Source: Tepidisphaeraceae bacterium
GTDB taxonomy: Bacteria; Planctomycetota; Phycisphaerae; Tepidisphaerales; Tepidisphaeraceae
Reading direction: 5' to 3'
DNA length: 64,000 nucleotides
Assembly: GCA_035998445.1 (NCBI GenBank)
Contig: DASYHQ010000050.1
Span: forward strand, 1-64,000
In this document: piece by piece, positions 1-64,000 of the stretch
Numbering within the stretch: the first letter of the stretch is position 1
Layout of the letters: every line of letters begins with the position of its first letter
Position numbers and translations under genes: made by a program
Notes under the pieces: generated by a model
The model's database searches: none
What the model saw: only the letters and a program-made list of their open reading frames with translations
What the model was told of the DNA's origin: nothing

Positions 1-109
1 GATGACAACCAGGTTTGCACCGATGACAATCGAGTTTTCACCGATGCAAACTGAGTTTGCACCGATGCCAATCGAGGTTGCACCGATGCCAATCGGGTTT
101 GGCATCGCC
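1..109. repeat. Degenerate 21-bp tandem array (array 1), cut by the window edge
   Basis: Five units begin at 1, 22, 43, 64 and 85, an exact 21-bp period with no indels. Conserved words are GATGMCAA at the start and GTTTGCACC at the end of each unit; the middle varies. The last unit closes with TTGGCATC, the inverse of its opening GATGCCAA, so the core word occurs in both orientations. It probably continues beyond the left edge. The remaining bases to 300 hold element A1 and no convincing gene. Confidence 0.85.
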
Positions 110-141
110 TGAATTCGGGATGGTCCTCATCCCTCAAGGCT

Positions 142-249
142 GGAGCAGCGGATCTATTCCTGTAGCGGCTTGTCCACTGGGTGCCACGGTTTGGTACTCC
201 AAGCCGTGTTCTACACGCCATCACGGCTTGGAGTACCAACCGTGGCACC
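142..249. repeat. Palindromic element A, copy 1
   Basis: A leader (142-180) containing TGTAGCGGCTTGTCC is followed by a hairpin whose arms (181-208 and 222-248) begin GTGCCACGG and end CCGTGGCAC. A second copy with the same leader and arms lies at 1088-1205 in the opposite orientation; only the loops differ. No transposase is encoded, so this looks like a REP/MITE-type non-autonomous element. Confidence 0.8.
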
Positions 250-300
250 CAAGCCAGTTTCTGAACTGTAAACCATAACAGGCTCTAAGGCCGTGCTAGG

Positions 301-381
301 TTAGGTCGCGTTCGCGATCCAGATCACCAAAGCGACAATCAACAGAATACCAACGATGGTCCAGATCAGTCCGCCCTTCAT
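301..381 (-). CDS. 26-residue single-span membrane microprotein
   Basis: Small reading frame encoding 26 residues: MKGG, then a continuous hydrophobic helix (about residues 5-23), ending IANAT. A good ribosome-binding site (GAGGG) lies about 5 nt before the ATG at 381. The whole protein is one transmembrane span with a positive N-terminus, as in small stress-type hydrophobic peptides. I do not recognise a named family. The ribosome-binding site and the clean TM pattern support a real gene; conservation cannot be judged here. It lies between the two inverted copies of element A. Confidence 0.6.
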   Translation of the reverse strand: MKGGLIWTIVGILLIVALVIWIANAT

Positions 382-657
382 AACGCCCTCGCTTGAGCCA
401 TTTATGGCCCGTTTAAAATATTGCCAGCACGCTAATTACGTGCAGCAGATGGAACGCTCGTCCCACCGTCGGCAGGGATCGCGGGACACCCCGTGAAACC
501 CAATACCGAACCCGACTATAAGCGGTCCCATGCGTTGCTCGATACGTGTAATTTTTTTCAGTTTCGAGATTCGGTGCGCATGTGAAGGGTTCAGCCAATG
601 ATAAGTTGGCGCTAACCGCGAGGACGGTGTGGCCGTCGTCGGTGATAATCACAGCTT

Positions 658-948
658 ATGAGCGATGCACCAATGGAACAGCGACTGGGAGCTTACTTCC
701 TGATTTACTTCGCGTTGTTCAACGCGTTCCTGGCTGGTATCGACACGACGGCCATTCGCCCGCGCGATGCGTCGCTGTGGCAGGTGCCAGCGTGCGCGTG
801 GTACGCGTACCTCGCGACGGCGATTGCCCTACTGTTGACGGTCGTCGTGGTCGTCGACTTCTTCCGCTCCAGCCGCCGCGGCGCCAGTGCTACGGTTGAC
901 GGACCGGAGGTCCCTGCGCCATTGGTTTCGCAAACGGTCGGTGAGTAA
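658..948 (+). CDS. Small two-span membrane protein, function unknown
   Basis: Encodes 96 residues with two hydrophobic segments (about residues 11-26 and 46-68), the second followed by a basic FFRSSRRG stretch that would sit in the cytoplasm, then a polar tail. No clear Shine-Dalgarno precedes the ATG at 658; an in-frame ATG at 673 is an alternative start. The gene stands alone between the two inverted copies of element A. Overlapping frames on both strands are also open, but only this one gives a sensible membrane topology. No family recognised. Confidence 0.5.
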   Translation: MSDAPMEQRLGAYFLIYFALFNAFLAGIDTTAIRPRDASLWQVPACAWYAYLATAIALLLTVVVVVDFFRSSRRGASATVDGPEVPAPLVSQTVGE

Positions 949-1087
949 TCCTGCCGAGCATTCCTCTCGCGGATCAACAGCGGCGATGACGCTATAACGA
1001 TCCCTAGAAAGAAGCTCGCCTTTCGCCGTCGATGCAAAACATTTCAGAGTCGCTTCTAGAGCAGGGCGCACCTTGCCGTAGCGATTG

Positions 1088-1205
1088 GGTGCCACGGTTT
1101 GGTACTCCAAGCCGTGCTTTAGCTTAGACGCAGCCGACACGGCTTGGAGTACCAAACCGTGGCACCCGGAGGACAAGCCGCTACAGGAACACGTCCGCTG
1201 CTCCT
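1088..1205. repeat. Palindromic element A, copy 2 (inverted relative to copy 1)
   Basis: Hairpin arms at 1088-1116 and 1138-1166 with the leader at 1171-1205, reverse-complementary to the leader of copy 1. It abuts the stop codon of the ion-channel gene and may act as its terminator. With copy 1 it brackets a segment of about 0.8 kb holding two small membrane-protein genes. Confidence 0.8.
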
Positions 1206-2127
1206 AGTGCTCGCCCGCTGCCTCGATCGTGGTGTGAAGTTGTTTACCGCAGTGAGGGCAATGGTGGGACGAAACGGCGGCATCGTCCTCGTGGGCATTG
1301 GCCTGCGATAGGTGACTTTTGTGGGCATGCCTTTGCCGACGCCGCGCGGCGAGTTCTTCGGAGAAGCCTGAGGCGATGATGGCCGTTGGCAGCGCAACGA
1401 TGCCGATGCCGCAGATCGCGATGATGCCGCCCAGCAGTTTGCCGAGGTGCGTCACCGGGTAGACGTCACCGTAGCCGATCGTGGTCAGCGTGACGACGGC
1501 CCACCACATGGATGCGGGGATGCTGCTGAACACCTCTGGCTGCGCTTCGTGCTCTGCGTAATAGACGGCGCCAGCGGCGACGACGATCACGATCATCAGG
1601 ATGAGGAACATCACCGCCAGTTCCGGTCCGCGGCTGCGCAGCACGTTCCCCAGCAATCCCACCGCCCGCGAGTAACGCCCGAGTTTCAGCACGCGCAGCA
1701 ACCGCAATAGCCGAAGTGCGCGGACGAAGCGCAAATCGGCGCCGAACGTGAGAATGAGCGACGGCAGGATCGCCAGCAGGTCGACCAGTGGCATTGGCCG
1801 GACCGCGAAGCGCAACCGGCCCCAGACCGGGTGGGCGAACTGCGGGTCGGCCGTGCAGCACCACAACCGGGTGAGGTACTCGGCCGAGAAGACGATGACC
1901 GAGAAGATCTCGAACCCGTAGAAGAACCCACCCCACCGCTGGTCGATCGGCTTGACCGTTTCCAGGATGACGGCGGCGACGTTCAGCAGGATCAAGGTCG
2001 CCAGCGCTTGGTCAAACCAGACCAAGTGCCGCTGGGCCACGGCTTCGTCACCGTCGGCCGGCCGCTCGATCATCTCGTAGACGCGGCGCTTCAAGCTAAT
2101 GGCGGACTGGGTGGATTCTGAAGTCAT
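1204..2127 (-). CDS. Voltage-gated potassium channel, six-transmembrane type
   Basis: A 307-residue channel of the bacterial Kv/Ion_trans family. Visible in order: S1-S3 helices, an arginine-rich S4 voltage sensor (RFVRALRLLRLLRVLKLGR), S5, a pore loop with the K+ selectivity filter TTIGYGD, and S6. The hydrophilic tail has a CPHCG pair near the C-terminus that could bind zinc. It would form a tetrameric K+ channel in the inner membrane. An in-frame ATG 81 bases further upstream exists, but the ATG at 2127 (MTSES) gives the normal N-terminus. It is monocistronic; palindromic elements flank both ends. Confidence 0.9.
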   Translation of the reverse strand: MTSESTQSAISLKRRVYEMIERPADGDEAVAQRHLVWFDQALATLILLNVAAVILETVKPIDQRWGGFFYGFEIFSVIVFSAEYLTRLWCCTADPQFAHPVWGRLRFAVRPMPLVDLLAILPSLILTFGADLRFVRALRLLRLLRVLKLGRYSRAVGLLGNVLRSRGPELAVMFLILMIVIVVAAGAVYYAEHEAQPEVFSSIPASMWWAVVTLTTIGYGDVYPVTHLGKLLGGIIAICGIGIVALPTAIIASGFSEELAARRRQRHAHKSHLSQANAHEDDAAVSSHHCPHCGKQLHTTIEAAGEH

Positions 2128-2178
2128 GCGCGACGGTCGGAAGTATGCATCATTGCATCGCTTCGCACCAGCTTTAAG

Positions 2179-2374
2179 GCTAGCGGACAACGCCACCGCG
2201 GGATGCATTGCCTGTCATCCCGAAGGAGGCCCAAGGGCTATCGGACAAAACCTCCGCGGGATCGCGCGCACTGTCATCCCGATGGGAGCCTTGGCGACCT
2301 GAGGGATCTCCCAAGGCTCACACTGTCTGTGATTCGAGATCCCTCAGGTCGCCCTAGGCTCCCTTCGGGATGAC
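2179..2374. repeat. Palindromic element B, copy 1, with duplicated left module
   Basis: Inverted repeat with arms at about 2272-2310 and 2334-2374. The outer ends read TGTCATCCC/GGGATGACA and the inner ends GGGATCTC/GAGATCCC. Upstream the module AGGCTAGCGGACAA followed by CGCGGGAT occurs twice in tandem (2177-2222 and 2235-2280). Together with the rplS terminator this fills the space between the channel gene and rplS; no gene is seen in it. Confidence 0.8.
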
Positions 2375-2443
2375 ACATGCCCGGACTTCCGAGGACGGAT
2401 TCTCGCGGGTAATCATTGACTATGCGGCGCCTCGCCGGTACGC

Positions 2444-2479
2444 GAAAACGCCCGCTCGCGGAATATCGCGAGCGGGCGT
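2444..2479 (-). terminator. Rho-independent terminator of rplS
   Basis: Perfect 13-bp GC-rich stem (2448-2460 with 2467-2479), 6-nt loop, followed on the minus strand by a run of T (2444-2448). It lies about 40 nt after the rplS stop. Confidence 0.9.
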
Positions 2480-2518
2480 CTCGGTTATCTATCTGGAAGG
2501 TTGCGATCGTGGCCCGTC

Positions 2519-2929
2519 TTACGACGCGGCGCCGACCAGTTCGCCCGCGGCTTCCTTGGCGGGGGCTTCCTTCTTGACCGCGCGCTTCTCGCTGAGGCGG
2601 ACGGCCTTGCCGACGCGATCGCGCAGGTAGTACAGCTTGGCCCGGCGGTTGACACCACCACGCTTGACGACCAGCTTGCTGATGAACGGGCTGTTGACCG
2701 GGAAGATACGCTCGACGCCCTCGTTGTTCACGATGCGGCGGACGGTGAACGTCTCATTCATGCCGCGGCCCTTGCGCATGATGACGGTGCCGCTGAAGAC
2801 CTGAATGCGTTCCTTCTCACCTTCGATGATGCGGGTGTGAACGTCGACGGTGTCGCCGATGTTGAAGGTGGGGACGTTGTCCTTCTTGAGGTACTGTGCT
2901 TCGACGGCTTCGAGGATCTTGTTGGTCAT
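2519..2929 (-). CDS. rplS: 50S ribosomal protein L19
   Basis: A 136-residue L19, which sits at the 30S-50S interface of the large subunit. The family signature is clear: GDTVDVHTRIIEGEKERIQ, FSGTVIMRKGRG, FTVRRI, GVERIFPVNSP and RRAKLYYLR. An alanine/lysine-rich tail of about 20 residues follows the conserved domain. The ATG at 2929 is the normal start, and an AGACACAGTC leader precedes it. It is last in the rpsP-trmD-rplS set, separated from trmD by 312 nt, so it may have its own promoter. A strong intrinsic terminator follows. Confidence 0.98.
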   Translation of the reverse strand: MTNKILEAVEAQYLKKDNVPTFNIGDTVDVHTRIIEGEKERIQVFSGTVIMRKGRGMNETFTVRRIVNNEGVERIFPVNSPFISKLVVKRGGVNRRAKLYYLRDRVGKAVRLSEKRAVKKEAPAKEAAGELVGAAS

Positions 2930-3241
2930 GACTGTGTCTCCGATCGTTTGGGCTTTGATTCGAGATTTCCGATCGGCGACGACAGTGCCACTTCAACACC
3001 GTCTACACATCAGAAATCGCGGAGCAAAAACCAAAAGTGGCCTTTCCGTGCGTCTGTTCGTCCGGGAATAACCGCATCCCGGGTCGGGTATCTTAACGAT
3101 CTTTCCTGCAGGATCAAACCTAATCTGAATCAGGTCTTATCGTGTATTTCGTTCGGATCGATCCGGTTGTTCCGGGATCAATCTTCTTGCTTCGTCTCAA
3201 ACCTCCCTACTGAAGTGGGAAGGCCAAACAGCTCGTGCGCC
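2930..3241. other. trmD-rplS spacer, no gene seen
   Basis: This 312-nt stretch contains no plausible coding frame. An imperfect short hairpin (about 3207-3221) lies just after the trmD stop. The length is unusual for this operon and would accommodate a separate rplS promoter and leader, but I see no convincing promoter or L19-leader structure by eye. Confidence 0.4.
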
Positions 3242-3946
3242 TCAGTTGTTTCCGTTTCGCGCTTTCCAAGCGTTCCACAGATCTGGTCGGCGCTGTTCGG
3301 TGCGTTGCTTGCGTTGCTGTAAACGCCAATTCGCTATCGCTTTATGATCACCGGACAACAGGATGTCGGGGACCGTCATCCCGTTGTACTCGCGGGGTCG
3401 CGTGTACTGGGGAAATTCAAGCAGTCCGTCGGCGAAGCTTTCGTCATCGGCGCCACCTTCGGCGCCGAGGGCGCCGGGCAGCAGGCGGACGATCGCGTCG
3501 ATCACGACCATCGCGCCAAGCTCACCGCCGCTCAGCACGTAGTCGCCGATGCTAAGTTCTATCGGCTGAAGCGTGTCGATGATTCGCTCGTCGAACCCTT
3601 CGTACCGCCCTGCCACCATCAGCAGCCGCTCTCGACCGGCCAGCTCGCGGGCGAGCGTTTGATCGAACACCCGACCTTGTGGCGACAGCAGGATGCGCGT
3701 CGCAGGTCGCGGGTCCTGATTTTCGGTCGCGGTGACGGCGTCGCAGAGCACCGTCGGCATCATCACCATGCCCGGACCACCGCCGAACGGCTTGTCGTCC
3801 ACCGACTTATGGGCGTCGGTCGCAAAGTCGCGAATGTTGGTCAGGTGGTACGAGACCAACCCTTTATTCGCGGCTCGCTTGGGAATGCTCGTGCCCAGGA
3901 ACGGGCCGAACATCTCAGGGAACAGTGTGAGGATATCGATGCGCAT
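3242..3946 (-). CDS. trmD: tRNA (guanine-N1-)-methyltransferase TrmD
   Basis: A 234-residue SPOUT-class enzyme that methylates G37 of tRNAs reading CNN/CGG codons, preventing +1 frameshifts; it uses S-adenosylmethionine bound in a trefoil knot. Visible are the N-terminal MRIDILTLFPEMF, the KPFGGGPGMVM loop, the knot motifs AGRYEGFDERI and SIGDYVLSGGELG, and the C-terminal EYNGMTVPDILLSGDH with WR. It lies 76 nt after rpsP; rimM, usually between them, is missing. The start ATG directly follows an intrinsic-terminator-like hairpin with no visible Shine-Dalgarno. Confidence 0.98.
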   Translation of the reverse strand: MRIDILTLFPEMFGPFLGTSIPKRAANKGLVSYHLTNIRDFATDAHKSVDDKPFGGGPGMVMMPTVLCDAVTATENQDPRPATRILLSPQGRVFDQTLARELAGRERLLMVAGRYEGFDERIIDTLQPIELSIGDYVLSGGELGAMVVIDAIVRLLPGALGAEGGADDESFADGLLEFPQYTRPREYNGMTVPDILLSGDHKAIANWRLQQRKQRTEQRRPDLWNAWKARNGNN

Positions 3947-4006
3947 AAAAGATTCGGGGTTCAGGCTTTAAGGACTCGCATCCCGTGTAAGACTGAACCC
4001 CGAATC
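3947..4006 (-). terminator. Attenuator-type hairpin between rpsP and trmD
   Basis: Perfect 14-bp stem (3993-4006 with 3951-3964, loop 28 nt), followed on the minus strand by TTTT that runs straight into the trmD ATG (3946). It should end part of the transcription after rpsP and also occupies the space where the trmD ribosome-binding site would be. Confidence 0.8.
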
Positions 4007-4022
4007 CTTGTTCATCAGCGAA

Positions 4023-4337
4023 CTAAGCCGACGCCTTCTCGGCCGGCGCTGCCTTGGGCTTGCCCGGCTTGGGCAACCGCAGCGACTTGTGCTCGACACC
4101 GCTACGCTTTAGCAGTGACGAGACGGTCTCGCTGGGGATCGCGCCCACTTCCAGCCAATGCCGGCAGCGGTCGATCTTGGCGACGAACTGCTTGTCCTTG
4201 TCCTTGTTCAACGGATCGTAGAAACCAAGCTCTTCGATCACGCGGCCGTCACGCGGCGTGCGCGAGTCGATCGCGTTCAAGCGATAGAACGCATGATTCT
4301 TCCGACCCATCCTCTTCAAACGCAGCTTTACCGACAT
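4023..4337 (-). CDS. rpsP: 30S ribosomal protein S16
   Basis: S16 of 104 residues, needed for 30S assembly. It begins MSVKLRLKRMGRKNHAFYR and continues with the family motifs NAIDSRTPRDGRVIEELGFYDP and WLEVGAIPSETVSSLLKRSG, then an alanine/lysine-rich tail. An in-frame ATG 46 codons upstream exists, but the MSVKLRLKR start at 4337 is the conserved one and has a purine-rich GAGAGAGAG before it. It is first of the minus-strand set rpsP-trmD-rplS; ffh and rimM, frequent neighbours elsewhere, are not present. Confidence 0.98.
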   Translation of the reverse strand: MSVKLRLKRMGRKNHAFYRLNAIDSRTPRDGRVIEELGFYDPLNKDKDKQFVAKIDRCRHWLEVGAIPSETVSSLLKRSGVEHKSLRLPKPGKPKAAPAEKASA

Positions 4338-4466
4338 CGATTCACTCTCTCTCGTTGTAACATTCCTCGCGCGAACGCGAATCGGGGAGTATAACGAGGA
4401 CGCAATCGGATGCAAGGGGAAGGAGGGGGTGGGATGTGACTGAGCTGCTAAGTGTATCAAGTTGTG

Positions 4467-4740
4467 AAATCCCAAATCCCAATGCCAAACAAATGACCAA
4501 GCACCAAGTCCCCAAGCAGATGGCCCTCGGCATTGGGCAAGTTGTCATCCCGATGGGAGGCCTGCCGACCTGAGGGATCTCGAACCGCAAAATAATTTTC
4601 GGCCTGTGGGAGATCCCTCCCTCGCTGTCGCTCGCTCGGGATGACAGTGCGCGCAGATCGATGCTCGCTCTCGAGTGAGTCATTCTCTTCCTTGGTCATT
4701 GGTGCTTGGGATTTTGTTTGGCATTAGGACTTGGGATTTT
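4467..4740. repeat. Nested palindrome: outer arms around element B copy 2
   Basis: Outer imperfect arms at about 4467-4512 and 4692-4740 (words AAATCCCAA, ATGCCAAACAAA, AAGCACCAA and their complements) enclose an inner element B (4542-4645) with the TGTCATCCC...GGGATGACA ends. This fills nearly all of the rpsP-prfB intergenic space, and no gene is seen there. Nesting suggests that one palindromic element inserted into the loop of another. Confidence 0.75.
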
Positions 4741-4766
4741 CCTCTCCCCCGCTACCATCCCTCACC

Positions 4767-5886
4767 ATGATTCACGAGAACCTGTCTCAATCGATCGATG
4801 ACCTCTTATCCCGGATCGTTGCCATCCGGGACTCTCTTTGACTTCCCCAACAAATTAGCCCGAAAACAGGAATTAGAAGCGAAGATGGGCGAGGCCGACT
4901 TCTGGGATGACCAGGAGAAGGCCAAGTCGGTCGTGAGCGAGGCGAAGTCGCTGAAGGCGATCGTTGAGCCGATCGAGTCGCTGTTGCGCGAGATCGACGA
5001 CGTGCGCGCAATGGTGCAGTTGGGCGAAGAGGTCGACGACGCCGCCACGCTCACCGAGGCCGACGAGACGCTGGCGGCGCTCGAACAGCGTGGCGAGCGG
5101 GTTGAGCTGCAGTCTCTGCTGGATGGCAAGAACGACCCGCGCAACTGCTTCGTGCAGATCCACGCCGGCGCCGGTGGCACCGAGGCCCAGGACTGGGCCG
5201 AGATGCTGCTGCGCATGTACCTCTACTTCTTCGAAAAGCGTGGCTGGGACGTTTCGGAGACCGACCGCCAATGGGGTGAACAGGCGGGCATCAAGTCCGT
5301 CACCCTGCTGGTGAAGGGCGAGTACGCCTACGGCTACATGCGAGCCGAGGCGGGCGTGCATCGTCTCGTTCGGCCAAGCCCGTTCAACGCCCAAGGCAAG
5401 CGCCAGACCAGCTTCGCCAGCGTCGACGTGGTGCCAGAGTTCGAGGAAGACGACAGCAGCACCGAGATCCCCGAAAAGGACCTCGATATCGTCGCCTTCG
5501 TCCGCTCCAGCGGGCCCGGTGGGCAGAACGTGAACAAGGTCGCCAGCGCGGTCCGCATCACGCACATCCCCACCGGCATCCAGGTCACCTGCAGCGTCGA
5601 GCGCAGCCAGCAGCAGAACCGCCGGCTGGCGATCGCACTGATCACCGGTCGCTTGGAATTGATCGAGCAGGCCAAGCGCGACGACGAACTGAAAAAGCTC
5701 TATGGCGAAAAGGGCGCGATCTCGTGGGGCAACCAGATTCGCTCCTACGTGCTGGACGACCGCCGGGTGAAGGACCACCGGACCAACGTCGAGACGAGCA
5801 ACGTTGAAAGCGTGCTCGATCGGGGCGAGCTCGATGCCTTCATTGACGCCGAACTGCGACGAAAAAGGCGCGACAAGAAGTCCTAG
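4767..5886 (+). CDS. prfB: Peptide chain release factor 2, with programmed +1 frameshift
   Basis: RF2 recognises UGA and UAA stop codons and releases the peptide. Translation begins at the ATG at 4767 and reads 24 codons to CTT, where an in-frame TGA (4839-4841) interrupts it in the canonical slippery context CTT TGA C. A +1 shift continues into the long frame to give 372 residues. Downstream motifs are RF2-specific: RPSPFNAQGKRQTSF with the SPF tripeptide, and GPGGQNVNKVASAVR with the catalytic GGQ. The ATG at 4798 in the long frame is not the real start. Frameshifting at the in-frame UGA autoregulates RF2 in other bacteria. The upstream stimulator is only a weak CGGGA. Confidence 0.96.
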
Positions 5887-6058
5887 AGCGGTTCAACTTC
5901 GGGTGTAGCGTCTGGCCGCAACCCTGTCATCCCGAGCGGGAGCGGTAGCGACTCGAGGGATCGCGCCACTGTCGAGCGCCGTCCGTCACTTGAGATCCCT
6001 CAGGTCGCTACCGCTCCCTTCGGGATGACACGCTGCACCTGAGGTAGAGCCGCTCTAG
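5884..6058. repeat. Nested palindrome with element B, copy 3
   Basis: Outer arms at 5884-5911 and about 6030-6058 (CTAGAGCGG.../...CCGCTCTAG) flank an inner element B (5925-6030, TGTCATCCCGAG...CTTCGGGATGACA). It starts at the prfB stop codon and probably ends its transcript. Confidence 0.8.
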
Positions 6059-6089
6059 TATGATCAGAATAATCGACGCGCCTCTAAAC

Positions 6090-6117
6090 CGGGCTTGCCA
6101 CTTCAGTGGCAAGCCCG
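6090..6117. terminator. Perfect hairpin in the prfB-amidohydrolase spacer
   Basis: 13-bp perfect stem (6090-6102 with 6105-6117) followed by TCTTGTTC on the plus strand. It is terminator-like but without a strong T-run. Apart from this and the element upstream, the 445-nt spacer holds no gene. Confidence 0.55.
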
Positions 6118-6331
6118 TCTTGTTCACGAATCGAACCCGACCGAGGATCGATCCGTAACAAGTGGGTGCCAGCGGGTTTACGCCCCTCTCAAGAAACATT
6201 ACTGATGTATCTTTAAGTCATCGTCCGATAAGTTGATATAGAACGTCGCGGGGCGTTGTAGAAGCCGTTTGTTTTGCATCGCCCGGCTGAATCCGTAAAA
6301 TCCGCACGCGGGCTCCAGGACGCAGAACAAC

Positions 6332-7207
6332 ATGATCGTCGATTGTCACACGCATATTTGGCAGTCCGCAGACCAGCTGGGTCATGTGGATCTGGGTGAA
6401 GCCTCGCGGCGCGGGCGTGCCGCCAGCAAGCTGACGCCGCAGAAGAGCGCCTGGCGCACCCTCCCCGCCGCCGACCCCGATCATCACTGGGCGCAGAGTG
6501 GCACGGTCGACAAGTCGATCGTGCTCGGCTTCAAGAGCAAGTACATGGGGGCCGAGATCCCCAACCGGCTCGTCTCCGATTACGTCAAACGCTTCCCCGC
6601 CAAGCTGATCGGCTTCGCCGGCATCGATCCGACCGAGCCGTCGGCCGTTGAGGAACTGCAGATCGCCCGCAACGATTTGCACCTGCGCGGCGTTACGATC
6701 TCGCCGGCCAACCAGGATTTCCACCCGGCCGACAGTCGCGCCATGCGCCTCTACGAAGAGGCCCAGCGGCTCTCGATGCCGATCCTCGTCCACCCGGTCG
6801 GCCAATACACCGAACAAAGCAAGCTGGAGTTCGCCCGCCCGTATTTGCTGGATGAGGTCGTCCGAGCTTTCCCCAAGCTGCGCGTCGTCATCTCGCAACT
6901 GGGCCAGCCTTGGGTGGATGAAACGATCCTGATGCTTGGCAAGCACGCCAACGTCTACGCCGACGTGAGCGGCATGCTCGGCCGGCCTTGGCAGGCGTAC
7001 AACGCGCTCGTGTCGGCGTATCAAAACGGTGTGATCGACAAGCTGTTGTTCGGCTCCGACTTCCCCTACACCAGCGCCGGCGAGTGTATCGAGGCGCTCT
7101 ACAGCATCAACCAGGTCGCTCAAGGCACCAACCTGCCCGTGGTGCCGCGCGAAAGCCTGCGCGGCATCGTCGAGCGCGACACGATCACGTTGCTCGGCAT
7201 CTCGTAG
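6332..7207 (+). CDS. Amidohydrolase family (Amidohydro_2) metal-dependent hydrolase
   Basis: A 291-residue TIM-barrel hydrolase or decarboxylase of the amidohydrolase 2 family (COG2159). It opens with the metal-binding motif IVDCHTHIW; later strand-end motifs are GFAGIDPTE, RGVTISPANQDFHP, PILVHPVGQ, VVISQLGQPW, YADVSGM and KLLFGSDFPYTSAGE, where the last Asp is the usual catalytic acid. The substrate cannot be told from sequence. It starts a plus-strand run with a lipoprotein (30 nt gap), a GNAT gene and a BLUF gene. Confidence 0.9.
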   Translation: MIVDCHTHIWQSADQLGHVDLGEASRRGRAASKLTPQKSAWRTLPAADPDHHWAQSGTVDKSIVLGFKSKYMGAEIPNRLVSDYVKRFPAKLIGFAGIDPTEPSAVEELQIARNDLHLRGVTISPANQDFHPADSRAMRLYEEAQRLSMPILVHPVGQYTEQSKLEFARPYLLDEVVRAFPKLRVVISQLGQPWVDETILMLGKHANVYADVSGMLGRPWQAYNALVSAYQNGVIDKLLFGSDFPYTSAGECIEALYSINQVAQGTNLPVVPRESLRGIVERDTITLLGIS

Positions 7208-7237
7208 CTGGCCGCCAGCATCGCCTTTTTCTTCCGG

Positions 7238-7834
7238 ATGGGTCACTCGCTTCTGATGCGCTATCTCACTCCCCTCCTCATCCTGCTCGCGCTTCTGACC
7301 CTCGGCGGTTGCAGCACTCAAGGCCGCGTCGCGACGCTGCGCCTTCAGCCACAGCGTGACGCGGAGGCCTTCGTCCAGCGGTTCGCCAACGCCTATGCCG
7401 TCACGCGCGATGATGGGCAAACCGATGTCGTGCTGACCGATACCACGTCCAACGACCTCACGCTCTACATGCACCTGCGACTGCTGTGGCGGCCGATGAG
7501 CGGCACGAAGACCGATCAACCGTCGACCACGAACGCCGTCATCGACTGGTACGTCTTCAGTCAGGATGAGCCCCGGAAAATGCTGCGGTACACCGGCGCC
7601 GGGCTGGTAACCGCCAATCCGTCGGCGGGCGATAAGACGTACGTCTCGATCCGCAACGCGTCGCTCCGCCTCGCCGCCCGCCGGGGGGATCTGGTCGACC
7701 CGGTCGGCCCGTCGACCCTCACCGGCTCGTTCCACGCGCAGGTAGACTCCGGCCAAGTCGAACGGGCGCTGGCCGACCTGGAATCCAACACCCGCGCTGC
7801 CGGCATCACCCGCCCGCAGGACGCAGCGAGGTAG
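7238..7834 (+). CDS. Small exported lipoprotein, function unknown
   Basis: A 198-residue protein with a bacterial lipoprotein signal: hydrophobic LTPLLILLALLTLGGC, with the lipobox LGGC and the Cys to be lipidated. The mature part is an alpha/beta domain with no family I recognise (motifs YMHLRLLWRPM and TNAVIDWYVFSQDEP). Two in-frame ATGs are possible (7238 and 7256); the second gives a more typical signal peptide. It lies 30 nt after the amidohydrolase and 13 nt before the GNAT gene, so probably co-transcribed. Confidence 0.8.
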   Translation: MGHSLLMRYLTPLLILLALLTLGGCSTQGRVATLRLQPQRDAEAFVQRFANAYAVTRDDGQTDVVLTDTTSNDLTLYMHLRLLWRPMSGTKTDQPSTTNAVIDWYVFSQDEPRKMLRYTGAGLVTANPSAGDKTYVSIRNASLRLAARRGDLVDPVGPSTLTGSFHAQVDSGQVERALADLESNTRAAGITRPQDAAR

Positions 7835-7847
7835 GACGAACAAAAAC

Positions 7848-8246
7848 ATGGCCACCTTTTCCTACGAGCCCCCGCTGCCCCCGGTCGCGCCCGACGCGTT
7901 CATTCAGACCGTGTACCTCGTTGAAGAAGGCACGCGCATCGGCGCCGCGACGTGGGTCATCCCCGACATCGACGCCGGCGTCCTTCAGATCCTGACGATG
8001 GAAATCGTGCCTGCCCACCGCCGGCATGGCCACGGCAAACGACTGCTGAGCGAGGTGCTGAAGCAGGGCAACGCCCTCTGCAGATCCCGCAAGCGCAAAT
8101 TACGCAAATCCTGGATGCTGATGCGCCACAAGGGTCAGGTCGTCGGCCGATCGTTCTTGACCGGCCAAAGCTTTCACCACGTCAGCACGATCAGCCACCT
8201 GCTGAAGGACGAGGATGGTCTGGTATATATTCGTGCGTTTGATTAA
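7848..8246 (+). CDS. GNAT-family N-acetyltransferase
   Basis: A 132-residue GNAT fold. The acetyl-CoA pyrophosphate-binding signature is VPAHRRHGHGKRLLSEVL, after the beta-strand LQILTMEIV. The C-terminal part (RKSWMLMRHKGQVVGRSFLTGQSFHHV) is basic and less typical. The substrate is unknown. The start ATG is 13 nt after the lipoprotein stop, consistent with an operon; a BLUF photoreceptor gene follows after about 100 nt. Confidence 0.85.
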   Translation: MATFSYEPPLPPVAPDAFIQTVYLVEEGTRIGAATWVIPDIDAGVLQILTMEIVPAHRRHGHGKRLLSEVLKQGNALCRSRKRKLRKSWMLMRHKGQVVGRSFLTGQSFHHVSTISHLLKDEDGLVYIRAFD

Positions 8247-8344
8247 CCGAATCGTCCCCGCAGATAAATGTCACCAATCGTCACGACACGTCTGACACGA
8301 GCACTTGGCTAAACCGTGGGTCATCACTGGCCGACAATATCAGA

Positions 8345-8785
8345 GTGCAGTTGCAGCATCTGGTTTACGTTAGCCGGGCAGTAAGCCCATTTGGCCCAGT
8401 CGCGTTGAAGCAGCTGGCCAAACATTGTTCGAAGAAGAACGCGCCCCTAGGCATAACGGGCCTGCTGCTCTACAGCGGCGGGCATTTCATGCAGTTGCTG
8501 GAAGGACCGGAAAGCGTGGTGGGCGGTCTGTTCGACCTGATCCATCGCGACCCACGCCATGCCGCCGTCCGCCGGTTGCTATCCAAACCAGTGAGCGGCC
8601 GGCTGTTCCCGCAGTGGAACATGGGCCTGCTGAACTTAGATTCCACCGCCAGCTCCGACCTGCGCGGACTGACGACCGCGCTGCGCGGCGCCCTGCCCGA
8701 CAGAACCCGCCCCGCCGGCACCGAAGGCGCCCTCGCCCTGCTCCGCGAGTTCCGCCAGCAGCTTCCGGCACCGTCAGTGGTCTGA
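8345..8785 (+). CDS. Single-domain BLUF blue-light photoreceptor (FAD-binding)
   Basis: A 146-residue BLUF protein that senses blue light through FAD. All key residues are at canonical spacing: Tyr8 (LVYVS), Asn32, Gln50 (HFMQLLEG), then Trp91 and Met93 (PQWNMG). The offsets of 24, 42, 83 and 85 from the Tyr equal those in AppA (Y21, N45, Q63, W104, M106). Starts at a GTG (8345) with no clear Shine-Dalgarno; a TTG at 8351 is an alternative. There is no output domain, so it must signal by protein contact. The preceding GNAT is a possible partner, inferred only from position. Confidence 0.93.
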   Translation: MQLQHLVYVSRAVSPFGPVALKQLAKHCSKKNAPLGITGLLLYSGGHFMQLLEGPESVVGGLFDLIHRDPRHAAVRRLLSKPVSGRLFPQWNMGLLNLDSTASSDLRGLTTALRGALPDRTRPAGTEGALALLREFRQQLPAPSVV

Positions 8786-8818
8786 CACGGTCGTGTCACT
8801 TGTTCAACGAAATGCGCT

Positions 8819-8943
8819 GCGCCAAGAAACCAAGTACGCCAACTGCGCCACGCGAGAACAACTAAAAGGGGCAGGCTGGAGCCGCTCGCTGTTTGGTGCC
8901 GTCGCTTTTCCTGCCATCCTTGGCGAACTTGGTTTCTTGGCGC
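8819..8943. repeat. Long inverted repeat between BLUF and sulfatase genes
   Basis: 24-bp arms at 8819-8842 and 8920-8943 with one mismatch (start GCGCCAAG, inner end CGCCAA). It sits between convergent genes, so it could serve both as a terminator or be another interspersed palindromic element. No gene is seen. Confidence 0.75.
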
Positions 8944-8979
8944 GAAATCTTAATCACAGAACAACGAAGAGAGACTGAA

Positions 8980-10503
8980 CTACAGCGAACCGCCTTCCGG
9001 CGCCGCCAGTCCCAGCCGCACGTACTGCTCCGCCGGCGCTTCGCACGCCTTCAAATGATGCACCATCCGCTTGACGAACCGCGCTTCCAGTTGCGGATCG
9101 TCCAGCGGTCGCTGTTGCGCAGGGTCGTTCACCACGTCGTACAGTAAGTGGCGCCCGCGGTAGCTGGGTCCGCCCGGCAGCGCGCGTGGGACCGACCCGC
9201 CAACGGGGATCTTGTACAGCGGCATGTTGTACGTGTGCCCAAAATAACGGCCCATCTCCATGCGATCGTGATCGCTGCGCGGGAAGTACTGGTTCAGGCT
9301 GGCCACGGGCATGGCGGTGTAGGCGTGGAGCGGGCGCCCGTCGTCACTGATCGGCATGCGCATGTAGACGTGCCGTCCGTCGGTCACGTTCGTGGACTTC
9401 CCGAAGTAACCGAAGATGCCATCGTCGCGCACGGTTTCGCCGCGCTCGATGAGCGGCCGCAGCGACCTGCCGTGCAGGTGAGGTGGTGGCGGGCAGTCGA
9501 AGTAATCCAGGAACGTCGGCATCAGGTCGATCGTCTGCGTCATGGCGGCCACCCGGCTGCCCGCCTTGGCCGCTGCGCCGCGCGGCGGCTTCACGATCAA
9601 CGGGATGCGCACGATCTCGTTGTACATCGGCATGAAGTTCTTCAGCCAGTACCCATGATCGCCCAGCAGCGTGCCGTGGTCGGTCGTGTAGACGATCAAC
9701 GTATCGTCGAGCTGCCCGATCTCCTCCAGCTTGGCCAGCACCTTGCCCGCCCAATGATCGGTCATCGTCAGCAGGCCGGCGTAGCATTTGCGCATGTGCT
9801 CGACCGTCTCCGGCGATTCGGTGAGGATGTCGTAATCTGGCCAATCGGTGACGGGCCCGTCCCACTTGTCGCCGTACATCTCCAGGTACTTCTTCGTGCA
9901 GTGGAACGGCTCGTGCGGGTCGAAGAGTTCCACCTGCAGGAACCAGTCCCCCTTGGCATTCTTGTTTGCCTCCAGCCATTCGACCGCCGCCGCGCACGTG
10001 CGCGGGCCGGAGAACTCCTCCTCCGTCTGCATGCGCTGGCGGTTCAGGAAATTGTTGCCGAGCTGCTTGTCGGTCTTGCGGGCCTTGTTCCACCCTTCCG
10101 GCAGCGCGACCTGGTCGACCTGCGACGCCCACGGGTCGTGTTCCTGCCCGCGGAAGAACTCCCACGTGTTGAACGTCGTGTGGTAGTTCTCGCCGCCCAG
10201 CTCAAAGTAATGATCGTGATCGGTCAACAGGTGGCTGAAGACCTTACGCTGCTCGCGCAGCCACTTGGGCAGCGTGTCGTCGTACGGTTCGATCGGCCCC
10301 CACCCGCGGTACAGGAAGTTGTACCGCCCGGTCATGAACTCCCGCCGCGCCGGCATGCAGGGCAGCGAGCCGACGAAGTGGTTGTCGAACGTCACCCCCC
10401 GCGACGCCAGCTTTGCGAGGTTGGGCGTGTGGACCCAATCGTTGCCGTAACAGGTGAGGAAGTCCCTGCGGACCGTATCCATGACGAGGAAGAGCGTGCG
10501 CAT
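8980..10503 (-). CDS. Sulfatase (formylglycine-dependent, Cys type)
   Basis: A 507-residue sulfatase of the alkaline-phosphatase superfamily. The maturation site CMPAR (Cys49) within SLPCMPARREFMTGR is the CxPxR signature whose Cys becomes formylglycine. Other motifs: MDTVRRDFLTCYG and TPNLAKLASRGVTF (metal site and start of the domain), and DDTLIVYTTDHGTLLGDHGYW (second metal-site aspartate and His). It probably cleaves sulfate esters of polysaccharides. The start at 10503 (MRTLFLV) is chosen over an ATG 92 codons upstream because it begins the conserved fold and has GGAG upstream. There is no signal peptide, so it is probably cytoplasmic. The maturase gene is not in the window. Confidence 0.93.
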   Translation of the reverse strand: MRTLFLVMDTVRRDFLTCYGNDWVHTPNLAKLASRGVTFDNHFVGSLPCMPARREFMTGRYNFLYRGWGPIEPYDDTLPKWLREQRKVFSHLLTDHDHYFELGGENYHTTFNTWEFFRGQEHDPWASQVDQVALPEGWNKARKTDKQLGNNFLNRQRMQTEEEFSGPRTCAAAVEWLEANKNAKGDWFLQVELFDPHEPFHCTKKYLEMYGDKWDGPVTDWPDYDILTESPETVEHMRKCYAGLLTMTDHWAGKVLAKLEEIGQLDDTLIVYTTDHGTLLGDHGYWLKNFMPMYNEIVRIPLIVKPPRGAAAKAGSRVAAMTQTIDLMPTFLDYFDCPPPPHLHGRSLRPLIERGETVRDDGIFGYFGKSTNVTDGRHVYMRMPISDDGRPLHAYTAMPVASLNQYFPRSDHDRMEMGRYFGHTYNMPLYKIPVGGSVPRALPGGPSYRGRHLLYDVVNDPAQQRPLDDPQLEARFVKRMVHHLKACEAPAEQYVRLGLAAPEGGSL

Positions 10504-10535
10504 GCTGCGAATGCTCCGCCGATCGCCCGTCCCGG

Positions 10536-11330
10536 TCAAGCCGATGGCTTGCCCGTCGTCGCCGATTCGTTCGCAATGCTCGTCAGCAACAGCGACGCCG
10601 CCGCCGACGCAGCGGCGCCGAAGACGAACACCAGACTGCTTGGCAGCGAGTACATCAGCGACGTCATCGGGATCCAGTACGCCCAGCACGGTAGCAGCAG
10701 GATGACGACGCGCGTCACGTACCAGTGCGGCCCGAGCGCCGCGAACGTGCGCTGCAGGTTGTACCGATACTCGCGCCACGTGTACGCCAGCGCCAGCACC
10801 CCCATGCCCAACAACGGCGTGTACAGGAACTGATCCGCCGCCACCTTGATCGCCACCTTGGCCAGCGTGACCTCGTCGCCCACCACGTACATCGCAACAC
10901 GGTAGTACGCATCGACGAGCACGCCGAGCACGCCGTACAACAAGCAGTTGAACGCCACGTGTCGCCAGCGCTTCCTTCCCAGCGTGCGATCGATGCCAAA
11001 GACGTACTTGGCGATCTCCGGCACCAGCCCCGACACGGTCGCCATCAACAGCGCCGCCGCCAGAAAACCGCCGCGCGTCTTCCAGTCCGCCAGCACGTTG
11101 CAGAACGCGCGGAACGGCTCGGCCGAGTAATACGCGACCACCACGCCCAGCCCAACCGCCTGCAGCGCCACGATCGCCGGCCAGTTGCGCTTCAGCGACC
11201 GCAACCCCGGCAGCGCCAGCGCCGCCAGCCCAATGCGAGGCGGCAACGGCGCCTCGCTCGCAAACCGCGCCGCAAACGCCGCGGCCGTCTCTTCTTCATT
11301 CTCAGCCGATTGCGACGCAATGCTATCCAT
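10536..11330 (-). CDS. Mpv17/PMP22-like multi-span membrane protein
   Basis: A 264-residue integral membrane protein with about five hydrophobic spans after a polar N-terminus. The segment KVAADQFLYTPLLG and the later WAYWIPMTSLMYSLP resemble the Mpv17/PMP22 signature (DQ...P, then W..W...N...VP). The family is known mainly from eukaryotic organelles, where it may form small channels; bacterial members are uncharacterised. It lies 32 nt upstream of the sulfatase on the same strand, so the two are probably co-transcribed. The family assignment comes from motif resemblance only. Confidence 0.6.
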   Translation of the reverse strand: MDSIASQSAENEEETAAAFAARFASEAPLPPRIGLAALALPGLRSLKRNWPAIVALQAVGLGVVVAYYSAEPFRAFCNVLADWKTRGGFLAAALLMATVSGLVPEIAKYVFGIDRTLGRKRWRHVAFNCLLYGVLGVLVDAYYRVAMYVVGDEVTLAKVAIKVAADQFLYTPLLGMGVLALAYTWREYRYNLQRTFAALGPHWYVTRVVILLLPCWAYWIPMTSLMYSLPSSLVFVFGAAASAAASLLLTSIANESATTGKPSA

Positions 11331-11538
11331 AGCCTCTGCCTGCCGGGGCGACTAAACCCTTAGCTGAACTTTGTTTGCTATCCTTCGATACCCATCGCCG
11401 TGGGCGATCGCAACCTATCGCACCCGCAAATGCAAGCGGCCGGCGCTGGCGATTACGACCGGATCGCATTTTCGGCTGGCCGAAGGGCCGCCGGCGCTAA
11501 ATCTTCCGGACACGCGCCGCCTTTTGCTGCGGAGTCGG

Positions 11539-11544
11539 TATAAT
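11539..11544 (+). promoter_or_regulatory. -10 element (TATAAT) upstream of the SNF2 gene
   Basis: Exact TATAAT, 28 nt before the proposed TTG start, inside what would be coding sequence if the gene began further upstream. No good -35 is seen 17 nt before it. Confidence 0.5.
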
Positions 11545-11571
11545 CTTCCCCCTTCGATTCCGGGAGTTGAT

Positions 11572-14500
11572 TTGGCGTCACTGCGACAGTTAAAGAAGCA
11601 TTTTTCGTCGGCCGTTCGTTCGGGGGCGCGTCATTACGTTGACGATAACCTCGTGCAGGACCTGGCCGTCAACGGGCAGGCGATCACGGCGCACGTGGTG
11701 GGCGAGGACCAGTACAACGTCCACGTCACCTTCAATGGTGACGGCGAGCCCAACTTCGATTGCGGCTGCGAAGTCTACCAGCGCAACAACGAACCCTGCC
11801 AGCACATCTGGGCCACGCTGACCGTGGCCGAGGATCGCGGGTTGTTGCACGCGATGCCGGACGAGGAGACGGACGCGAGCGGGCCGTTGCAGGTGACCGG
11901 GCCGTTCGCCCAGCGGCCCAGCTTTGCCGTGGGCAGCATGCAGCGCGGCAACAGCAACGACCCGCTGTGGAAGCGGGCGCTGTCGAACCTGAAGGACGCC
12001 CCTGACGAACCGCTGATGTCGGCGGACGAGTCGTTCCCAGCTGACAGTCGCATGGTGTACGTCGTCAACGCCGAGCTGACGCGCGACAACGGGCGCGTCT
12101 GCGTCGACCTCGCCACGCAGCGCAAACGGCGCGAAGGGGTCTGGCACGCGCCCAAGCGGCCGGTGCTGACGTACCGCCAATGGTTGAACGTGCCCGACGC
12201 GGTCGACCGGCAGATCGTGCAGATGCTGTACGGCTCGGGCGCGGCGGGGGTGGCCTCGGGACCGGAGGCCAACGAGGCGCGGTTCTTCCTGGATCAGGCC
12301 AGCGTGCCGACGATCTTGCGGCAGATGTGCGACACCGGCCGGGCGATGCTGAAGGACGTCGGCGACGAGCGCGAGTACGTGCCGCTGTCGTGGGACGACG
12401 GGCCGACGTTCGAGCTGTGGCTGGACACGATCGCATCACCGCGGCCACGGGAACTCATCATTCGTGGCACGCTGCGCCGCGAAGAGGGGCGCATGGAGTT
12501 GGACGAGCCGACCGCCCTGCTGCCGGGCGGGTACGTGATCGCCTACGGGCGCATCGCGCGCATGGAGACGTTCGGCGCGTTCGAACTGGCGACCATGCTG
12601 CGCGACAAGCCGAACTTCAGCGTGCCGCGCGAGAGCCTGCGCGAGTTTGTCGAAGAGGTCTACACCCTGCCCGGCGTGCCGCGCATGCAGTTGCCGGAAG
12701 AGGCGGCGCTGGAGGAGGTGCGCCCGCCATTGAAGTGCGCGCTGGTGATCGCCCCGCCCGACCCCGCCGAGGCGGGCGACGAGCTGACGGCGGATCTGTC
12801 GTTCAAATACGAGGACCGCATCGTGCGGCCGGAAGACCCGCGCAGCGGCATCGTGGAACCGGAAAACAAGGTGATGGTGCGCGACCGCGCTGCCGAGGGG
12901 GCGGCGTTGCGATTGCTGGCGTCGCTGGGCGTGCGGTCGGAACGGCGACACGCCAAGCCGCGCGAGTTTCGGTTGCTGACGTCGAAGCTGAACGACGTGG
13001 TGCTGGGGCTGGTGCTGGAAGGGTGGGACGTGCAGGCGTCGGGCAGCGTGTATCGCCAGCCGGGCGCGGTATCGCTGAGCGTGGCGTCGGGCATCGACTG
13101 GTTCGACCTGCACGGCTCGATCGACTTCGGTGGGCAGACGGCGTCGCTGCCGAAGCTGCTGGCGGCCATCCGCAAGCAGCAGCGCACGATCGTGCTGGAC
13201 GACGGCAGCATCGGCGTGCTGCCGACCGAGTGGCTGAAGCAGTACGCCCCGCTGGCCGGCATTGGCACGGTGCAGGACGACGTGCTGCGCTTCACGAAGT
13301 CGCAGATCGGCTTCCTTGACGCCCTGCTGGCAGCTGCGCCGGCGGCGCGGTTCGATGAGGTCTTCGCCGCCGCCCGGCGCGAGCTGACGCAGTTTGAAGG
13401 CATCGAGGCGGCCGACCCGGTGGAATCGTTCAAGGGCACGCTGCGCCCCTACCAGCGCGACGGCCTGGGCTGGCTGCAGTTCCTGCGCAAGTTCGGCTTC
13501 GGCGGTTGCCTGGCCGACGACATGGGCCTGGGCAAGACCGTGCAGGTGCTGGCAATGCTGGAGGCCCGCCGGCAGGAGAAGGCCGGCACGTCGCTCGTCG
13601 TCGTGCCGCGGTCGCTCGTCTTCAACTGGCAACAGGAAGCCACCCGCTTCGCGCCCGACATGAAGGTGCTGGACCAAAGCGGTCCGCAGCGCACGCGCGA
13701 CCCGAAGGAACTGGCCAACTACGACACCGTGCTGACCACCTACGGCACCCTTCGCCGTGACGCGGCGTTCTTCAAGGACTTCGAGTTCGACTACGTGGTG
13801 CTGGACGAGGCGCAGGCGATCAAGAACAGCGCCACCGCCAGCGCCAAGGCGACGCGCCTGCTGAAGTCGCGCCACCGCCTGGCGATGAGCGGCACGCCGA
13901 TCGAGAACAACCTCGCCGAGCTGTGGAGCTTGTTCGAGTTCCTGAACCCCGGCATGCTGGGCAGCAGCGCCGTGTTCGACGATCTGGCCAACGCGTCGGC
14001 CACGCCACAGGAGCGCGGGGCGCTGGGCAAGGCGCTGCGGCCGTTCATTCTGCGTCGCACGAAGGGGCAGGTGGCGCCCGACCTGCCGGAGAAGATCGAG
14101 CAGACGATCTTCTGCGAGTTGGGCCCCGAGCAGCGCAAGATGTACGACGAGCTGCGCGAGCACTACCGCCACACACTGATGGACACGGTGAGCAAGGTCG
14201 GCATGGGCCGGGCCACCATCCAGGTGCTCGAAGCGCTGCTGCGCCTGCGGCAGGCGGCGTGCCACCCCGGCTTGATCGACCCCGAGAAGACGGGCGACCC
14301 CAGCGCGAAGATGGACGCGGCCCTGGCGCAGATCAAGGAAGTGATGGCCGAGGACCACAAGGTGCTGCTCTTCTCGCAGTTCACCTCGTTCCTAGCGATC
14401 GTGCGGCAACGGCTGGACGCCGAGGGCATCACCTACGAGTACCTCGACGGCCAGACGCGCGACCGCCAGAGCCGCGTGGAGCACTTCCAAAGCGACCCCG

Positions 14501-14808
14501 AGTGCAAGCTGTTCCTCATCAGCCTCAAGGCCGGCGGCCTGGGCCTGAATCTGACGGCGGCCGACTACGTCTACCTGCTCGACCCGTGGTGGAACCCCGC
14601 CGTCGAGGCGCAGGCCATCGACCGCACCCACCGTATCGGCCAGACGCGCAGCGTCTTCGCCTACCGCGTCATCGCCAAGGACACGGTGGAGGAAAAGGTA
14701 CTCGAACTGCAGGCCAAGAAGCGCGACTTGGCCGAGGCGATCATCGGCGAGGACAACAGCCTGATCTCGCGGCTGCAGAAGGAAGATCTAGAAGCGCTGC
14801 TGGGGTAG
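11572..14808 (+). CDS. SWIM zinc-finger SNF2-family helicase/ATPase
   Basis: A DNA-dependent ATPase of 1078 residues. In order: an N-terminal SWIM zinc finger with Cys64, Cys66, Cys76 and His78 (CxCx9CxH); a long middle region; the SNF2 ATPase lobe with Walker A GLGKT (Lys655), DEAQ box (745-748) and GTPIENNLAELWS; then the helicase C lobe with LFSQFTS, LISLKAGGLGLNLTAADYV, DPWWNPAVEAQA and DRTHRIGQ. It probably remodels protein-DNA complexes. The frame is open further 5', but the TTG at 11572 with GGGAG 5 nt upstream, preceded by a TATAAT, is the likely start. Confidence 0.93.
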   Translation: MASLRQLKKHFSSAVRSGARHYVDDNLVQDLAVNGQAITAHVVGEDQYNVHVTFNGDGEPNFDCGCEVYQRNNEPCQHIWATLTVAEDRGLLHAMPDEETDASGPLQVTGPFAQRPSFAVGSMQRGNSNDPLWKRALSNLKDAPDEPLMSADESFPADSRMVYVVNAELTRDNGRVCVDLATQRKRREGVWHAPKRPVLTYRQWLNVPDAVDRQIVQMLYGSGAAGVASGPEANEARFFLDQASVPTILRQMCDTGRAMLKDVGDEREYVPLSWDDGPTFELWLDTIASPRPRELIIRGTLRREEGRMELDEPTALLPGGYVIAYGRIARMETFGAFELATMLRDKPNFSVPRESLREFVEEVYTLPGVPRMQLPEEAALEEVRPPLKCALVIAPPDPAEAGDELTADLSFKYEDRIVRPEDPRSGIVEPENKVMVRDRAAEGAALRLLASLGVRSERRHAKPREFRLLTSKLNDVVLGLVLEGWDVQASGSVYRQPGAVSLSVASGIDWFDLHGSIDFGGQTASLPKLLAAIRKQQRTIVLDDGSIGVLPTEWLKQYAPLAGIGTVQDDVLRFTKSQIGFLDALLAAAPAARFDEVFAAARRELTQFEGIEAADPVESFKGTLRPYQRDGLGWLQFLRKFGFGGCLADDMGLGKTVQVLAMLEARRQEKAGTSLVVVPRSLVFNWQQEATRFAPDMKVLDQSGPQRTRDPKELANYDTVLTTYGTLRRDAAFFKDFEFDYVVLDEAQAIKNSATASAKATRLLKSRHRLAMSGTPIENNLAELWSLFEFLNPGMLGSSAVFDDLANASATPQERGALGKALRPFILRRTKGQVAPDLPEKIEQTIFCELGPEQRKMYDELREHYRHTLMDTVSKVGMGRATIQVLEALLRLRQAACHPGLIDPEKTGDPSAKMDAALAQIKEVMAEDHKVLLFSQFTSFLAIVRQRLDAEGITYEYLDGQTRDRQSRVEHFQSDPECKLFLISLKAGGLGLNLTAADYVYLLDPWWNPAVEAQAIDRTHRIGQTRSVFAYRVIAKDTVEEKVLELQAKKRDLAEAIIGEDNSLISRLQKEDLEALLG

Positions 14809-14889
14809 CCGTATGGGCAGATGTCGGCGTTATGGAATTCCGCGCCGTTTATCATGGTCGTTTCCAGTGCGGCGGCGTTGAATGTGGGC

Positions 14890-15564
14890 ATGACTACTTT
14901 CAAATCCTGCGGGGTGGGCTTCGCCGGGGCCCTTCTCGGCGCGTTCTTCGTCAACACGGTCGCATTCGCGCAGACGAAGCCGGCGGTCAACCTGACGACG
15001 CCAACCGAGGCAATGATCACGTTTGGCCGCGCCTCGTCTGCGGGCGACTGGGCAACGGTGGAAACTGCCGTGATCGGCACTGACGAACAGCGCGTGCAGA
15101 CGAAGCAAATGCTGCGGGGCTTTAGGGGTCATATCAATCGTATGAGCGCGTACGACGCGCACTTTGGCGGAAACACTGCGGACACGATGGGTTTCACTGC
15201 CGCCAACGAAAAGATGCTGCGCGAGATGCCCGTTAAAATAGAGGGCGACGCGGCTTCCATCACCGTCAGAGATCCGGAGGCGAGGAAGGAAGTCCCTGCG
15301 ATGAAGGTCGACTTCAAGAAGATTGATGGCGATTGGAAGCTCGACCTTGGATCGTACCTGCAGTACTCGCAGACGACGCGTGAGGCCGACGCCGCCCATA
15401 CCGACCGGATCCTGACGATCATCGAACGCGCCAGCGAGGAGATCATCGCCGGGTTGGACGCCGGCGCGTACGCCTCGCGCGAGGAAGCGGAACGCGCGTT
15501 CGGCCAACTTTTTGCCGAGCGCTTCGCCACCGCCACCACTCAGCCCACGAAGATGACCGAATAA
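14890..15564 (+). CDS. Exported protein of unknown function
   Basis: A 224-residue protein with a Sec signal peptide (MTTFKSCGVGFAGALLGAFF, cleavage after AFA). The mature part begins with a helical segment (TEAMITFGRASSAGDWATVETAV) and a short beta-rich part (GDAASITVRDPEARKEVPAMKVDFKKIDGDWKLDL), the architecture of small lumenal SnoaL/DUF4878-like domains, though I do not assign a family. The start is set at the ATG at 14890 because it opens the signal peptide; an earlier in-frame ATG (14821) adds a non-signal stretch. Follows the SNF2 gene closely. Confidence 0.7.
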   Translation: MTTFKSCGVGFAGALLGAFFVNTVAFAQTKPAVNLTTPTEAMITFGRASSAGDWATVETAVIGTDEQRVQTKQMLRGFRGHINRMSAYDAHFGGNTADTMGFTAANEKMLREMPVKIEGDAASITVRDPEARKEVPAMKVDFKKIDGDWKLDLGSYLQYSQTTREADAAHTDRILTIIERASEEIIAGLDAGAYASREEAERAFGQLFAERFATATTQPTKMTE

Positions 15565-15657
15565 CTTCCGCCGGTCCCGCGATCCGTTGTATTGCGCGGC
15601 GGGTAGATTTTGCTTTTGAAACTTGGCATTGGCGGTCGCGGCCTTACATTATGACGC

Positions 15658-17691
15658 ATGGCGATGGAAGTTCCGCCCCATGCGAGCGTCGGCGACAGAG
15701 TGGCCGGCAAGACGTTGCGCCACCCGGCGTTGAAGCTCACGGCGCAGCTGGTGCTCGGGTTGTTGGGGGTGGCGGGGCTGTACGTCGCCAAGGCGCACAG
15801 CTACCTGTTGTTTCACGCGATCGTCGAGCTGTTCGGCATCGTGGTCGCCGGCTGCATCTTCGTCATCGCGTGGAACGGGCGCAAGCTGCACGCGAGCCAT
15901 CCGATCACGCTATTGGGGGCGGCCTACCTGGCGATCGCCGTGCTCGACATGCTGCACATGCTCAGCTACCGGGGCATGGGTGTCTTTCCCAACATTGAAG
16001 CGAACGTCGCGACCCAGCTGTGGATCGGCTCGCGTATGGTGCTGACGGCCAGCCTGCTGCTGTTCGCGACCGTCCCCAATCGCCGGTCGTGGCCGCTGTG
16101 GACGCTGGGCGCGTACCTGGGCGTGACGGTCCTGCTGCTGCTCTCGATCTTCTACTGGCGCAGCTTCCCCGCGTGCTTCATCGATGGCCACGGTCTGACG
16201 CCCTTCAAGCGTGGGGCCGAGTACGCGTGCTGCGCGCTCATCGTCGTCGCAATGGTGCTGCTGCACCGCAGGCGGCACGAGTTCGACCGCCAGCTGATCA
16301 TGCTGATGCAGTGGGCGATGGGCACGGGTGCCGCGGCGGGCCTGGCGTTCACGCTGTACAACGATCCCTACGCCATCTGGAACTGGACCGGGCACGTGCT
16401 GAAGGTCGTGTCGTACTTCCTGGCGTACGAGGCGATCATCGTCACCGCGTTCGACCGCCCGTACGCGCTGATGTTCCGCGACCTGTCTGAGAACGAACGG
16501 GCGCTGCGGGCGGCAACCGACGCGGCGCAGGCGGCCAACAGCGCTAAGGACCGGTTCCTGGCCGTGCTGTCGCACGAGCTGCGCACGCCGCTGGCGCCGG
16601 TGCTGCTGACGATCTCGAGCCTCGAACGGGACGAACGCCTGCCCCCCGACGCCCGGGCGGCGCTGGCGGTGGCGAGGCGGAACGTGGCGCTGGAGACGCA
16701 CCTGATCGACGATCTGCTCGACCTGAACCGCGTTACCGCGGGCAAGCTGGTGCTGCAGTGGCAGCGGTTGGACCTGCATCGGGTGGTCTCCGATGCCGTT
16801 CAGCACGTCGCCGACGACGCGCGGGCCAAGGGCGTGACGATCGTCCTCCCGCCCGCCGACGCGGTCGCCGGCGCGATGCAGGGTGTGGTGGTGCAAGGCG
16901 ACCCCACGCGCCTGCAGCAGGTGTTCTGGAACCTGCTGCGTAACGCCGTGAAGTTCAGCAAGACGGACGGCACGATCACCGTGCGTTACGCGCGCGGCCG
17001 GTCCGGTGGCGGATCGATACGGGTGTCGATCACCGACGACGGCATCGGCATCGAGGCGGCGGCGTTGGAGCGGATCTTCCGCGTGTTCGAACAGGGCAGC
17101 GCGGACGTCACGCGGGCCTTCGGCGGGTTGGGGTTGGGCCTGTCGGTCGCCCGCGCGATCGCCGAGCTGCATAGTGGCATGATCACGGCCACCAGCGACG
17201 GCCTGGACCGTGGCGCGACGTTCACCGTGGAACTGCCCTGCCACCCCGCCGCGGTCGACCGAACGCCGAACCAGCCTGTCGATGCTGCACCAACGTCTTC
17301 GACCGACGCCGCCCCAACACCCTTACAGAAGGGGCTGCGATTGCTCGTGGTGGAGGACCACGCCGACACCGCCCGTGCGCTGTCGCTGGTGTTGACGCGC
17401 CAGGGATACCACGTCCAGACCGCCGGCAACGCCGCTGAGGCGCGGTCGGCGGTCGCCAGCGGTGAACCGTTCGACCTGGTGTTAAGCGATCTGGGTTTGC
17501 CCGACGCCACGGGTTACGAGCTGATGGCCGAGCTGCGCCAACTGCACGGCCTGAGCGGCATCGCGATGAGCGGCTTCGGCATGGACGACGACATCCGCAA
17601 AAGCCGCGCCGCCGGCTTCGCCGACCACCTGACCAAGCCGGTCGCCATCGACCGCCTGCTCGACGCCATCCGCCGCCACGGCGGCGGCTAA
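15658..17691 (+). CDS. Hybrid sensor histidine kinase, MASE3 - HisKA - HATPase_c - receiver
   Basis: A 677-residue membrane sensor kinase. Residues of about 25-270 form a MASE3-type membrane sensor (FHAIVELFGIVV; LDMLHMLSYRGMG). A HisKA dimerisation helix carries the phospho-accepting His306 (LSHELRTPLAP); the HATPase domain shows the N box (WNLLRNAVKF) and G boxes (DDGIGI, GGLGLGLSVA). A C-terminal receiver has Asp611 (LVLSDLGLP) and the conserved Lys (LTKP). The signal and downstream target are unknown, and no output regulator is adjacent. Plus strand, about 90 nt after an exported protein. Confidence 0.93.
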   Translation: MAMEVPPHASVGDRVAGKTLRHPALKLTAQLVLGLLGVAGLYVAKAHSYLLFHAIVELFGIVVAGCIFVIAWNGRKLHASHPITLLGAAYLAIAVLDMLHMLSYRGMGVFPNIEANVATQLWIGSRMVLTASLLLFATVPNRRSWPLWTLGAYLGVTVLLLLSIFYWRSFPACFIDGHGLTPFKRGAEYACCALIVVAMVLLHRRRHEFDRQLIMLMQWAMGTGAAAGLAFTLYNDPYAIWNWTGHVLKVVSYFLAYEAIIVTAFDRPYALMFRDLSENERALRAATDAAQAANSAKDRFLAVLSHELRTPLAPVLLTISSLERDERLPPDARAALAVARRNVALETHLIDDLLDLNRVTAGKLVLQWQRLDLHRVVSDAVQHVADDARAKGVTIVLPPADAVAGAMQGVVVQGDPTRLQQVFWNLLRNAVKFSKTDGTITVRYARGRSGGGSIRVSITDDGIGIEAAALERIFRVFEQGSADVTRAFGGLGLGLSVARAIAELHSGMITATSDGLDRGATFTVELPCHPAAVDRTPNQPVDAAPTSSTDAAPTPLQKGLRLLVVEDHADTARALSLVLTRQGYHVQTAGNAAEARSAVASGEPFDLVLSDLGLPDATGYELMAELRQLHGLSGIAMSGFGMDDDIRKSRAAGFADHLTKPVAIDRLLDAIRRHGGG

Positions 17692-17777
17692 GCGGCCGTG
17701 GGTGCTGGCGAAGGGAAGACGTTAAACCACAGAGGACACAGAGCACACAGAGAGCGGCGCATTGCGATGAACGATGC

Positions 17778-19022
17778 CTACGCCGTCAGGATGGGGAACT
17801 TGCTGCTGCTGATCGGCAGGTGCGAATACTCCTCAACCAAGCGACGATACTCCCTTGCGACCTTGCGTTGCTTGCGGGCAAGCGTGTACAGGCCGACGGG
17901 GTTCACGGTGCCGCGCATCTTGGTCAGGGCGCTGTCCCAGTCCTTCATGTCGACCAGGCCGAACCAGGTGAAGCCGACGATCGGCACGCCGTCCTCGCGC
18001 AGGCGCAACAGGTTCATCCATTCCTTCCACAGCCATTCCACCGCGTGCTTGGCGGCGCGGTTGGTCTCGGTGTGCATGACGGGCAGGCGATAGCGGTCGA
18101 AGTATTGCCTTGTGATGACGTAGTAGCCGTAGACGTCACCGGCGCCGATGCTGGTGCCGTTGGACCTTATCACGTGCTCGTTGGTGATATAGTAGTCGGT
18201 CCCCATGATGCAGTGGGTGCGCAGGTCGCGCACGTCGCGGAACCACATGTACTCGTCTGCGGTCATGCCGCTGGCGAGCAGGTAGCGGTACATCGTCGCC
18301 GACACGTCGTGGCCGAAGAGCAGGTCCAGCGACAGGAACCGCCGTTCGTTCATGAAGTGGGCCTGCATGACCGTGTCGGGGCTGCCGGGGTGAACGTACT
18401 CGGTGCTCTCGCTGTAGATGAAGATCGCGTCCGGCCGCAAGTCGAGGATTGCGCGCATCGCCAGCACGCTCGCCTTGCAGCAGTGCTTGATGTTGGTGAC
18501 GAAGCCATGGTCGCTCATCAGCCGTTCGTTCCACCAGCCGTAGCTGGCGCTGAACAGGGCCGTCACGTAGATCTCGTTCACCGGCGTGTAATACCGCACC
18601 CACGGGTAATGCTCCGCGAACGCGTGCGCGTATTCCGCAAACCACAACGGCCACTCGGGGTTCTGAAAGTCCCCCATCCAGTCCGGCAGACCGAAGTGGC
18701 AGAGGTCGATGATCGGCACGATGCCCAGCCGGCGCATCTCGTTCATCACCGGGTCCAGCTCGCTCCAGTCGTACTTGCCCTGTTGCGCGCAGATCTTGTA
18801 GATCGGCGGCCCGTACCGCAGATAGCGCAGGCCCAGCTCGCGAACAAGCTTCAGGTCGGTCTTCCACAGCTCGTAATGCCCCGTGTCGCGCAGCTGGTCG
18901 ACGCGCAGGTTGCCCTCGATCTTCGGGCACGAACACTCGATGCCCACGGCGAACATGAACCGCAACGTGTCGACGGGGTCGGCCGGGCGAATAGACGTCG
19001 TGCTGGATGGTTTGGCGGTCAA
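17778..19022 (-). CDS. Glycoside hydrolase family 1-like protein
   Basis: A 414-residue (beta/alpha)8-barrel protein resembling GH1 beta-glycosidases. TPVNEIYV corresponds to the acid/base T-x-N-E-P motif (P replaced by I) and VMHTETN to the nucleophile I-T-E-N-G motif. LRYLRYGPPIYKI and IVPIIDLCHFGLPDWM match the early barrel strands. It has no signal peptide, so probably acts inside the cell. Starts at a TTG (19022) with GAGG before it. It is shorter than typical GH1 (440-500 residues) and its motifs deviate, so substrate and even activity are uncertain. The 86 nt after it contain an ACCACAGAGGACACAGAG-type simple repeat. Confidence 0.75.
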   Translation of the reverse strand: MTAKPSSTTSIRPADPVDTLRFMFAVGIECSCPKIEGNLRVDQLRDTGHYELWKTDLKLVRELGLRYLRYGPPIYKICAQQGKYDWSELDPVMNEMRRLGIVPIIDLCHFGLPDWMGDFQNPEWPLWFAEYAHAFAEHYPWVRYYTPVNEIYVTALFSASYGWWNERLMSDHGFVTNIKHCCKASVLAMRAILDLRPDAIFIYSESTEYVHPGSPDTVMQAHFMNERRFLSLDLLFGHDVSATMYRYLLASGMTADEYMWFRDVRDLRTHCIMGTDYYITNEHVIRSNGTSIGAGDVYGYYVITRQYFDRYRLPVMHTETNRAAKHAVEWLWKEWMNLLRLREDGVPIVGFTWFGLVDMKDWDSALTKMRGTVNPVGLYTLARKQRKVAREYRRLVEEYSHLPISSSKFPILTA

Positions 19023-19185
19023 GCAATCCTCGGCAAATGCGTTGGCGGCCTCATCGGAACCGCATCACCCGCACCTTTTAACTTATGCCCCCGATAAGGG
19101 CAGCAGGGAAACGGGATAAAATTCGCGATCCGCGCCCTCCCCTTCGTTCGTTGACGCTTCACCGGCTAGGGCTTAGCCTGCTTGG

Positions 19186-19920
19186 ATGATTCCTCTGACG
19201 CGCCATGGCTGGCGAGAAATGTTGATCGGCACCGTGGTTCTGGCGCTGACGGCCGCGGCGCTCGGGTTCGTCTGGTGGCCACTGGCGCTGATCGTCGTGC
19301 CGGTGCTCGTCTTCCTGTTCGCCTTCTTCCGCGACCCCGACCGGGCGGTGCCGGTCGAACAGATGGCCGTCGTCTCCCCCGCCGACGGCAAGGTGTCGGA
19401 CATCACCGAAGTGGAAAACGACCCGATCATCGGCGGCCCGGCAGTCCGTATCGGCATCTTCCTCAGCGTCTTCAACGTCCACGTCAACCGCAGCCCGTGC
19501 GACGGCAAGGTGATCGACGTGCGCTACAAGACCGGCAAGTTCATCAACGCCTTAAAGCACGACGTGGTGTCGGATCAGAACGAGAGCAACACGATCGTGA
19601 TGGCCGAGCCCAACGGCACCGAGCCGGTGGTGGTGGTGAAGCAGATCGTCGGACTCATTGCCCGGCGCATCATCTGCACGGTCAACGTGAACGACCAGGT
19701 CAAGCGCGGCGACCGCATCGGCATGATCAAGTTCGGCAGCCGCACGGAACTCACGATCTCCAAGAAGCTGCAACCGATGGTCAAGTGCAAGGTCGGCCAG
19801 ACCGTGAAGGGCGTGGTCGACGTGCTGGCGATGCTCGGCGAGCCGATCCACACGACGATCCCTGCGAGCGACACCGGCACGGAAGGCGAGCCGATCGTCG
19901 GCAGGACGACACCGGCGTGA
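19186..19920 (+). CDS. psd: Phosphatidylserine decarboxylase proenzyme
   Basis: A 244-residue short-type Psd (PSD-A class) that makes phosphatidylethanolamine at the inner membrane. An N-terminal hydrophobic hairpin is followed by FRDPDR, VSPADGKV, FLSVFNVHVNRSP and the self-cleavage site FGS, where cleavage between Gly184 and Ser185 generates the pyruvoyl group. The later KVGQTVKGV fits the alpha-subunit end. The partner pssA lies 357 nt downstream, making a complete PE branch from CDP-diacylglycerol; a palindromic element C lies between the two. Confidence 0.95.
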   Translation: MIPLTRHGWREMLIGTVVLALTAAALGFVWWPLALIVVPVLVFLFAFFRDPDRAVPVEQMAVVSPADGKVSDITEVENDPIIGGPAVRIGIFLSVFNVHVNRSPCDGKVIDVRYKTGKFINALKHDVVSDQNESNTIVMAEPNGTEPVVVVKQIVGLIARRIICTVNVNDQVKRGDRIGMIKFGSRTELTISKKLQPMVKCKVGQTVKGVVDVLAMLGEPIHTTIPASDTGTEGEPIVGRTTPA

Positions 19921-20017
19921 TGGGATGAGGTTCGGGATTAGGCGTTTGGACGACAGCTGTGGATGAAACACTTGTCATCCTGAGCGGGACTTTATTGATG
20001 CGGTCGCGACCGCTTCA

Positions 20018-20160
20018 CCGTGGCATGGGCGTCTCGCCCATGCGTGTGGATTGGAATGGGAATCAGTTTTTTTGGGCTGTTGCGCTGGCCACGCGGTCAC
20101 AACGAATCGAGCGGCCTGACCTCACCACAAGCATGGGCGAGACGCCCATGCCACGGTCGG
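20018..20160. repeat. Palindromic element C, copy 1
   Basis: Arms at 20018-20043 and 20130-20156 read CGTGGCATGGGCGTCTCGCC and its complement; each arm also contains its own small dyad GGGCGTCTCGCCC. Other copies are at 21239-21380 and 39239-39376. It occupies most of the 356-nt psd-pssA spacer, which has no gene. Confidence 0.85.
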
Positions 20161-20276
20161 AGCAGACACGACGTACATCATCAACACCATCTCAGGATGA
20201 CGAATCACGCTGGAGCGGTTTCCCTGATCCTTCCTAATCCTGTCCCTCCAACCTCCTCGCCGCGAAGGACGACCCC

Positions 20277-21179
20277 ATGACCCCACTCCGCCCCCCCATC
20301 GATCGCGAGAAGCTCCGCCAGCACCGCCGTCGGCGGTTTCGCAGGCACGGGCGGCGGGCGTACGTGCGCAGCGTCTACTTCCTGCCCAGCCTCGCCACGC
20401 TCGGCAACGCCATCTGCGGCTTCGGCGCGATCTACGTCGCTGGCCTCTGGATCGACCGCGGCTCGACCGACCCGCTCACCCAGCGCTTCGCCTCGCACGC
20501 GTTCGAGTACGCCGTCTATTTGATCTTCCTGGCGATGGTGTTCGATGCGTTGGATGGCCGGCTCGCAAGACTGACGCGCCACACGACCGACTTCGGGGGC
20601 CAGCTCGACAGCCTCGCCGACGTCATCAGCTTCGGCGCCGCCCCGGCGTTCATCGCGCTGCAGGTCTTTAAGAGCGCCGACTTCGACGTCTCCTACCCCG
20701 TCAGCCGACTCATCTGGGCGATCGGCGCCCTATACCTTGCCTGCGCGGCGTTGCGCCTCGCCCGCTTCAACGTCTCCAACGAGCATGGCGAACAGCACCA
20801 CTTCAGCTTCCTTGGCCTGCCCAGCCCCGGCGCGGGCGGCGCGGTGGCGGCGTTCGTGCTCATGGTCCAGCAGCTGCGCGTGGATGGTTTCACAACGCTG
20901 TACCACATCGGCGTCGGCATGCTGCCGCTGGTCGTGCTGGCGACGGGCCTGCTGATGGTCAGCGACATCCGGTACCCGCACGTCGTCAACCGCTACCTCC
21001 GCGGCCGGCGGTCGATCCCGCAGCTCATCATCGTCGTCGCCCTCATCCTGCTGCTCATCACCAAACCGCAGTACACGCTCGGCATCGGCCTGCTGATCTA
21101 CAGCGTCTGGGGCGTGTGGTTATGGGCCTATGCGCGCATCGTGCGTCGGAAGATCGTGGAAACGCCTCCGGTGACCTGA
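20277..21179 (+). CDS. pssA: CDP-diacylglycerol-serine O-phosphatidyltransferase
   Basis: A 300-residue integral membrane enzyme of the CDP-alcohol phosphatidyltransferase family that makes phosphatidylserine. The signature DGxxARx8GxxxDxxxD is visible as DGRLARLTRHTTDFGGQLDSLAD. About eight hydrophobic spans follow a basic, arginine-rich N-terminus. AAGGA 8 nt before the ATG supports the start. With psd upstream it gives PE synthesis; the order psd-pssA is common. A long run of nested repeats follows before gltX. Confidence 0.93.
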   Translation: MTPLRPPIDREKLRQHRRRRFRRHGRRAYVRSVYFLPSLATLGNAICGFGAIYVAGLWIDRGSTDPLTQRFASHAFEYAVYLIFLAMVFDALDGRLARLTRHTTDFGGQLDSLADVISFGAAPAFIALQVFKSADFDVSYPVSRLIWAIGALYLACAALRLARFNVSNEHGEQHHFSFLGLPSPGAGGAVAAFVLMVQQLRVDGFTTLYHIGVGMLPLVVLATGLLMVSDIRYPHVVNRYLRGRRSIPQLIIVVALILLLITKPQYTLGIGLLIYSVWGVWLWAYARIVRRKIVETPPVT

Positions 21180-21198
21180 CCCACATCAACTCGTCATC

Positions 21199-21488
21199 CT
21201 GAGAGGGTGTCAAAGGACATGGTCGCGGTCGCCTGCTACCGTGGCATGGGCGTCTCGCCCATGCTCGTCGTGAGGCCAGGACGTTCTATTTGGGTCGGAG
21301 GCTCGGCCGGCGCGGCAGCCACCAATAGGGTTCCTCGTTCCAGTCCACACGCATGGGCGGGACGCCCATGCCACGGTCGGAGTGGACGCGGCATGGTTCT
21401 TTGACACCCTCTGAGGTACCCCGAAGGATCTCCCCCCGTATTCGCACACGGAAGAGAAGAGATCCTCCGGAGTACCTCAGGATGACGA
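21199..21488. repeat. Nested palindromes: element C copy 2 inside an outer pair, with element D copy 1
   Basis: Outer arms CTGAGAGGGTGTCAAAG (21199-21215) and its complement (21398-21415) enclose element C (21239-21380, inverted relative to copy 1). The right side merges with element D (21411-21488: TGAGGTACCCCGAAGGATC...GATCCTCCGGAGTACCTCAGGATGA). The stack fills the first part of the 810-nt pssA-gltX spacer. Confidence 0.8.
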
Positions 21489-21600
21489 ACGCAGCCGCCG
21501 GGTGCCACGGGTCGCGGTACCCCAAGTCCTGTGTCTTCGTCCGCAGCAAAAGACGTGGGTCTGCCCGTACGCCGACCTGTGGCACTGGGCCTTGAAAGAA

Positions 21601-21850
21601 AACGGCGAGGCTTCTCGTTCAATGGGAGGGCGTGTCGTTTACTCTGAGGGTTGCACAGTAAACGAGAGGGCGTGTCGTTTACTGTGAAGGGCTCAGGGTA
21701 AATGGGAAGACCGCAGGGAAAATGAGCGGGCGTGAGAGTAAATGCGCGGGCGTCAGGGTAAATGGGAAGGCCGCAGGGAAAACGAGAGGGTCGCGCAGTA
21801 AACGAGAGGGCGTGAGGGTTACTCTGAGGGCGTGAGAGAAAACGAGAAAG
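21601..21850. repeat. Degenerate 20-bp tandem array (array 2), 12 units plus a partial
   Basis: Units begin at 21601, 21621, 21641 and so on to 21841, an exact 20-bp period over 250 bp without a single indel, although units differ by up to half their bases. The middle word GAGGGCGTG is best conserved. The unit junction reads either AGTAAAC-like or its inverse GTTTACT-like, so the core occurs in both orientations. Because 20 is not a multiple of 3, the array cannot be a conserved peptide repeat. It lies between the pssA-side palindromes and gltX; no gene is seen in 21489-21989. Confidence 0.88.
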
Positions 21851-21989
21851 CATTATTCGGACCTTCGCCGGGCAAGCCGATGTAGCGGGCGCGGGGCCGT
21901 GCCTTAGCGATGCGGCTAACACGCATGAATTTTCGCCCCGCCCCCATAGCGTTGATTCCCGCCCCGTTCGCCCGATAATCGCTCGCCTT

Positions 21990-23630
21990 ATGAGCCAACC
22001 CGCCGTCGTCACCCGTTTCGCCCCGTCCCCCACTGGTTACCTGCACGTGGGCGGCGCCCGCACCGCGCTGTTCAACTGGCTGTTGGCCAAGCATTCGGGC
22101 GGGCAGTTTCTGCTGCGCATCGAAGACACCGACCTCGCCCGCAGCACCGACGACGCCACCCGGCAGTTGCTGGAAGACCTGAAGTGGCTCGGGTTGAACT
22201 GGGACAATGCCGAATTGGTTTATCAGTCCAAGCGGCTCGACGTTTACAACAAGCTGATCGATGGCCTCATCGAGAAGGGGCACGCCTACGAGGCCTGGGA
22301 GACGACCGAGGAACTGACGGCAATGCGCGACCAGGCCGCCCGGGCCAAGCGGCCGTTCCTGTATCGGCGGATGACCTACACCGCCGACCAGTTGGCGAAG
22401 TTTAAGGACGACGGCCGCAAGCCGGTCATCCGCTTCGTGATGCCCGTGAAGGAATATCGCTTCAAGGACGAGGGGCTTGGCAAAGAGGTCGTGCAGAGCC
22501 AGTACGAGAGCCAGGATTTCGTCATCCGAAAAACCGACGGCATGCCGACGTATCACTTCGGCGTGGTCGTCGACGATGCCGAGATGGGCATCACCCACAT
22601 CCTGCGCGGCCAGGAACACCTGAAGAACACCTTCAATCACATCGCCCTGCAGGAGGCGCTGGGCTACGAGCGGCCAACGTATGCGCACCTGAGCGTGCTG
22701 CTGAACCCCGAGGACGGATCGAAGCTGTCGAAGCGCGACCGCGACAAGCGCATCCGCAAGCGCGCCACCGACTGGATGCGTTCCACGAAGCGGTCGCTAA
22801 CCGACCTTGCCGCCGCCACAGGTTTGGGTGAAGCGCGTCTGAAGGAATGGATTGACGTCGACACCACGCAACTCAGCCTCGAGGAACAGCCGAACGTGAT
22901 GCGCGTCGTCGGCCTGAAGGAGGCGGATTTGCCCGAGATCATGGTCCACGACTTCCGCAAGAACGGCTACGTGCCGGAGGTGCTGAACAACTTCCTGGCC
23001 CTGCTCGGCTGGAGCCCCGGCGGCGATCTGGAACAGATGTCGATCGACCAGATGGTCGAGAAGTTCGGCCTGGACCGGCTGATCTCGGCCAACTCGAAGT
23101 TCAACCGCGACAAGCTGAAATCCTTCAGCACCGACTACTTCGCCAAAGCATCGCCCGCACAGTTGATCGCGCACCTGCGCGACTACCTGAAGGTGAACCC
23201 CAACTCGCCGTTGAACAACGCCACCGACGAACAGCTTGCCAAGGTGCTGTCGATGAACGCCGGCTTTCACATCCTGAGCGAGGTGGACGAAAAGAGCGCC
23301 TTCCTGTTCACCGCCGACGACGCGATCGTGTACTCGCCCGATGCCGTCGAGAAGGTGTTGAAGAAAAACGAGCAACAGGGCCTGACCGCGTTGCGCGAGC
23401 TGCGCGACGTGCTGGTGGGCGCGGCCGACTGGACGAGCCACGACGCGCTGGAAGCGGTCGTCAAATCCTTCTGCGAAGCGAAGGCGCTGGGCCTGGGGAA
23501 GGTCGCCCAACCGCTCCGCGTCGCGTTAAGCGGCACGGCGGTCAGCCCGCCGATCTTTGACTGTCTGGCGTTCTTGGGGAAGGACAAGACGCTGGCGCGG
23601 ATCGACCGCTGCGTGGCGCAGGTGGGATGA
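21990..23630 (+). CDS. gltX: Glutamyl-tRNA synthetase
   Basis: A 546-residue class I synthetase charging tRNA-Glu (possibly also tRNA-Gln; no amidotransferase is in the window to judge). The HIGH-like motif is in FAPSPTGYLHVGGARTALFN; RIEDTDLARS follows; the KMSKS-like motif is SKLSKRD. GVVVDDAEMGITHILRGQEHLKNT is the usual discriminating segment. The C-terminal anticodon-binding domain is longer than in many homologues (typically about 470-500). The ATG at 21990 (MSQPAVVTRFAPSPTG) is the natural start. It is monocistronic, between array 2 and element E. Confidence 0.97.
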   Translation: MSQPAVVTRFAPSPTGYLHVGGARTALFNWLLAKHSGGQFLLRIEDTDLARSTDDATRQLLEDLKWLGLNWDNAELVYQSKRLDVYNKLIDGLIEKGHAYEAWETTEELTAMRDQAARAKRPFLYRRMTYTADQLAKFKDDGRKPVIRFVMPVKEYRFKDEGLGKEVVQSQYESQDFVIRKTDGMPTYHFGVVVDDAEMGITHILRGQEHLKNTFNHIALQEALGYERPTYAHLSVLLNPEDGSKLSKRDRDKRIRKRATDWMRSTKRSLTDLAAATGLGEARLKEWIDVDTTQLSLEEQPNVMRVVGLKEADLPEIMVHDFRKNGYVPEVLNNFLALLGWSPGGDLEQMSIDQMVEKFGLDRLISANSKFNRDKLKSFSTDYFAKASPAQLIAHLRDYLKVNPNSPLNNATDEQLAKVLSMNAGFHILSEVDEKSAFLFTADDAIVYSPDAVEKVLKKNEQQGLTALRELRDVLVGAADWTSHDALEAVVKSFCEAKALGLGKVAQPLRVALSGTAVSPPIFDCLAFLGKDKTLARIDRCVAQVG

Positions 23631-23641
23631 CTCGATCCGGT

Positions 23642-23757
23642 CCCTCTCCCGGTACGCCGGGAGAGGCTAGGTGAGGGTGATTTCGAACTGCTGACGGTTC
23701 ATGTCAATCGAAATCACCCTCACCCTAGCCCTCTCCCGGAGTACCGGGAGAGGGGGA
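23642..23757. repeat. Palindromic element E, copy 1
   Basis: Both ends are small hairpins (CCCTCTCCCGGTAC...GGGAGAGG) and the whole is also palindromic through GGTGAGGGTGATTTCGA and its complement. The second copy is inside the ATP synthase operon (32673-32788). Here it separates the convergent gltX and smpB and may act as a bidirectional terminator. Confidence 0.85.
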
Positions 23758-23765
23758 GCAGAGGC

Positions 23766-24233
23766 TCACTGCCGATACGTCATCGCCCGGCGTAGCTCGC
23801 GGTCCTGTTCTTTCTTCTTGATCGTCGCGCGCTTGTCGAACTGCTGTTTGCCGCGGGCAACACCGATCTCGACCTTCGCCCGACCGTTCAAGAAGTAGAC
23901 GGCCAGCGGCACGAGCGTGGTCCCCTTTACCTTCAGTTCATTTTCCAACCGCCGAAGCTCGCGCTTGTGGACCAGCAGCTTCCGCTCGCGCAGCGGCTCG
24001 TGGTGGGCGTTGCCGAGGCTGTAGGGATCGATGTGGGCGTTGTGCAGCACGAGTTGGCCGCGCTCGATGCGGGCGAAGGCCTCGTTGATCTGGGCCTTGC
24101 CGTAGCGCAGGGACTTCACCTCGCTGCCGAGCAGGACGATGCCGCACTCGACCTTCGCTTCGATGAAGAACTCGTGGAACGCCCGCTTGTTGTCAATGCG
24201 CGGCGAGAGGTTTTCCTTGCGCTTCCCGGCCAT
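23766..24233 (-). CDS. smpB: SsrA-binding protein SmpB
   Basis: A 155-residue tmRNA-binding protein, essential for trans-translation rescue of stalled ribosomes. Motifs: NKRAFHEFFIEAKVECGIVLLGSEVKSLR, GNAHHEPLRERKLLVHK, LKVKGTTLVPLAVYF, KVEIGVARGKQQFDKR and the basic C-terminal tail RELRRAMTYR. The start MAGKRK (24233) is preferred over an ATG 4 codons upstream. I see no tmRNA gene nearby. It is divergent from the TPR-like gene; the spacer (about 24257-24310) carries repeats of the GTCCGTTGTC/GGTCGGTG type also found at 39440. Confidence 0.97.
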   Translation of the reverse strand: MAGKRKENLSPRIDNKRAFHEFFIEAKVECGIVLLGSEVKSLRYGKAQINEAFARIERGQLVLHNAHIDPYSLGNAHHEPLRERKLLVHKRELRRLENELKVKGTTLVPLAVYFLNGRAKVEIGVARGKQQFDKRATIKKKEQDRELRRAMTYRQ

Positions 24234-24256
24234 TGCGGCAATCATACGCCGTGACG

Positions 24257-24310
24257 GGTCCGTTGTCAGTGGTCCGTTGTCTGTGGTCGGTGGTCGGTGG
24301 TCGGCTGTGG
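24257..24310. repeat. Simple GTCCGTTGTC/GGTCGGTG repeat
   Basis: Tandem short repeats between divergent smpB and the TPR-like gene. The word GTTGTCAGTGGTCCGTTGT recurs, inverted, at about 39442-39463 before the rhamnose cluster. Confidence 0.6.
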
Positions 24311-24399
24311 CTGTCCGTGTCCCGAGGCTTATCTTCTACGACGGACCACGGGCCGCTCTTTTGCGTTGCCACCGGCGCACCGATACACTTCCGCGTCCT

Positions 24400-25230
24400 A
24401 TGGAATCGGATCAGCCGCAGAAAGTGCAAGTGAAGCGAAGCGACGCCACCGCCGCCCCGGAGAAGTCCGGGTTGATGGTGTTCTGGGACAAGTACGCCAA
24501 CCGCATCCTGATGGGGTTGACGTTCCTCGTCGTGCTTTACCTGCTGATCCAGTACCGCACCGGCGCCGAACGCCGCGCCACCGCCGCCAGTTGGGACAAC
24601 CTGGCGGCCGCCCGGGAGAAGGTCGCGCAGTTCCGGTCGATGGAGGACATGATGCGCCTGCCGCCCGACCAGATCATGCGGGAGGCCGTCTCGCTGGAAC
24701 AAAGTGCGGTGCCTGCGCTCGACGCGATTCTGGACGACGGCGGGCAGACGAAGCTGCACGCCCAGGCCTGGGTGACGCGTGGCGACTTGTTCTGGACGCT
24801 GGCGAACCTGCCGACGTTGCCCGCCGCCGCAACGCAGCCCGCGTTGCAGCCGAGCCGTACCCCCACCGAGTACCTGACGACCGCCGAGGCCGCCTACCAG
24901 AAGGCCGTGGACGCGACGGAAGACACCGTCAGCGCCCTGGCCGGTCGCTTCGGCCTGGCCGCGGTCGCCGAGAATCGTGGCAACTGGGACGAAGCGAAAC
25001 AGCAGTACCAGGCGATCGTGAACGCGCCCGCGGTGCTGCCATCGATGAAGACGCTGGCGGAGAGCAGGCTGGCGCAGGTCGACGAGCTGCGCAAGCCGTT
25101 GTTTACGTCCCCCACCACGGCCCCCGCGACCGCGACGACCGTGCCGGCAGCGGCGGCATCTGCCACGACGCTACCCGCGGCCGCAGCGGCATCGCCCACC
25201 ACGGCTCCGACCACCGCGCCGGCACCTTAA
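24400..25230 (+). CDS. Membrane-anchored TPR-like protein (YfgM-type architecture)
   Basis: 276 residues: a polar N-terminus, one transmembrane span (about residues 33-49, ILMGLTFLVVLYLLIQY), then a helical, tetratricopeptide-like periplasmic part (ATAASWDNLAAAREK; TAEAAYQKAVDATEDTVSALAGRFGLAAVAENRGNWDEAKQQY) and a long low-complexity Thr/Ala/Pro tail. The architecture resembles YfgM/Tpr_21 proteins that work near SecYEG and periplasmic chaperones, but this is by topology only. The ATG at 24400 is chosen because the frame upstream runs into the smpB promoter. It precedes the pseudouridine synthase by 47 nt. Confidence 0.7.
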   Translation: MESDQPQKVQVKRSDATAAPEKSGLMVFWDKYANRILMGLTFLVVLYLLIQYRTGAERRATAASWDNLAAAREKVAQFRSMEDMMRLPPDQIMREAVSLEQSAVPALDAILDDGGQTKLHAQAWVTRGDLFWTLANLPTLPAAATQPALQPSRTPTEYLTTAEAAYQKAVDATEDTVSALAGRFGLAAVAENRGNWDEAKQQYQAIVNAPAVLPSMKTLAESRLAQVDELRKPLFTSPTTAPATATTVPAAAASATTLPAAAAASPTTAPTTAPAP

Positions 25231-25277
25231 GTCGCCCGCGTTGAACTAACGCGCCCCACGTTCACCCCCCGCCCGCC

Positions 25278-26375
25278 ATGGCCGCAACGGAAGACGATGA
25301 TTCGACCGACGAAGCCCTCGACGGCATGATCGTCCCCGAAGGCGATGTCGAGGGCGACGCCGACTCGGACACGCTGCACTTTCGCTTCAACGCCACCAAG
25401 ACGCAGACGCGCCGGATCGACCAGTTCCTGTCCGACCGGATGGTCCACCTGTCGCGCGCGATGGTCCAGCGGCTGATCGACGACGAACTGGTGAAGGTCA
25501 ACGGCCGCCCCACCAAGGCCAGCTACAAGATCAAGTCCGGCGACGCCATCGAGATGTTCGCCCCGCCTGTGCCAGTGAGCGAACTGGTGCCCGAGGACAT
25601 CCCGCTCGACATCGTCTACGAGGACGAACACTTCCTCGCGCTCAACAAGCAGGCAAACCTGATCGTCCACCCCGCGCGCGGCGTGTGGAAGGGCACGCTG
25701 GTGAACGGTCTCGTGCATTACGGCAAGAAGTGGAGCAGCCTGAACGGCAACTGGCGCCCGGGCATTCTACACCGGTTGGACAAGAACACCACCGGCGTCA
25801 TGCTCGTCGCCAAATCGGACGAAGCCCACTGGCGGCTCGCGCGTCAATTCGAGAACCGCACCATCCAGAAGACCTATGTCGCCGTAGTACATGGCGTGCC
25901 GCAGTTCATCTCCGACATCATCGATTTGCCGATCGGCAAGGACAGCAAGGTGCGGGAAAAGCAGGCGGTGCGTAAGGTGGAATCGGGCGGCAAGGTCGCC
26001 ACCACCCGCTACGAGGTGCAGGAGCGGTTCGAGCAGGTCGTGGACCACGAACTGATCGCCAGCGTACACGCCAGCGATAAAAAGCTGGCCGCCCCACCGG
26101 CGAGGTTCGCGTTCGTGAAGCTGTGGCCCAAGACGGGGCGAACGCACCAGTTGCGCGTGCACATGTCGGCGATCGGTTACCCGATGGTCGGCGACACGAT
26201 GTACGGCGGCAGGACGTTCTCGGCCGATGATTTTGCCTTCACCCGACAGGCGTTACACGCGTTCGAGATTACATTCGTCCACCCCGTCACGCTGAATACG
26301 ATGACCTTGTCGGCCCCGTTGCCCCCCGATATTCAGCAGTTGCTCGGGGCGTTGCGCGGGAACGTACAGACCTAA
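25278..26375 (+). CDS. RluA-family pseudouridine synthase (RluD-like)
   Basis: A 365-residue enzyme that isomerises uridines in rRNA. After a 45-residue acidic extension comes an S4 RNA-binding domain (RRIDQFLSDRMVHLSRAMVQRLI, VKVNGRPTKASYKIKSGD), then the RluA catalytic domain with VVYED-type strand, LNKQANLIVHP and HRLDKNTTGVMLVAK, whose Asp is catalytic; later RTHQLRVHMSAIGYPMVGD. The S4+RluA combination matches RluC/RluD, so 23S rRNA is the likely target, but the exact sites cannot be told. Followed by a long hairpin and tatA. Confidence 0.92.
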   Translation: MAATEDDDSTDEALDGMIVPEGDVEGDADSDTLHFRFNATKTQTRRIDQFLSDRMVHLSRAMVQRLIDDELVKVNGRPTKASYKIKSGDAIEMFAPPVPVSELVPEDIPLDIVYEDEHFLALNKQANLIVHPARGVWKGTLVNGLVHYGKKWSSLNGNWRPGILHRLDKNTTGVMLVAKSDEAHWRLARQFENRTIQKTYVAVVHGVPQFISDIIDLPIGKDSKVREKQAVRKVESGGKVATTRYEVQERFEQVVDHELIASVHASDKKLAAPPARFAFVKLWPKTGRTHQLRVHMSAIGYPMVGDTMYGGRTFSADDFAFTRQALHAFEITFVHPVTLNTMTLSAPLPPDIQQLLGALRGNVQT

Positions 26376-26396
26376 GTTGATGCCGGACCGACCCAA

Positions 26397-26462
26397 ATAG
26401 CCGCCGGCTTGCCAATGGTCTTGTACGATTGACGAGAAGACCACCGGCAAGCCGGTGGCTAT
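26397..26462. repeat. Long imperfect hairpin between the pseudouridine synthase and tatA
   Basis: Arms 26397-26422 and 26437-26462 pair with three mismatches (outer word ATAGCC, inner AAGACC). Probable terminator or interspersed palindromic element. Confidence 0.7.
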
Positions 26463-26555
26463 ATGGGTAAGGACACTCCCTCGCTTTTCGGTTCGCAATT
26501 GGGTTCTGCCCGACTACAATGAAACGGCCTTCGTATTGCGAAAAGGATGATCATC

Positions 26556-26843
26556 ATGCTCACGACAACATTGCCATTAGCCTTAGGCATGCCCGGGACA
26601 ACCGAATGGATCTTCATCGCGGCCATCGCGCTGCTGATCTTCGGCAAACGCCTGCCCGAAGTGGGCCGGAGCATGGGCCGGGGCATCGTGGAGTTCAAGA
26701 AGGGCCTCGCCGGCGTCGAGGACGACGTGAAGGTCGGCATGGTCGACGCCCCGTCGCGCCCCGCGTTGCACGAGGGCGACGCGAAGTTCGACCCCTACAC
26801 CGGCAAGCCGCTGAAGGCCGAGTCGACGTCGACGCAGAGCTAA
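26556..26843 (+). CDS. tatA: Sec-independent translocase component TatA
   Basis: A 95-residue TatA/TatE-type subunit that forms the pore of the twin-arginine pathway in the inner membrane. A short periplasmic N-terminus precedes one transmembrane helix (WIFIAAIALLIF), the FGK hinge with RLPEVGRSMGRG, an amphipathic helix (GIVEFKKGLAGVEDDV) and a polar tail. The ATG at 26556 has AAAGGATG about 7 nt upstream and is preferred to the ATG at 26547. tatC and tatB are not in the window. A Tat-dependent protein (the ferritin-like protein at 48230) is. Confidence 0.93.
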   Translation: MLTTTLPLALGMPGTTEWIFIAAIALLIFGKRLPEVGRSMGRGIVEFKKGLAGVEDDVKVGMVDAPSRPALHEGDAKFDPYTGKPLKAESTSTQS

Positions 26844-26879
26844 GTTCGCCTTTCCATCGTGAATCGAAGGAGACACGAC

Positions 26880-27665
26880 ATGGTGCTCCCCATCCGCACG
26901 CGGCTTTCCGGAGCTTTGTTGGTGGCGGCTCTCGCGCCACTGTCGCCTGTCTACGCCGCCGACTCCGTTCGCCCCACCGCGACCGCCGCTCCAAACGCAA
27001 CCACCGCCCGGCCCGCCGCGCCGACGCTGCGGCAGATCCTCAACGCGCGCATCCCCATGGTCCGGCTGGAAAACGCGCCGCTCACCGATGCCATCGACTT
27101 CATCCGCGACATCACGCAGGCCAACGTCAACGTGAACTGGAAGGCGCTTGAACTAGCCGGCATTTCACGTGACACCGCCATCAGCACCACGCTGCGCAAC
27201 GTGCCGGTGAAGAAGGCGCTCTCAGTAATCCTGTCGCAGGCCGGCCCGGACAACACACTGGCGTTCTACAACGACGGCGACGTCCTCCAGATCACCACGC
27301 GCGAACTGGCCGACGCGCAGCAGGTCACCCGCATGTACTTCGTCGACGACATCCTCGTCGACGTCCCCGACTTCGCCGGCCCGCGGTTCAACCTGAGCAG
27401 CAAAAGCGGTTCGAGCGGTGGCAACGGTGGCGGTGGTGGGTCGGGCGGTGGCCTGATTGAAAGCGGCGGCAACGACGACCGCCAGAGCGTCGGCCGAACC
27501 AAGAGCGAGCGGGCCGACGCGCTGATCAAGCTGGTGACGCAGTTGATCCGCCCCGACGTCTGGGAACAGGCCGGCGGCACCGCCCGCATCAGCTACCTGC
27601 GCGGCCACCTCGTCATCACCGCCCCCCGCAGCGTCCACGAGGCCATTGGTGGGCCGATCAACTAG
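26880..27665 (+). CDS. Exported protein with secretin/TonB short N-terminal (STN)-like domain
   Basis: 261 residues with a Sec signal peptide (SGALLVAALAPLSPVYAA). The core has the STN-type pattern: VRLENAPLTDAIDFIRDITQ, NVNWKALELAGI, TTLRNVPVKKALSVILSQ, LAFYNDGDVLQITTR, as in the N-terminus of secretins and TonB receptors. A glycine-rich linker (GGNGGGGGSGGG) and a second module (SERADALIKLVTQLIRPDVWEQ...LRGHLVITAPRSVHEAI) follow. It is probably a periplasmic protein related to type II secretion/pilus secretin domains, without the pore. A GAAGGAGA site before the ATG fixes the start. A perfect 36-bp palindrome follows the stop. Confidence 0.8.
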   Translation: MVLPIRTRLSGALLVAALAPLSPVYAADSVRPTATAAPNATTARPAAPTLRQILNARIPMVRLENAPLTDAIDFIRDITQANVNVNWKALELAGISRDTAISTTLRNVPVKKALSVILSQAGPDNTLAFYNDGDVLQITTRELADAQQVTRMYFVDDILVDVPDFAGPRFNLSSKSGSSGGNGGGGGSGGGLIESGGNDDRQSVGRTKSERADALIKLVTQLIRPDVWEQAGGTARISYLRGHLVITAPRSVHEAIGGPIN

Positions 27666-27682
27666 AGAGCGTAAAAAACGGT

Positions 27683-27718
27683 ACGCCGGCATGGTCGCTT
27701 AAGCGACCATGCCGGCGT
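27683..27718. terminator. Perfect 36-bp palindrome F, copy 1, between convergent genes
   Basis: Arms 27683-27700 and 27701-27718 are exact complements (half-site word CCGGCATGGTCGCT). It lies between the convergent STN-domain and lipoprotein genes and would fold as a strong hairpin on either transcript. A nearly identical dyad (48156-48193) separates another convergent pair. Confidence 0.85.
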
Positions 27719-27739
27719 GACCCCTTCCCTTTGCTCCTC

Positions 27740-29113
27740 CTACTCGCTCGTCGCCACTCCCGTCGGCGTGCTGCCATCGGTGATGGTGATCGGTAGCGAA
27801 CCCTCGGCCATCCGGTTGCTCTGGCGATCCACCACCGTCACCTTCAACACGTAACGGCCCGTCGTCAGCGTCGCGGGCAGGCGCAGCATCTTCACCACGA
27901 AAAAGTCGCTTCGGCGATTGCGCGAGTAATCGACCACGTTGGTCGTCTTGTCGCTCCAGACCGGCACGCCACTGTCGCGGTACAGGGTGGCCGAGTGGGA
28001 GAGCGTCGTCTCCCACTTTTTGCCGTCGGCCTTTTGCGAGCTGAAGTTGGCGACCTCGCAGTACAGGATGACCGACGCCTCACGGCCGCGCGCAAACTGC
28101 GCTGGCTCGATCGGGTCGTACACGCCAAACCCATCCACTTTACGGCAGAGTGCGATCGTCGGCACCGCCAGGTCGGCACCGGCGCGAAGGCGTTCGGACA
28201 TGTCGACCAGCGGGCGGACCTTCTTCGACAGCAGCTGGTTGCCGTCGGTCTGCACCGACGTGCGGAAGTTGCTCAGCCCATCCATGACGGCCGCGATGAC
28301 CTCGCGATCCTCGACCGGCAACGGCGACAACGCCGTCAGCTCCGGCACCGACTTGCCCTGCGTGAACTGCCGCAGCTGATAGTCCAGGTGGGCCGCCACG
28401 TCACGCGGGTTGTCGCCGATCCGCTGGGCGAAGACGTCCTCCGAGATCGCTGCGGGCGCCGCAATGGACGGGGAAGCCATCGACGAAGTCACCGGCGCAG
28501 CGGGCTCGGTGATCGCGAATTCCTGACCCTCCGGAACGACCATCGGACCGTCGTTAATCTGACCATCGAGAGAGATGCCCGCGTTGGCGGTCGATGTATC
28601 ACCCCTGACCGGCACGGCGGCGGGTCGAAGGGGAATCGCAGGCAGCGGGGTCGGCCGGCTATCGACCGGCGCAGACACCGACGTGGCAGCGGCAATGGCG
28701 GGCCTGGGAGCGGCCGGCTCGGGGGCTGCAGGAGGGGTCGCGCCGTCGGCGGGCGCGGTCGGCGTCTTTGCTTCGCCGAACAGCTCCGCCCAATCGACCT
28801 TCGACGCTTCCGGCTCGGGCGTCTTGGCAGTGGCCCTAGATGACTCGGTGATCGCCTGTTCCATCTGCTGCGCATAACGCCGGGCCCGCTCGGCGACGGC
28901 ATCACGCGACGCCGAGGCGTCAGCGTTTGCAGTGGCTGATGCAGGCTCAGCAGCCGAGGTGCCCGCGGCCGATTCGATCGTCACGGGCTGTTCCGGTTGC
29001 GGTGGAAAGCTCTCGACGGTGACGGCGTTCTGCTGGGTCGTGGCGGGCTTCGACGTGCTGCAGCCGTACAGACCGACAACGCAGGCGCCCATCAGGAGAA
29101 GGCGTGACTTCAT
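27740..29113 (-). CDS. Large exported lipoprotein, function unknown
   Basis: 457 residues with a lipoprotein signal (MKSRLLLMGACVVGLYGC, lipobox LYGC). Residues of about 25-230 are low-complexity and rich in Ala, Pro, Thr and Glu, so a disordered linker; the rest is a folded domain of about 220 residues with AAHLDYQLRQFTQGK, MDGLSNFRTSV, ASVILYCEVANFSS, SRNRRSDFFVVKMLRLPATLTTGRYVLKVTVVDRQSNRMAEGSLPI. The last stretch looks like a beta-sandwich of Ig-like type. It is probably an outer-membrane or periplasmic anchored surface protein. No family recognised. The 692-nt upstream stretch is mainly repeats. Confidence 0.75.
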   Translation of the reverse strand: MKSRLLLMGACVVGLYGCSTSKPATTQQNAVTVESFPPQPEQPVTIESAAGTSAAEPASATANADASASRDAVAERARRYAQQMEQAITESSRATAKTPEPEASKVDWAELFGEAKTPTAPADGATPPAAPEPAAPRPAIAAATSVSAPVDSRPTPLPAIPLRPAAVPVRGDTSTANAGISLDGQINDGPMVVPEGQEFAITEPAAPVTSSMASPSIAAPAAISEDVFAQRIGDNPRDVAAHLDYQLRQFTQGKSVPELTALSPLPVEDREVIAAVMDGLSNFRTSVQTDGNQLLSKKVRPLVDMSERLRAGADLAVPTIALCRKVDGFGVYDPIEPAQFARGREASVILYCEVANFSSQKADGKKWETTLSHSATLYRDSGVPVWSDKTTNVVDYSRNRRSDFFVVKMLRLPATLTTGRYVLKVTVVDRQSNRMAEGSLPITITDGSTPTGVATSE

Positions 29114-29280
29114 GTTGGATCCATCCTTGGATTGACGCGTAGGCCCCGCATCCTGCAGTGGCCGCCGCTTTATCCTAGTATGTCGCGGTCACGTCGCAAG
29201 TTCGCTGAAGCGCCGAATTTGTGGGCGAGTGCGGTCGCAGATGAATTGAAGTGAGTAATGGGGACGACCTATCCGACGAT

Positions 29281-29607
29281 TGTCATTCCGAGCGGAGCCT
29301 GAAGGCTAGCGGACAAAATCCCGGCGCGGATCAGGGAAATGTCATCCCGATGGGAGCCTTGGCGACCTGAGGGATCTCAAACCACGGACGGTTCTCGGCC
29401 TTGGGAGATCCCTCAGGTCGCCTGAGGCTCCCATCGGGATGACAAGTGCGCGAGGCGACAGGGTTTTGTCCGGTAGCCTTAAGGCGAGCGGACGAACCCA
29501 ATGTCATCCCGAAGCGAGCGGTAGCGACCTGAGGGATCTCGAGTGTCAGAGCACCCCGCGACCGATCGAGATCCCTCTGGTCGGCAAGCCTCCCATCGGG
29601 ATGACAC
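29281..29607. repeat. Cluster of palindromic element B (copies 4-6)
   Basis: A half-copy (29281-29340, with AAGGCTAGCGGACAAAAT) is followed by a full hairpin (29340-29444, TGTCATCCC...GGGATGACA) and a second full hairpin (29501-29607) with the same ends. Together they fill most of the lipoprotein-atpZ intergenic stretch. No gene is seen between 29114 and 29805. Confidence 0.85.
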
Positions 29608-29715
29608 TTGGGGCAATCGCGAAGGTGCCAGACTGCACGGGTGCCCTTACCCGGTCCGTCATACACTTTTCACCCCCTTCACGCTCCGGAACCTGTGAAA
29701 CCACCCCCACCTAAC

Positions 29716-29744
29716 TTGACCCTTTTCCACACCCTCGTTAACGT
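29716..29744 (+). promoter_or_regulatory. Candidate promoter of the ATP synthase operon
   Basis: TTGACC, 17-nt spacer and TAACGT, about 60 nt before the first gene (29806). The -35 is a good match; the -10 is poor. Confidence 0.35.
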
Positions 29745-29805
29745 ATGCCACGAAGTTTGTGACAAAAGGAACGAAGTCGGTTTCGACCCGTTCGGAGGGC
29801 GTGCG

Positions 29806-30066
29806 ATGGCCGCGGAGAACGAGGGCTCGGGCCCGTCGAAGCGGCCGGTAGACGACGCCAGGCAGGCGCAGGGTTGGTACGCCCTTGCCGGCATTGGGTT
29901 TGAGTTCGTCGCTGCGGTGCTGCTGTTCGGTGGGATCGGTTGGTGGCTGGACGGCCACTTCGACACCTCACCGTGGCTGCTCATCGTGGGCGCCGGGCTC
30001 GGATTCACGGTTGGCCTGTGGATGATGGTGAAGGCGGCCAACCGCTCGTTCAAAAGCAAGTCGTGA
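29806..30066 (+). CDS. AtpZ/AtpI-family ATP synthase accessory protein
   Basis: An 86-residue protein with two transmembrane spans (about residues 26-47 and 55-77): GWYALAGIGFEFVAAVLLFGGIGWWLDGHFDTSPWLL, the DUF AtpZ/AtpI pattern. Proteins of this family precede ATP synthase operons and have been proposed to help Mg2+ or ion uptake for the complex. GGAGGGCGTGCG before the ATG supports the start. Its stop overlaps the GTG start of the next gene by four bases, consistent with translational coupling. Confidence 0.85.
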   Translation: MAAENEGSGPSKRPVDDARQAQGWYALAGIGFEFVAAVLLFGGIGWWLDGHFDTSPWLLIVGAGLGFTVGLWMMVKAANRSFKSKS

Positions 30067-30497
30067 CGCAAGCGCCTCTCCCATCCACGTTTTCCGTCCC
30101 GATGGCTGCCCTGCAACTTGCAGGCGTGGTCTTCGGAACGATCGTGCTGACGGCGATCGCGCTGGCGGGCATCATCGTCGCGATGGACCGGCCCGACTGG
30201 TGGGCCCCGTTCACCGTGGCCACGGGCGTGATCGTCGTGGCGGCGGTGCTGTCGATCGTGCCGATCGTGCTGACGCTCGGCCGCGGGCCGGCGGCAAGTG
30301 CGATCGCCCATGTGATCGCGACCGGCGTGCGCGTGGTGGTCAGCCTGGGTGGGTGCTTCCTGATCGTGAAGATGCGCGGCCTGCCCCTGACGCCGACGCT
30401 GCTATTGATGGTGCCCTATTACTTGACAGTGCTGGCGGCCGAATCAACCATGCTGGCCCTGTTTATCCGCCGAGAGAGTTCGTCGAAGAGGGTTTGA
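30063..30497 (+). CDS. atpI: ATP synthase subunit I (AtpI-like)
   Basis: A 144-residue protein with four hydrophobic spans (FGTIVLTAIALAGIIVAM, VIVVAAVLSIVPIVLTL, IATGVRVVVSLGGCFLIV, LMVPYYLTVLAAESTMLALF), the AtpI/AtpR layout that assists assembly of the c-ring in the membrane. Starts at GTG (30063) within a GTGA overlap with the previous stop. Four bases separate its stop from the start of atpB. Subunit I sequences are poorly conserved, so the call rests on position and topology. Confidence 0.8.
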   Translation: MTQAPLPSTFSVPMAALQLAGVVFGTIVLTAIALAGIIVAMDRPDWWAPFTVATGVIVVAAVLSIVPIVLTLGRGPAASAIAHVIATGVRVVVSLGGCFLIVKMRGLPLTPTLLLMVPYYLTVLAAESTMLALFIRRESSSKRV

Positions 30498-30501
30498 CAC
30501 G

Positions 30502-31428
30502 ATGTCGATGCCAATCATGTTGACACTGGCCGCCGCTAATCCGATCGAACACGTGATCGATCACCCGCAGTGGATCGGTGCCAACGGCTGGTGGTTGCTG
30601 ACCAACCACATGATCCTGATGTGCGTGGTCGCGGTCATCATGCTGCTGATCTTCCCCGCGATGACCCGCCGTTATCGCAGTGGCGAGATGGTGCCGACCG
30701 GCTCGCGCAACATGTTTGAAGCGGTGCTGCTCTACATTCGCAACGAGGTGGCCAAGCCCGTGCTCGGTGCCGACGCCGACCGCTTCATGCCGCTGCTCTG
30801 GACGCTCTTCTTCTTCATCCTGTTCAACAACCTGCTCGGTCTGCTGCCGCTCGATATCCTTCTCGCCCCTCTGTACAACGCGATCGGCTTGCACCACGGT
30901 ATCTACGGCACGCCGACGGCCAACCCCTACGTGACGGCCGCGTTGGCGCTGATCAGCTTTATCGTCATCCACGTCAGCGGTGTGATTGCCAATGGACCGG
31001 TGAACTACGCCAAGCACTTTCTGGGTGGCGCGCCGTGGTACATGGCCCCGATCATGGTGCCGGTGGAAATCATCGGCATGCTGGTTAAGCCGTTCGCGCT
31101 CTTCCTGCGTTTGGCCGCGAACATGACCGCCGGGCATATTCTGCTGGCGGTGCTGATCGGCTTCCCGGCGCTGGCGGCGGCGGGCATGAACAGCTACGGC
31201 GCTGCGATCGGCATCGGCATCCCGGCGGTGCTGGGCGCGGTCGTCATCATGTGCCTGGAACTGTTCGTCGCCTTCCTGCAGGCGTATCTGTTCACGTTCC
31301 TGACGGCGCTGTTCATCGGGCAGATGGTCGTGCATCACGATCACGACGAACACGACCCGCACGGCGACCATCACAAGAACGACGTTGAAGCACTGAACGA
31401 ACATCGCCCGACGCCGTCGGCGGCGTAA
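30502..31428 (+). CDS. atpB: ATP synthase F0 subunit a
   Basis: A 308-residue multi-span membrane protein that forms the ion half-channels next to the c-ring. Clear motifs: NLLGLLPLDILLAP, GVIANGP, MVPVEIIGMLVKPFALFLRLAANMTAGH (with the essential Arg in LRLAANM), and the C-terminal LFVAFLQAYLFTFLTALFIG. The C-terminal tail is histidine-rich (HHDHDEHDPHGDHHK), possibly metal-binding. Follows subunit I by 4 nt. It is 175 nt from atpE. Confidence 0.97.
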   Translation: MSMPIMLTLAAANPIEHVIDHPQWIGANGWWLLTNHMILMCVVAVIMLLIFPAMTRRYRSGEMVPTGSRNMFEAVLLYIRNEVAKPVLGADADRFMPLLWTLFFFILFNNLLGLLPLDILLAPLYNAIGLHHGIYGTPTANPYVTAALALISFIVIHVSGVIANGPVNYAKHFLGGAPWYMAPIMVPVEIIGMLVKPFALFLRLAANMTAGHILLAVLIGFPALAAAGMNSYGAAIGIGIPAVLGAVVIMCLELFVAFLQAYLFTFLTALFIGQMVVHHDHDEHDPHGDHHKNDVEALNEHRPTPSAA

Positions 31429-31602
31429 GGGCACGACAACATAAGAAGCCATGACGAACCGCCGCGAGGGCGGATGGTCTTGCGGACCCTGCGTCCGGTT
31501 GGCTTTCCTGGCCCTTCCTCGCGGGGCAGGCGCGAGTCCGGCCGGGTGAACGGGACTCGGGTTTCGCGTTGCCACCCTAAGGCGACGCACAAGGGAATCG
31601 TT

Positions 31603-31953
31603 ATGCGTAAGATCGTCATGCTGGCCCTGCTGGGCCTCCTGCTGTTGCCCGCCACGGCCGTGTTCGCTCAAGATGGCACCGTCGGCACCGGATTCAACGC
31701 CAACAACACCAACGATGTCGGCGCCCTGCGCGACGGCCTCGTGGTCGCCGGTGCCGCCATTGGCGCTGGCTTGGTCATCATCGGTGCCGGCAAGGGCATC
31801 GGTTCGATCGGCAGCCACGCCGTCGACGCGATCGCTCGTCAGCCCGAGGCCGGCGACCGCATCTTCACCACCATGATCATCAGCGCCGCGCTGATCGAAG
31901 GTGCCACGCTGTTCGCGCTGGTCATCTGCCTGATCCGCGGTGGGTTGACCTAA
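31603..31953 (+). CDS. atpE: ATP synthase F0 subunit c (precursor with signal-like extension)
   Basis: A 116-residue c subunit: a hydrophobic signal-like extension (about residues 1-22, ending VFA) then two TM helices around the polar loop ARQPEAGD. Helix 1 has the Gly-rich GAGKGIGS; helix 2 has the ion-binding Glu99 (AALIEGATLF). The Na+ markers (Gln in helix 1, Glu-Ser/Thr in helix 2) are absent, pointing to H+ as coupling ion. Starts at the ATG at 31603 with AAGGGAA upstream. A 7-bp dyad (31533-31539 with 31553-31559) lies in the spacer before it, and a strong hairpin follows the gene. Confidence 0.95.
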   Translation: MRKIVMLALLGLLLLPATAVFAQDGTVGTGFNANNTNDVGALRDGLVVAGAAIGAGLVIIGAGKGIGSIGSHAVDAIARQPEAGDRIFTTMIISAALIEGATLFALVICLIRGGLT

Positions 31954-31969
31954 GTTTCGCTTTTGAGCC

Positions 31970-32000
31970 CCTTGCCCACGGTGAACAACCGTGGGCAAGG
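31970..32000 (+). promoter_or_regulatory. Perfect hairpin between atpE and atpF
   Basis: 13-bp perfect stem (31970-31982 with 31988-32000), 5-nt loop, in the atpE-atpF spacer. It has a weak CTTTCTCC T-tract, so it may be a partial terminator or RNA-stabilising end that would favour high c-subunit dosage. Confidence 0.75.
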
Positions 32001-32055
32001 CTTTCTCCGCGACGGCAGATGCATTACCGTTGCGGCGTCCATGGGAGACCTGAAC

Positions 32056-32667
32056 ATGAAGCGTTCGTCAATTACCTCGCTCGTTGCCCTCGCTCTGCCG
32101 CTCGTGAGCGCCACGGTTGCCTTGGCCGCCCCGGCCGGTGATGACCATGCGGCCCCCACCCTTTTGAACGCCCCGAACACCGGCATGGTGACGGCGATCA
32201 CGACGTTGATCGTTTTCATCCTGCTGCTGGCGATCCTGAGCAAGTTCGCTTGGGGCCCGATCACCAAGGGCCTGGCCGAGCGCGAGCAGAAGATTCGCGA
32301 TGAGATCCAGAACGCCGAAAAGGCCCGCCTGGCCGCCGAGGCCCGCCTGCGTGAGTACGACGCGAAGCTGGCGACCGCCGACGCCCAGGTGCGCGAGCTG
32401 CTGAACAAGGCCACCGCCGACGCCGAGCGTGCCGCCACCACGATCCGCATGCAGGCCCAGCAGGAATCGGAAGAGGCCAAGGAACGCGCCATCCGCGACA
32501 TCGAGGCCGCCCGCAAGGACGCGCTGCGTGACGTGTACGAGCAGACCGCCATGCTCGCCACGACCGTCGCCGAGAAGATCCTCCGCCGCAACCTGAACGC
32601 CGACGACCAGCGCGACCTCGTCAACGCCAGCCTCGAACAACTTCAAGGCGCCGCGGCGCGGAACTGA
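32056..32667 (+). CDS. atpF: ATP synthase F0 subunit b
   Basis: A 203-residue peripheral-stalk subunit with an N-terminal signal-like or membrane segment (SLVALALPLVSATVALAA), a second hydrophobic span (about 40-64, MVTAITTLIVFILLLAILSKFAWGP), then a long alpha-helical coiled coil rich in Ala, Glu and Arg (AEREQKIRDEIQNAEKARLAAEARL) ending in the delta-contact EKILRRNLNADDQRDLV. An ATG at 32056 with GGGAGA before it is preferred over one 15 nt upstream. The region upstream has an unusual N-terminal extension for subunit b. Element E follows. Confidence 0.95.
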   Translation: MKRSSITSLVALALPLVSATVALAAPAGDDHAAPTLLNAPNTGMVTAITTLIVFILLLAILSKFAWGPITKGLAEREQKIRDEIQNAEKARLAAEARLREYDAKLATADAQVRELLNKATADAERAATTIRMQAQQESEEAKERAIRDIEAARKDALRDVYEQTAMLATTVAEKILRRNLNADDQRDLVNASLEQLQGAAARN

Positions 32668-32672
32668 TTTGT

Positions 32673-32788
32673 TCCCTCTCCCGGTACCCCGGGAGAGGGT
32701 TAGGGTGAGGGTGATTTCGAACAGCTGACGACTCAGGCAGAACAAATCACCCTCACCTAGCCTCTCCCGGAGTACCGGGAGAGGGACC
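32673..32788. repeat. Palindromic element E, copy 2, inside the ATP synthase operon
   Basis: End hairpins CCCTCTCCCGGTAC...GGGAGAGG and inner complement GGTGAGGGTGATTTCGA as in copy 1 (23642). It lies between atpF and atpH, where a strong hairpin would be expected to lower downstream transcription. Confidence 0.85.
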
Positions 32789-32810
32789 AGAAAGTACAAC
32801 GAGACTCGAC

Positions 32811-33371
32811 ATGGCAAGCAATCACGACGCCGATCCGGTTGGGGCGACTTATGCCAAGCCGCTGCTGCAGCTGGCGACCGAGCAGAACCAGGCCGCGCAG
32901 GTCGGGGAAGAGCTAGCGCAGATCGCCGAGATCGTTCGTCAGAACAAGACGTTCGGCCTATACTTGAGCGACCCCGGGATCAGCAACGACGAGCGCAACG
33001 CGACGCTTACCCGCGTCTTCGGTGGCAAGGTGTCGCCGCTGTTGCACAACTTCCTCGGCGTGCTCAACCACCGCGGCAAGCTGCGGTATCTCAGCCAGAT
33101 CTCAAAGGCCTACGAGCGTTTGCTCGAGGACCAGCTGGGCAACATCGAGGTGGACGTGACCACCGCCCAGAAGCTGTCGCCAGAGCAGGTCGAGGTCGTC
33201 CGCCAGCGCGTGAGCGCGGCCCTCGGCAAGAACGCGATCGTTCACCAGTACGTCGACGAGTCGATCCTGGGCGGCCTGATGGTCCGCGTGCAGGACAAGC
33301 TGATCGACGCCAGCGTCCGCTATCAGCTTCAGGCAATGAAGCAGCAGCTTCTGTCGGCGGCGCCACGGTAA
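32811..33371 (+). CDS. atpH: ATP synthase F1 subunit delta
   Basis: A 186-residue F1-F0 connector subunit (OSCP family). Typical N-terminal helical domain (YAKPLLQLATEQNQAAQVGEEL), the GKVSPLLHNFLGVLNHRGKLRYLSQISKAYE core and the C-terminal ILGGLMVRVQDKLIDASVRYQLQAMKQQL. It lies 143 nt after atpF because of the inserted palindrome, and 66 nt before atpA. A separate ribosome-binding region is not strong (ACGAGACTCGAC before the ATG). Confidence 0.95.
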   Translation: MASNHDADPVGATYAKPLLQLATEQNQAAQVGEELAQIAEIVRQNKTFGLYLSDPGISNDERNATLTRVFGGKVSPLLHNFLGVLNHRGKLRYLSQISKAYERLLEDQLGNIEVDVTTAQKLSPEQVEVVRQRVSAALGKNAIVHQYVDESILGGLMVRVQDKLIDASVRYQLQAMKQQLLSAAPR

Positions 33372-33437
33372 GTCAGTCGCGGCAGGTCAGAACAACAGCA
33401 ATTACCGAAAAATAGATCGAAATAAGCGGAGAAACCT

Positions 33438-34949
33438 ATGGCAATCAACGTAGCCGAAATCACCAGCATCCTGAAGAACGAGATCGCTGGCTTTGAACAG
33501 CAGGTCCAAGTTTCCAGCGTCGGCACCGTGATCGAGGTCGGCGATGGCATCGCCCGCGTCTACGGCCTGCAGAACGCGATGGCCGGTGAACTGCTGGAGT
33601 TCGAGAACGGCACGATGGGCCAGGTCTTCAACCTCGAAGAGGAGTCGATCGGCGCCGTCATCTTCGGCAACTACCTCGAAATCAAGGAAGGCGACCAGGT
33701 CAAGAGCACCGGCCGCCTGCTGGAAGTGCCGGTCGGCGCGGGCATGATCGGCCGCGTGGTCAACCCGCTGGGTCAGGCCATCGACGGCGGCCCCGCGATC
33801 ACCGGCACCGAGTCGCGCAAGCTCGACATCGTCGCCCCCGGCATCGCCGAGCGGCAGCCCGTCACCGAACCCCTGCAGACCGGCATCAAGGCGATCGACG
33901 CCATGATCCCGATCGGCCGTGGCCAGCGCGAGCTGATCATCGGCGACCGCAAGACCGGCAAGACCGCCATCGCGATCGACGCGATCATCGCCCAGAAGGG
34001 CAAGGGCGTGAAGTGTTTCTACGTCGCGATCGGTCAGAAGGAATCGACCGTCGCCGGCATCGTGGAAGTGCTGCGGGCCGCCGGCGCGATGGAGTACACC
34101 ACCGTCGTCGTCGCCAGCGCATCCGATCCCGCCCCGCTGCAGTACATCGCCCCTTACGCGGGCACGGCCATGGCCGAGTTCTTCATGTGGAAGGGTGAGG
34201 CGACCCTCTGCGTGTACGACGACCTTTCCAAGCAGGCCGCCGCCTACCGCCAGCTGTCGCTGCTGTTGCGTCGCCCGCCCGGTCGCGAGGCCTACCCCGG
34301 CGACGTCTTCTACCTCCACAGCCGCCTGCTCGAGCGCGCCGTGAAGCTGTCCAAGGAAAACGGCGGCGGCAGCCTGACCGCCCTGCCGATCATCGAGACG
34401 CAGGACGGTGACGTGTCGGCGTACATCCCGACGAACGTCATCAGCATCACCGACGGCCAGATCTACCTCGAACCCGAACTCTTCTTCGCCGGCGTACGCC
34501 CGGCCGTCAACGTCGGCATCTCGGTGTCGCGCGTCGGTGGCAACGCCCAGACGAAGGCCATGAAGAAGATCGCCGGCTCGCTGAAGCTCGATTTGTCCGC
34601 CTACCGCGACCTAGAGGCCTTCGCCCAGCTCGGCACCGAGTTGGACAAGGCCACGCAATCCCAGCTCGACCGCGGCGCGCGACTTGTGGAACTGCTGAAG
34701 CAGCCGCAGTACCGCCCGATGTCGTTCGAGCAGCAGGTGCTGGTCATCTACGCCGGCACGAAGGGCTACATGGACGACGTCCCCGTCAGCCGCATTCAGG
34801 AGTTCCAGAACAGCTTCCTGACCTACGTCGACCAACAGGCCGCCGACCTGCGATCTGACCTGGCGACGAAGAAGGAGCTAAACGACGACATCGAAGGCAA
34901 GCTGAAGGCCGCGCTGAACGACTTCAAGGCGAAGGTCTGGAAAAAGTAA
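33438..34949 (+). CDS. atpA: ATP synthase F1 subunit alpha
   Basis: A 503-residue nucleotide-binding subunit. Walker [14 protein letters not shown] (Lys175), the [11 protein letters not shown] region, [12 protein letters not shown], the Walker-B-like [28 protein letters not shown], and [15 protein letters not shown] near the C-terminal domain are all visible. Length is as expected (about 500-510). Follows atpH; the operon then ends: gamma, beta and epsilon genes do not follow. The stop is followed by a clear hairpin (34983-35017), a probable terminator. Confidence 0.98.
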
Positions 34950-34982
34950 GCGGGGCAAGACCATCCAGCTTAAGATAAACAG

Positions 34983-35017
34983 CGAATCCCGAGCGATCAG
35001 CGGTCACTCGGGATTCG
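34983..35017 (+). terminator. Terminator-like hairpin after atpA
   Basis: 11-bp perfect stem (34983-34993 with 35007-35017) followed by TCGTTTCC, 33 nt after the atpA stop. It supports atpA being the last gene of the transcript. Confidence 0.75.
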
Positions 35018-35093
35018 TCGTTTCCATGCCCCACGTGGTACGCGTCGTTCAGTATGATTAGATCGCTAGCGAGGAACGCGATGGAGGTGGCGG

Positions 35094-35450
35094 ATGTCAC
35101 GACGCCAAGATCGAAAAGCCATCCTCAGGGGGAAGCTGATTCCTGCACACTCTGGACGGAACGTCGAATTTCCGCCCCTGGATCCCCCGTATGTTTCCTT
35201 AGCCTACCTCGAAGATCGAACTGCACGTCTTTTGACGCTCGATGGCAGTCGGTTCGAACAAGGGGCCATACTTGACAACACCTTTCGCGTCTTTGCATCA
35301 CTTGCGGACGCACGTGACTACGCGATCAGCTTCATGAATGATGTGCCGTTACCTTTTGAATCTCGGCTGATCGAAAAGGATATCTTCTGCGCAATCTTTG
35401 ACCACCAAGGCAACTTGATCGAGGAAGTACATAGGCCGGAATCGCGATGA
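35094..35450 (+). CDS. Hypothetical protein, 118 residues
   Basis: A small soluble alpha/beta-looking protein (LAYLEDRTARLLTLDGSRFEQGAILDNTFRVFASLADARDYAISFMNDVPL). It has no signal peptide or TM span. An excellent ribosome-binding site (GGAGGTGG) precedes the ATG at 35094, which supports a real gene. No family recognised. It may open the accessory region of 35-39 kb; the yajQ gene on the opposite strand follows, the two ends being 21 nt apart. Confidence 0.7.
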   Translation: MSRRQDRKAILRGKLIPAHSGRNVEFPPLDPPYVSLAYLEDRTARLLTLDGSRFEQGAILDNTFRVFASLADARDYAISFMNDVPLPFESRLIEKDIFCAIFDHQGNLIEEVHRPESR

Positions 35451-35471
35451 CGCCACCAGTCTGCCCCTGTA

Positions 35472-35972
35472 CTACCTGAAGTTCTTAAACTGAATCGGCA
35501 CCTCCGGCGGGTTCGCCTTCAGGTGGGCGATCACCGCCTGCAGGTCATCCCGCTTGGCCCCGCTGACGCGCAGCGCCTCGCCTTGAATGCTCGCGTTCAC
35601 CTTCAGCTTCAGTTCCTTAATGCCCTTCTGGATCTCCTTCGACACGTCCTTTTCGATCCCCTCCTTCAGCTTCACCTTCATGCGGACGGTGTTGTGGGTG
35701 GCGTGTTCGAGCTTCTGGTAGTCCAGCACCTTCTGGTCGACGCCGCGCTTGATCATCTTGGCGATCAGCACCTGCTTGACCGACTCCAACTGCTGCTCCG
35801 CGTCGGCCGTCAGCGTCAGCTCCTTGTCCTTGCGGTTCAGCTCCGAGATGCCCGCCGCCGTCCCCTTGAAGTCGAAGCGGGTGATGATCTCCTTGATCGC
35901 CTGCTGGACCGCGTTGTCCATCTCCTGCAGGTTGATCTCGGACACGATGTCGAATGAGGGGTCGGCTGCCAT
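35472..35972 (-). CDS. yajQ: YajQ-family nucleotide-binding protein
   Basis: A 166-residue YajQ/UPF0234 protein. Motifs: ADPSFDIVSEINLQEMDNAVQQ, EIITRFDFKGTAAGI, LTLTADAEQQLESVKQVLIAKMIKRGVD, and SIQGEALRVSGAKRDDLQAVIA near the end. Some family members bind cyclic di-GMP; others bind nucleotides or RNA; the ligand here is unknown. The ATG at 35972 (MAADPSFD) is the conserved start; the frame is open further upstream without a match to the family. Convergent with the 118-residue gene. Confidence 0.93.
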   Translation of the reverse strand: MAADPSFDIVSEINLQEMDNAVQQAIKEIITRFDFKGTAAGISELNRKDKELTLTADAEQQLESVKQVLIAKMIKRGVDQKVLDYQKLEHATHNTVRMKVKLKEGIEKDVSKEIQKGIKELKLKVNASIQGEALRVSGAKRDDLQAVIAHLKANPPEVPIQFKNFR

Positions 35973-36090
35973 GATGTACGGAATCCTAACCGCCGGCTCA
36001 CCTGCCAAACAACTAAAGTATGCGCCTCCTGCCTGACTGGCGATCGCGGTGCATGAAAGACTCAAATCATACAGGTATACACAGCCCAAA

Positions 36091-36495
36091 CTAAAGCGAG
36101 CGCCATAGTACGATTAGCTTAGCGCGGAGCGCCCGGCCCGTCATCGAAAAGCTTGCCAGCGAAACACAGATCATTCCAAGTAACACAAGAGGTAGCAAGG
36201 TCTCTCGATACTTTGAGTTGGCATCCATGCCATGCTCTACTAACCACCTGTAGTTTAGCACTTGTTGCGTGAATAGCACCGTTACATTGAAGACGGCGGC
36301 CAGTATGACAGGACGGCACTGCGCGAAGGCGCCAATAAATATTGGTCCGGAAACGAAGCACACGAGCAAGGCGGGTAGCGTCCCGAACCCTTGGTTCGTC
36401 CACTTCCCTAACCCTAGGGCACAGACGAGCACGAGAATCACCTCGATCATGGGGCGGACAACCCGCTTAGGATCAGGACCCCATACCACGACCAT
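36091..36495 (-). CDS. Small multi-span membrane protein, function unknown
   Basis: 134 residues with about four hydrophobic segments (MIEVILVLVCALGLGKW, LPALLVCFVSGPIFIGAF, PVILAAVFNVTVLFTQQVL, TLLPLVLLGMICVSLASF). Starting at 36495 it begins 4 nt after the nucleotidyltransferase stop, so the two are likely co-transcribed; an ATG at 36450 opens at the first TM span. Codon use looks less GC-biased than that of the core genes around it, suggesting recent acquisition. No family recognised. Confidence 0.6.
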   Translation of the reverse strand: MVVVWGPDPKRVVRPMIEVILVLVCALGLGKWTNQGFGTLPALLVCFVSGPIFIGAFAQCRPVILAAVFNVTVLFTQQVLNYRWLVEHGMDANSKYRETLLPLVLLGMICVSLASFSMTGRALRAKLIVLWRSL

Positions 36496-36498
36496 CGA

Positions 36499-36861
36499 TT
36501 ACCCTCGGTATGGCTTGTGATCGGTGAGGATTCGCAGGCATGGCTGCGGACCCGACGCCATTTCCAGACCCCAAAGCGGCACGGCCTCCTGGCGGACGAT
36601 CTCCCCGAACCGCCCGGACAACGCGCCTTCCGAGACCACGTCGACATCGACCCCCAGCAGTTCGCGCAGGTCCATCAGCAGCCCGCCTTGGTCAAACAGC
36701 GAACGGCCTGGCTCGAAGCGCACCAGGAAATCCACGTCCGACGTCTCGGTCGCGTCGCCTCGCGCCACCGAACCGAACAGCCGCAGGTCCGACGCCCCGT
36801 ACCGCGCCGCCACCGCGATGATCTCGCCGCGCCGCCGGAGGATGTCCTGCTTGCGTACCAC
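36499..36861 (-). CDS. MNT-type minimal nucleotidyltransferase (MntA-like antitoxin), orphan
   Basis: A 120-residue protein of the minimal nucleotidyltransferase family, usually the antitoxin that AMPylates a HEPN toxin. Signature GSVARGDATETSDVDFLVRFEPG with the catalytic GS and D-x-D, followed by RELLGVDVDVVSEGAL. The expected HEPN (HepT) gene does not follow; instead a small membrane-protein gene starts 4 nt after the stop. The last 20 residues look atypical for the family, so the 3' end may be altered by loss of hepT. No toxin is visible nearby. Confidence 0.85.
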   Translation of the reverse strand: MVRKQDILRRRGEIIAVAARYGASDLRLFGSVARGDATETSDVDFLVRFEPGRSLFDQGGLLMDLRELLGVDVDVVSEGALSGRFGEIVRQEAVPLWGLEMASGPQPCLRILTDHKPYRG

Positions 36862-36925
36862 GCCGGTCGATCATCTCCCGTTGGACCCGGCCTGTCCAGC
36901 GCTACCAAACCGAAACACGGCCCTC

Positions 36926-36980
36926 ATGAAGGGGTCGGGCGTCATTGCTCCACAGTATCGAAGACTACCGACCCCTTCAT
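36926..36980. repeat. Perfect hairpin upstream of the nucleotidyltransferase gene
   Basis: 13-bp perfect stem (36926-36938 with 36968-36980, word GAAGGGGTCGG), 29-nt loop, in the 202-nt spacer before the nucleotidyltransferase start. It has no T-run; it does not show the attC core of the neighbouring sites. Confidence 0.7.
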
Positions 36981-37062
36981 CTCCCCTCTGGTAACGAAGG
37001 GGATACAAATGCGGTGCGCGCCGAACTTACCCTTGACCCCAAAGGGGATTCACAGTTGTTTG

Positions 37063-37072
37063 GTTATGCGGC
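37063..37072. other. Third copy of the GCCGCATAAC core, containing a stop codon
   Basis: The plus strand reads GTTATGCGGC; on the coding (minus) strand GCCGCATAAC, whose TAA is the stop of the 87-residue gene. The partner half expected of a full attC is not found downstream (towards 36862), so the site appears truncated. Confidence 0.65.
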
Positions 37073-37327
37073 TGGACGGCGGGAGCGGGATTTGATTCGA
37101 ACCCAGCAGCCATCATCCACAACCAGCCAATGAAGCTTTGAGCCACCGACCGGATTCCGAAAACGGACTAATACCCAAGGTCCGTGCTCGTCAACGTCGC
37201 TGACAACCAGCACCCGTCGAGTGTCGATCAGCCGTTGCACAAGGGTGCGCGTAGACCGCTCCCGCCATTCGGGCGAGACGCGCACCATGCGAATGCGGTC
37301 ACCGAGTTGCAGAGGACGAAGCCGCAT
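37064..37327 (-). CDS. Cassette-like small protein bounded by the 10-bp core
   Basis: An 87-residue protein with no TM span: RPLQLGDRIRMVRVSPEWRERS, TLVQRLIDTRRVLVVSDVDEHGPWVLVRFRNPVGG, WLVVDDGCWVRIKSRSR. No family recognised; the beta-rich pattern suggests a small nucleic-acid- or ligand-binding fold, but this is a guess. The start ATG lies inside the core GTTATGCGGC (37321-37330) and the stop TAA inside the inverse core GCCGCATAAC (37063-37072), exactly as gene cassettes sit between attC sites. An ATG 13 codons upstream is possible but would start inside the attC-like hairpin. No Shine-Dalgarno is visible. Confidence 0.65.
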   Translation of the reverse strand: MRLRPLQLGDRIRMVRVSPEWRERSTRTLVQRLIDTRRVLVVSDVDEHGPWVLVRFRNPVGGSKLHWLVVDDGCWVRIKSRSRRPAA

Positions 37328-37427
37328 AACGGACCAGCATTCAACGGCCGGCACCGCGCCGACCAAACTTCAGTGTACCCGAACGCGTGACGCGGGGCCG
37401 GTCCGTTGCAATGCGTGGTTATGCGGC
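37321..37427 (-). other. attC-like recombination site (107 bp)
   Basis: Imperfect inverted repeat laid out like an integron attC. R-type boxes GCCGCATAAC (37321-37330) and GTTATGCGGC (37418-37427) pair 10/10. They are followed by an unpaired spacer (6 and 3 nt), an L-type stem (37337-37347 with 37402-37414) with two extrahelical bases, a further 11-bp stem with one mismatch (37348-37358 with 37391-37401), and a 32-nt loop. It lies between the stop of the 128-residue gene and the start of the 87-residue gene, both on the minus strand. The core fits the RYYYAAC/GTTRRRY rule only partly. Confidence 0.7.
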
Positions 37428-37446
37428 AGTTCCCCGGCACTTTCCT

Positions 37447-37833
37447 CTACCGTGACAGTTCAAACAGCAGCAACGGCACCGCGATCCGAAGCACGAAGAG
37501 CCCGAGAAGCACATTGATCGTCAGGCCCACAATGGGCAAGCCGCGACGCCGCCGACGCTGGAACATCGACACAATGCCCAACACCGTCCCCACCGCCGGC
37601 AGGATGAACGCGAGGCCAAAGAGCGTGCAAACCGTCCTGTCCATCGGCAGGGTGAATGGCCCGTAGGGCATATACCCAGAGGCGATCCGTCCCTGAATCG
37701 CCCAGAACACCACCATCAACGTCGCTGCCGCGGCAACCGCCACGCAGAACGATGCGATTCCCACCCCGGACCGCCGCAGTGGTGGCAGTGGTGGCGCATA
37801 TTCGAGTCGCTCAACCGAGTGTTCCTGCCGCAT
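37447..37833 (-). CDS. Small multi-span membrane protein in a cassette-like position
   Basis: 128 residues with three hydrophobic segments (SGVGIASFCVAVAAAATLMVVFW, CTLFGLAFILPAVGTVLGIVSMF, GLTINVLLGLFVLRIAVPLLLFEL), the later two separated by a basic RRRRRG, like DUF4190-type proteins. The start ATG (37833) sits in a TATGCGGC context, one base off the core GTTATGCGGC seen at the next gene; the attC-like hairpin follows the stop by 19 nt. That arrangement is gene, then attC. No function recognised. Confidence 0.65.
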   Translation of the reverse strand: MRQEHSVERLEYAPPLPPLRRSGVGIASFCVAVAAAATLMVVFWAIQGRIASGYMPYGPFTLPMDRTVCTLFGLAFILPAVGTVLGIVSMFQRRRRRGLPIVGLTINVLLGLFVLRIAVPLLLFELSR

Positions 37834-37836
37834 ACC
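37827..37836. other. Core variant GCCGCATACC at a gene start
   Basis: 9/10 match to the attC-like core GCCGCATAAC, overlapping the start codon of the 128-residue gene. It marks the upstream boundary of that cassette-like unit; no pairing arm for a full site is evident. Confidence 0.5.
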
Positions 37837-38037
37837 TACTATTAACCGGACCCCTGAACCTCGCAGATCGTGATAATTTGCGCTAGGCGCACAATATCAT
37901 TCCTTGGCACAGATGGCCAGAGGGGTGGTAAGGCAAGTGGCGAGCGATGTTTAAGGGGAGCTGGCAGGCGTGGGAATGGGACGAAAACCGGCGTGCGGCG
38001 CACATGAGTAGCCAGCCGGCGATTGTTGGGCGTGTGC

Positions 38038-38292
38038 TTAGGCCGCGGCGCGTTCCACCGCGGCGACGGCTTCGCGTTGGGCGTGCAGTTCGGCGAGCGT
38101 GGGGATCGTGGTGATGCCGGGGAGTTCGATCGTCTCGACCGGGGCGGGCAGCAGGAGCGGCGCGCGGGTGGGTAGGGTGGCGGCACGCGCTGCGATCAGG
38201 GCGTCGACCTCGGCCTTGCGCTTGGCGTGCAGGCGGCCGTAGTAGCCGGGGTGGCGCTGGCGGAACAGGCGCTGCCGTTCCGTGTTGGTCAT
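38038..38292 (-). CDS. Small basic protein, MTNTERQ/RHPGYYGRLHAKRK type
   Basis: An 84-residue protein beginning MTNTERQRLFRQRHPGYYGR, followed by LHAKRKAEVDALIAARAA and a proline-rich middle. I recall similar short proteins (tyrosine-rich RHPGYY with a basic stretch) as common in planctomycete genomes, with no assigned function; they may be nucleic-acid binding. The ATG at 38292 is chosen over an upstream one because it opens the recognised motif. It lies between the cassette-like genes and array 3. Confidence 0.6.
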   Translation of the reverse strand: MTNTERQRLFRQRHPGYYGRLHAKRKAEVDALIAARAATLPTRAPLLLPAPVETIELPGITTIPTLAELHAQREAVAAVERAAA

Positions 38293-38452
38293 CGCGCGAG
38301 GCGGGGGACATGAGGGAAACTGCAGCATACGTTCATGTTATCGACACGATCCCCCTGCCACTTGATCGCAATGTTGCCCGGCAGATTGTTTCCGCCATCC
38401 CCATTGACGAAAACGGGCGTCGACCGGCAATGGACGGCCCGGCGGCGGGTTG

Positions 38453-38738
38453 CCGCATAACGAAAGTAATCGTCCGCATAACGAAGCAAGGCAGCCGCGT
38501 AACGAAAGTAGTCGTCCGCATAACGAATCAAGGCGTCCGCATAACGAAACTGTTAAGCCGACGCTCGGAGTCGACAAGTCTCGTTATGCGGGCAATCAGA
38601 TCCGTTATGCGGGAGACAAGCTCCGTTATGCGGGTGACACGCACCGTTATGCAGCGGACAAGCCCCGTTATGCGGGTGACAAGCGTCGTTATGGAGCCGA
38701 CGAGTTTCGTTATGCGGCTGGTCGGATTCGTTATGCCG
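38453..38738. repeat. Bipolar 21-bp array of 13 units built on the attC-like core (array 3)
   Basis: Left arm: five units beginning CCGCATAACG-like at 38453, 38474, 38495, 38516 and 38537. Right arm: eight units of the opposite orientation, CGTTATGCGG-like at 38582, 38603, 38624, 38645, 38666, 38687, 38708 and 38729. Every step is exactly 21 bp. Left units 1 and 3 share one 9-nt filler (AGTARTCGT) and 2 and 4 another, giving a 42-bp super-repeat. Frames read through it in both directions only because 21 is a multiple of 3. The 471-nt gap 38293-38763 holds nothing else recognisable. Confidence 0.92.
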
Positions 38739-38763
38739 ACGGTTGAACGGAGCGGGCGAAATG

Positions 38764-39213
38764 TTATCGCCGCATCTCGCGTTGTCGCATGGGCATCGAA
38801 TCGATCAGGCGGAAGATGGCAGCTGGTTCGACGGGTTCGGTGGCGCGCAGCTTCTCGCCGGCGTCTTTGCCGATGAGCAGGACGGTGAATTGGCTGGTTG
38901 GCACGCCGTACTGCTGCCGCACCGCAGCGGTGTGGTGCCGGTCGCCGATCACTTCGACGATGACGAGGTCGCGATCGCCGATAGCTTGCGGGTCGGCGTT
39001 GAGGGACGTGCGCTGTTGGACGGCGTTCGCGTCGGTCGCCGCGGGCGCGAAGATCACGATCACGCGGTTCTGCCACTGGTAGGTGGATAGATCGATGGTT
39101 GTGGGTTGGGATGACGGTGGCATGGCGGGCGTCTCCGCGGTCGACTCGCAGCCGCTCGTGACGGAAAAGATCGCGAGAAGCATGAGCAGGTGGGTGAGGA
39201 TCGTCGTCCGCAT
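38764..39213 (-). CDS. Lipoprotein with DUF4174 domain
   Basis: A 149-residue lipoprotein: signal MRTTILTHLLMLLAIFSVTS, lipobox Cys, then a DUF4174 domain with WQNRVIVIFAP, ADPQAIGDRDLVIVEVIGDRH, QFTVLLIGKDAGEKLR and IDSMPMRQREMR. The fold resembles thioredoxin-like proteins without the redox cysteines; function unknown. The start at 39213 follows element C, whose sequence also supplies an upstream in-frame ATG that I reject. It is downstream of the rhamnose genes on the same strand, but 257 nt away. Confidence 0.85.
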   Translation of the reverse strand: MRTTILTHLLMLLAIFSVTSGCESTAETPAMPPSSQPTTIDLSTYQWQNRVIVIFAPAATDANAVQQRTSLNADPQAIGDRDLVIVEVIGDRHHTAAVRQQYGVPTSQFTVLLIGKDAGEKLRATEPVEPAAIFRLIDSMPMRQREMRR

Positions 39214-39238
39214 CGACTTAATGATAGGCACGCATGGC

Positions 39239-39376
39239 CGTGGCATGGGCGTCTCGCCCATGCATATAGATTGGAATCAGAAAGGTTATTCAAGCCGACG
39301 GTGCTGATCGAACAGCTGATTTGAATGAGATCGCTCGTCCTCATCGCGAGCATGGGCGAGACGCCCATGCCACGGT
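39239..39376. repeat. Palindromic element C, copy 3
   Basis: Arms CGTGGCATGGGCGTCTCGCC at 39239-39263 and its complement at 39350-39376, as in the copies at 20018 and 21239. Between the DUF4174 gene and the rhamnose cluster. Confidence 0.85.
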
Positions 39377-39470
39377 GAAGGCAAACGTTCGCGCAAAAAA
39401 GAAGGGCAGGCACGGACGCCTGCCCCTACGGGTGCATTTCCAACAACGGACCACTGACAACGAACTCGCG

Positions 39471-41651
39471 CTAGCGCAAGAACGCCTCGTGCAATCCACC
39501 ATCCACGGTGAGGATTTGCCCGGTGGTTTTGCTCAGGCGATCGCTGAACCAGATGAAGTAGGCCTCGGCCTGGTCGGCGGGCGTGATCGGGGCCTTGGTG
39601 AGGGTGCGGTCGGCGTAGAATTGGCTGAGCTTGGAGGTCAGCGAGTCGTCGGCCTCGTCCTCGGTGTACGGGATGTTGTACTTGGCCAGCGAAGCGATCA
39701 CGCGGTCGCGGGGGAACATGGCGCTGCCCTGAACCACGGTGGCCGGGGCGACGCCGTTCACGCGGACGATGGGGGACAGCTCGATCGCAAGTTCGCGCAC
39801 CAGATGGTTGGCGGCGGCCTTGCTGGTGTCGTAGGCGACGCTGCCCTTCTTGGCGACGACGGCGTTGGCGCTGGTGGTCAGCACGATGCTGCCGGTAAGG
39901 CCCTGCTCCTTGAAGGTCTTGGCGGATTCGTCGGCGACGATGTAGGCGCCGGTGACGTTGATCATGAACGTCAGGCCCCACTTGTCGTCGGGGATGCGGC
40001 CCGTGGTGTCGGGCGAGACGAAGATGCCCGCGGTGATGGCGATACCGTCGAACCCGCCGTAGGCTAAGGCGACGTTGTCGAGCATCTGCCGCACGCTGTC
40101 GCGCTTCGTGATGTCGGCCGCGATGCCGACCGCCTGCCCGCAGCCGCTGATGCCACTGCCCGCGACGCCGATGCCAAGCCCGACCTTGTCGGTGATCTGC
40201 TTGGCGGTGGCATCGGCGGCAGCTTGGTTCAGGTCGACGGCGACGATCGTGGCGCCGTCCTTCACCAGCCGATGCGCGACTTCCCGCCCGATGCCGCTGC
40301 CGGCGCCGATGACGGCGATGACCTTGCCAGCCAGTTCCTTCTCGGCGGGCATGCGCTTCAGCTTCGCCTCTTCGAGCAACCAGTATTCAATGTCGAACGC
40401 TTCCTGCTGCGGCAGCGCGATGTATTCATCCATCGCCTCGGCCCCGCGCATCACTTCGACCGCGCAGTTATAGAACTCGGCCGTCACGCGGCTTTCGCTC
40501 TTGTCCTTGCCCCAGGCGATCATGCCGAGGCCGGGGATGAGCACGACCGTGGGATTCGGGTCGCGCATCGCGGGCGAGTCGGCGTGCTTGCACTTCTCGT
40601 AATACGCAGCGTAGTCCTTGCGATACTGTTCGAGGCCGGCCGTCAGCTTCGCCTTCAGCGCCGCGACGTCTTCCGCCTGCGGGTTCCACGCGACGTAGAG
40701 CGGCTTGATCTTCGTGCGCAGGAAGTGGTCGGGACAGCTCGTGCCAAGTTCCGCCAGTCGCGGCGCGTCGACGCTGTTGACGAAACGTTGAATGGTCGCA
40801 TCGGTCTGCACGGTGCCCACGAAGCGGCGCTTCTTGCTGACCTGCCCGCGCAGCCAGGGAAGGATGGCCGCAAGTGTGGCGTTGCGCTTTTGCTCGTCCA
40901 GCGCAGCGTACTTCTGCCCGCCGAAGGTCTTGTCGCCCTTGTCCTTGCTTTCGATGTACAGCGCGGCCTTCTCGATCAGCGAGAGGGTGAGCTCGTAGCA
41001 TTCCTTGTCATCGTTGGCCCAGTTAATCAGCCCGTGCTGGCCCATGATGAAGCCCTTGGCCTTGGGGTGCTTCTTCACGGCCTCTTGCATCATCAGGCCG
41101 AGTTCGAAGCCGGGGCGTAGCCAAGGCAGCCAGACGACGTCGTCGCCGTACACCTCGCGGGTGAGCCTCTCGCTGTTGCGCGATGCCGCGATCGAGATGG
41201 CGGCGTTCGGGTGCATGTGGTCGACGAACTTGAACGGGATAAAGCTGTGCAGCGGCGTGTCGATGCTGCTGGGCCGTGGGTTCAGGTTGAACGTGGCGTG
41301 GCTGTACATGCCCACCATCGCGTCCTCGGCCGGCGTCTTCGGGCCTTTCTTGTCGGCCTTGGCGTAGCTGGCTTGCAGGCCGATCAGCTTCGACTGGTAC
41401 AGCGAGGAGAAGTTCTCGCGCTTGCTGGTGCGTAGATCGCCACCGCTGCCCTTCACCCAGAGCACCTCGGTGGGCTCGCCAGTGAGCGGGTCGGTTTCAG
41501 AGATCTTCGACGACGTGTTGCCGCCGCCGGTGTTGGTGATGCGCTGATCGGCGCCGAGCAGGTTCGATCGATAGACGAGCCGCCCCACCGCATCCAGCTT
41601 GGCGGCCTCGGCGTCGTTCCAGAGATAGTTAACGTGTTTGTAGTTGCTCAT
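39471..41651 (-). CDS. rhaD: Bifunctional rhamnulose-1-phosphate aldolase/lactaldehyde dehydrogenase
   Basis: A 726-residue fusion. Residues of about 1-420 form a class II aldolase/adducin-type domain (TNTGGGNTSSK, DHMHPNAAIS with Zn-binding His, GQHGLINW), cleaving rhamnulose-1-phosphate to DHAP and L-lactaldehyde. Residues of about 445-726 form a short-chain dehydrogenase (GAGSGIGREV Rossmann motif, catalytic TTSANA...YDTSKAA, VRVNGVAPATVV) that processes the lactaldehyde. It lies downstream of an extra aldolase gene and of a DeoR regulator on the same strand; rhaI is divergent. A rhamnulokinase gene is not in the window. Confidence 0.93.
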   Translation of the reverse strand: MSNYKHVNYLWNDAEAAKLDAVGRLVYRSNLLGADQRITNTGGGNTSSKISETDPLTGEPTEVLWVKGSGGDLRTSKRENFSSLYQSKLIGLQASYAKADKKGPKTPAEDAMVGMYSHATFNLNPRPSSIDTPLHSFIPFKFVDHMHPNAAISIAASRNSERLTREVYGDDVVWLPWLRPGFELGLMMQEAVKKHPKAKGFIMGQHGLINWANDDKECYELTLSLIEKAALYIESKDKGDKTFGGQKYAALDEQKRNATLAAILPWLRGQVSKKRRFVGTVQTDATIQRFVNSVDAPRLAELGTSCPDHFLRTKIKPLYVAWNPQAEDVAALKAKLTAGLEQYRKDYAAYYEKCKHADSPAMRDPNPTVVLIPGLGMIAWGKDKSESRVTAEFYNCAVEVMRGAEAMDEYIALPQQEAFDIEYWLLEEAKLKRMPAEKELAGKVIAVIGAGSGIGREVAHRLVKDGATIVAVDLNQAAADATAKQITDKVGLGIGVAGSGISGCGQAVGIAADITKRDSVRQMLDNVALAYGGFDGIAITAGIFVSPDTTGRIPDDKWGLTFMINVTGAYIVADESAKTFKEQGLTGSIVLTTSANAVVAKKGSVAYDTSKAAANHLVRELAIELSPIVRVNGVAPATVVQGSAMFPRDRVIASLAKYNIPYTEDEADDSLTSKLSQFYADRTLTKAPITPADQAEAYFIWFSDRLSKTTGQILTVDGGLHEAFLR

Positions 41652-41666
41652 GTGTGTCTTTAGTTT

Positions 41667-41777
41667 GAAGAGACGCGAAGGCGCGAAGGAGGCGCGAAGA
41701 AACGCGAAGGAGGAAAGAACTCATTTTGGCTTCACTTCGCGACCCTTCGCGACTCCTTCGCGCCTTCGCGTCTCTTC
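41667..41777. repeat. Long perfect-arm inverted repeat between rhaD and the aldolase gene
   Basis: 25-bp perfect arms (41667-41691 with 41753-41777) rich in GCGAAGG. Located in the 138-nt spacer of the minus-strand operon, so it may moderate rhaD expression or be a mobile palindromic element. Confidence 0.85.
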
Positions 41778-41789
41778 GACGTCTTGAAA

Positions 41790-42557
41790 TTACAGGTTCA
41801 ATGCCTTCCGCCGATAGTGTTCGTCCTTGCGGCCCTCGATGCGCGCCACGTTTTCGGGCGACAGGAAGATCGGTCCGCCCATCGCCGCGGCGTTGGTGAA
41901 GATCTCGGCGGCCTTCGTCGCCATCAACGTCGCGACCATCGTACCGGCGGCGGTGGCGGCGGGCGCGATCAGGCCGTGGTTGGTCAGCAGGATGATGCGC
42001 GGCGGCGCGTCGTTCCGCTTGATGAAGTCCGTCACGCCCTGCCGAATCGCCTTGGCCAGCACCAGCCCGGGGTCCGTATACGGCACCAGCACCGACTCGC
42101 TGCCGCAGCAGACGATCTCGTCGGGGAACGTTCGCTTCGTCGCGTAATCCGCGGCCCGCGGTGAACAGAGGATGCCGTTGACGGCGATCGGGTGCGTATG
42201 GGCGACGTAGTTCATGCCCGGCAGCGACAGCAGGTACGCGTGAAAGACCGCCTCGACCGATGGCTTACGGCTGTTCGCGTCCACGCGAGCATCCAGCAGC
42301 GCCTGATCGACGGCGGCGTCGTCCAGATCGTTTCGTTCCAGCATCGCCATCAGCGGCGCGAAGCGGCACTCGACCACGCCCGCCTCGTCCAGTTTGCCGA
42401 GCTGACTGCCGCTGGCTTTGACGAGGAACGTGTCGTCGGACACCTTCGCCGACGTGTTGCCCTCGCCGAGAATGGCGAGCTTGCGGTCCTCGCGGCCCAG
42501 GTCGCGCGACAGCGCGATCAATTCAGCTCGTTTTTCGGATGCGTTGGTCGATGCCAC
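41790..42557 (-). CDS. Class II aldolase/adducin family protein
   Basis: A 255-residue zinc aldolase-type protein of the L-ribulose/fuculose-phosphate aldolase superfamily. Motifs: LAILGEGNTSAKVSDDTFLVKASGSQL, MNYVAHTHPIAVNG with the metal His pair, LLTNHGLIAPAAT. With the fused rhaD next to it, it could act on a related sugar phosphate, or on a methylpentose other than rhamnose; specificity is unknown. Ends 12 nt after the DeoR gene in the operon. Confidence 0.88.
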   Translation of the reverse strand: MASTNASEKRAELIALSRDLGREDRKLAILGEGNTSAKVSDDTFLVKASGSQLGKLDEAGVVECRFAPLMAMLERNDLDDAAVDQALLDARVDANSRKPSVEAVFHAYLLSLPGMNYVAHTHPIAVNGILCSPRAADYATKRTFPDEIVCCGSESVLVPYTDPGLVLAKAIRQGVTDFIKRNDAPPRIILLTNHGLIAPAATAAGTMVATLMATKAAEIFTNAAAMGGPIFLSPENVARIEGRKDEHYRRKALNL

Positions 42558-42569
42558 TGATTTCCTCTC

Positions 42570-43346
42570 TCACGCCTGCAGGTAGTTCTTCTCCGCCACG
42601 TCCGCGCCGGTGGCCGTCACGTCCGCCAACGGCAGTTCGCAGATAAGCATGTCCAGCGCGTCCCACTCCGCCAGCAGCGTCGGCGCCCGCCGGCCGAGTT
42701 TACGGCCGTCCATACAGAGCGCGTGTCGCTTTGCCTGCCCGATGACGGCCACTTGCAGTTCAACCACGTTGGCCGCGCTGTTCCAGACGCCGGTCTCATC
42801 CATCGCCTCGGCCCCCAGCAGCGCCAGGTCGTACTGATGGAACCCTGCCGCCCGCGTGGTGTTGTCGCCCAATAGCACGGCCTGGTTCGGCAGCAACCGC
42901 CCGCCCAGCAGATGGACCTCGATCTCCGTCACGTGTGCCAGCTTCTCGGCGACGGCCAAGCTGTTGGTGACCACCTGCAGTTCCATCGGTCGCTTGCGCA
43001 GCAGATCCGCCACCGTGAAGAGCGTGGTGCCGGCATCCAGGAAGATCGTCATCCCAGACTCGATCAGTTCCACCGCCCGCGCCGCGATGCGCGCCTTGGC
43101 GGTTGCGGCCACCTTCAAACGGTCGGCGAAAGGGGCGAAGCGCTGGTCGTAGTCGGCCATCGCCCCACCGAAGGTGCGCACGATCGACTTCTGCCGCGAC
43201 AGCGCTTCCAGGTCTCGCCTGGCCGTCGCTTCGGAAATGCGGAAGCGTTTGCACAGTTCCGCCACCGGCAGATAGGCGCGATCGCGCAGCAGCAGCGTCA
43301 TCGCCTGCCGGCGTTCGTCGATCACGCTCTGAGACACCCGGGGCAC
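42570..43346 (-). CDS. DeoR-family transcriptional regulator of the rhamnose cluster
   Basis: A 258-residue DeoR regulator. N-terminal winged HTH (RAYLPVAELCKRFRISEATARRDLEALSRQ), then DeoRC sugar-phosphate sensor domain (FLDAGTTLFTVADLL, VVTNSLAVAEKL, DLALLGAEAMDETGVW). It is first in the minus-strand operon; it and the divergent rhaI share a 103-nt intergenic region with a palindromic candidate operator at 43364-43391. Likely represses both transcripts and is relieved by a phosphorylated sugar intermediate. Confidence 0.92.
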   Translation of the reverse strand: MPRVSQSVIDERRQAMTLLLRDRAYLPVAELCKRFRISEATARRDLEALSRQKSIVRTFGGAMADYDQRFAPFADRLKVAATAKARIAARAVELIESGMTIFLDAGTTLFTVADLLRKRPMELQVVTNSLAVAEKLAHVTEIEVHLLGGRLLPNQAVLLGDNTTRAAGFHQYDLALLGAEAMDETGVWNSAANVVELQVAVIGQAKRHALCMDGRKLGRRAPTLLAEWDALDMLICELPLADVTATGADVAEKNYLQA

Positions 43347-43363
43347 GCCTGCGAAGCCTAAGA

Positions 43364-43391
43364 ATTATATGATCGAAGTCAATCATAAAAT
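43364..43391. promoter_or_regulatory. Candidate operator between the DeoR and rhaI genes
   Basis: Inverted repeat with half-sites ATTATATGAT (43364-43373) and ATCATAAAAT (43382-43391), 9 of 10 positions symmetrical, 8-nt centre. It is strikingly AT-rich against the GC-rich background and lies between the divergent starts, at 18 and 58 nt. Confidence 0.75.
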
Positions 43392-43449
43392 TTGCGTCTG
43401 GGGCGCGGCTGAGGTATGGTGAGGCTTCACTTTGGATGGAGTAATCGGA

Positions 43450-44646
43450 ATGGATCAGGACCGCATTCTGCAGCTGTTGAACGACTTCAAGATCGAGACG
43501 CCCAGTTGGGGTTACGCCGACACCGGCACGCGCTTCGGCAAGTTTGCCCAGTCGGCCGCCGCCAGCACGATCGAGGAAAAGCTGGCCGACGCTGGTACGG
43601 TCAACAAGTACACCGGCTGCTGCCCCACCGTGGCGGTCCACGTGCTGTGGGACTTTTCGATGGGCGTCGATGCCCAGCAGACCGCCGACATCGCCAAGCG
43701 CAACGGCGTGAAGATCGGCTCGATCAACCCCAACCTCTTCCAGGACCAGGTCTACAAGTTCGGCTCGTCGGCCAGCCCCAACGAGCAGGCGCGCCACCAC
43801 GCCAGCCGGCACGTGCAGGACTGCATCAAGATCGCCAAGGCGGTCGGTTCCGACCTGATCAGCTTCTGGATGGCCGACGGCACCAACTATCCGGGGCAGG
43901 ACGACATCGTCAGCCGCAAGCGCCGCATGGCCGGCGCGTTCCGCCAGTGGCACGACGCCATGGCCGACGGCATGACGATGCTGATCGAGTACAAGCCGTT
44001 CGAGCCCGCGTTCTACCACACCGATATTGCCGACTGGGGCATGGCCTACGGTTTCGCTAAGGAAGCGGGCCCGAACGCGAAGGTGCTCGTCGACACGGGC
44101 CATCACCTGCCCGGCGCCAACATCGAGCACATCGTGGCTTACCTGCTGGACGAAGGCATGCTCGGCGGCTTCCACTTCAACGACCGCAAGTACGCCGACG
44201 ACGACCTCACGCTCGGCAGCATCGATCCCTACGCCGTCTTCCGCATCTTCCACGAGATAAGGAACGCCGCCGACATCCACGGCACCGACGTCTCGTCCAT
44301 CGCCTACATGGTCGACCAGTCGCACAACCTGAAGCCCAAGATCGAGGCGATGATTCAGACCGTGCAGACCGCGCAGGAACTGTACGCCAAGGCGTGTCTC
44401 GTCGACCGCAAGAAGCTTCAGGACGCCCAGGCCAAGATGGACATCGTGGCTGCGGAAAGTCTGCTGAAGGAAGCTTTCTTCACCGACGTGCGCCCGCTGC
44501 TCTCGAACTGGCGTAAGAACAAGGGCTTGGAAGCCGACCCGCTTATGGCCTACCGCGCCAGTGGCTACGAGGCCCGCGTCGGCAAAGAACGCGACGCCGC
44601 CCGTGCCGCCCGCGGCATCACCAGCGGCGGTGGCAGCTACGCCTAG
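43450..44646 (+). CDS. rhaI: L-rhamnose isomerase (RhaI type)
   Basis: A 398-residue isomerase converting L-rhamnose to L-rhamnulose; of the Pseudomonas stutzeri type rather than the E. coli RhaA type. Motifs: SWGYADTGTRFGKF, SINPNLFQDQVYKFGS, LISFWMADGTNYPGQDD, MLIEYKPFEPAFYHTDIADWG with the metal Glu, VLVDTGHHLPGANIEHIVAYL, GGFHFNDRKYADDDLTLGSIDPY. The ATG at 43450 with GGAG upstream is preferred over an ATG 6 codons earlier. Divergent from the DeoR-led operon. Confidence 0.93.
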   Translation: MDQDRILQLLNDFKIETPSWGYADTGTRFGKFAQSAAASTIEEKLADAGTVNKYTGCCPTVAVHVLWDFSMGVDAQQTADIAKRNGVKIGSINPNLFQDQVYKFGSSASPNEQARHHASRHVQDCIKIAKAVGSDLISFWMADGTNYPGQDDIVSRKRRMAGAFRQWHDAMADGMTMLIEYKPFEPAFYHTDIADWGMAYGFAKEAGPNAKVLVDTGHHLPGANIEHIVAYLLDEGMLGGFHFNDRKYADDDLTLGSIDPYAVFRIFHEIRNAADIHGTDVSSIAYMVDQSHNLKPKIEAMIQTVQTAQELYAKACLVDRKKLQDAQAKMDIVAAESLLKEAFFTDVRPLLSNWRKNKGLEADPLMAYRASGYEARVGKERDAARAARGITSGGGSYA

Positions 44647-44698
44647 CCGCCCTCAGCCATAGGTGGCGGCGAACCCGCCCCAGCCGGTCACGTATATC

Positions 44699-44726
44699 TT
44701 GACAGCCGCCCGCTGTCGGCTAGATT
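44699..44726 (+). promoter_or_regulatory. Promoter of the tRNA-Gln gene
   Basis: TTGACA (44699-44704), 16-nt spacer and TAGATT (44721-44726), ending 13 nt before the tRNA 5' end. Confidence 0.8.
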
Positions 44727-44739
44727 GATGGGCAGTTAT

Positions 44740-44810
44740 TGGGGAATGGTGTAACGGTAGCACAAGCGCCTCTGGAGCGCTTTGTCTAGGTTCGAATCCT
44801 AGTTCCCCAG
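44740..44810 (+). tRNA. tRNA-Gln (anticodon CUG)
   Basis: 71-nt cloverleaf: acceptor TGGGGAA paired with TTCCCCA (44740-44746 and 44803-44809), D arm with GGTAG, anticodon stem AGCGC/GCGCT with loop CTCTGGA (anticodon CUG), T arm CTAGG-TTCGAAT-CCTAG, discriminator G. CCA is not encoded. It has its own promoter and terminator. Confidence 0.96.
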
Positions 44811-44816
44811 CTAAAA

Positions 44817-44842
44817 GGCCACCCACTGCGGGTGGCCTTTTT
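44817..44842 (+). terminator. Intrinsic terminator of the tRNA-Gln gene
   Basis: 8-bp perfect stem GGCCACCC/GGGTGGCC, 5-nt loop, then TTTTT. Confidence 0.93.
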
Positions 44843-44934
44843 CGTGGGCAGATGGTGCTGTTGCCCCTTTTGGCATTACCCGCTGGGCGCGATGATCGAG
44901 CACCTCCCCGAGACGGACCACACAGGAGCCCCTC

Positions 44935-46002
44935 ATGCGAAACCTCTCGACCGACGGCGTCTCCGTCGTGGTGCCGGTCTACAACGAAGAGGAGAACCTC
45001 CACCACCTGCGCCGCCGCATGACCGCAGCAATGGACGGTACCGGGCGGCCGTGGGAGCTGATCCTCGTCGACGACGGTAGCCGGGATGGGTCGGTGAAGA
45101 TCCTGACTTCGTTCCACGAGGAGGACCCGCGCATCAAGGTCGTGCGCCTCTCGCGCAACTTCGGTCACCAGTCGGCCGTCACCGCCGGCATCCACCACGC
45201 CAACGGCGGGTGCGTCGTGCTGATCGACGGTGACCTGCAGGACCCGCCCGAGGTCATCCCCAAGATGGTCGCGAAGTGGGCCGAGGGGTACCACGTCGTG
45301 CTCGGCGAGCGCACCAGCCGTCAGGATGGCGGGCTGCGCGGGATGGGGTTTACGCTGTTTTACCCCATCATGCGGTACGTCTCAGACCTGCCCGACGGGC
45401 CCGACGCCGGCATCTTCGGGCTGATGGACCGGCGGGTCGTCGAGGAGTTCAACAAGCTGCCCGAGCGCAACCGGTTCATCCCGGGGCTGCGCACCTGGCT
45501 AGGGTTCAGCAGCACATCCGTCACCTACGCCCGCCAGGAACGGGCCGCGGGCCAGCCGAAACAGACGATGAAGCGGTTGTTGCGGTACGCGTTGAACGGC
45601 ATGTTCAGCTTCAGCTATAAGCCGCTGCGCGTCGCGACCTACATGGGGTTTCTGGCGTCGGCCGTCGCGTTCCTGATCGCGGTCTACTTCTTCATCACGT
45701 TCTTCGCGTTCAACAAGCAGGCGGGCAGCGGGTTCACGACGATCATCATCAGCGTGCTGTTCGTGGGGGGCGTGCAGCTGATCACGGTTGGCATTCTCGG
45801 CGAGTACATCGGCCGCATCTACGAGGAAGTGAAGCAACGGCCGCTGTACGTGGTTGACCAGCGCCTGGGTTTCGATGGCCGATCCGCCACCGCGGCGGCC
45901 AGCACCACGGGCGACGGAGTGGCGACTTCGGGCAACGACACCGCGACCGCGAAAGTTTCTCAAGTTCCTGTAGCCGGCCTGAACGCGACAGGGCTGCGAT
46001 AG
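44935..46002 (+). CDS. GT2 glycosyltransferase, polyprenol-phosphate sugar transferase type
   Basis: A 355-residue family 2 glycosyltransferase similar in layout to ArnC/DPM1-like enzymes. The catalytic domain shows VVVPVYNEEENL, LILVDDGSRDGS, RNFGHQSAVTAGIHHA, LIDGDLQDPPE with the metal DxD-type Asp, and ERTSRQDGGLR. Two C-terminal TM spans (YMGFLASAVAFLIAVYFFITFF and ISVLFVGGVQLITVGILGEYIG) anchor it; a variable tail follows. It probably loads a sugar onto undecaprenyl phosphate for envelope glycans. A separate transcription unit, after the tRNA terminator. Confidence 0.9.
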   Translation: MRNLSTDGVSVVVPVYNEEENLHHLRRRMTAAMDGTGRPWELILVDDGSRDGSVKILTSFHEEDPRIKVVRLSRNFGHQSAVTAGIHHANGGCVVLIDGDLQDPPEVIPKMVAKWAEGYHVVLGERTSRQDGGLRGMGFTLFYPIMRYVSDLPDGPDAGIFGLMDRRVVEEFNKLPERNRFIPGLRTWLGFSSTSVTYARQERAAGQPKQTMKRLLRYALNGMFSFSYKPLRVATYMGFLASAVAFLIAVYFFITFFAFNKQAGSGFTTIIISVLFVGGVQLITVGILGEYIGRIYEEVKQRPLYVVDQRLGFDGRSATAAASTTGDGVATSGNDTATAKVSQVPVAGLNATGLR

Positions 46003-46189
46003 CTCAGCCTCGCCGCATGACAGCCTTCCGGTGACTCTTAGGCTGCGAAACCCACGGGGCGGCTGCAACGCAGCGACGAGGACGGCCCTTCTTCACGCTG
46101 TTTTCACGGAAACTCATTGCAATCAGCCGCCCGATGACCATTATGTCGGTTGGCAGGTTCTAATTTGTTGTCCGACAGGCGGGGGGCTC

Positions 46190-46597
46190 GTGGCTAGGAT
46201 TTCCATTAAAATGCTGCTGATGGCGCTGGCGATGTACGCTGTGCATTACGGTGTGCAGTGGCAGTTTTCGTACCTGCATCGCATGGACCTCAACGAGCAA
46301 TGCCTGGAACTGGAAACACGTCGCGCGGAACTGGCGGCACAAGGGCTGGCGGACTTGGCGGTCGAGCATGCGCTGTACGAGTCGAACCTTCGATTGATGC
46401 GGCTCGGTCGAGGCGATGAGGCGTTCGGCGATCTTGGTTTCACGCATACGAGCGGCGTGGTTCCGCTCGATCAGGTGGGACAGTACCGGGCCACCGGGTC
46501 GGTGGCAGCGCCGTCATCGAATGCTGAAACCACCGCGTCGGCCGGCTGGGGGCAGTCGACCCGGAACGCGCCCGCGGGTGGCACGGTATCGGAATGA
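46190..46597 (+). CDS. Membrane-anchored protein of unknown function
   Basis: 135 residues: a short N-terminus, one hydrophobic span (KMLLMALAMYAVHYGVQ), a helical part with ELETRRAELAAQGLADLAVEHAL and a Ser/Ala-rich tail. GTG start at 46190 with a GGGGGG ribosome-binding site. Located between the glycosyltransferase and gltA. No family recognised; the coding call is moderate because the GC-rich frame could be open by chance. Confidence 0.5.
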   Translation: MARISIKMLLMALAMYAVHYGVQWQFSYLHRMDLNEQCLELETRRAELAAQGLADLAVEHALYESNLRLMRLGRGDEAFGDLGFTHTSGVVPLDQVGQYRATGSVAAPSSNAETTASAGWGQSTRNAPAGGTVSE

Positions 46598-46846
46598 GGC
46601 GCGCCTGGCCGCTCGCATATGGGCGCTGCGATGCCGAATTGCCCGTTTCAAGCGGTCATAAGGTCAGCCGATCGGCCTGTTAACATCCGTAACCGGGGGA
46701 AACAACACTTCATCGCGTGCGTCGCGGGCCGAATCACCCTATACTCGGCCGGTCGATCGCAGCTAACCCCTGCTCTCGGGAGCGGCAACCGCGGTCGACG
46801 ACGGTCACGAATTCCGACACCACTCGCGAGGGTTGAGGCGCTATCC

Positions 46847-48127
<1,281 letters not shown>

Positions 48128-48155
48128 TCGGTCCTCAACCGCACTTGAATGCACA

Positions 48156-48193
48156 ACAACCGGCATGGTCGCTCAAGCGACCATGCCGGTTGT
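48156..48193. terminator. Perfect palindrome F, copy 2, between convergent gltA and ferritin-like genes
   Basis: 18-bp perfect arms (48156-48173 with 48176-48193) with half-site CCGGCATGGTCGCT, as in the copy at 27683. Likely bidirectional terminator. Confidence 0.85.
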
Positions 48194-48229
48194 CGTTAGA
48201 TGAAGGGGTTTGTGCTGTCGCGTGCGGCC

Positions 48230-49210
48230 CTACGCGATGCGCCCGTTCATCCCTTCGGGGAAGAAGCCGCCGGGCGTGTTGGCGCTGCCGAGATAGACGA
48301 TGCTGAGCACCTCCTCGAACGCGCGGACGAAGGCGATCGAGTTGGGATCGGCCGGGACGATGTTGGCGTCGCCGTCGGCATCGGTGATGCCCTCGTCGGT
48401 GGTGGCCGGGATGCCGGTGGCGGCGTTGCGGAGGGCGGCGATCTTGTTGGCAGCCTCGATGAGGAACGGGGTGTCCTGCCCGCGGTTGACCAGCACGGTT
48501 CGGATCTCACCGGCGTGGTAGGCCTCGACGGCGAGGATGCCGGCCGAGGCGGTCAGCACCGACGTGTTCTTGATGAACGGAACCGCCCCACCGTACGCCG
48601 TCACGCCGACGTCCTCGAAGATGAAGGCGCCGAGGAGGAAGTTGTTCTCGTTCGCGTACGGATCGAACGTGTCGTTGGGACCGATCACGTTCGCCGCCCG
48701 CGCCGCGGCGGTGAAGGCTTGACCAATGTCGATCGCCGGTCGCGCGACGGCGGCAGCCCCGAGCGCGCGGCGCAGGAAGCCGACGTGCCGGAACTCGTCC
48801 AGCGCGATCTCCTCGGCGTACTGCTCGATCAACGGCGTTGCGAACGACACCGCCCGGCCACCGGTCACCTCGCCACCGGGGACGACCGTCCGGCCACTGT
48901 CATTGGTGACGCCACTGGCGTCGTTCTCGTTGAGCCCGAAGCCCGTGACGGCATGCAAGTAATACTCGGCCTCCAAGTACTCCAGGTTCAACGCGAAGTT
49001 CAGGATGTCGGCATCGGTGACGACGAACTGCCGCGCGTTGTTACCGCTGAAGCGCCGGCGGAAGAAGGCGTCGGCCGACTGCTGCCCCACACCCAGCATG
49101 CCCGTGCCCGCCGCCACTGCGGCGCCCAGCAAACCGGCACGCGTTAGGAACTGACGACGATTCGCCTGGGGCTGATCGTTCGTGGTTTCGATGTTGTTCG
49201 GCTCGGTCAT
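48230..49210 (-). CDS. Tat-exported ferritin-like protein (Ferritin_2 type)
   Basis: A 326-residue protein with a twin-arginine signal (NRRQFLTRAGLLGAAVAAGTGMLG), so it is probably exported folded by the Tat pathway. The mature part is a ferritin-like four-helix bundle: ADILNFALNLEYLEAEYYLHAVTG, EIALDEFRHVGFLRRAL, AGILAVEAYHAGEIRTVLV (E/H metal ligands), EEVLSIVYLG. Length is typical of planctomycete Ferritin_2 proteins; role probably di-iron or desiccation-related, not proven. GGGAGA before the ATG at 49210. The 309-nt upstream region is only noncoding promoter space. Confidence 0.88.
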   Translation of the reverse strand: MTEPNNIETTNDQPQANRRQFLTRAGLLGAAVAAGTGMLGVGQQSADAFFRRRFSGNNARQFVVTDADILNFALNLEYLEAEYYLHAVTGFGLNENDASGVTNDSGRTVVPGGEVTGGRAVSFATPLIEQYAEEIALDEFRHVGFLRRALGAAAVARPAIDIGQAFTAAARAANVIGPNDTFDPYANENNFLLGAFIFEDVGVTAYGGAVPFIKNTSVLTASAGILAVEAYHAGEIRTVLVNRGQDTPFLIEAANKIAALRNAATGIPATTDEGITDADGDANIVPADPNSIAFVRAFEEVLSIVYLGSANTPGGFFPEGMNGRIA

Positions 49211-49519
49211 GATGTTCTCCCGCTTCTGAGGAAAGACGTTTCCCATCGTCGTGGCGCAGGCACCTGCGGCTCACGTTCACAATGGGGGCTACGCAACGGG
49301 CGTGCGATCAGATGTGGGATTTCTCACCCGCGTCGTCCCGGCAGGGCCTACGCAATCGCTGCACCACGGCCGACCTCGCCGCGTATTTCCTTAAGCGGCA
49401 CTCCAGTGTGATGCCGCGACAGCCGCATCGCCGTCCGTGCACTTTGCCTCACATTGACGACACGGGCGGCAAGCGGCCTGTGCACAGAAATGGTGGACGC
49501 GCGGCAGACCCTCGATCCG
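49211..49519. other. Spacer upstream of the ferritin-like gene, no gene seen
   Basis: This 309-nt region, between the 5' end of the ferritin-like gene and the 3' end of the hydrolase gene, holds no convincing coding frame and no repeat I recognise. It should contain the promoter of the ferritin-like gene; I could not identify one. Confidence 0.4.
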
Positions 49520-50341
49520 CTACGTCCTGGCGATGATCCACTGGTGGATATCGTGGAAGACCTTCGCGCGGCCCGACTCGCGCAGCAGCTCGTGGCGCAT
49601 GCCGGGGTACTCGATCAGCGACTTGTCACCGGCGGCGCAGGCCTGGAAGAACTGGCGGTTGCCGAGCGGGCTGGCGATCACGTCGTCGGTGCCGATCAAC
49701 ATCTGCAGGGGCAGCGTGAACTGGCCTGCGTCGCGCATCACGCGCGGCTGGGCGCGCGTCACACCGTGGTACCAGCGCGGCGTCGCCGATCGCAGCAACA
49801 GTGGGTCCTGACGAGCGTCGGCGAGCATGTCGGGGTCGTCGGTCATCATCTCGGCCTTCAGACCGTTGGCGATGCGGATCGCGGGAATTAGCAGGTTGGC
49901 GCCCGCCGCCAAAATGCGCTTGCCGAACGGCACGACGACCGCGCTCACCAGGAACGGTGAACAAAGCACCACGCCCCCGACCTGCGCTAGCATCCCGCGC
50001 TCGACGGCAGTCGCGGTCACCAGACCGCCGTGGCTGTGCCCCACCACAAACTGCGGCACATCACTTGGCACGGTCGCGACGAACGCCTGCAAATCGTCGA
50101 GGTATTGGTCCCACGGGCTCACAAACCCACGCCGTCCACCCGACCGGCCATGGCCTCGGAAGTCGTAGGCGTGCGACTCGATGCCGGCGCCCGCCAGCGA
50201 TCGCATGAACGGTTCGTAGCGCCCGCTATGGTCACCGTAACCGTGCAGCACGAGGACGCGCGCGAGCGGACGTTCGACGCGCAGCGCGCGCCGGAACAGC
50301 TGCAAGCCGCCAGACGCGAAATGACCTTCCTCGATCGTCAT
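49520..50341 (-). CDS. Alpha/beta hydrolase (monoacylglycerol lipase-like)
   Basis: A 273-residue alpha/beta hydrolase with LVLHGYGDHSGRYEPFMRSLAGAGIESHAYDFRGHGRSGG, the nucleophile motif GHSHGG (Ser103) and a late Asp/His pair (IGTDDVI; PGMRHELL). The GxSxG with HGG suggests a lysophospholipase or monoacylglycerol lipase. The start at 50341 (MTIEEGHF) begins the fold; 28 extra codons upstream are rejected. It is divergent from the SDR gene. Confidence 0.9.
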   Translation of the reverse strand: MTIEEGHFASGGLQLFRRALRVERPLARVLVLHGYGDHSGRYEPFMRSLAGAGIESHAYDFRGHGRSGGRRGFVSPWDQYLDDLQAFVATVPSDVPQFVVGHSHGGLVTATAVERGMLAQVGGVVLCSPFLVSAVVVPFGKRILAAGANLLIPAIRIANGLKAEMMTDDPDMLADARQDPLLLRSATPRWYHGVTRAQPRVMRDAGQFTLPLQMLIGTDDVIASPLGNRQFFQACAAGDKSLIEYPGMRHELLRESGRAKVFHDIHQWIIART

Positions 50342-50512
50342 AGGTGCGACGGCGCAGTCTACACGCGACGGGCATCTCACGAAATCGGCGCTTTCCCTTT
50401 CCGCTGCGGCATCCTCGTTGCACACCGCAACTTGGAGTCGATTCGATGCCAGTGCGGCACGTCGATTAGGACAAGACTAGGACAAACTGTCGATCTAGCG
50501 AGGGAGACTGTC

Positions 50513-51385
50513 GTGGCAAAGAAAAGTTCCAGCCCCAAGAAGACCCGCCCCAGCCAACACCAATCGCGCCGCCCGGGCCTTGAGGAAGACATGAATCCCG
50601 AGCCCGTCGCTGAAATGAAGGACTACAAGGGCAGCGGCAAGTTGGAAGGAAAGATCGCGCTCATCACCGGTGGTGACAGTGGCATCGGCCGGGCCGTGGC
50701 GATCGCGTACGCGAAGGAAGGCGCCGACGTCGCGGTGTCGTATCTGAACGAGCACGAGGACGCCGAGGAGACCAAACGGCAGGTCGAGGAAGAGGGCCGC
50801 CGTTGCATCACCATCCCGGGCGACATTGGCGATGAACAGTTCTGCCGCGACGTGGTGCAGCAGGTGGTGGATGAGCTTGGTGGCCTCGACATTCTCGTCA
50901 ACAACGCCGCCGAGCAGCATCCGCAGCAGGACGTCACGAAGATCAGCGCCTATCAGCTTGAGCGCACGTTCCGCACGAACATCTTCGCGCAGTTCTTCTT
51001 CGTGAAGGCCGCCATGCCGCACCTGAAGAAGGGATCGGCGATCATCAACACGACGTCGGTCACCGCGTACCGCGGCAGCGCGCAGCTGGTCGACTACGCG
51101 TCGACGAAGGGCGCAATTGTCGCGTTTACGCGGTCGCTGTCCGAATCGCTGATCAAGCAAGGCATTCGCGTGAACGGCGTGGCCCCCGGGCCGGTCTGGA
51201 CGCCATTGATCCCCTCGACGTTCCCACCCGAAAAGGTCGAAACGTTCGGCGGCGACGTGCCGATGAAGCGCCCCGGTGAGCCGGCCGAGATCGCGCCCTG
51301 CTACGTCTTCCTGGCCTCGTCCGACTCGTCGTACATGACCGGCCAGATCCTTCACCCCAACGGCGGCGAAGTGGTGAACGCGTAA
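50513..51385 (+). CDS. Short-chain dehydrogenase (stress-related SDR)
   Basis: A 290-residue SDR with a basic N-terminal extension (SSSPKKTRPSQHQSRRPG). Motifs: ITGGDSGIGRAVAIAYAKEG, NNAAEQHPQQD, active-site STVTAYRGS-region Ser and YASTKGA (Tyr, Lys), PGPVWTPLIPST. Matches the YhdG/glucose-1-dehydrogenase-like group common beside stress genes. Start GTG at 50513 with GAGGGAGAC before it; the frame is open earlier but antisense to the divergent hydrolase. Probably first gene of a unit with the MRJP lipoprotein and topoisomerase IB. Confidence 0.92.
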   Translation: MAKKSSSPKKTRPSQHQSRRPGLEEDMNPEPVAEMKDYKGSGKLEGKIALITGGDSGIGRAVAIAYAKEGADVAVSYLNEHEDAEETKRQVEEEGRRCITIPGDIGDEQFCRDVVQQVVDELGGLDILVNNAAEQHPQQDVTKISAYQLERTFRTNIFAQFFFVKAAMPHLKKGSAIINTTSVTAYRGSAQLVDYASTKGAIVAFTRSLSESLIKQGIRVNGVAPGPVWTPLIPSTFPPEKVETFGGDVPMKRPGEPAEIAPCYVFLASSDSSYMTGQILHPNGGEVVNA

Positions 51386-51420
51386 GAAAGTTTCGGTTGC
51401 AACACGTTTGGAGGTCGATC

Positions 51421-52710
51421 ATGTACCGTCGAAGTCGAGCCATCGCGATCCCCGCCAAGCGGGACTGGCGTTACTGGGCCACCGCTATCCTCGCAGGGCT
51501 CTTCGGCGCCGGTTGTGCGACCGACACCCCGCAGGTGACGCGTATTGAAACGCCCGCGCCCGCCAAGGCGCTGAACGTGAACCTGACCGAATCGCCCGCC
51601 GATTACAGCAGCATTCCGGCGACGGGCAACCTTGAGGTGGTCGCGCTGTTCGAGGCCGGCCCCATGCCTACGGGGGTCGCCGTGTCGGAAGGCGGGCGCA
51701 TCTTCGTCTGCTTCCCGCGCTGGGGCGACCCGGTGGAGTTCACGGTGGGCGAGATCGTCGATGGGCAGATCAAGCCTTACCCCAGCCTGGAATACAACAA
51801 GCGGCAGACCGAGTTTCCTGGCACCACGCTCGTGTCGGTGCAAAGCGTGGTGGTCGACGCGACCGGCAAGCGCCTGTGGCTGTTGGACACCGGCAGCATC
51901 AACTTCCAGCCGCGCGAGAAGCACGGGGCGAAGTTGATCGGAATCGATCTGGACACGAACCGCGTCGTGAAGGAGATCGTGTTCGAGGAATCGGTCGCGC
52001 TGCGCACCAGCTACCTGAACGACGTGCGCATCGACCTGACGCGCGGCCGCCAGGGCACGGCGTACATCACTGACTCCAGTGGTGCCGGCAACAACGCGAT
52101 CCTCGTCGTCGACCTCGCCACCGGCAACACGATGCGCCGACTTGACCGGCACCCCAGCACGCTGGCCAACGAACAGTTCGTGCCGCGCGTCGAGGGCAAG
52201 CCGTTGATGGCGAGGGTACCCGGCCAGCCGGAGGCGTACGTCACCATTGGCGCCGATGGCATCGCGATTTCGCCCGATGGTGAGACGCTGTACTACTGCG
52301 CACTCGCATCGCGCGAGTGGTACGCCGTTTCCACCGACGTTCTTGCCGATCCGAAGGCGTCGGCGGCTCAAGTGTCGGCCGCGGTTCGCGAGATGCCCGT
52401 GCGCGACTTCGCTTCGGACGGGCTTGAGACGGACGCTTGGGGCCGTGTGTACCTGACGGACTACGAGAACAACGCGATCCGCCGATATACTCCCGGCAGC
52501 CCGGTGTTTGAGGTGATCGCCTCCAGTCCACGGCTGATCTGGCCCGACACGCTGGCGGTCGCCGGCGACGGCGGCGGGACCGGCTACGTCTACGTGATCG
52601 CCAATCAGTTGAATCGCCAGCCGAACTACCAGAACGGCAAGGACCAACGCGATCGGCCGTTCGTGTTGTTCCGCCAGGCGATCAACGCAGGACCAATTCG
52701 CGTTCAATAA
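51421..52710 (+). CDS. Lipoprotein of the MRJP/yellow family
   Basis: 429 residues with a long positive N-terminus, a hydrophobic span ending in a lipobox (FGAGC) and then a beta-propeller of the major royal jelly/yellow type: VSEGGRIFVCFPRWGDPVEFTVGEI, SVQSVVVDATGKRLWLLDTG, NDVRIDLTRGRQGTAYITDSS, IAISPDGETLYYCALASREWYAV, DGLETDAWGRVYLTDYENNAIRRY. Bacterial members are periplasmic and of unknown reaction. GGAGGT before the ATG at 51421. Eight nt before the topoisomerase gene, so co-transcribed. Confidence 0.9.
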   Translation: MYRRSRAIAIPAKRDWRYWATAILAGLFGAGCATDTPQVTRIETPAPAKALNVNLTESPADYSSIPATGNLEVVALFEAGPMPTGVAVSEGGRIFVCFPRWGDPVEFTVGEIVDGQIKPYPSLEYNKRQTEFPGTTLVSVQSVVVDATGKRLWLLDTGSINFQPREKHGAKLIGIDLDTNRVVKEIVFEESVALRTSYLNDVRIDLTRGRQGTAYITDSSGAGNNAILVVDLATGNTMRRLDRHPSTLANEQFVPRVEGKPLMARVPGQPEAYVTIGADGIAISPDGETLYYCALASREWYAVSTDVLADPKASAAQVSAAVREMPVRDFASDGLETDAWGRVYLTDYENNAIRRYTPGSPVFEVIASSPRLIWPDTLAVAGDGGGTGYVYVIANQLNRQPNYQNGKDQRDRPFVLFRQAINAGPIRVQ

Positions 52711-52717
52711 TTTCTCT

Positions 52718-53812
52718 ATGAGCGCCGACATTCAAGATCCGGTCGTCTCGGCACGCCAGGCAGGCTTACGCTATTGGCAGGCCGAGGTGACCGGCATTCG
52801 CCGGATGAAGGTCGGCGGCAGCTTCCGCTACGTGACGGTGGCCGGCAAGAAGGTGTCGGCCGACGATCTGGCGCGCATCAAGTCGCTGGTGATCCCACCG
52901 GCGTGGCAGCGCGTCAGCATCTGCCCGTATGAGAACGGTCACATCCAAGCCATCGGCTACGACGCGCGCGGCCGCAAGCAGTACCGCTACCACCCCAAGT
53001 GGCGCGAGGCGCGCGACGAGAACAAATACGAACGTCTGATCGATTTCGTCCGCGTGCTGCCGAAACTCCGTCGATCGGTCGATCGACACCTGCGCCTGCC
53101 CGGCATGCCGCGCGAGAAAGTGCTGGCCGCGGTGGTAAAATTGCTCGAAACAACCTTAATTAGGGTCGGAAACGACCAATATGCGAAGGAAAACAAGTCG
53201 TACGGCCTCACCACCCTGCGCAACCATCACGTGAAAGTAACGGCCGACCAATCGCGCTTCCGCTTTCGCGGCAAGAGCGGGGTCGACCATGCGATCGACC
53301 TGCAGGACAAGCGCCTCGCCAAAATCATCCGCCGATGCCAGGAACTGCCCGGCGAGGAACTGTTCGCGTACGAGGACGAGAACGGCGTTGCCCACGATGT
53401 CGGCTCGGCCGACGTGAACGGGTACCTGCAGGAGATCACCGGCCAACCCTTCACCGCCAAGGACTTCCGCACCTGGGCCGGCACCGTGCTGGCAGCCACG
53501 GCATTGAAGGCGTTCGAAGCGGTCGACACCGACGCCGGTCGAAAGAAGAACGTGGTGGCTGCCATCGAATCGGTCGCGAAACGCCTGGGTAACACGAAGG
53601 CCGTCTGCCGTAAGTGCTACGTGCATCCGGTCGTCATCAACAGCTACCTGGAAGGCTCGCTGGCCGAGTCGCTATCCAACAAAGCGTCGGCGGAGATCAC
53701 CAAAGGCCTCAAGAACCTCCCCGCCGATGAGGCCGCCGTGCTGGTGCTGTTGCAGAAGCGACTGAAGGCCGCCACGAAGCGCCCGTCGAAGAAGCTTCGC
53801 CCGGCAGCGTGA
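52718..53812 (+). CDS. Type IB DNA topoisomerase
   Basis: A 364-residue poxvirus-type topoisomerase IB that relaxes supercoils by a 3'-phosphotyrosine intermediate. Motifs: SLVIPPAWQRVSICPYENGHIQAIGYDARGRKQYRYHP, VRVGNDQYAKENKSYGLTTLR and KDFRTWAGT, with the active Tyr301 in RKCYVHPVVINSY. Length is usual for bacterial IB enzymes. It follows the MRJP gene by 8 nt. The element B copy at 53846 lies just after its stop. Confidence 0.95.
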   Translation: MSADIQDPVVSARQAGLRYWQAEVTGIRRMKVGGSFRYVTVAGKKVSADDLARIKSLVIPPAWQRVSICPYENGHIQAIGYDARGRKQYRYHPKWREARDENKYERLIDFVRVLPKLRRSVDRHLRLPGMPREKVLAAVVKLLETTLIRVGNDQYAKENKSYGLTTLRNHHVKVTADQSRFRFRGKSGVDHAIDLQDKRLAKIIRRCQELPGEELFAYEDENGVAHDVGSADVNGYLQEITGQPFTAKDFRTWAGTVLAATALKAFEAVDTDAGRKKNVVAAIESVAKRLGNTKAVCRKCYVHPVVINSYLEGSLAESLSNKASAEITKGLKNLPADEAAVLVLLQKRLKAATKRPSKKLRPAA

Positions 53813-53845
53813 TGTGACGGCATCCATTGCTCCAGCTTCGCCAAC

Positions 53846-53951
53846 TGTCATCCCGATGGGAGGCTTGCCGACCTGACCCATCTCCCACGGCCGAGAACCG
53901 TCCGTGGTTCGAGATCCCTCAGGTCGCCTTCGGCTCCCATCGGGATGACAA
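53846..53951. repeat. Palindromic element B, copy 7
   Basis: Hairpin with ends TGTCATCCCGATGGGAG/CTCCCATCGGGATGACA, between topoisomerase IB and the DUF4159 protein. Confidence 0.85.
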
Positions 53952-54066
53952 CTTGTGGCCGCCGATCGCTCTTTCACCAATCATCTTTCCCCCGGCCCCT
54001 CCGGCAACTTTTCGCCCCTTCCGGTGGTATAACCTTGTGAAGACCTTCGCCCCGGGAGCGTCCACT

Positions 54067-55593
54067 ATGTCCACGCCCATCTCGCGCTACATTCTCGCCG
54101 GATCGCTCGCCATCGCCGTGCTGGCGGGCAACTCGCCCGCCGTCGCGCAGGACTTCGTCAACCCCAAGGCCAATATCCCACCCAAGGCCAAGCCGCAGCG
54201 CCGCAACGCCGGTGAAGGCTTCCCACCGCTACCATTGCCGGCGACGCCGTTGCGCCGCAGCGAGAAGAAGCGAGAACCGTCGCCACCGGCGCTCGTCGGC
54301 AACGTCACCTTCAGCGACGCCACCGCGAAGAAGGCGGGCCTCGATTGGCAGACGACGGTCATCGATATCGAGAAGTGGGTCGAGTTCACCAACAGCCAGC
54401 TGGGTCAGAAGTATCGTTTCGTCGGCACCGATTTCGGCAAATTCAGCTACGACCCCGCCGAGCTGCCGATCCTGTACTTCACCGGCTGGAAGCCGCTGCC
54501 GAAGTTTGACGACGACACGATCGCGCGCCTCCGCCAGTACGTGATGGACGGCGGCACTTGGGTCGTCCACAGCAACTGTGGCCGACCCGAATTCAACGAC
54601 AGCTTCCGCCGGGAGATCGCCCGCATCTTCCCCGATCGCCAGCTGGCGCCCATCCCGGCCGACCATCCGATCTATTCCAGCTTCTACTCCGTCAGCCAGA
54701 TGCGCGTGCGCAAGAACGCCGAGCCGTGGAAGACCGTGCCGACGTCGCTCGGGTTGCTGGAGACGATCAACATTGGCACGCGCGCCGCGGTCATCTTTTC
54801 GCCGATCGATCTGTCGACCGGCTGGAACGCCGACGCGAACCCGATTGAAGGCGGCGTGCTCTACGCGCAGGACGACGCGCTAAAGCTCGGCAGCAACATC
54901 GTCACCTACTGCTTAGCCGAGTTTCAGTACGGCCGATTTTTCAGCCATCAGAAGGTCTACCATCAGGCGACCGACGCCACGCGCGACCAGCTCGTGCTCG
55001 GGCAGATCGTGCACAACGGCGACTGGGACCCCCTGCCCCACGGCCTGCCGAATTTACTGAAGACGATGGACACGAGCACGACCCTCAACGTGCAGTTCAA
55101 GCGTGTGCCCGTCGACCCCGACGAGACCGACATCTTCGCGTTCCCCGTCCTGTTCATGACCGGCCAGCGCGACTTCCGCTTCAGCGACACCGCCCGCAAA
55201 AAGCTCCGCGGCTACCTCGACAACGGCGGCACGCTGCTGGTCGACAACGCAGTCGGTGGCAGCCAGTTCGACGAAGCCTTCCGCCGCGAGATCGCCGCGA
55301 TGTATCCCGACAAGAAGCTCGCCCCCCTACCGGCCGACCACCCGCTGTTCACGTTCGTGAACGACGCCCAGAACGTCCGCCTCACCCCCCTTGCGGCCAG
55401 CGAACGGGGTGGCGGCGTGACGCCCCCGCAACTGGAAGCCATCGAGGTCGACGGCTCCCTGCCGGTCATCTACTCGCCCCTCAGCATGGCCGCGGGCTGG
55501 GAGCAGCTGCCGCGGGCGTACAACAAGGGGTATTCGGATGCGGACGCGCTAAAGCTGGGGGTGAATTTGCTGATGTACGTGGTGAGCCACTGA
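54067..55593 (+). CDS. Exported protein with two DUF4159 domains
   Basis: 508 residues with a Sec signal (YILAGSLAIAVLAGNSPAVA). Two related domains of about 200 residues follow: each has a PxLYFTGWKPLP- or FPVLFMTGQRDF-like strand, a DGGTWVVHSNCG / NGGTLLVDNAVGG loop, an FRREIA(A/R)(M/I)(Y/F)PD(R/K)(Q/K)LAP(I/L)PADHP motif and a late INIGTRAAVIFSPIDLSTGW/LPVIYSPLSMAAGW motif. That shows an internal duplication of DUF4159, often seen in proteins next to MoxR/aerotolerance (Bat) genes; MoxR lies about 1 kb on. Function not established. Confidence 0.88.
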   Translation: MSTPISRYILAGSLAIAVLAGNSPAVAQDFVNPKANIPPKAKPQRRNAGEGFPPLPLPATPLRRSEKKREPSPPALVGNVTFSDATAKKAGLDWQTTVIDIEKWVEFTNSQLGQKYRFVGTDFGKFSYDPAELPILYFTGWKPLPKFDDDTIARLRQYVMDGGTWVVHSNCGRPEFNDSFRREIARIFPDRQLAPIPADHPIYSSFYSVSQMRVRKNAEPWKTVPTSLGLLETINIGTRAAVIFSPIDLSTGWNADANPIEGGVLYAQDDALKLGSNIVTYCLAEFQYGRFFSHQKVYHQATDATRDQLVLGQIVHNGDWDPLPHGLPNLLKTMDTSTTLNVQFKRVPVDPDETDIFAFPVLFMTGQRDFRFSDTARKKLRGYLDNGGTLLVDNAVGGSQFDEAFRREIAAMYPDKKLAPLPADHPLFTFVNDAQNVRLTPLAASERGGGVTPPQLEAIEVDGSLPVIYSPLSMAAGWEQLPRAYNKGYSDADALKLGVNLLMYVVSH

Positions 55594-55628
55594 GTCAATC
55601 TGCGACAACGCTTACGGGCGGCCGAGAC

Positions 55629-55946
55629 ATGGAAATGCTTCTGCTGATAGTGCCATTGGCGATATGTATCGCCAACTGGTGCTACCCATGGAATTCGCTT
55701 GCGACGCCTCGCGGAATCATCGCGTTGCAGTTGCCATGGCTGGCAATTCCCGTCTGCGTCCTATACGAAATCCTGATGCGGCGGTCGTACAACATCCGCG
55801 TTGATCTTGTAATCCTTGGACCGCTAGCCGTTCTGGTCGCATTGGTCACGCTTGTACTTTACATCGTCCGCATGACACGGATCGTCCGCTGCCGTCGCGA
55901 GCTAAATCGTGGGCGAGGATTCGATGTGGTGAAGCCCAAGAACTAG
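55629..55946 (+). CDS. Small membrane protein, function unknown
   Basis: 105 residues with about three hydrophobic spans (LLLIVPLAICIANWC, IIALQLPWLAIPVCVLYEIL, LVILGPLAVLVALVTLVLYIV), then a basic tail (RCRRELNRGRG). Ribosome-binding site is GGCCGAGAC, modest. Between the DUF4159 and antitoxin-like genes. No family recognised. Confidence 0.55.
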   Translation: MEMLLLIVPLAICIANWCYPWNSLATPRGIIALQLPWLAIPVCVLYEILMRRSYNIRVDLVILGPLAVLVALVTLVLYIVRMTRIVRCRRELNRGRGFDVVKPKN

Positions 55947-56054
55947 AACCCGCGCACCGTTCGTATTCAATGGCGACCCAGGTGGCGCTAACCTCCGATA
56001 CGCACTCGGAAACGGCGTGCCGGCCTGATAAGATTGTCGAAACGGAGTGAGTCC

Positions 56055-56279
56055 ATGAACAATACGACGACGTTCGATGAAGTGCTGGACGCGATCGAGC
56101 ATCTGCCGGTTGAACAGCAAGCCGACCTGGTAGACGTAGTTCGTCGTCGGCTGGTCGACCGTGGCCGACAGCGCATCGTCGCCGACGCCAAGGCGGCGCG
56201 CGCCGAGCTTGCCGCGGGCCAGACGCAGCCGACCTCCCTCGACGATCTTCGCTGGAGGTTTGATCGGCTCACATGCTAG
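56055..56279 (+). CDS. Antitoxin-like small protein, no toxin adjacent
   Basis: 74 residues: NTTTFDEVLDAIEHLPVEQQADLVDVVRRRLVDRGRQRIVADAKAARAELAAGQTQPTS then DLRW. The pattern is that of type II antitoxins normally followed by a RelE/ParE-like toxin, where the last codons overlap the toxin start. Here a 7-base overlap is kept, but the next gene is a membrane protein without the toxin signature. The ATG at 56055 has GGAG before it; an ATG 7 codons upstream is rejected. Confidence 0.7.
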   Translation: MNNTTTFDEVLDAIEHLPVEQQADLVDVVRRRLVDRGRQRIVADAKAARAELAAGQTQPTSLDDLRWRFDRLTC

Positions 56280-56527
56280 TCCGTTTCGCCATGTATCTTC
56301 CGCCTCTGGCGCTACTGTTGATAGCAAGGGTTCTTCCCGATCGGTGGCGTAGCGGCCGCACGGAAATGGATGTCCGCGATGTGCTCATCAACATCGCGGT
56401 TTGGTGGTCCCTCGGGATCGTTGCTTGGCTCATCTATCGCTTACTCCGGTTGCTGTCCGATGTACCGGCAACACCGGTTTGCGGATTTGAGGTGGTGCCG
56501 CAGCATGATGACGAGAAGCCACGATAG
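56273..56527 (+). CDS. Small membrane protein overlapping the antitoxin-like gene
   Basis: 84 residues with two hydrophobic segments (AMYLPPLALLLIARVLP; VLINIAVWWSLGIVAWLIYRLLRLL) and a polar tail. It starts in the antitoxin-like gene's last codons (ATG at 56273 within ACATGCTAG), a coupled arrangement usual for toxin genes, but it has no RelE/ParE sequence. Not recognised. Confidence 0.55.
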   Translation: MLVRFAMYLPPLALLLIARVLPDRWRSGRTEMDVRDVLINIAVWWSLGIVAWLIYRLLRLLSDVPATPVCGFEVVPQHDDEKPR

Positions 56528-56661
56528 ATCGTCCCTCACGCTGCGGCCGACGACGTAATACGTGGGTTGTTGCCTTGCGATTCAACCCTGAGCTAGCCGG
56601 CGCGGTATAACCGTTGGGCTGACGTTTTCGTCCGCCACCATCTGCTAACCGGGAGCCGCGC

Positions 56662-57714
<1,053 letters not shown>

Positions 57715-57964
57715 CGCTCAATCGCTGTGAAGCGCGGCGAGATGGGATGAGGCGGGACCCATAAAATCGCCAGTTGCGCTCGCTATTGGTACAACCGGTT
57801 CAGGCCGGCGGTGCGGCACCTCTTTTGCTTTTCAGAAGTTCGTGTTCGCGTTGACAGACCGCAGGTCGGTGTCATAATTCGATCAGCGTAACCAACGCAC
57901 TCCGCGGCTAACGATTCTTACATCGGTGGCCGATCCGCAGGCCGCCTTGAGAAAGGCAATTGCC

Positions 57965-58399
57965 ATGGCCGGTTCGCAGTTCGCAACACCTCCTCGCGTC
58001 GCCCCATCGCGTCCGACCCGTCGTTTCACGCTAGACGAAGCGAACAAGACGTTGCCGCTGGTCCAGCGCATCGTCGGTGACATCGTCCGCGTGAACGCCG
58101 AGGCCACCGCGTTGAAGGATCATCTCGATTCGCTGCGCGACAACGCCGAGATCACCCGTGCCAATAAGGAGCTCGACAGCCGCGTGGCGCGCCTGGCCGA
58201 ACTGGTCAGCGAGCTGAGCGACGTCGGTGCCGAGCTGAAGGACTACCGCACGGGCCTGATCGACTTCATGGGCCGCCACGAGGGCCATGATGTTTACCTC
58301 TGCTGGAAGCTGGGCGAGGAGAAGATCGCCTTCTGGCACGAGCTAGCCGCCGGCTTCGCCGGGCGACGGCCGGTGAGCCAGTTGAAGGAAACCGAATAA
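57965..58399 (+). CDS. DUF2203 family protein
   Basis: A 144-residue DUF2203 protein: RRFTLDEANKTLPLVQRIVGDIVRVN at the start, a coiled-coil middle (ALKDHLDSLRDNAEITRANKELDSRVARLAELVSELS), then DVGAELKDYRTGLIDFMGRHEGHDVYLCWKLGEEKIAFWHELAAGFAGRRPV, the diagnostic C-terminal block. Function unknown. The ATG at 57965 opens the conserved block; an earlier ATG adds nonconserved residues. Confidence 0.85.
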   Translation: MAGSQFATPPRVAPSRPTRRFTLDEANKTLPLVQRIVGDIVRVNAEATALKDHLDSLRDNAEITRANKELDSRVARLAELVSELSDVGAELKDYRTGLIDFMGRHEGHDVYLCWKLGEEKIAFWHELAAGFAGRRPVSQLKETE

Positions 58400-58501
58400 A
58401 CGCGGGTAAGCGTGGAAGATCAAAGCGGTGCATCGACTGGCGATTCTGCCGGTTGATGCACCGCTTCTTCTTATGCCCCGCCCGCGACCGACGCCTTCTG
58501 T

Positions 58502-58790
58502 AGGACAGGCATTCCTGCCTGTCTCTCCCCCCGCTCTCCCCCCGTATTCATTCTTCGGTCTTCTATTGCACAGGAATTCTTGCCTGTGTCTCTTCTGCCA
58601 TTGCCTTCTGCAGGGACGGACATTCTTGCCCGGACCTGCACTGCAAAAAAATGGCCGGTTGTCGAGCCGTCATCCTGAGGTACTCCGAAGGATCTCCCCC
58701 CGTATTGCGTTGCGAAGAGATCCTTCGGTGTACCTCAGGATGACGATTGCTCCGTCAAATGCATAAGTCCGTTCTTGCCTGTCTCTCTGT
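58502..58790. repeat. Noncoding stretch with small ACAGG...CCTGT dyads and palindromic element D
   Basis: In the 755-nt spacer between the DUF2203 gene and xseA (58400-59154) several copies of a short dyad occur: at about 58502-58522 (GACAGGCATTCCTGCCTGTC), 58567-58589, 58611-58636 and 58768-58782. Element D copy 2 (58669-58747, CATCCTGAGGTACTCCGAAGG...CCTCAGGATGA) is among them. No gene is evident; a GGCACGAAGGAGGACACGAAGG simple repeat follows at about 58815-58850. Confidence 0.8.
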
Positions 58791-59154
58791 CGCTTGTCGA
58801 AACAGGGAGCCACGAAGGCACAGAGGCACGAAGGAGGACACGAAGGAAACGAGAGGTGTTGCGCCAGATCTGCTTGGACTGCGCAGCGCGTCCGTAGAAA
58901 TGGATAGTGTGTTCTTTGACAACTGAAGACCAGCCTCACCGTGCCTCGCCAGCCCCGCCGCCTGCATCAGATGGTGCACAATGGTGCAAAATGGTGCACG
59001 GATTCGCCTTTTCATTTACCCAAACCGCCGTCGACCTGAACGTGGGTTCGATACGGGTTGCGCGCGAGGATGGCGAGAAGCAGCGCAGAGGAAACTGCCT
59101 TCGCGACAGGGTCGCGAAGGCTGTACTGCTAATCGGATGGAATGCGAGCCAAGG

Positions 59155-60618
59155 CTACTCGAACAACCGACCCTGCTTGCCATCCTCGACGATCGACTTC
59201 ACGTCGCCATCGCTGAACTTCGTGGTGATTCGGTCGCCGGCGTTCAGCTGCGAGGTGGATCGCACGATGCTGCCGTCACGGCTGAGCGTGGTGATGGAGT
59301 AGCCGCGTTTCAACACCGACTCTGGCGACAGCGCGACCAGTTGTCCCTCCAGACCGGCCAGGATCGCACGGCGTTTGCGCATGACCACGACGGCCTCACG
59401 GTTCAAGCGAGCCTCGAGGTGCGCCAGGCGTTGGCGGCGCAAGTCGATCGCGTGGGCGGGATCGCGCCGCTGCAGGCGGGTGGCGGAATCGTCGAGGTGG
59501 CGGCGGCAGCGATTCAGGCGGCGCTCGGCTGCCATCGTCAGCTGTCGCTCGGCGTCGTCGAGCCGTTGGCGCATCTGGTTGACGCGATCCGTTGGCCTGC
59601 GGAAGAACTCGTGGCGGGCGAGATTGGCCAAACGGCTGCTGGCGTCACCGATCGTCGCTGCGGTCGTGCGCGTGAGCCGCCGGGTGAGGTTGTCCAGCCC
59701 GTCGCCGGCCGCCCGCCAATGCTGCGTGAGCACCTGGGCCGCCTCGGTGGGCGTGTGGGCGTGATAGTCAGCAACAAGGTCGGCGATCGATACGTCCACC
59801 TCGTGGCCGATGCCGGTGATGACCGGAATCGTCGAACCCGCGATCGCCCGGGCGACAGCCTCTTCGTTGAAGCCCCAGAGGTCCTCGAGCGACCCACCGC
59901 CGCGCCCCACCACGATTACGTCCGCCGCTTGCGGACTCGCCCTCTCGCCATCCATCCAGCACGAATTGAGATGCCGAATCGCCTCCGCAATCTTCGCGCC
60001 GCAGCCCTCGCCCTGCACGGGCACGTGGTAGATCGACAGCCGCAGGAACCGGAACCGCCGCAGCACCTTCAGCATGTCCGCGACGGCCGCGGTGTTCGTG
60101 CTGGTGACGAGCGCGATGTGCAGCGGATACCGTGGCAGCTCGCGCTTGCGCTCGTGGGCGAACAGCCCCTCCGCCTCCAGCTTCGCCCGCATCTGCTGGA
60201 ACGCCAGCTCAAGCGCTCCCTGCCCAAGGGGCTGGATCGACGTCGCGTACAGCTGGTACCGCCCGCGCTGTGCGTAGACCGCCACCCGGCCGGTCGTCAC
60301 GACTTCCATGCCATCGTTCGGGACGAACTTTAAGCGGATCGCGTCCGACTTGAACATCACGCAGTCGATGCAGGCGCTGCCGTCCTTCATCGTGAAGTAG
60401 TGATGTCCACTGCCGCGATGGTGGTTGTAGTTGCTGAGCTCCCCCTTCACGGCCACGCTCGGGGGCAGGCCCCCCTTCAGCGCGCGCTCGATGTCGGCCG
60501 TCAACTGCGCGACCGTGATCGGCTCGCGACCCGACGGCGCCGCGCCGGCGCGCGGCGGGTTCTCGGGCTTGCGCAGCAGGCTTTCGCGGAAGTCGAAGAA
60601 GTTGGATTTGGCGGCCAT
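59155..60618 (-). CDS. xseA: Exodeoxyribonuclease VII large subunit
   Basis: A 487-residue large subunit of ExoVII, a single-strand exonuclease. An N-terminal OB fold (VAVKGELSNYNHHRGSGHHYFTMKDGSACIDCVMF) and the catalytic core (IALVTSTNTAAVADML, DVIVVGRGGGSLEDLWGFNEEAVARAIAGSTIPVITGIGHEVDVSIADLVADYHAHTPTEAA) are intact, followed by a coiled-coil region and a C-terminal end with KRGYSITTLSRDGSIV. xseB is not adjacent. Its start is about 18 nt downstream of the CE7 esterase stop. Confidence 0.96.
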   Translation of the reverse strand: MAAKSNFFDFRESLLRKPENPPRAGAAPSGREPITVAQLTADIERALKGGLPPSVAVKGELSNYNHHRGSGHHYFTMKDGSACIDCVMFKSDAIRLKFVPNDGMEVVTTGRVAVYAQRGRYQLYATSIQPLGQGALELAFQQMRAKLEAEGLFAHERKRELPRYPLHIALVTSTNTAAVADMLKVLRRFRFLRLSIYHVPVQGEGCGAKIAEAIRHLNSCWMDGERASPQAADVIVVGRGGGSLEDLWGFNEEAVARAIAGSTIPVITGIGHEVDVSIADLVADYHAHTPTEAAQVLTQHWRAAGDGLDNLTRRLTRTTAATIGDASSRLANLARHEFFRRPTDRVNQMRQRLDDAERQLTMAAERRLNRCRRHLDDSATRLQRRDPAHAIDLRRQRLAHLEARLNREAVVVMRKRRAILAGLEGQLVALSPESVLKRGYSITTLSRDGSIVRSTSQLNAGDRITTKFSDGDVKSIVEDGKQGRLFE

Positions 60619-60636
60619 GGTCAGCTCACGCGTGCG

Positions 60637-61590
60637 CTACGGTTGCAGGACGTCCATCAACGTGCGGAAGCGCAGCTCCGCGTGCTCGTAGGGCGTCTCG
60701 TGCTTGTGGTACGGGTAGATCGCCATCTCCTTCTCGCACGTCATGTGATGATACGCCGCGAACACCGTGCTCGGCGGGCAGATGTCGTCCCACAAACTGT
60801 TGGCGATTAGCGTGCGGCAGCGGATCATCGGGGCGAGGTTCATGCAATCGACGTAGCTCAGCGTGCGGATCGCCCGCTCGCGCAGCTCCGGGAACACCTT
60901 CAGGAACGTGATGATCTCCGGGTACGGCCCGTTGCTGGTGATCTCGATCGCCCGGCGGAAGTCGCACAGGAACGGGATGTCCGGCATCGCCAGCAAGAGC
61001 CGCCGTTCGGTGAGCGCCGCCGTCGCCAGCGTGATCGCGCCACCCTGGCTGCCACCGGTGATCGCCAGACGATCGGCGTCCACCTCGTCGCGCCGCGCCA
61101 GCACTTCCAAGGCGCGCAGCGCATCGGCGTAGACGTAGCGGAAGTAGTAGGACCTCGGATCGCGAATGCCCTTGGTCATCCACCCGGCAACGCGCCCTTC
61201 GACGTCGGTCGACACGTCCTGTGATTGCCCGTTCTGGCCACGGCAATCCATGCTCAATACCGCCACGCCCTGCGACGCGATCGACAGCAAGTCGATCGGC
61301 CGCGGCCCGCGCCCGGAGTAACCGTGATAGCAGACCAGCCCCGGCACCTTCGCCGTGCTGTCGGGCCGCAGGTACCAACCGGCGATGCGGCCACCACCGA
61401 AGCCGTCGAACCGGACGGCGTAGCACGTCACGCCCTTGGCCCGCAGTGGGTACGGCACCAGCTCGGCGTTGAGCGGTTGCGCCATCGCCTCGGCCACTGT
61501 GGCTTGCCAGAACGGTTCGAAATCGTCTTCGCGGTAGAGCGAGGGCTTGTAGCGATGCAGCGCTTCGAGCGGCATGTCTATGGACGGCAT
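60637..61590 (-). CDS. CE7 acetylxylan esterase / cephalosporin-C deacetylase family
   Basis: A 317-residue CE7 esterase. Catalytic features: RGQ (117-119), GGSQGG with nucleophile Ser181, SLWDDICPP (Asp) and HKHE (His). These match Bacillus subtilis CAH (Ser181/Asp269/His298) in order. It deacetylates xylo-oligosaccharides or similar acetylated sugars in the cytoplasm (no signal peptide). The ATG at 61590 is preceded by AGGAG. Directly upstream of xseA and divergent from the AmpG-like gene. Confidence 0.95.
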   Translation of the reverse strand: MPSIDMPLEALHRYKPSLYREDDFEPFWQATVAEAMAQPLNAELVPYPLRAKGVTCYAVRFDGFGGGRIAGWYLRPDSTAKVPGLVCYHGYSGRGPRPIDLLSIASQGVAVLSMDCRGQNGQSQDVSTDVEGRVAGWMTKGIRDPRSYYFRYVYADALRALEVLARRDEVDADRLAITGGSQGGAITLATAALTERRLLLAMPDIPFLCDFRRAIEITSNGPYPEIITFLKVFPELRERAIRTLSYVDCMNLAPMIRCRTLIANSLWDDICPPSTVFAAYHHMTCEKEMAIYPYHKHETPYEHAELRFRTLMDVLQP

Positions 61591-61731
61591 GAAAGGATGC
61601 TCCTTTTTGTTGGAGCCTTGAAGGATAACCGGTCGGGCGTGCCGTTCAATGAAGCGGCATTTCACATGCGCGTTCGGGTGACAGCGCTTAGGCGTGGCCG
61701 TACCATCCGCCGCTTCTCTCACGGAAGGGTG

Positions 61732-63012
61732 ATGCCGCAGTTCAAGTCAGTCTTCACCTCGCGCCGCGTCACCGCCATGGCGGCGCTGGGGTTCGCGTCG
61801 GGGTTGCCCTACGCGCTCACCAGCAGCACGCTGCAGCAATGGTTGAAGGACGCGAACGTCGATCTGGAGACGATCGGCTTTCTCAGCCTCATCGGCCTGC
61901 CGTACGTGCTGAAGATGCTCTGGGCCCCGTTCATGGACCGCTACGTCCCCCCGTTGCTCGGCCGGCGGCGCGGGTGGCTGCTGTTGACGCAGATCGCGAT
62001 CGTGCTGGCGATCGTCTGCCTGGCGTTCACGAACCCCACCGGCTCGCTGCGATGGGTGGCCGTCGTGGCGCTGGGGCTGGCGTTCCTCAGCGCCAGTCAG
62101 GACATCGTCGTCGACGCCTATCGCGCCGACGTGCTACCGACCGCCGAGCGCGGCCCCGGCGCCGCGACGTTCGTCGCGGGCTATCGCGTGGCGCTGCTGC
62201 TGACCGGCGCGATTATCCTGATCCTGGTCGACCAGAACTGGCTCACCTGGCGCGGCGTGTACCTCGCCAGCGCAGGCATGATGTCCCTGGGCATCGTTGC
62301 GACGCTAATGGCGCCGGAACCCACCAATCCCGGTGCCCCCCCACCCACGATGGCAGCCGCCATTGTTCGGCCGCTGCGCGACATGGTCTCGCGTCCCGAC
62401 GGCTGGCTGGTGCTGGCGTTCGTGCTGCTGTTCCGCCTGCCCGATTCCACTGCCGGCACGATGACCGGCCCCTTCCTGCGCGACGCTGGCTTTTCCAAGA
62501 CCGACATCGGTTTGTATCGCCAGTTCCTGGGCGTCGTCGTCGCCATCGGCGGCACGCTGCTGGGGGGCGGCATCATTAACCGGCTCGGCACCCGGCAGGC
62601 ACTGTGGCTGTTCGGTGGACTGCAGGCGATCAGCAACCTTGGCTTCTGGGTGCTGTCGCAATCGGACGCGCGATTGGACGTGCTGATCAGCGTGCTCGTC
62701 ATCGAAAACTTCTGCGGCGGATTGGTTACGGCGGGCTTCTTCCTCTTCCTGATGAACCAATGCCGGGCCGAATACTCGGCCACGCAGTACGCACTGCTTT
62801 CGAGCCTGATGGCGGTCGCGGGCATCGTGGTGGGTGCCTATACCGGTGTGCTCGTTCAGGCGATGGGATACGGGCCGTTCTTTCTGCTCACGGTTGCGCT
62901 GGGCCTGCCCGGGCTTATTCTGCTGGCGACGATGCGAGCGGAATCGGTGGACGTCGACAACGACGCGCCCGGGTTTCCCCTAACGACCTCTGCCGATACG
63001 ATGGAGCCATGA
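61732..63012 (+). CDS. AmpG-like MFS transporter
   Basis: A 426-residue major-facilitator protein with 12 expected spans. The N-terminal part resembles AmpG (muropeptide permease): FASGLPYALTSSTLQQWLKDANVDLETIGFLSLIGLPYVLKMLWAPFMDRY, then ASQDIVVDAYRADVLP. AmpG recycles anhydromuropeptides from cell-wall turnover; the name is by family only. Its stop codon overlaps the start of the next gene (ATGA), so the two are translated together. Confidence 0.87.
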   Translation: MPQFKSVFTSRRVTAMAALGFASGLPYALTSSTLQQWLKDANVDLETIGFLSLIGLPYVLKMLWAPFMDRYVPPLLGRRRGWLLLTQIAIVLAIVCLAFTNPTGSLRWVAVVALGLAFLSASQDIVVDAYRADVLPTAERGPGAATFVAGYRVALLLTGAIILILVDQNWLTWRGVYLASAGMMSLGIVATLMAPEPTNPGAPPPTMAAAIVRPLRDMVSRPDGWLVLAFVLLFRLPDSTAGTMTGPFLRDAGFSKTDIGLYRQFLGVVVAIGGTLLGGGIINRLGTRQALWLFGGLQAISNLGFWVLSQSDARLDVLISVLVIENFCGGLVTAGFFLFLMNQCRAEYSATQYALLSSLMAVAGIVVGAYTGVLVQAMGYGPFFLLTVALGLPGLILLATMRAESVDVDNDAPGFPLTTSADTMEP

Positions 63013-63461
63013 CGCCACGCGCCCTGATCCCGTCGATCCTCGGCCTTGCCATGCTCGTGGCCGGGGGATGCAACACCAAGACGTACAATTTTTCCGTCGC
63101 CGTGAAGAACGAGTCGTCCGAACCGGTGATGGTCGGCTTCGCGAAGGACGGCCCGCCGTTCGAGAACAACTGGGCCACACCCGAGCAGGTTGCCCGCATG
63201 ATGCCGCGGCCCGACGAGCGCGGCTGGGGCATCCCCGTCGCCCCCGGCAAGGTCGCCGAGGTGGAGAACGAGAAGGCGCAGCTCGAGCGGTCGACCACCG
63301 CTTACCTGCGCGTCTACGCGACCGCCCCGTCGCTCGATTCCATGCTCGCCATCAGCAGTGGCAGCCCGAACCGCTTGGACATCCCGCTTCGCCCCGGCGA
63401 GAACAAGATCGTGGTAACGCGCGAGGGTGGGCAGTTGAAGTTTCAGCGGCTGAACCCGTGA
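63009..63461 (+). CDS. Lipoprotein of unknown function
   Basis: 150 residues; lipoprotein signal (PSILGLAMLVAGGC, lipobox AGGC). The mature part has NFSVAVKNESSEPVMVGFAKDGPPFENNWATPEQ, a predicted beta-sandwich of small envelope proteins, and a later GENKIVVTREGGQLKFQRL. Start overlaps the preceding stop (ATGA). No family recognised. Confidence 0.8.
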   Translation: MTPRALIPSILGLAMLVAGGCNTKTYNFSVAVKNESSEPVMVGFAKDGPPFENNWATPEQVARMMPRPDERGWGIPVAPGKVAEVENEKAQLERSTTAYLRVYATAPSLDSMLAISSGSPNRLDIPLRPGENKIVVTREGGQLKFQRLNP

Positions 63462-63483
63462 ACGGGTCAAATGGACGTCCACC

Positions 63484-63990
63484 ATGTCATATCAGGAGCA
63501 TCGCGATCAGGCCCGCGCCATCAGCGCCCGCTGTGCCGTGATCACGCTGAGCGACACGCGCACGCGCGAGACCGACAAGAGCGGCCAACGGATCCACGCG
63601 CTGCTGCATGATGTCGGGCATGCCGTCGGCCACTATGAGATCTTGAAAGACGACGCCGCGCTGCTTCGGCCTGTGGTTCTACAGTTGCTGGGTGACACCT
63701 CGATCGATGTCATCCTGACCACCGGCGGCACGGGCATCGCCAAGCGCGACGTAACCGTGGACGCGATCGACGCCCTGCTCGACCAACCTTTGCCCGGCTT
63801 CGGCGAGCTGTTTCGCATGCTAAGCTGGCAACAGATCGGCAGCGGCGCGATGATGAGCCGCGCGATCGGTGGCATCGCGAAGGGCAAGGTGGTCTTCGCC
63901 ATGCCGGGTTCCACCGCAGCGGTGGAACTGGCAATGACGAAGCTGATCCTGCCCGAGCTGCCCCACCTGTTATCGGAACTGCGCCGCTGA
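63484..63990 (+). CDS. moaB: Molybdenum cofactor biosynthesis protein MoaB
   Basis: A 168-residue MoaB/MogA-like protein of the molybdopterin-binding fold, adenylylating molybdopterin. Motifs: VITLSDTRTRETDKSGQRI, ILTTGGTGIAKRDVTVDAI, LPGFGELFRMLSWQQIGSGAMMSRAIGGIAKGKVVFAMPGSTAAVELAM. All are intact. The stop codon is 10 nt from the window's end. Other moa genes are not in the window. Confidence 0.94.
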   Translation: MSYQEHRDQARAISARCAVITLSDTRTRETDKSGQRIHALLHDVGHAVGHYEILKDDAALLRPVVLQLLGDTSIDVILTTGGTGIAKRDVTVDAIDALLDQPLPGFGELFRMLSWQQIGSGAMMSRAIGGIAKGKVVFAMPGSTAAVELAMTKLILPELPHLLSELRR

Positions 63991-64000
63991 AGGGACGACT

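Follow-up and report, generated by a model that had tools for sequence, protein, structure and literature searches.

Between the pssA and gltX genes of a Tepidisphaeraceae bacterium lies a region with no gene, in which array 2, a row of twelve 20-bp units, varies widely in sequence and keeps to its 20-base steps. The question that this locus raises is what holds a non-coding array in register and what such an array is for. The window referred to below is the whole stretch of DNA analysed, 64,000 nucleotides (G000:C50:1-64000), in a draft genome of 5.84 Mb.

Units and copies of array 2

When region 21601-21860 is compared with itself at lags of 20, 40, 60, 80, 100 and 120 bp, identity is 0.58, 0.57, 0.63, 0.59, 0.54 and 0.54, against a background of 0.21-0.33 at lags 17-19 and 21-23. 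This bears out the sequence-only reading of twelve 20-bp units without an indel. In a third-order Markov control of 570 kb no window is as periodic as array 2, and when 1186 non-coding 260-bp windows from this genome are compared, better 20-bp periodicity is found only in other arrays of the same class. The same reading had the units differ at up to half their bases; the variation is real, but its extremes were understated, as pairwise identity of the in-register units (n=12, 21615-21854) averages 0.59 and ranges from 0.20 to 0.95. It had also described a word flipping between AGTAAAC and GTTTACT. The flip exists and is finer than that: the 11-bp core consists of two 5-bp arms (arm A, AGRGT; arm B, TCGTT) flanking one base, and these half-words flip independently, with a separate choice on each side of the central base. 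All four combinations occur, A-b' 8 times, B-a' twice, and B-b' and A-a' once each in the window (24, 6, 3 and 3 summed over the three copies of the array described below). The 9-bp spacer keeps its orientation and does not invert with the arms. The neighbouring genes had been placed correctly (Table 1).

A coding origin of array 2 was rejected, as a 20-bp period cannot hold a reading frame; the gene calls do not include a minus-strand ORF (21236-22033) that covers the array and extends into gltX. A CRISPR array was likewise discarded, given a 20-bp unit without unique spacers and pssA and gltX as neighbours. Rfam matches near the array are spurious microRNA matches to neighbouring palindromes. 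Nested dispersed palindromes (CATGGGCG..., CCTGAGGTACTCC...) lie at window 21198-21485 and recur as dozens of partial copies in the part of the genome that was sampled, and a short heptamer repeat, GGTCGGT, lies at window 24257-24304, just upstream of a gene called at 24400-25230.

Two further copies of the 261-bp array are present in this genome, one at C59:41607-41867 (91% identical, 23 mismatches, no gap) and one at C18:318142-318402 (85% identical, 38 mismatches, no gap). The number of units and the order of flipped units are the same in all three. Their flanks are homologous: to the left all have a GTGCCAC hairpin, to the right a tail of ~35 bp; a three-way alignment shows neither clean termini nor a target duplication. 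Near arrays the density of GTGCCAC hairpin words is ~5x that of intergenic DNA in general. Array 2 is absent from 60 relatives, none of which belongs to the same genus. The copy on C59 sits 284-355 bp upstream of L143, a gene of the protein family described in the next section.

Table 1. Features of the window, and orphan arrays with their gene-linked matches ("mothers") in the same genome
Feature	Position	Strand	Remarks
Array 2, 12 units of 20 bp (each an 11-bp core with two 5-bp arms, plus a 9-bp spacer, GAGGGCGTG-like)	window 21615..21854	+	
pssA-like CDP-alcohol phosphatidyltransferase, left neighbour	window 20277..21179	+	outside the system; name from sequence and the sequence-only reading
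gltX, right neighbour	window 21990..23630	+	outside the system; start ~130 bp past the end of array 2
Array 2 with ~35 bp of right flank	window 21600..21896	+	common to G000:C59:41571-41879 (-) and G000:C18:318113-318434 (-)
GTGCCAC...GTGGCAC hairpin element	window 21506..21592	.	left of array 2 and of both other copies
ATTATTCGGACC, instance of boundary motif TTTTATCGGACG	window 21852..21863	+	putative promoter or binding site; points at gltX
Array of the class, 21-bp period	window 1..101	.	at contig edge; matches the L157 array weakly
Array of the class, 21-bp period, two halves opposed (CCGCATAACGAA / TTCGTTATGCGG)	window 38452..38740	.	
Orphan array	window array 2		mother L143 (G000:C59:40568-41260)
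Orphan array	C18:318142		mother L143
Orphan array	C59:6745		mother L159
Orphan array	C18:80900		mother L144
Orphan array	C18:132170		mother L157
Orphan array	C18:318570		mother L152
Orphan array	C12:7760		mother L149

Arrays, linked genes and orphans

Array 2 is one of a class of arrays. When ~1.13 Mb (1134 kb) of this genome was scanned for periods, 24 arrays were classed as non-coding, a few of which overlap small ORFs accepted by a home-made gene caller. The fundamental period of the clearly non-coding arrays is 20 (6 arrays) or 21 (16, a few of them weak), and none of them has a period of 17-19 or 22; a period of 22 occurs in one gene-linked array. Each array has a different word, related groups excepted. 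Dyad symmetry is significant (P<0.05 against column-permuted units) in 28 of 53 gene-linked arrays and is also present in most of the own-genome arrays listed. The remaining non-coding repeats in the scan are heptamer tracts, short GC-rich repeats and dispersed palindromes; a perfect heptamer tract, (GCATTCG)n at G000:C18:503946-504148, represents a different kind of repeat that is common in this genome. In ~566 kb sampled from ten genomes that lack the family genes described next, no 20-22-bp non-coding array was found.

When the neighbours of the arrays were translated, six proved to encode one protein family. A profile search places ~24 genes of the family (26 matches) in this genome. Of 60 relatives 16 have the family, as do 20 of 392 genomes sampled from the phylum, where its distribution is patchy, extends over several classes and is multi-copy in nearly all cases; some paralogues have internal stops. 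By a fixed synteny rule (a 20/21/22-bp array within 700 bp of the gene), an array lies upstream of 20 of the 24 family genes of this genome and of 33 of 51 homologues sampled elsewhere in the phylum, compared with 26 of 833 genes at large in this genome (3%, family genes included). Downstream of the 75 family genes there is none. Two further genes of this genome have a more distant array (L149, ~680 bp; L152, ~1150 bp). About a third of the homologues elsewhere are without a detectable array, some perhaps owing to contig ends or decay. The gene-linked arrays run to about 5-30 units, each of 20-22 bp, with words that as a rule have dyad symmetry, and at L213, L214 and L216, outside the window's class, they end 3-30 bp before the gene. 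Period modestly follows protein clade (5 changes against 6.8; 5 of 200 shuffles gave a count no higher).

Most gene-linked arrays of this genome carry, at the end facing the gene, the boundary motif TTTTATCGGACG, whose likelihood is 79.5, compared with 35-44 in shuffles; the motif also occurs in some held-out genomes. A search with one family member found no phage or plasmid carrier of the family, and viral contigs searched with an FN3-subfamily pattern gave none. A contig search with one sufficiently conserved pattern returned 3 loci, the related records being Humisphaera sp. and Phycisphaerales.

Arrays without an adjoining family gene are called orphans here and their gene-linked matches mothers, labels that imply no proven direction of copying. 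Seven of 17 orphans have a match of 126-345 bits among the gene-linked arrays of their own genome (Table 1), whereas arrays of other genomes give at most 44 bits. The other 10 have no strong mother among the arrays examined; no clear mother was found for the array at window 38452-38740. In that array the left half reads CCGCATAACGAA and the right half is its reverse complement, an inversion on a large scale and not word by word. The cognate gene of array 2 is on another contig (L143, C59), and the mother's boundary motif is kept in several orphans, array 2 included (ATTATTCGGACC). Placement of orphans upstream of particular host genes was rejected, the neighbours being unrelated; divergent gaps are in excess (10 of ~20 arrays versus 24%), partly because of the family genes.

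Register is kept in these pairs. The seven orphan/mother pairs together contain 382 mismatches and 9 gap openings (0.024), compared with 172 gap openings per 1287 mismatches in other dispersed repeats of this genome and gap/mismatch ratios of 0.06-0.40 in four dispersed palindrome families under the same scoring, palindromes that may be unusually indel-prone; the deficit of indels is thus moderate evidence that phase is constrained. Both other copies of array 2 being free of gaps, the idea of a locked register stands, and neither loss of the 20-bp register nor gradual decay, both looked for, appears in the copies and pairs.

Turnover of words is supported at another locus. L179 (G037) and L180 (G054), from two genomes of one genus, look orthologous: identity is 81% in the protein, 81% in the leader and 80% in the downstream DNA, and the distance from array to gene is identical (201 bp). 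Their arrays have only the gene-proximal 83 bp in common; elsewhere both words and unit numbers differ, and the period is 21 in both. The turnover of whole units that the sequence-only reading suggested, with unit number changing and period kept, is supported at this pair but not among the copies of array 2, whose unit number and order are unchanged. At the gene-side array end of both L179 and L180 the boundary motif (TTCTGGGACG-like) itself occurs three times in 21-bp steps. Words also differ between the paralogues L160 and L161 (66% protein identity) and between L143 and L149 (65%), the arrays of the latter pair having a similar GAGGG-like spacer and different cores. Since close paralogues have different words, binding of array by protein would demand very fast co-evolution. 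Between the two arms of a unit there is no compensatory co-change (52 versus 57 expected). Complementary pairs within units are in excess (z 5.2), but selection for a within-unit hairpin was rejected, and because double changes are complementary no more often than expected, the excess probably reflects decay at array edges.

The linked protein and the explanations weighed

The family protein is ~220-240 aa long and cytosolic-looking, with an N-terminal helical bundle and a C-terminal FN3 domain. An AlphaFold2 model (pLDDT 93) places the bundle at residues 10-99 and the FN3 domain at 111-219; the latter residues align with 6pol_C over 98 residues (Z 12.4, rmsd 2.5). The bundle, predicted alone at pLDDT 96, shows no likeness to solved DNA-binding domains (best Foldseek E 1.1), and its best Z with VIA is 8.8, a kind of score that is uninformative for helical bundles. 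Its neighbours (talin, alpha-catenin, designed bundles) were set aside as generic helical bundles, and nothing was concluded from them. At L149 (G000:C5:135762-136289) 30-bp tandem repeats replace the C-terminal part, so the encoded protein loses its FN3 end.

Pfam, NCBIfam and PADLOC give no family match above cutoff and PHROGs none that convinces; a Hoc-like PHROG, matched by 2 of 44 members at 5e-5, is read as the FN3 domain, which is not a usual reader of DNA. The near-invariant residues of the family are P, G and A, and no conserved catalytic residues, transposase or nuclease were found in it. Ala-Ala ends 58 of 69 members, often as IAA, LAA or MAA, compared with 4.9% of the proteins in this genome. 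The ssrA degradation tag ends in LAA, and by this analogy the Ala-Ala ends may be degrons. The median pI is 9.1 against a background of 6.4. A basic pI and an ssrA-like C-terminal Ala-Ala would fit a short-lived DNA binder, although the fold is not a known DNA-binding one.

The association of array and gene is shown, and from these observations we conclude that array 2 is a dispersed orphan of an undescribed system of array and protein. Most likely it would offer the cognate protein a DNA target with many sites, a reading put at a little short of an even chance. The system has two parts, a gene for the FN3/helical-bundle protein and, directly upstream, an array of 20-22-bp units. The array would act as double-stranded DNA, with half-sites lined up along one face of the helix (two turns being 20-21 bp), to which the cognate protein would bind cooperatively, repressing or tuning its own gene through the array, and C-terminal proteolysis would keep the protein scarce. 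Orphans such as array 2 might titrate the protein, or put neighbouring DNA, here the pssA-gltX region, under its control. Unit turnover would replace words array-wide, and selection would keep the phase. It is because of the two helical turns, the inverted half-words, the dyads and the upstream placement that duplex DNA read by a protein is favoured; confidence in the cognate protein is tempered because a DNA-binding fold is missing and words change fast between close paralogues. The wider idea of a self-diversifying protein-DNA address system, in which each paralogue acts on its own array, the word is replaced locus by locus, protein assembly fixes the phase and orphans extend the reach, is put forward more tentatively still.

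The array might instead work as RNA. In this unlikely reading, transcribed array RNA would bind or control the protein in the manner of a type III toxin-antitoxin system, and orphans would be solitary antitoxins. A repeat array directly upstream of the gene, locus-specific words and many patchy paralogues, some with internal stops, would suit it, and, as RNA, either strand of array 2 does fold better than its shuffled versions (z -4.65 and -4.54). That excess, however, is equal on the two strands and arises because the words are inverted, and the 20-21-bp period and half-words inverted in place suggest duplex DNA. Compensatory changes within units were not found, Rfam, PADLOC and toxin families gave no match, and no RNase-like fold is among the structural matches of the model. 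No likelier is a non-autonomous, REP/RAYT-like mobile element made of array, boundary motif and left hairpin and spread by the linked gene or other machinery. The words have few copies (1-3 each), the absence of transposase, nuclease or catalytic residues from the family and of termini or target duplications from the three-way alignment speaks against mobility, as does the lack of a phage or plasmid carrier; yet hairpin, array and right tail are common to the three copies of array 2, orphans keep the mother's boundary motif, GTGCCAC hairpins are enriched near arrays and the distribution is multi-copy and patchy.

A phase-variable or tunable promoter, whose unit number sets the expression of an adhesin-like FN3 protein that never touches the array, is improbable. 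The relation of orphans to gene-linked arrays and the flipped half-words would go unexplained, and no signal peptide is evident by eye in the sequences, even though the upstream placement, the variable unit number, the FN3 domain and a boundary motif that could be a promoter element are what it would lead one to expect. We give least credence to neutral minisatellites, functionless tandem repeats built near these genes by slippage. Some arrays are indeed nearly perfect and recent (C18:132170), and structural variants in intergenic tandem repeats are common in lake Planctomycetota according to the available text of PMC9426551. Slippage nevertheless leaves unexplained the single 20-21 period, the deficit of indels, the upstream-only placement before one protein family across classes and the absence of arrays from the sampled genomes without the family.

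Known systems and the meaning of the arrays

In plasmid iterons, sites of ~17-22 bp stand in helical register immediately before a Rep gene of ~230-300 aa, and autoregulation is expected. The present arrays resemble them in register and placement only: there are ~24 loci per genome, each with its own word, there is no sign of a replicon, and the protein is a helical bundle with FN3 and not a winged helix, without a Pfam or NCBIfam match above cutoff to a replication initiator family. Type III toxin-antitoxin systems likewise have tandem repeats before a small protein gene and many patchy paralogues. The repeats here are shorter, the units more numerous and the words dyad-symmetric and inverted, and a fold match was not seen; ToxN/AbiQ, CptN and TenpN gave no Pfam, NCBIfam or PADLOC match above cutoff, and the fold comparison was dominated by the FN3 domain.

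REP/BIME elements with their RAYT (TnpA-REP) are described, in the available parts of PMC2817692 and PMC3116915, as palindromic, orientation-alternating dispersed repeats that share a genome with a cognate gene. Dispersed palindromic repeats and a cognate gene are found here too; in contrast, the word is specific to each gene, the period is fixed at 20-21 bp, copies are few, and the linked gene has no match to a Y1 (HUH) or tyrosine-transposase family. With its twelve 20-bp units array 2 is also a prokaryotic satellite as defined in the available text of Subirana and Messeguer (2019, PMC6749651), namely at least 4 tandem units of 10-200 nt with internal regularity; Rhodopirellula baltica is listed there. 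Intergenic tandem repeats are reported without explanation in the accessible portion of the study of lake Planctomycetota (PMC9426551). Both concern non-coding tandem repeats, and in the parts of these two sources at hand a linked protein family, a fixed two-turn period and inverted words are not mentioned. No array-gene system of this kind was found in the open-access literature. With the reservation that the genome survey covered Planctomycetota and the literature was open-access, the system appears new in kind, since each system that it resembles fails a tested defining feature or, for type III toxin-antitoxin, lacks confirmation.

A nameless protein family goes together, in several classes of Planctomycetota, with arrays whose sequence varies and whose spacing is nearly always kept. 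Should the protein bind them, this would be a new sequence-specific array system with many independent specificities per genome, useful for studying the co-evolution of binder and site; if it does not, the strict two-turn period in non-coding DNA needs another explanation. Some intergenic tandem repeats reported from this phylum without an explanation may also be explained by the array system.

Follow-up and report, generated by a model that had tools for sequence, protein, structure and literature searches.

The stretch of DNA analysed here (the window, 64,000 nucleotides, positions 1-64000 of contig C50 of genome G000) contains two small minus-strand genes on either side of a long hairpin. 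The question is whether these are integron cassettes and, if so, how they came to lie where no integrase gene is found. The genome is a draft of 5.84 Mb in 64 contigs, 95.5% complete. Read along the minus strand, the locus consists of a left element, a gene for 128 residues, an attC site, a gene for 87 residues, the R'' box of a second attC and then foreign sequence. We consider it very probably a small, decayed integron array of two cassettes. Four of its features are read from the DNA sequence: the attC membership of the central site, the attI-like left edge, the changed core at that edge and the insertion-sequence end on the right. Arrays of attC sites lacking an integrase are common, and are usually explained by loss of intI or by insertion in trans at secondary sites.

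The central attC site and its family

The preliminary description recognized the layout of attC at 37321-37427, and the boxes, the fold, a covariance model and covariation all agree with it. The site is a complete attC of cassette 1 on the minus strand, with an R'' box GCATAAC (37424-37418), an L'' arm carrying two extrahelical bases, a terminal stem-loop, an L' arm and an R' box GTTATGC (37330-37324). Exact copies of GCCGCATAAC and GTTATGCGGC are present at 37321-37330 and 37418-37427, respectively, the R'' and R' boxes are paired, and the GTT triplet of the G|TT crossover is intact. The single-strand fold, proposed earlier as a check, is strong: the 107 nt reach -36.1 kcal/mol on the plus strand and -35.8 kcal/mol on the minus strand (z of -5.0 and -4.8), and none of 200 shuffles folds as well on either strand.

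The classical attC core is RYYYAAC / GTTRRRY, and the window core had been said to depart from it. This is correct, since GTTATGC has a T at the fifth place and misses GTTRRRY, yet the departure is usual for this family: of 44 sites, 34 have GTTATnY as their 3' core and only one has GTTRRRY, so that the odd window core represents a lineage variant (the 44 sites are 52 aligned rows minus seven reverse-strand echoes and one partial match). The window core satisfies the minimal form GNT, which is given along with GTTRRRY as an attC core form in the available text of PMC10127599.

A covariance model built from four sites (the window, C7, C41 and C8) yields, at E<=3.4e-6, 33 sites in this genome; 29 lie outside the training set, and the count is a lower bound, as 150 of 10,477 first-look candidates were scored. 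Absence of a second attC from the genome had been named as an argument against cassettes; dozens of further attC are present, some of the 33 without recognisable R'' (C2, C56:664, C61 and C36:36665). Under stricter filters, matches were found in 11 of 61 genomes, namely this one and 10 of 25 relatives of the same family (11/26 of the family), and in none of 35 genomes from other families of the class. The single-contig genome G013 has 15 matches at about ten places, one of them beside its integrase. Applied to 80 integrase loci of a different collection, the model finds 24 matches in nine of them (three from Phycisphaerae, five betaproteobacterial and one labelled Methylococcaceae) and none in the 71 others, indicating that it does not cover attC in general. 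The attC are oriented opposite to intI in 23 of these 24 matches, the remaining one being an echo of a strong match, and the 13 matches outside Phycisphaerae (E 1.7e-10 to 0.0094) all lie upstream of intI on the opposite strand. This orientation is a property seen for the attC family, including C7 and C41 of the present genome, and not for the window site itself. The integrase of the locus labelled Methylococcaceae (L179, CADDYU010000222.1) shares 65% identity with the Phycisphaerae query, and four attC there match the model; the contig appears to have been wrongly binned or transferred.

The family displays the traits of an imperfect hairpin, i.e. an L stem, extrahelical bases on one arm, a variable terminal structure and covariation. 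Over the 52 aligned matches, which include the four training sites and the seven reverse-strand echoes (none dropped) and whose alignment was fitted to the model's own structure and so favours covariation, both partners of a pair change in 203 cells, where shuffles give 90.6 (0/500 reach the observed value) and a control with slid partners at most 42. An Rfam search returned nothing useful.

A hairpin between two ordinary genes could also be a transcription terminator or a REP-type palindrome, and the strong fold on both strands and the abundance of other palindromic repeats near these loci would suit such a reading. We rejected it as extremely improbable: the R and L boxes are conserved, with bulges and covariation, the orientation opposite to intI recurs in another phylum, and a whole cassette is common to different genera up to such borders. 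The latter is a stretch of 1003 bp that is 89% identical between contig C59 and G013, although the left flanks differ; it starts within 8 bp of an attI-like crossover and ends in an attC, and G005 has 949 bp of it at 91% identity. Going by these alignments, cassettes of this attC family are mobile, and a cassette is common to different genera. On its boxes, fold and covariation, the site at 37321-37427 is a genuine attC; it is intact and could still recombine given an integrase.

Two cassette genes and an attI-like left edge

The gene of cassette 1 (37447..37833, minus strand) codes for a probable small membrane protein of 128 aa. Its frame (37833-37447) has its ATG within GGTATGC, a core with one change, and stops 19 nt ahead of the attC, as first described. 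It has a match to DUF4190 (E 0.023), below cut-off. The gene of cassette 2 (37064..37327, minus strand) codes for 87 aa. Its frame, described earlier as beginning with an ATG in the core and ending with the TAA in GCCGCATAAC at 37063, was confirmed, running from the ATG at 37327 to the TAA at 37064. A TTG at 37366 also opens this frame (100 aa), which leaves the start within the core only plausible. Starting there does not hold for the family at large and was rejected as a rule of expression: 14 of the 44 sites have GTTATG, and eight of these 14 have an open frame of more than 70 codons there.

Searches of Pfam and NCBIfam gave only matches below cut-off for both window cassettes. Sixty relatives were searched for the two proteins: the 128-aa protein has weak matches in seven (best E 8.5e-5, 33%, in G015), the 87-aa protein has one doubtful match (E 0.003) in one further genome, and the two genes are conserved together in none, whereas a conserved order would have spoken against the cassette interpretation put forward initially. 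No close or high-identity copy of the window cassettes was found at a second place in this genome or the relatives searched. The weak relative of the 128-aa protein in G015 is encoded 14 nt before an attC. By eye an attI-like junction lies ahead of that gene, but its matrix score (8.1) is below the 95% control value (9.9), and BLASTP gave no alignment between the 128-aa protein and this relative. A gene with a nucleotidyltransferase domain (PF01909, E 9.1e-12) adjoins the array at 36499-36861.

The first reading of the locus included neither an attI-like left edge nor the truncation of the second attC by an insertion-sequence end. The left-edge element (37833..37900, minus strand) spans 68 bp, belongs to what we call group B and has an ATTATC box at -42. 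It is 82% identical to a counterpart on C57 and 78% to one on C12, each of which continues TAATAGTAG|TTAT, and has a weaker likeness to the start of C41 (68% over 152 bp). The recombination junction, TAATAGTAG|GTATGC (37830..37844, minus strand), would have its crossover between 37836 and 37835. It differs by one mismatch from TAATAGTAGTTAT, its GTT having become GGT: the window has GGTATGC, the group B relatives GTTATCC or GTTATTC. The attI adjacent to intI ends in TAATAGTAG or TATTAGTAG, followed by TTATGC. By this resemblance, the left edge of the window can be regarded as attI-like with a changed core. The change from GTT to GGT probably lowers use of the left junction. We do not call the junction dead, as PMC10127599 reports laxity at the middle position of GNT, so that a GGT junction need not be inactive.

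Sites within one mismatch of TAATAGTAGTTAT number 11 in the genome, compared with two for a reversed control, and nine of them lie no more than 1 kb upstream of a detected attC; of the other two, C57:331 is about 2 kb upstream of an attC and C7:114234 has no convincing attC nearby. Nine of the 23 arrays of this genome have TAATAGTAGTTAT within one mismatch and four more have AATCACTAG|TTA, a group spotted by its recurrence after the fact and not distinguishable by mismatches alone. The ten others have neither, and two of them (C5 and C8) have less than 360 bp of upstream sequence. As a control, none of 2000 random 1500-bp pieces, all taken from the window, came within three mismatches of TAATAGTAGTTAT, and 61 reached four. 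For the relatives, a matrix from 21 edges was applied to 33 arrays, made up of L049, L087 and 31 of the 35 loci fetched. Ten of the 29 non-training arrays exceed the 99% control value (11.4), seven of these also the control maximum (14.7), and 19 stay below the 99% value. An upstream GTTAT-like box occurs at 19 of 35 hand-collected edges, a selected set with some members below the matrix control values, against 3.4% of random pieces. It is present at the intI-adjacent attI of G013 and G020, and absent from the group A edges of this genome (the true attI among them), from its group E edges and from the attI of G021. Group A edges have 37 to 108 bp in common with the true attI, the intI start excluded, a pattern that fits dispersed acceptors and leftovers of separate integrons without intI alike.

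These data bear on whether the cassettes entered through a secondary target of the attG type, with the attI-like look of the edge reflecting a short preference of IntI itself. Both attG and secondary-site insertion are in print (PMC10127599, PMC12444791), and the former paper states, in the text available, that attI-like sites are frequent across genomes; the ten arrays without an attI-like edge and the 19 low-scoring arrays of relatives would agree with such an entry. Against it stand the sharing of the 68-bp element with other arrays, the excess of the GTTAT-like box at the edges (tempered by its absence from the true attI of this genome and that of G021), and the placement of most TAATAGTAGTTAT-type sites just upstream of attC. 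On balance we consider entry through a secondary target unlikely.

A second attC cut by a probable insertion-sequence end

Following cassette 2, the R'' box of its attC is present (37063..37072, minus strand) and the remainder is missing, the site being truncated directly after R''. What adjoins it (36987..37058, minus strand) very probably derives from an insertion sequence of the IS110/IS1111 type, a kind defined by a DEDD transposase and a non-coding end for a guide RNA. The element would have entered between R'' and L'', and the window retains about 70 bp of it, from the non-coding end only. The same end follows R'' at five loci (the window, C59, C18, C20 and G005), although the DNA search, with a 105-nt query from the window, may have missed copies. 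On C20 (L116, about 2552-4036) the end sequence reaches an IS110-type transposase (PF02371, E 3.8e-21; PF01548, E 1.1e-7) flanked by the two halves of an attC, whose sequence resumes past GGGATTGCATGGGTTCTC. The copy in G005 (L158) has the same two ends and a shortened transposase, and on C2 (L106) the second of these ends precedes part of an attC. By eye, the element has a subterminal inverted repeat near ATG(C)AATCCC.

As this sequence directly follows R'' and includes a short CCCC-TTT-GGGG stem, it could instead be taken for a cassette terminator or for an attC of another type. This alternative was rejected because a transposase lies between the attC halves on C20, with the attC continuing on the other side; the G005 copy, with its matching ends, also argues against it, and the right-edge stretch folds no better than shuffles (z -0.92). 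We regard it as very unlikely, and retain the insertion-sequence end as the explanation of the right edge. Cassette 2 is no longer excisable as a normal cassette. Insertion of IS110/IS1111-type elements at one end of an attC resembles what is reported, in the portion of PMC11187229 available, for the IS1111-attC elements ISKpn4 and ISPst6, as does the subterminal repeat; the present element differs in being phycisphaeral and in having left a single end in the window. A REP-like inverted repeat (36926..36980, no strand assigned) abuts the remnant, and similar palindromes of 53-62 bp are present at six other integron loci of this genome.

Integrase supply and origin of the array

The preliminary description had reported no integrase in the window. 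This holds for the window, where genome searches likewise placed no integrase gene beside an attI, but not for the genome, which has intI fragments at three contig ends (C5, C7 and C41). Two of these (C7 and C41) lie beside an attI and a first cassette, so the lack of any integrase, also named at the outset as an argument against cassettes, does not apply. No complete integrase was found in this 95.5% complete genome: the integron integrase model scored above cut-off in four of 61 genomes (G005, G013, G020 and G021), and the present genome was below it. At the end of C5, an 85-aa frame tracks the IntI of the family through SASSQNQA, a motif of the full-length proteins, before it diverges and stops; this only copy traceable beyond residue 47 thus ends after about 73 residues. 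Its first 47 codons have identical copies at the ends of C7 and C41. The fragment matches integron integrases with an E of 1.6e-11 against 0.058 for XerD. Upstream of the intI start, C7 and C41 have attI that are 99% alike over 280 bp including that start, and attC are present at both, yet their first genes differ (a DUF4240 gene on C41, E 4.7e-37), which implies that two or more attI-intI junctions existed in the genome. Contigs break at common 141-bp stretches at integron loci (the ends of C5, C7 and C41 and the starts of C39 and C57), which probably represent an assembly fork.

The array most likely formed as follows and then decayed at both ends. An IntI supplied from elsewhere in the genome would have bound the folded single-stranded attC hairpins of the cassettes and joined them at G|TT to the attI-like site, so that cassettes 1 (128 aa) and 2 (87 aa) came to follow one another along the minus strand. 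The core of the left junction would afterwards have changed from GTTATGC to GGTATGC, and an IS110/IS1111-type element would have inserted between R'' and L'' of the attC of cassette 2 and then been largely lost. We infer the single-strand recombination, this order of events and a low present activity. More tentatively, the integron of this Phycisphaerae family might be distributed: several groups of attI-like acceptors would be scattered over one chromosome, each heading a small integrase-less array, with one or two integrases acting on all of them in trans, and the acceptors would have been copied around the genome; in many of them a GTTAT-like box precedes G|TTATnC by about 32 bp. Such an arrangement is possible, if doubtful. 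The recurring attI-like heads suggest dispersed dedicated acceptor sites as a third route to integrase-less arrays, and provide defined sequences that can be assayed with an integrase.

Several elements of this scheme are already in print, as far as the available portions of the papers cited here go: integrons in Planctomycetes, integrase-less arrays (CALIN), secondary-site insertion, delta-attI cassettes and attC-targeting IS1111 elements. Both intI and attC are reported in Planctomycetes, with attC conserved within taxa (PMC2426708, PMC8352920); the present genome shares these components and differs in its many small arrays away from intI and its mostly GTTATnY core. The window array resembles CALIN (PMC9668308, PMC12444791) in having small genes in one orientation separated by attC with no integrase nearby, but has one complete attC and one R'' half, where PMC12444791 sets a threshold of two attC, and an attI-like left edge. 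In the delta-attI cassettes of class 1 and 2 integrons, partial attI sites recombine (PMC12901181); those replace the attC 3' of a gene inside an array, whereas in this genome it is the left edge of separate arrays that is attI-like. The attG or attI-like secondary sites of PMC10127599 and PMC12444791 share insertion at chromosomal positions away from the integrase, and differ in that several loci of this genome have recurring left-edge elements of about 35-108 bp. A literature search, with most subscription papers outside it, yielded no paper on integrons in Phycisphaerae and no description of a genome with numerous arrays that lack an integrase and start at recurring attI-like elements.

Beyond the array, exact or near copies of GTTATGCGG at 38453-38738 were considered as further attC and rejected, as they are 21-bp units in two inverted halves. 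This repeat array (38452-38738) has halves of five and eight units, with a conserved core CGTTATGCGG and variable 11-bp spacers, and holds nine of the 17 copies of CGTTATGCGG in the genome; the core is the same as in the nearby attC, which is hard to put down to chance. Arrays of about 21-bp period with other units are present at 1-101 and 21686-21819 (20 bp) of the window, and more were seen by eye at L022:1220-1410 and around 1501-1700 of L014, such arrays recurring in the genome.
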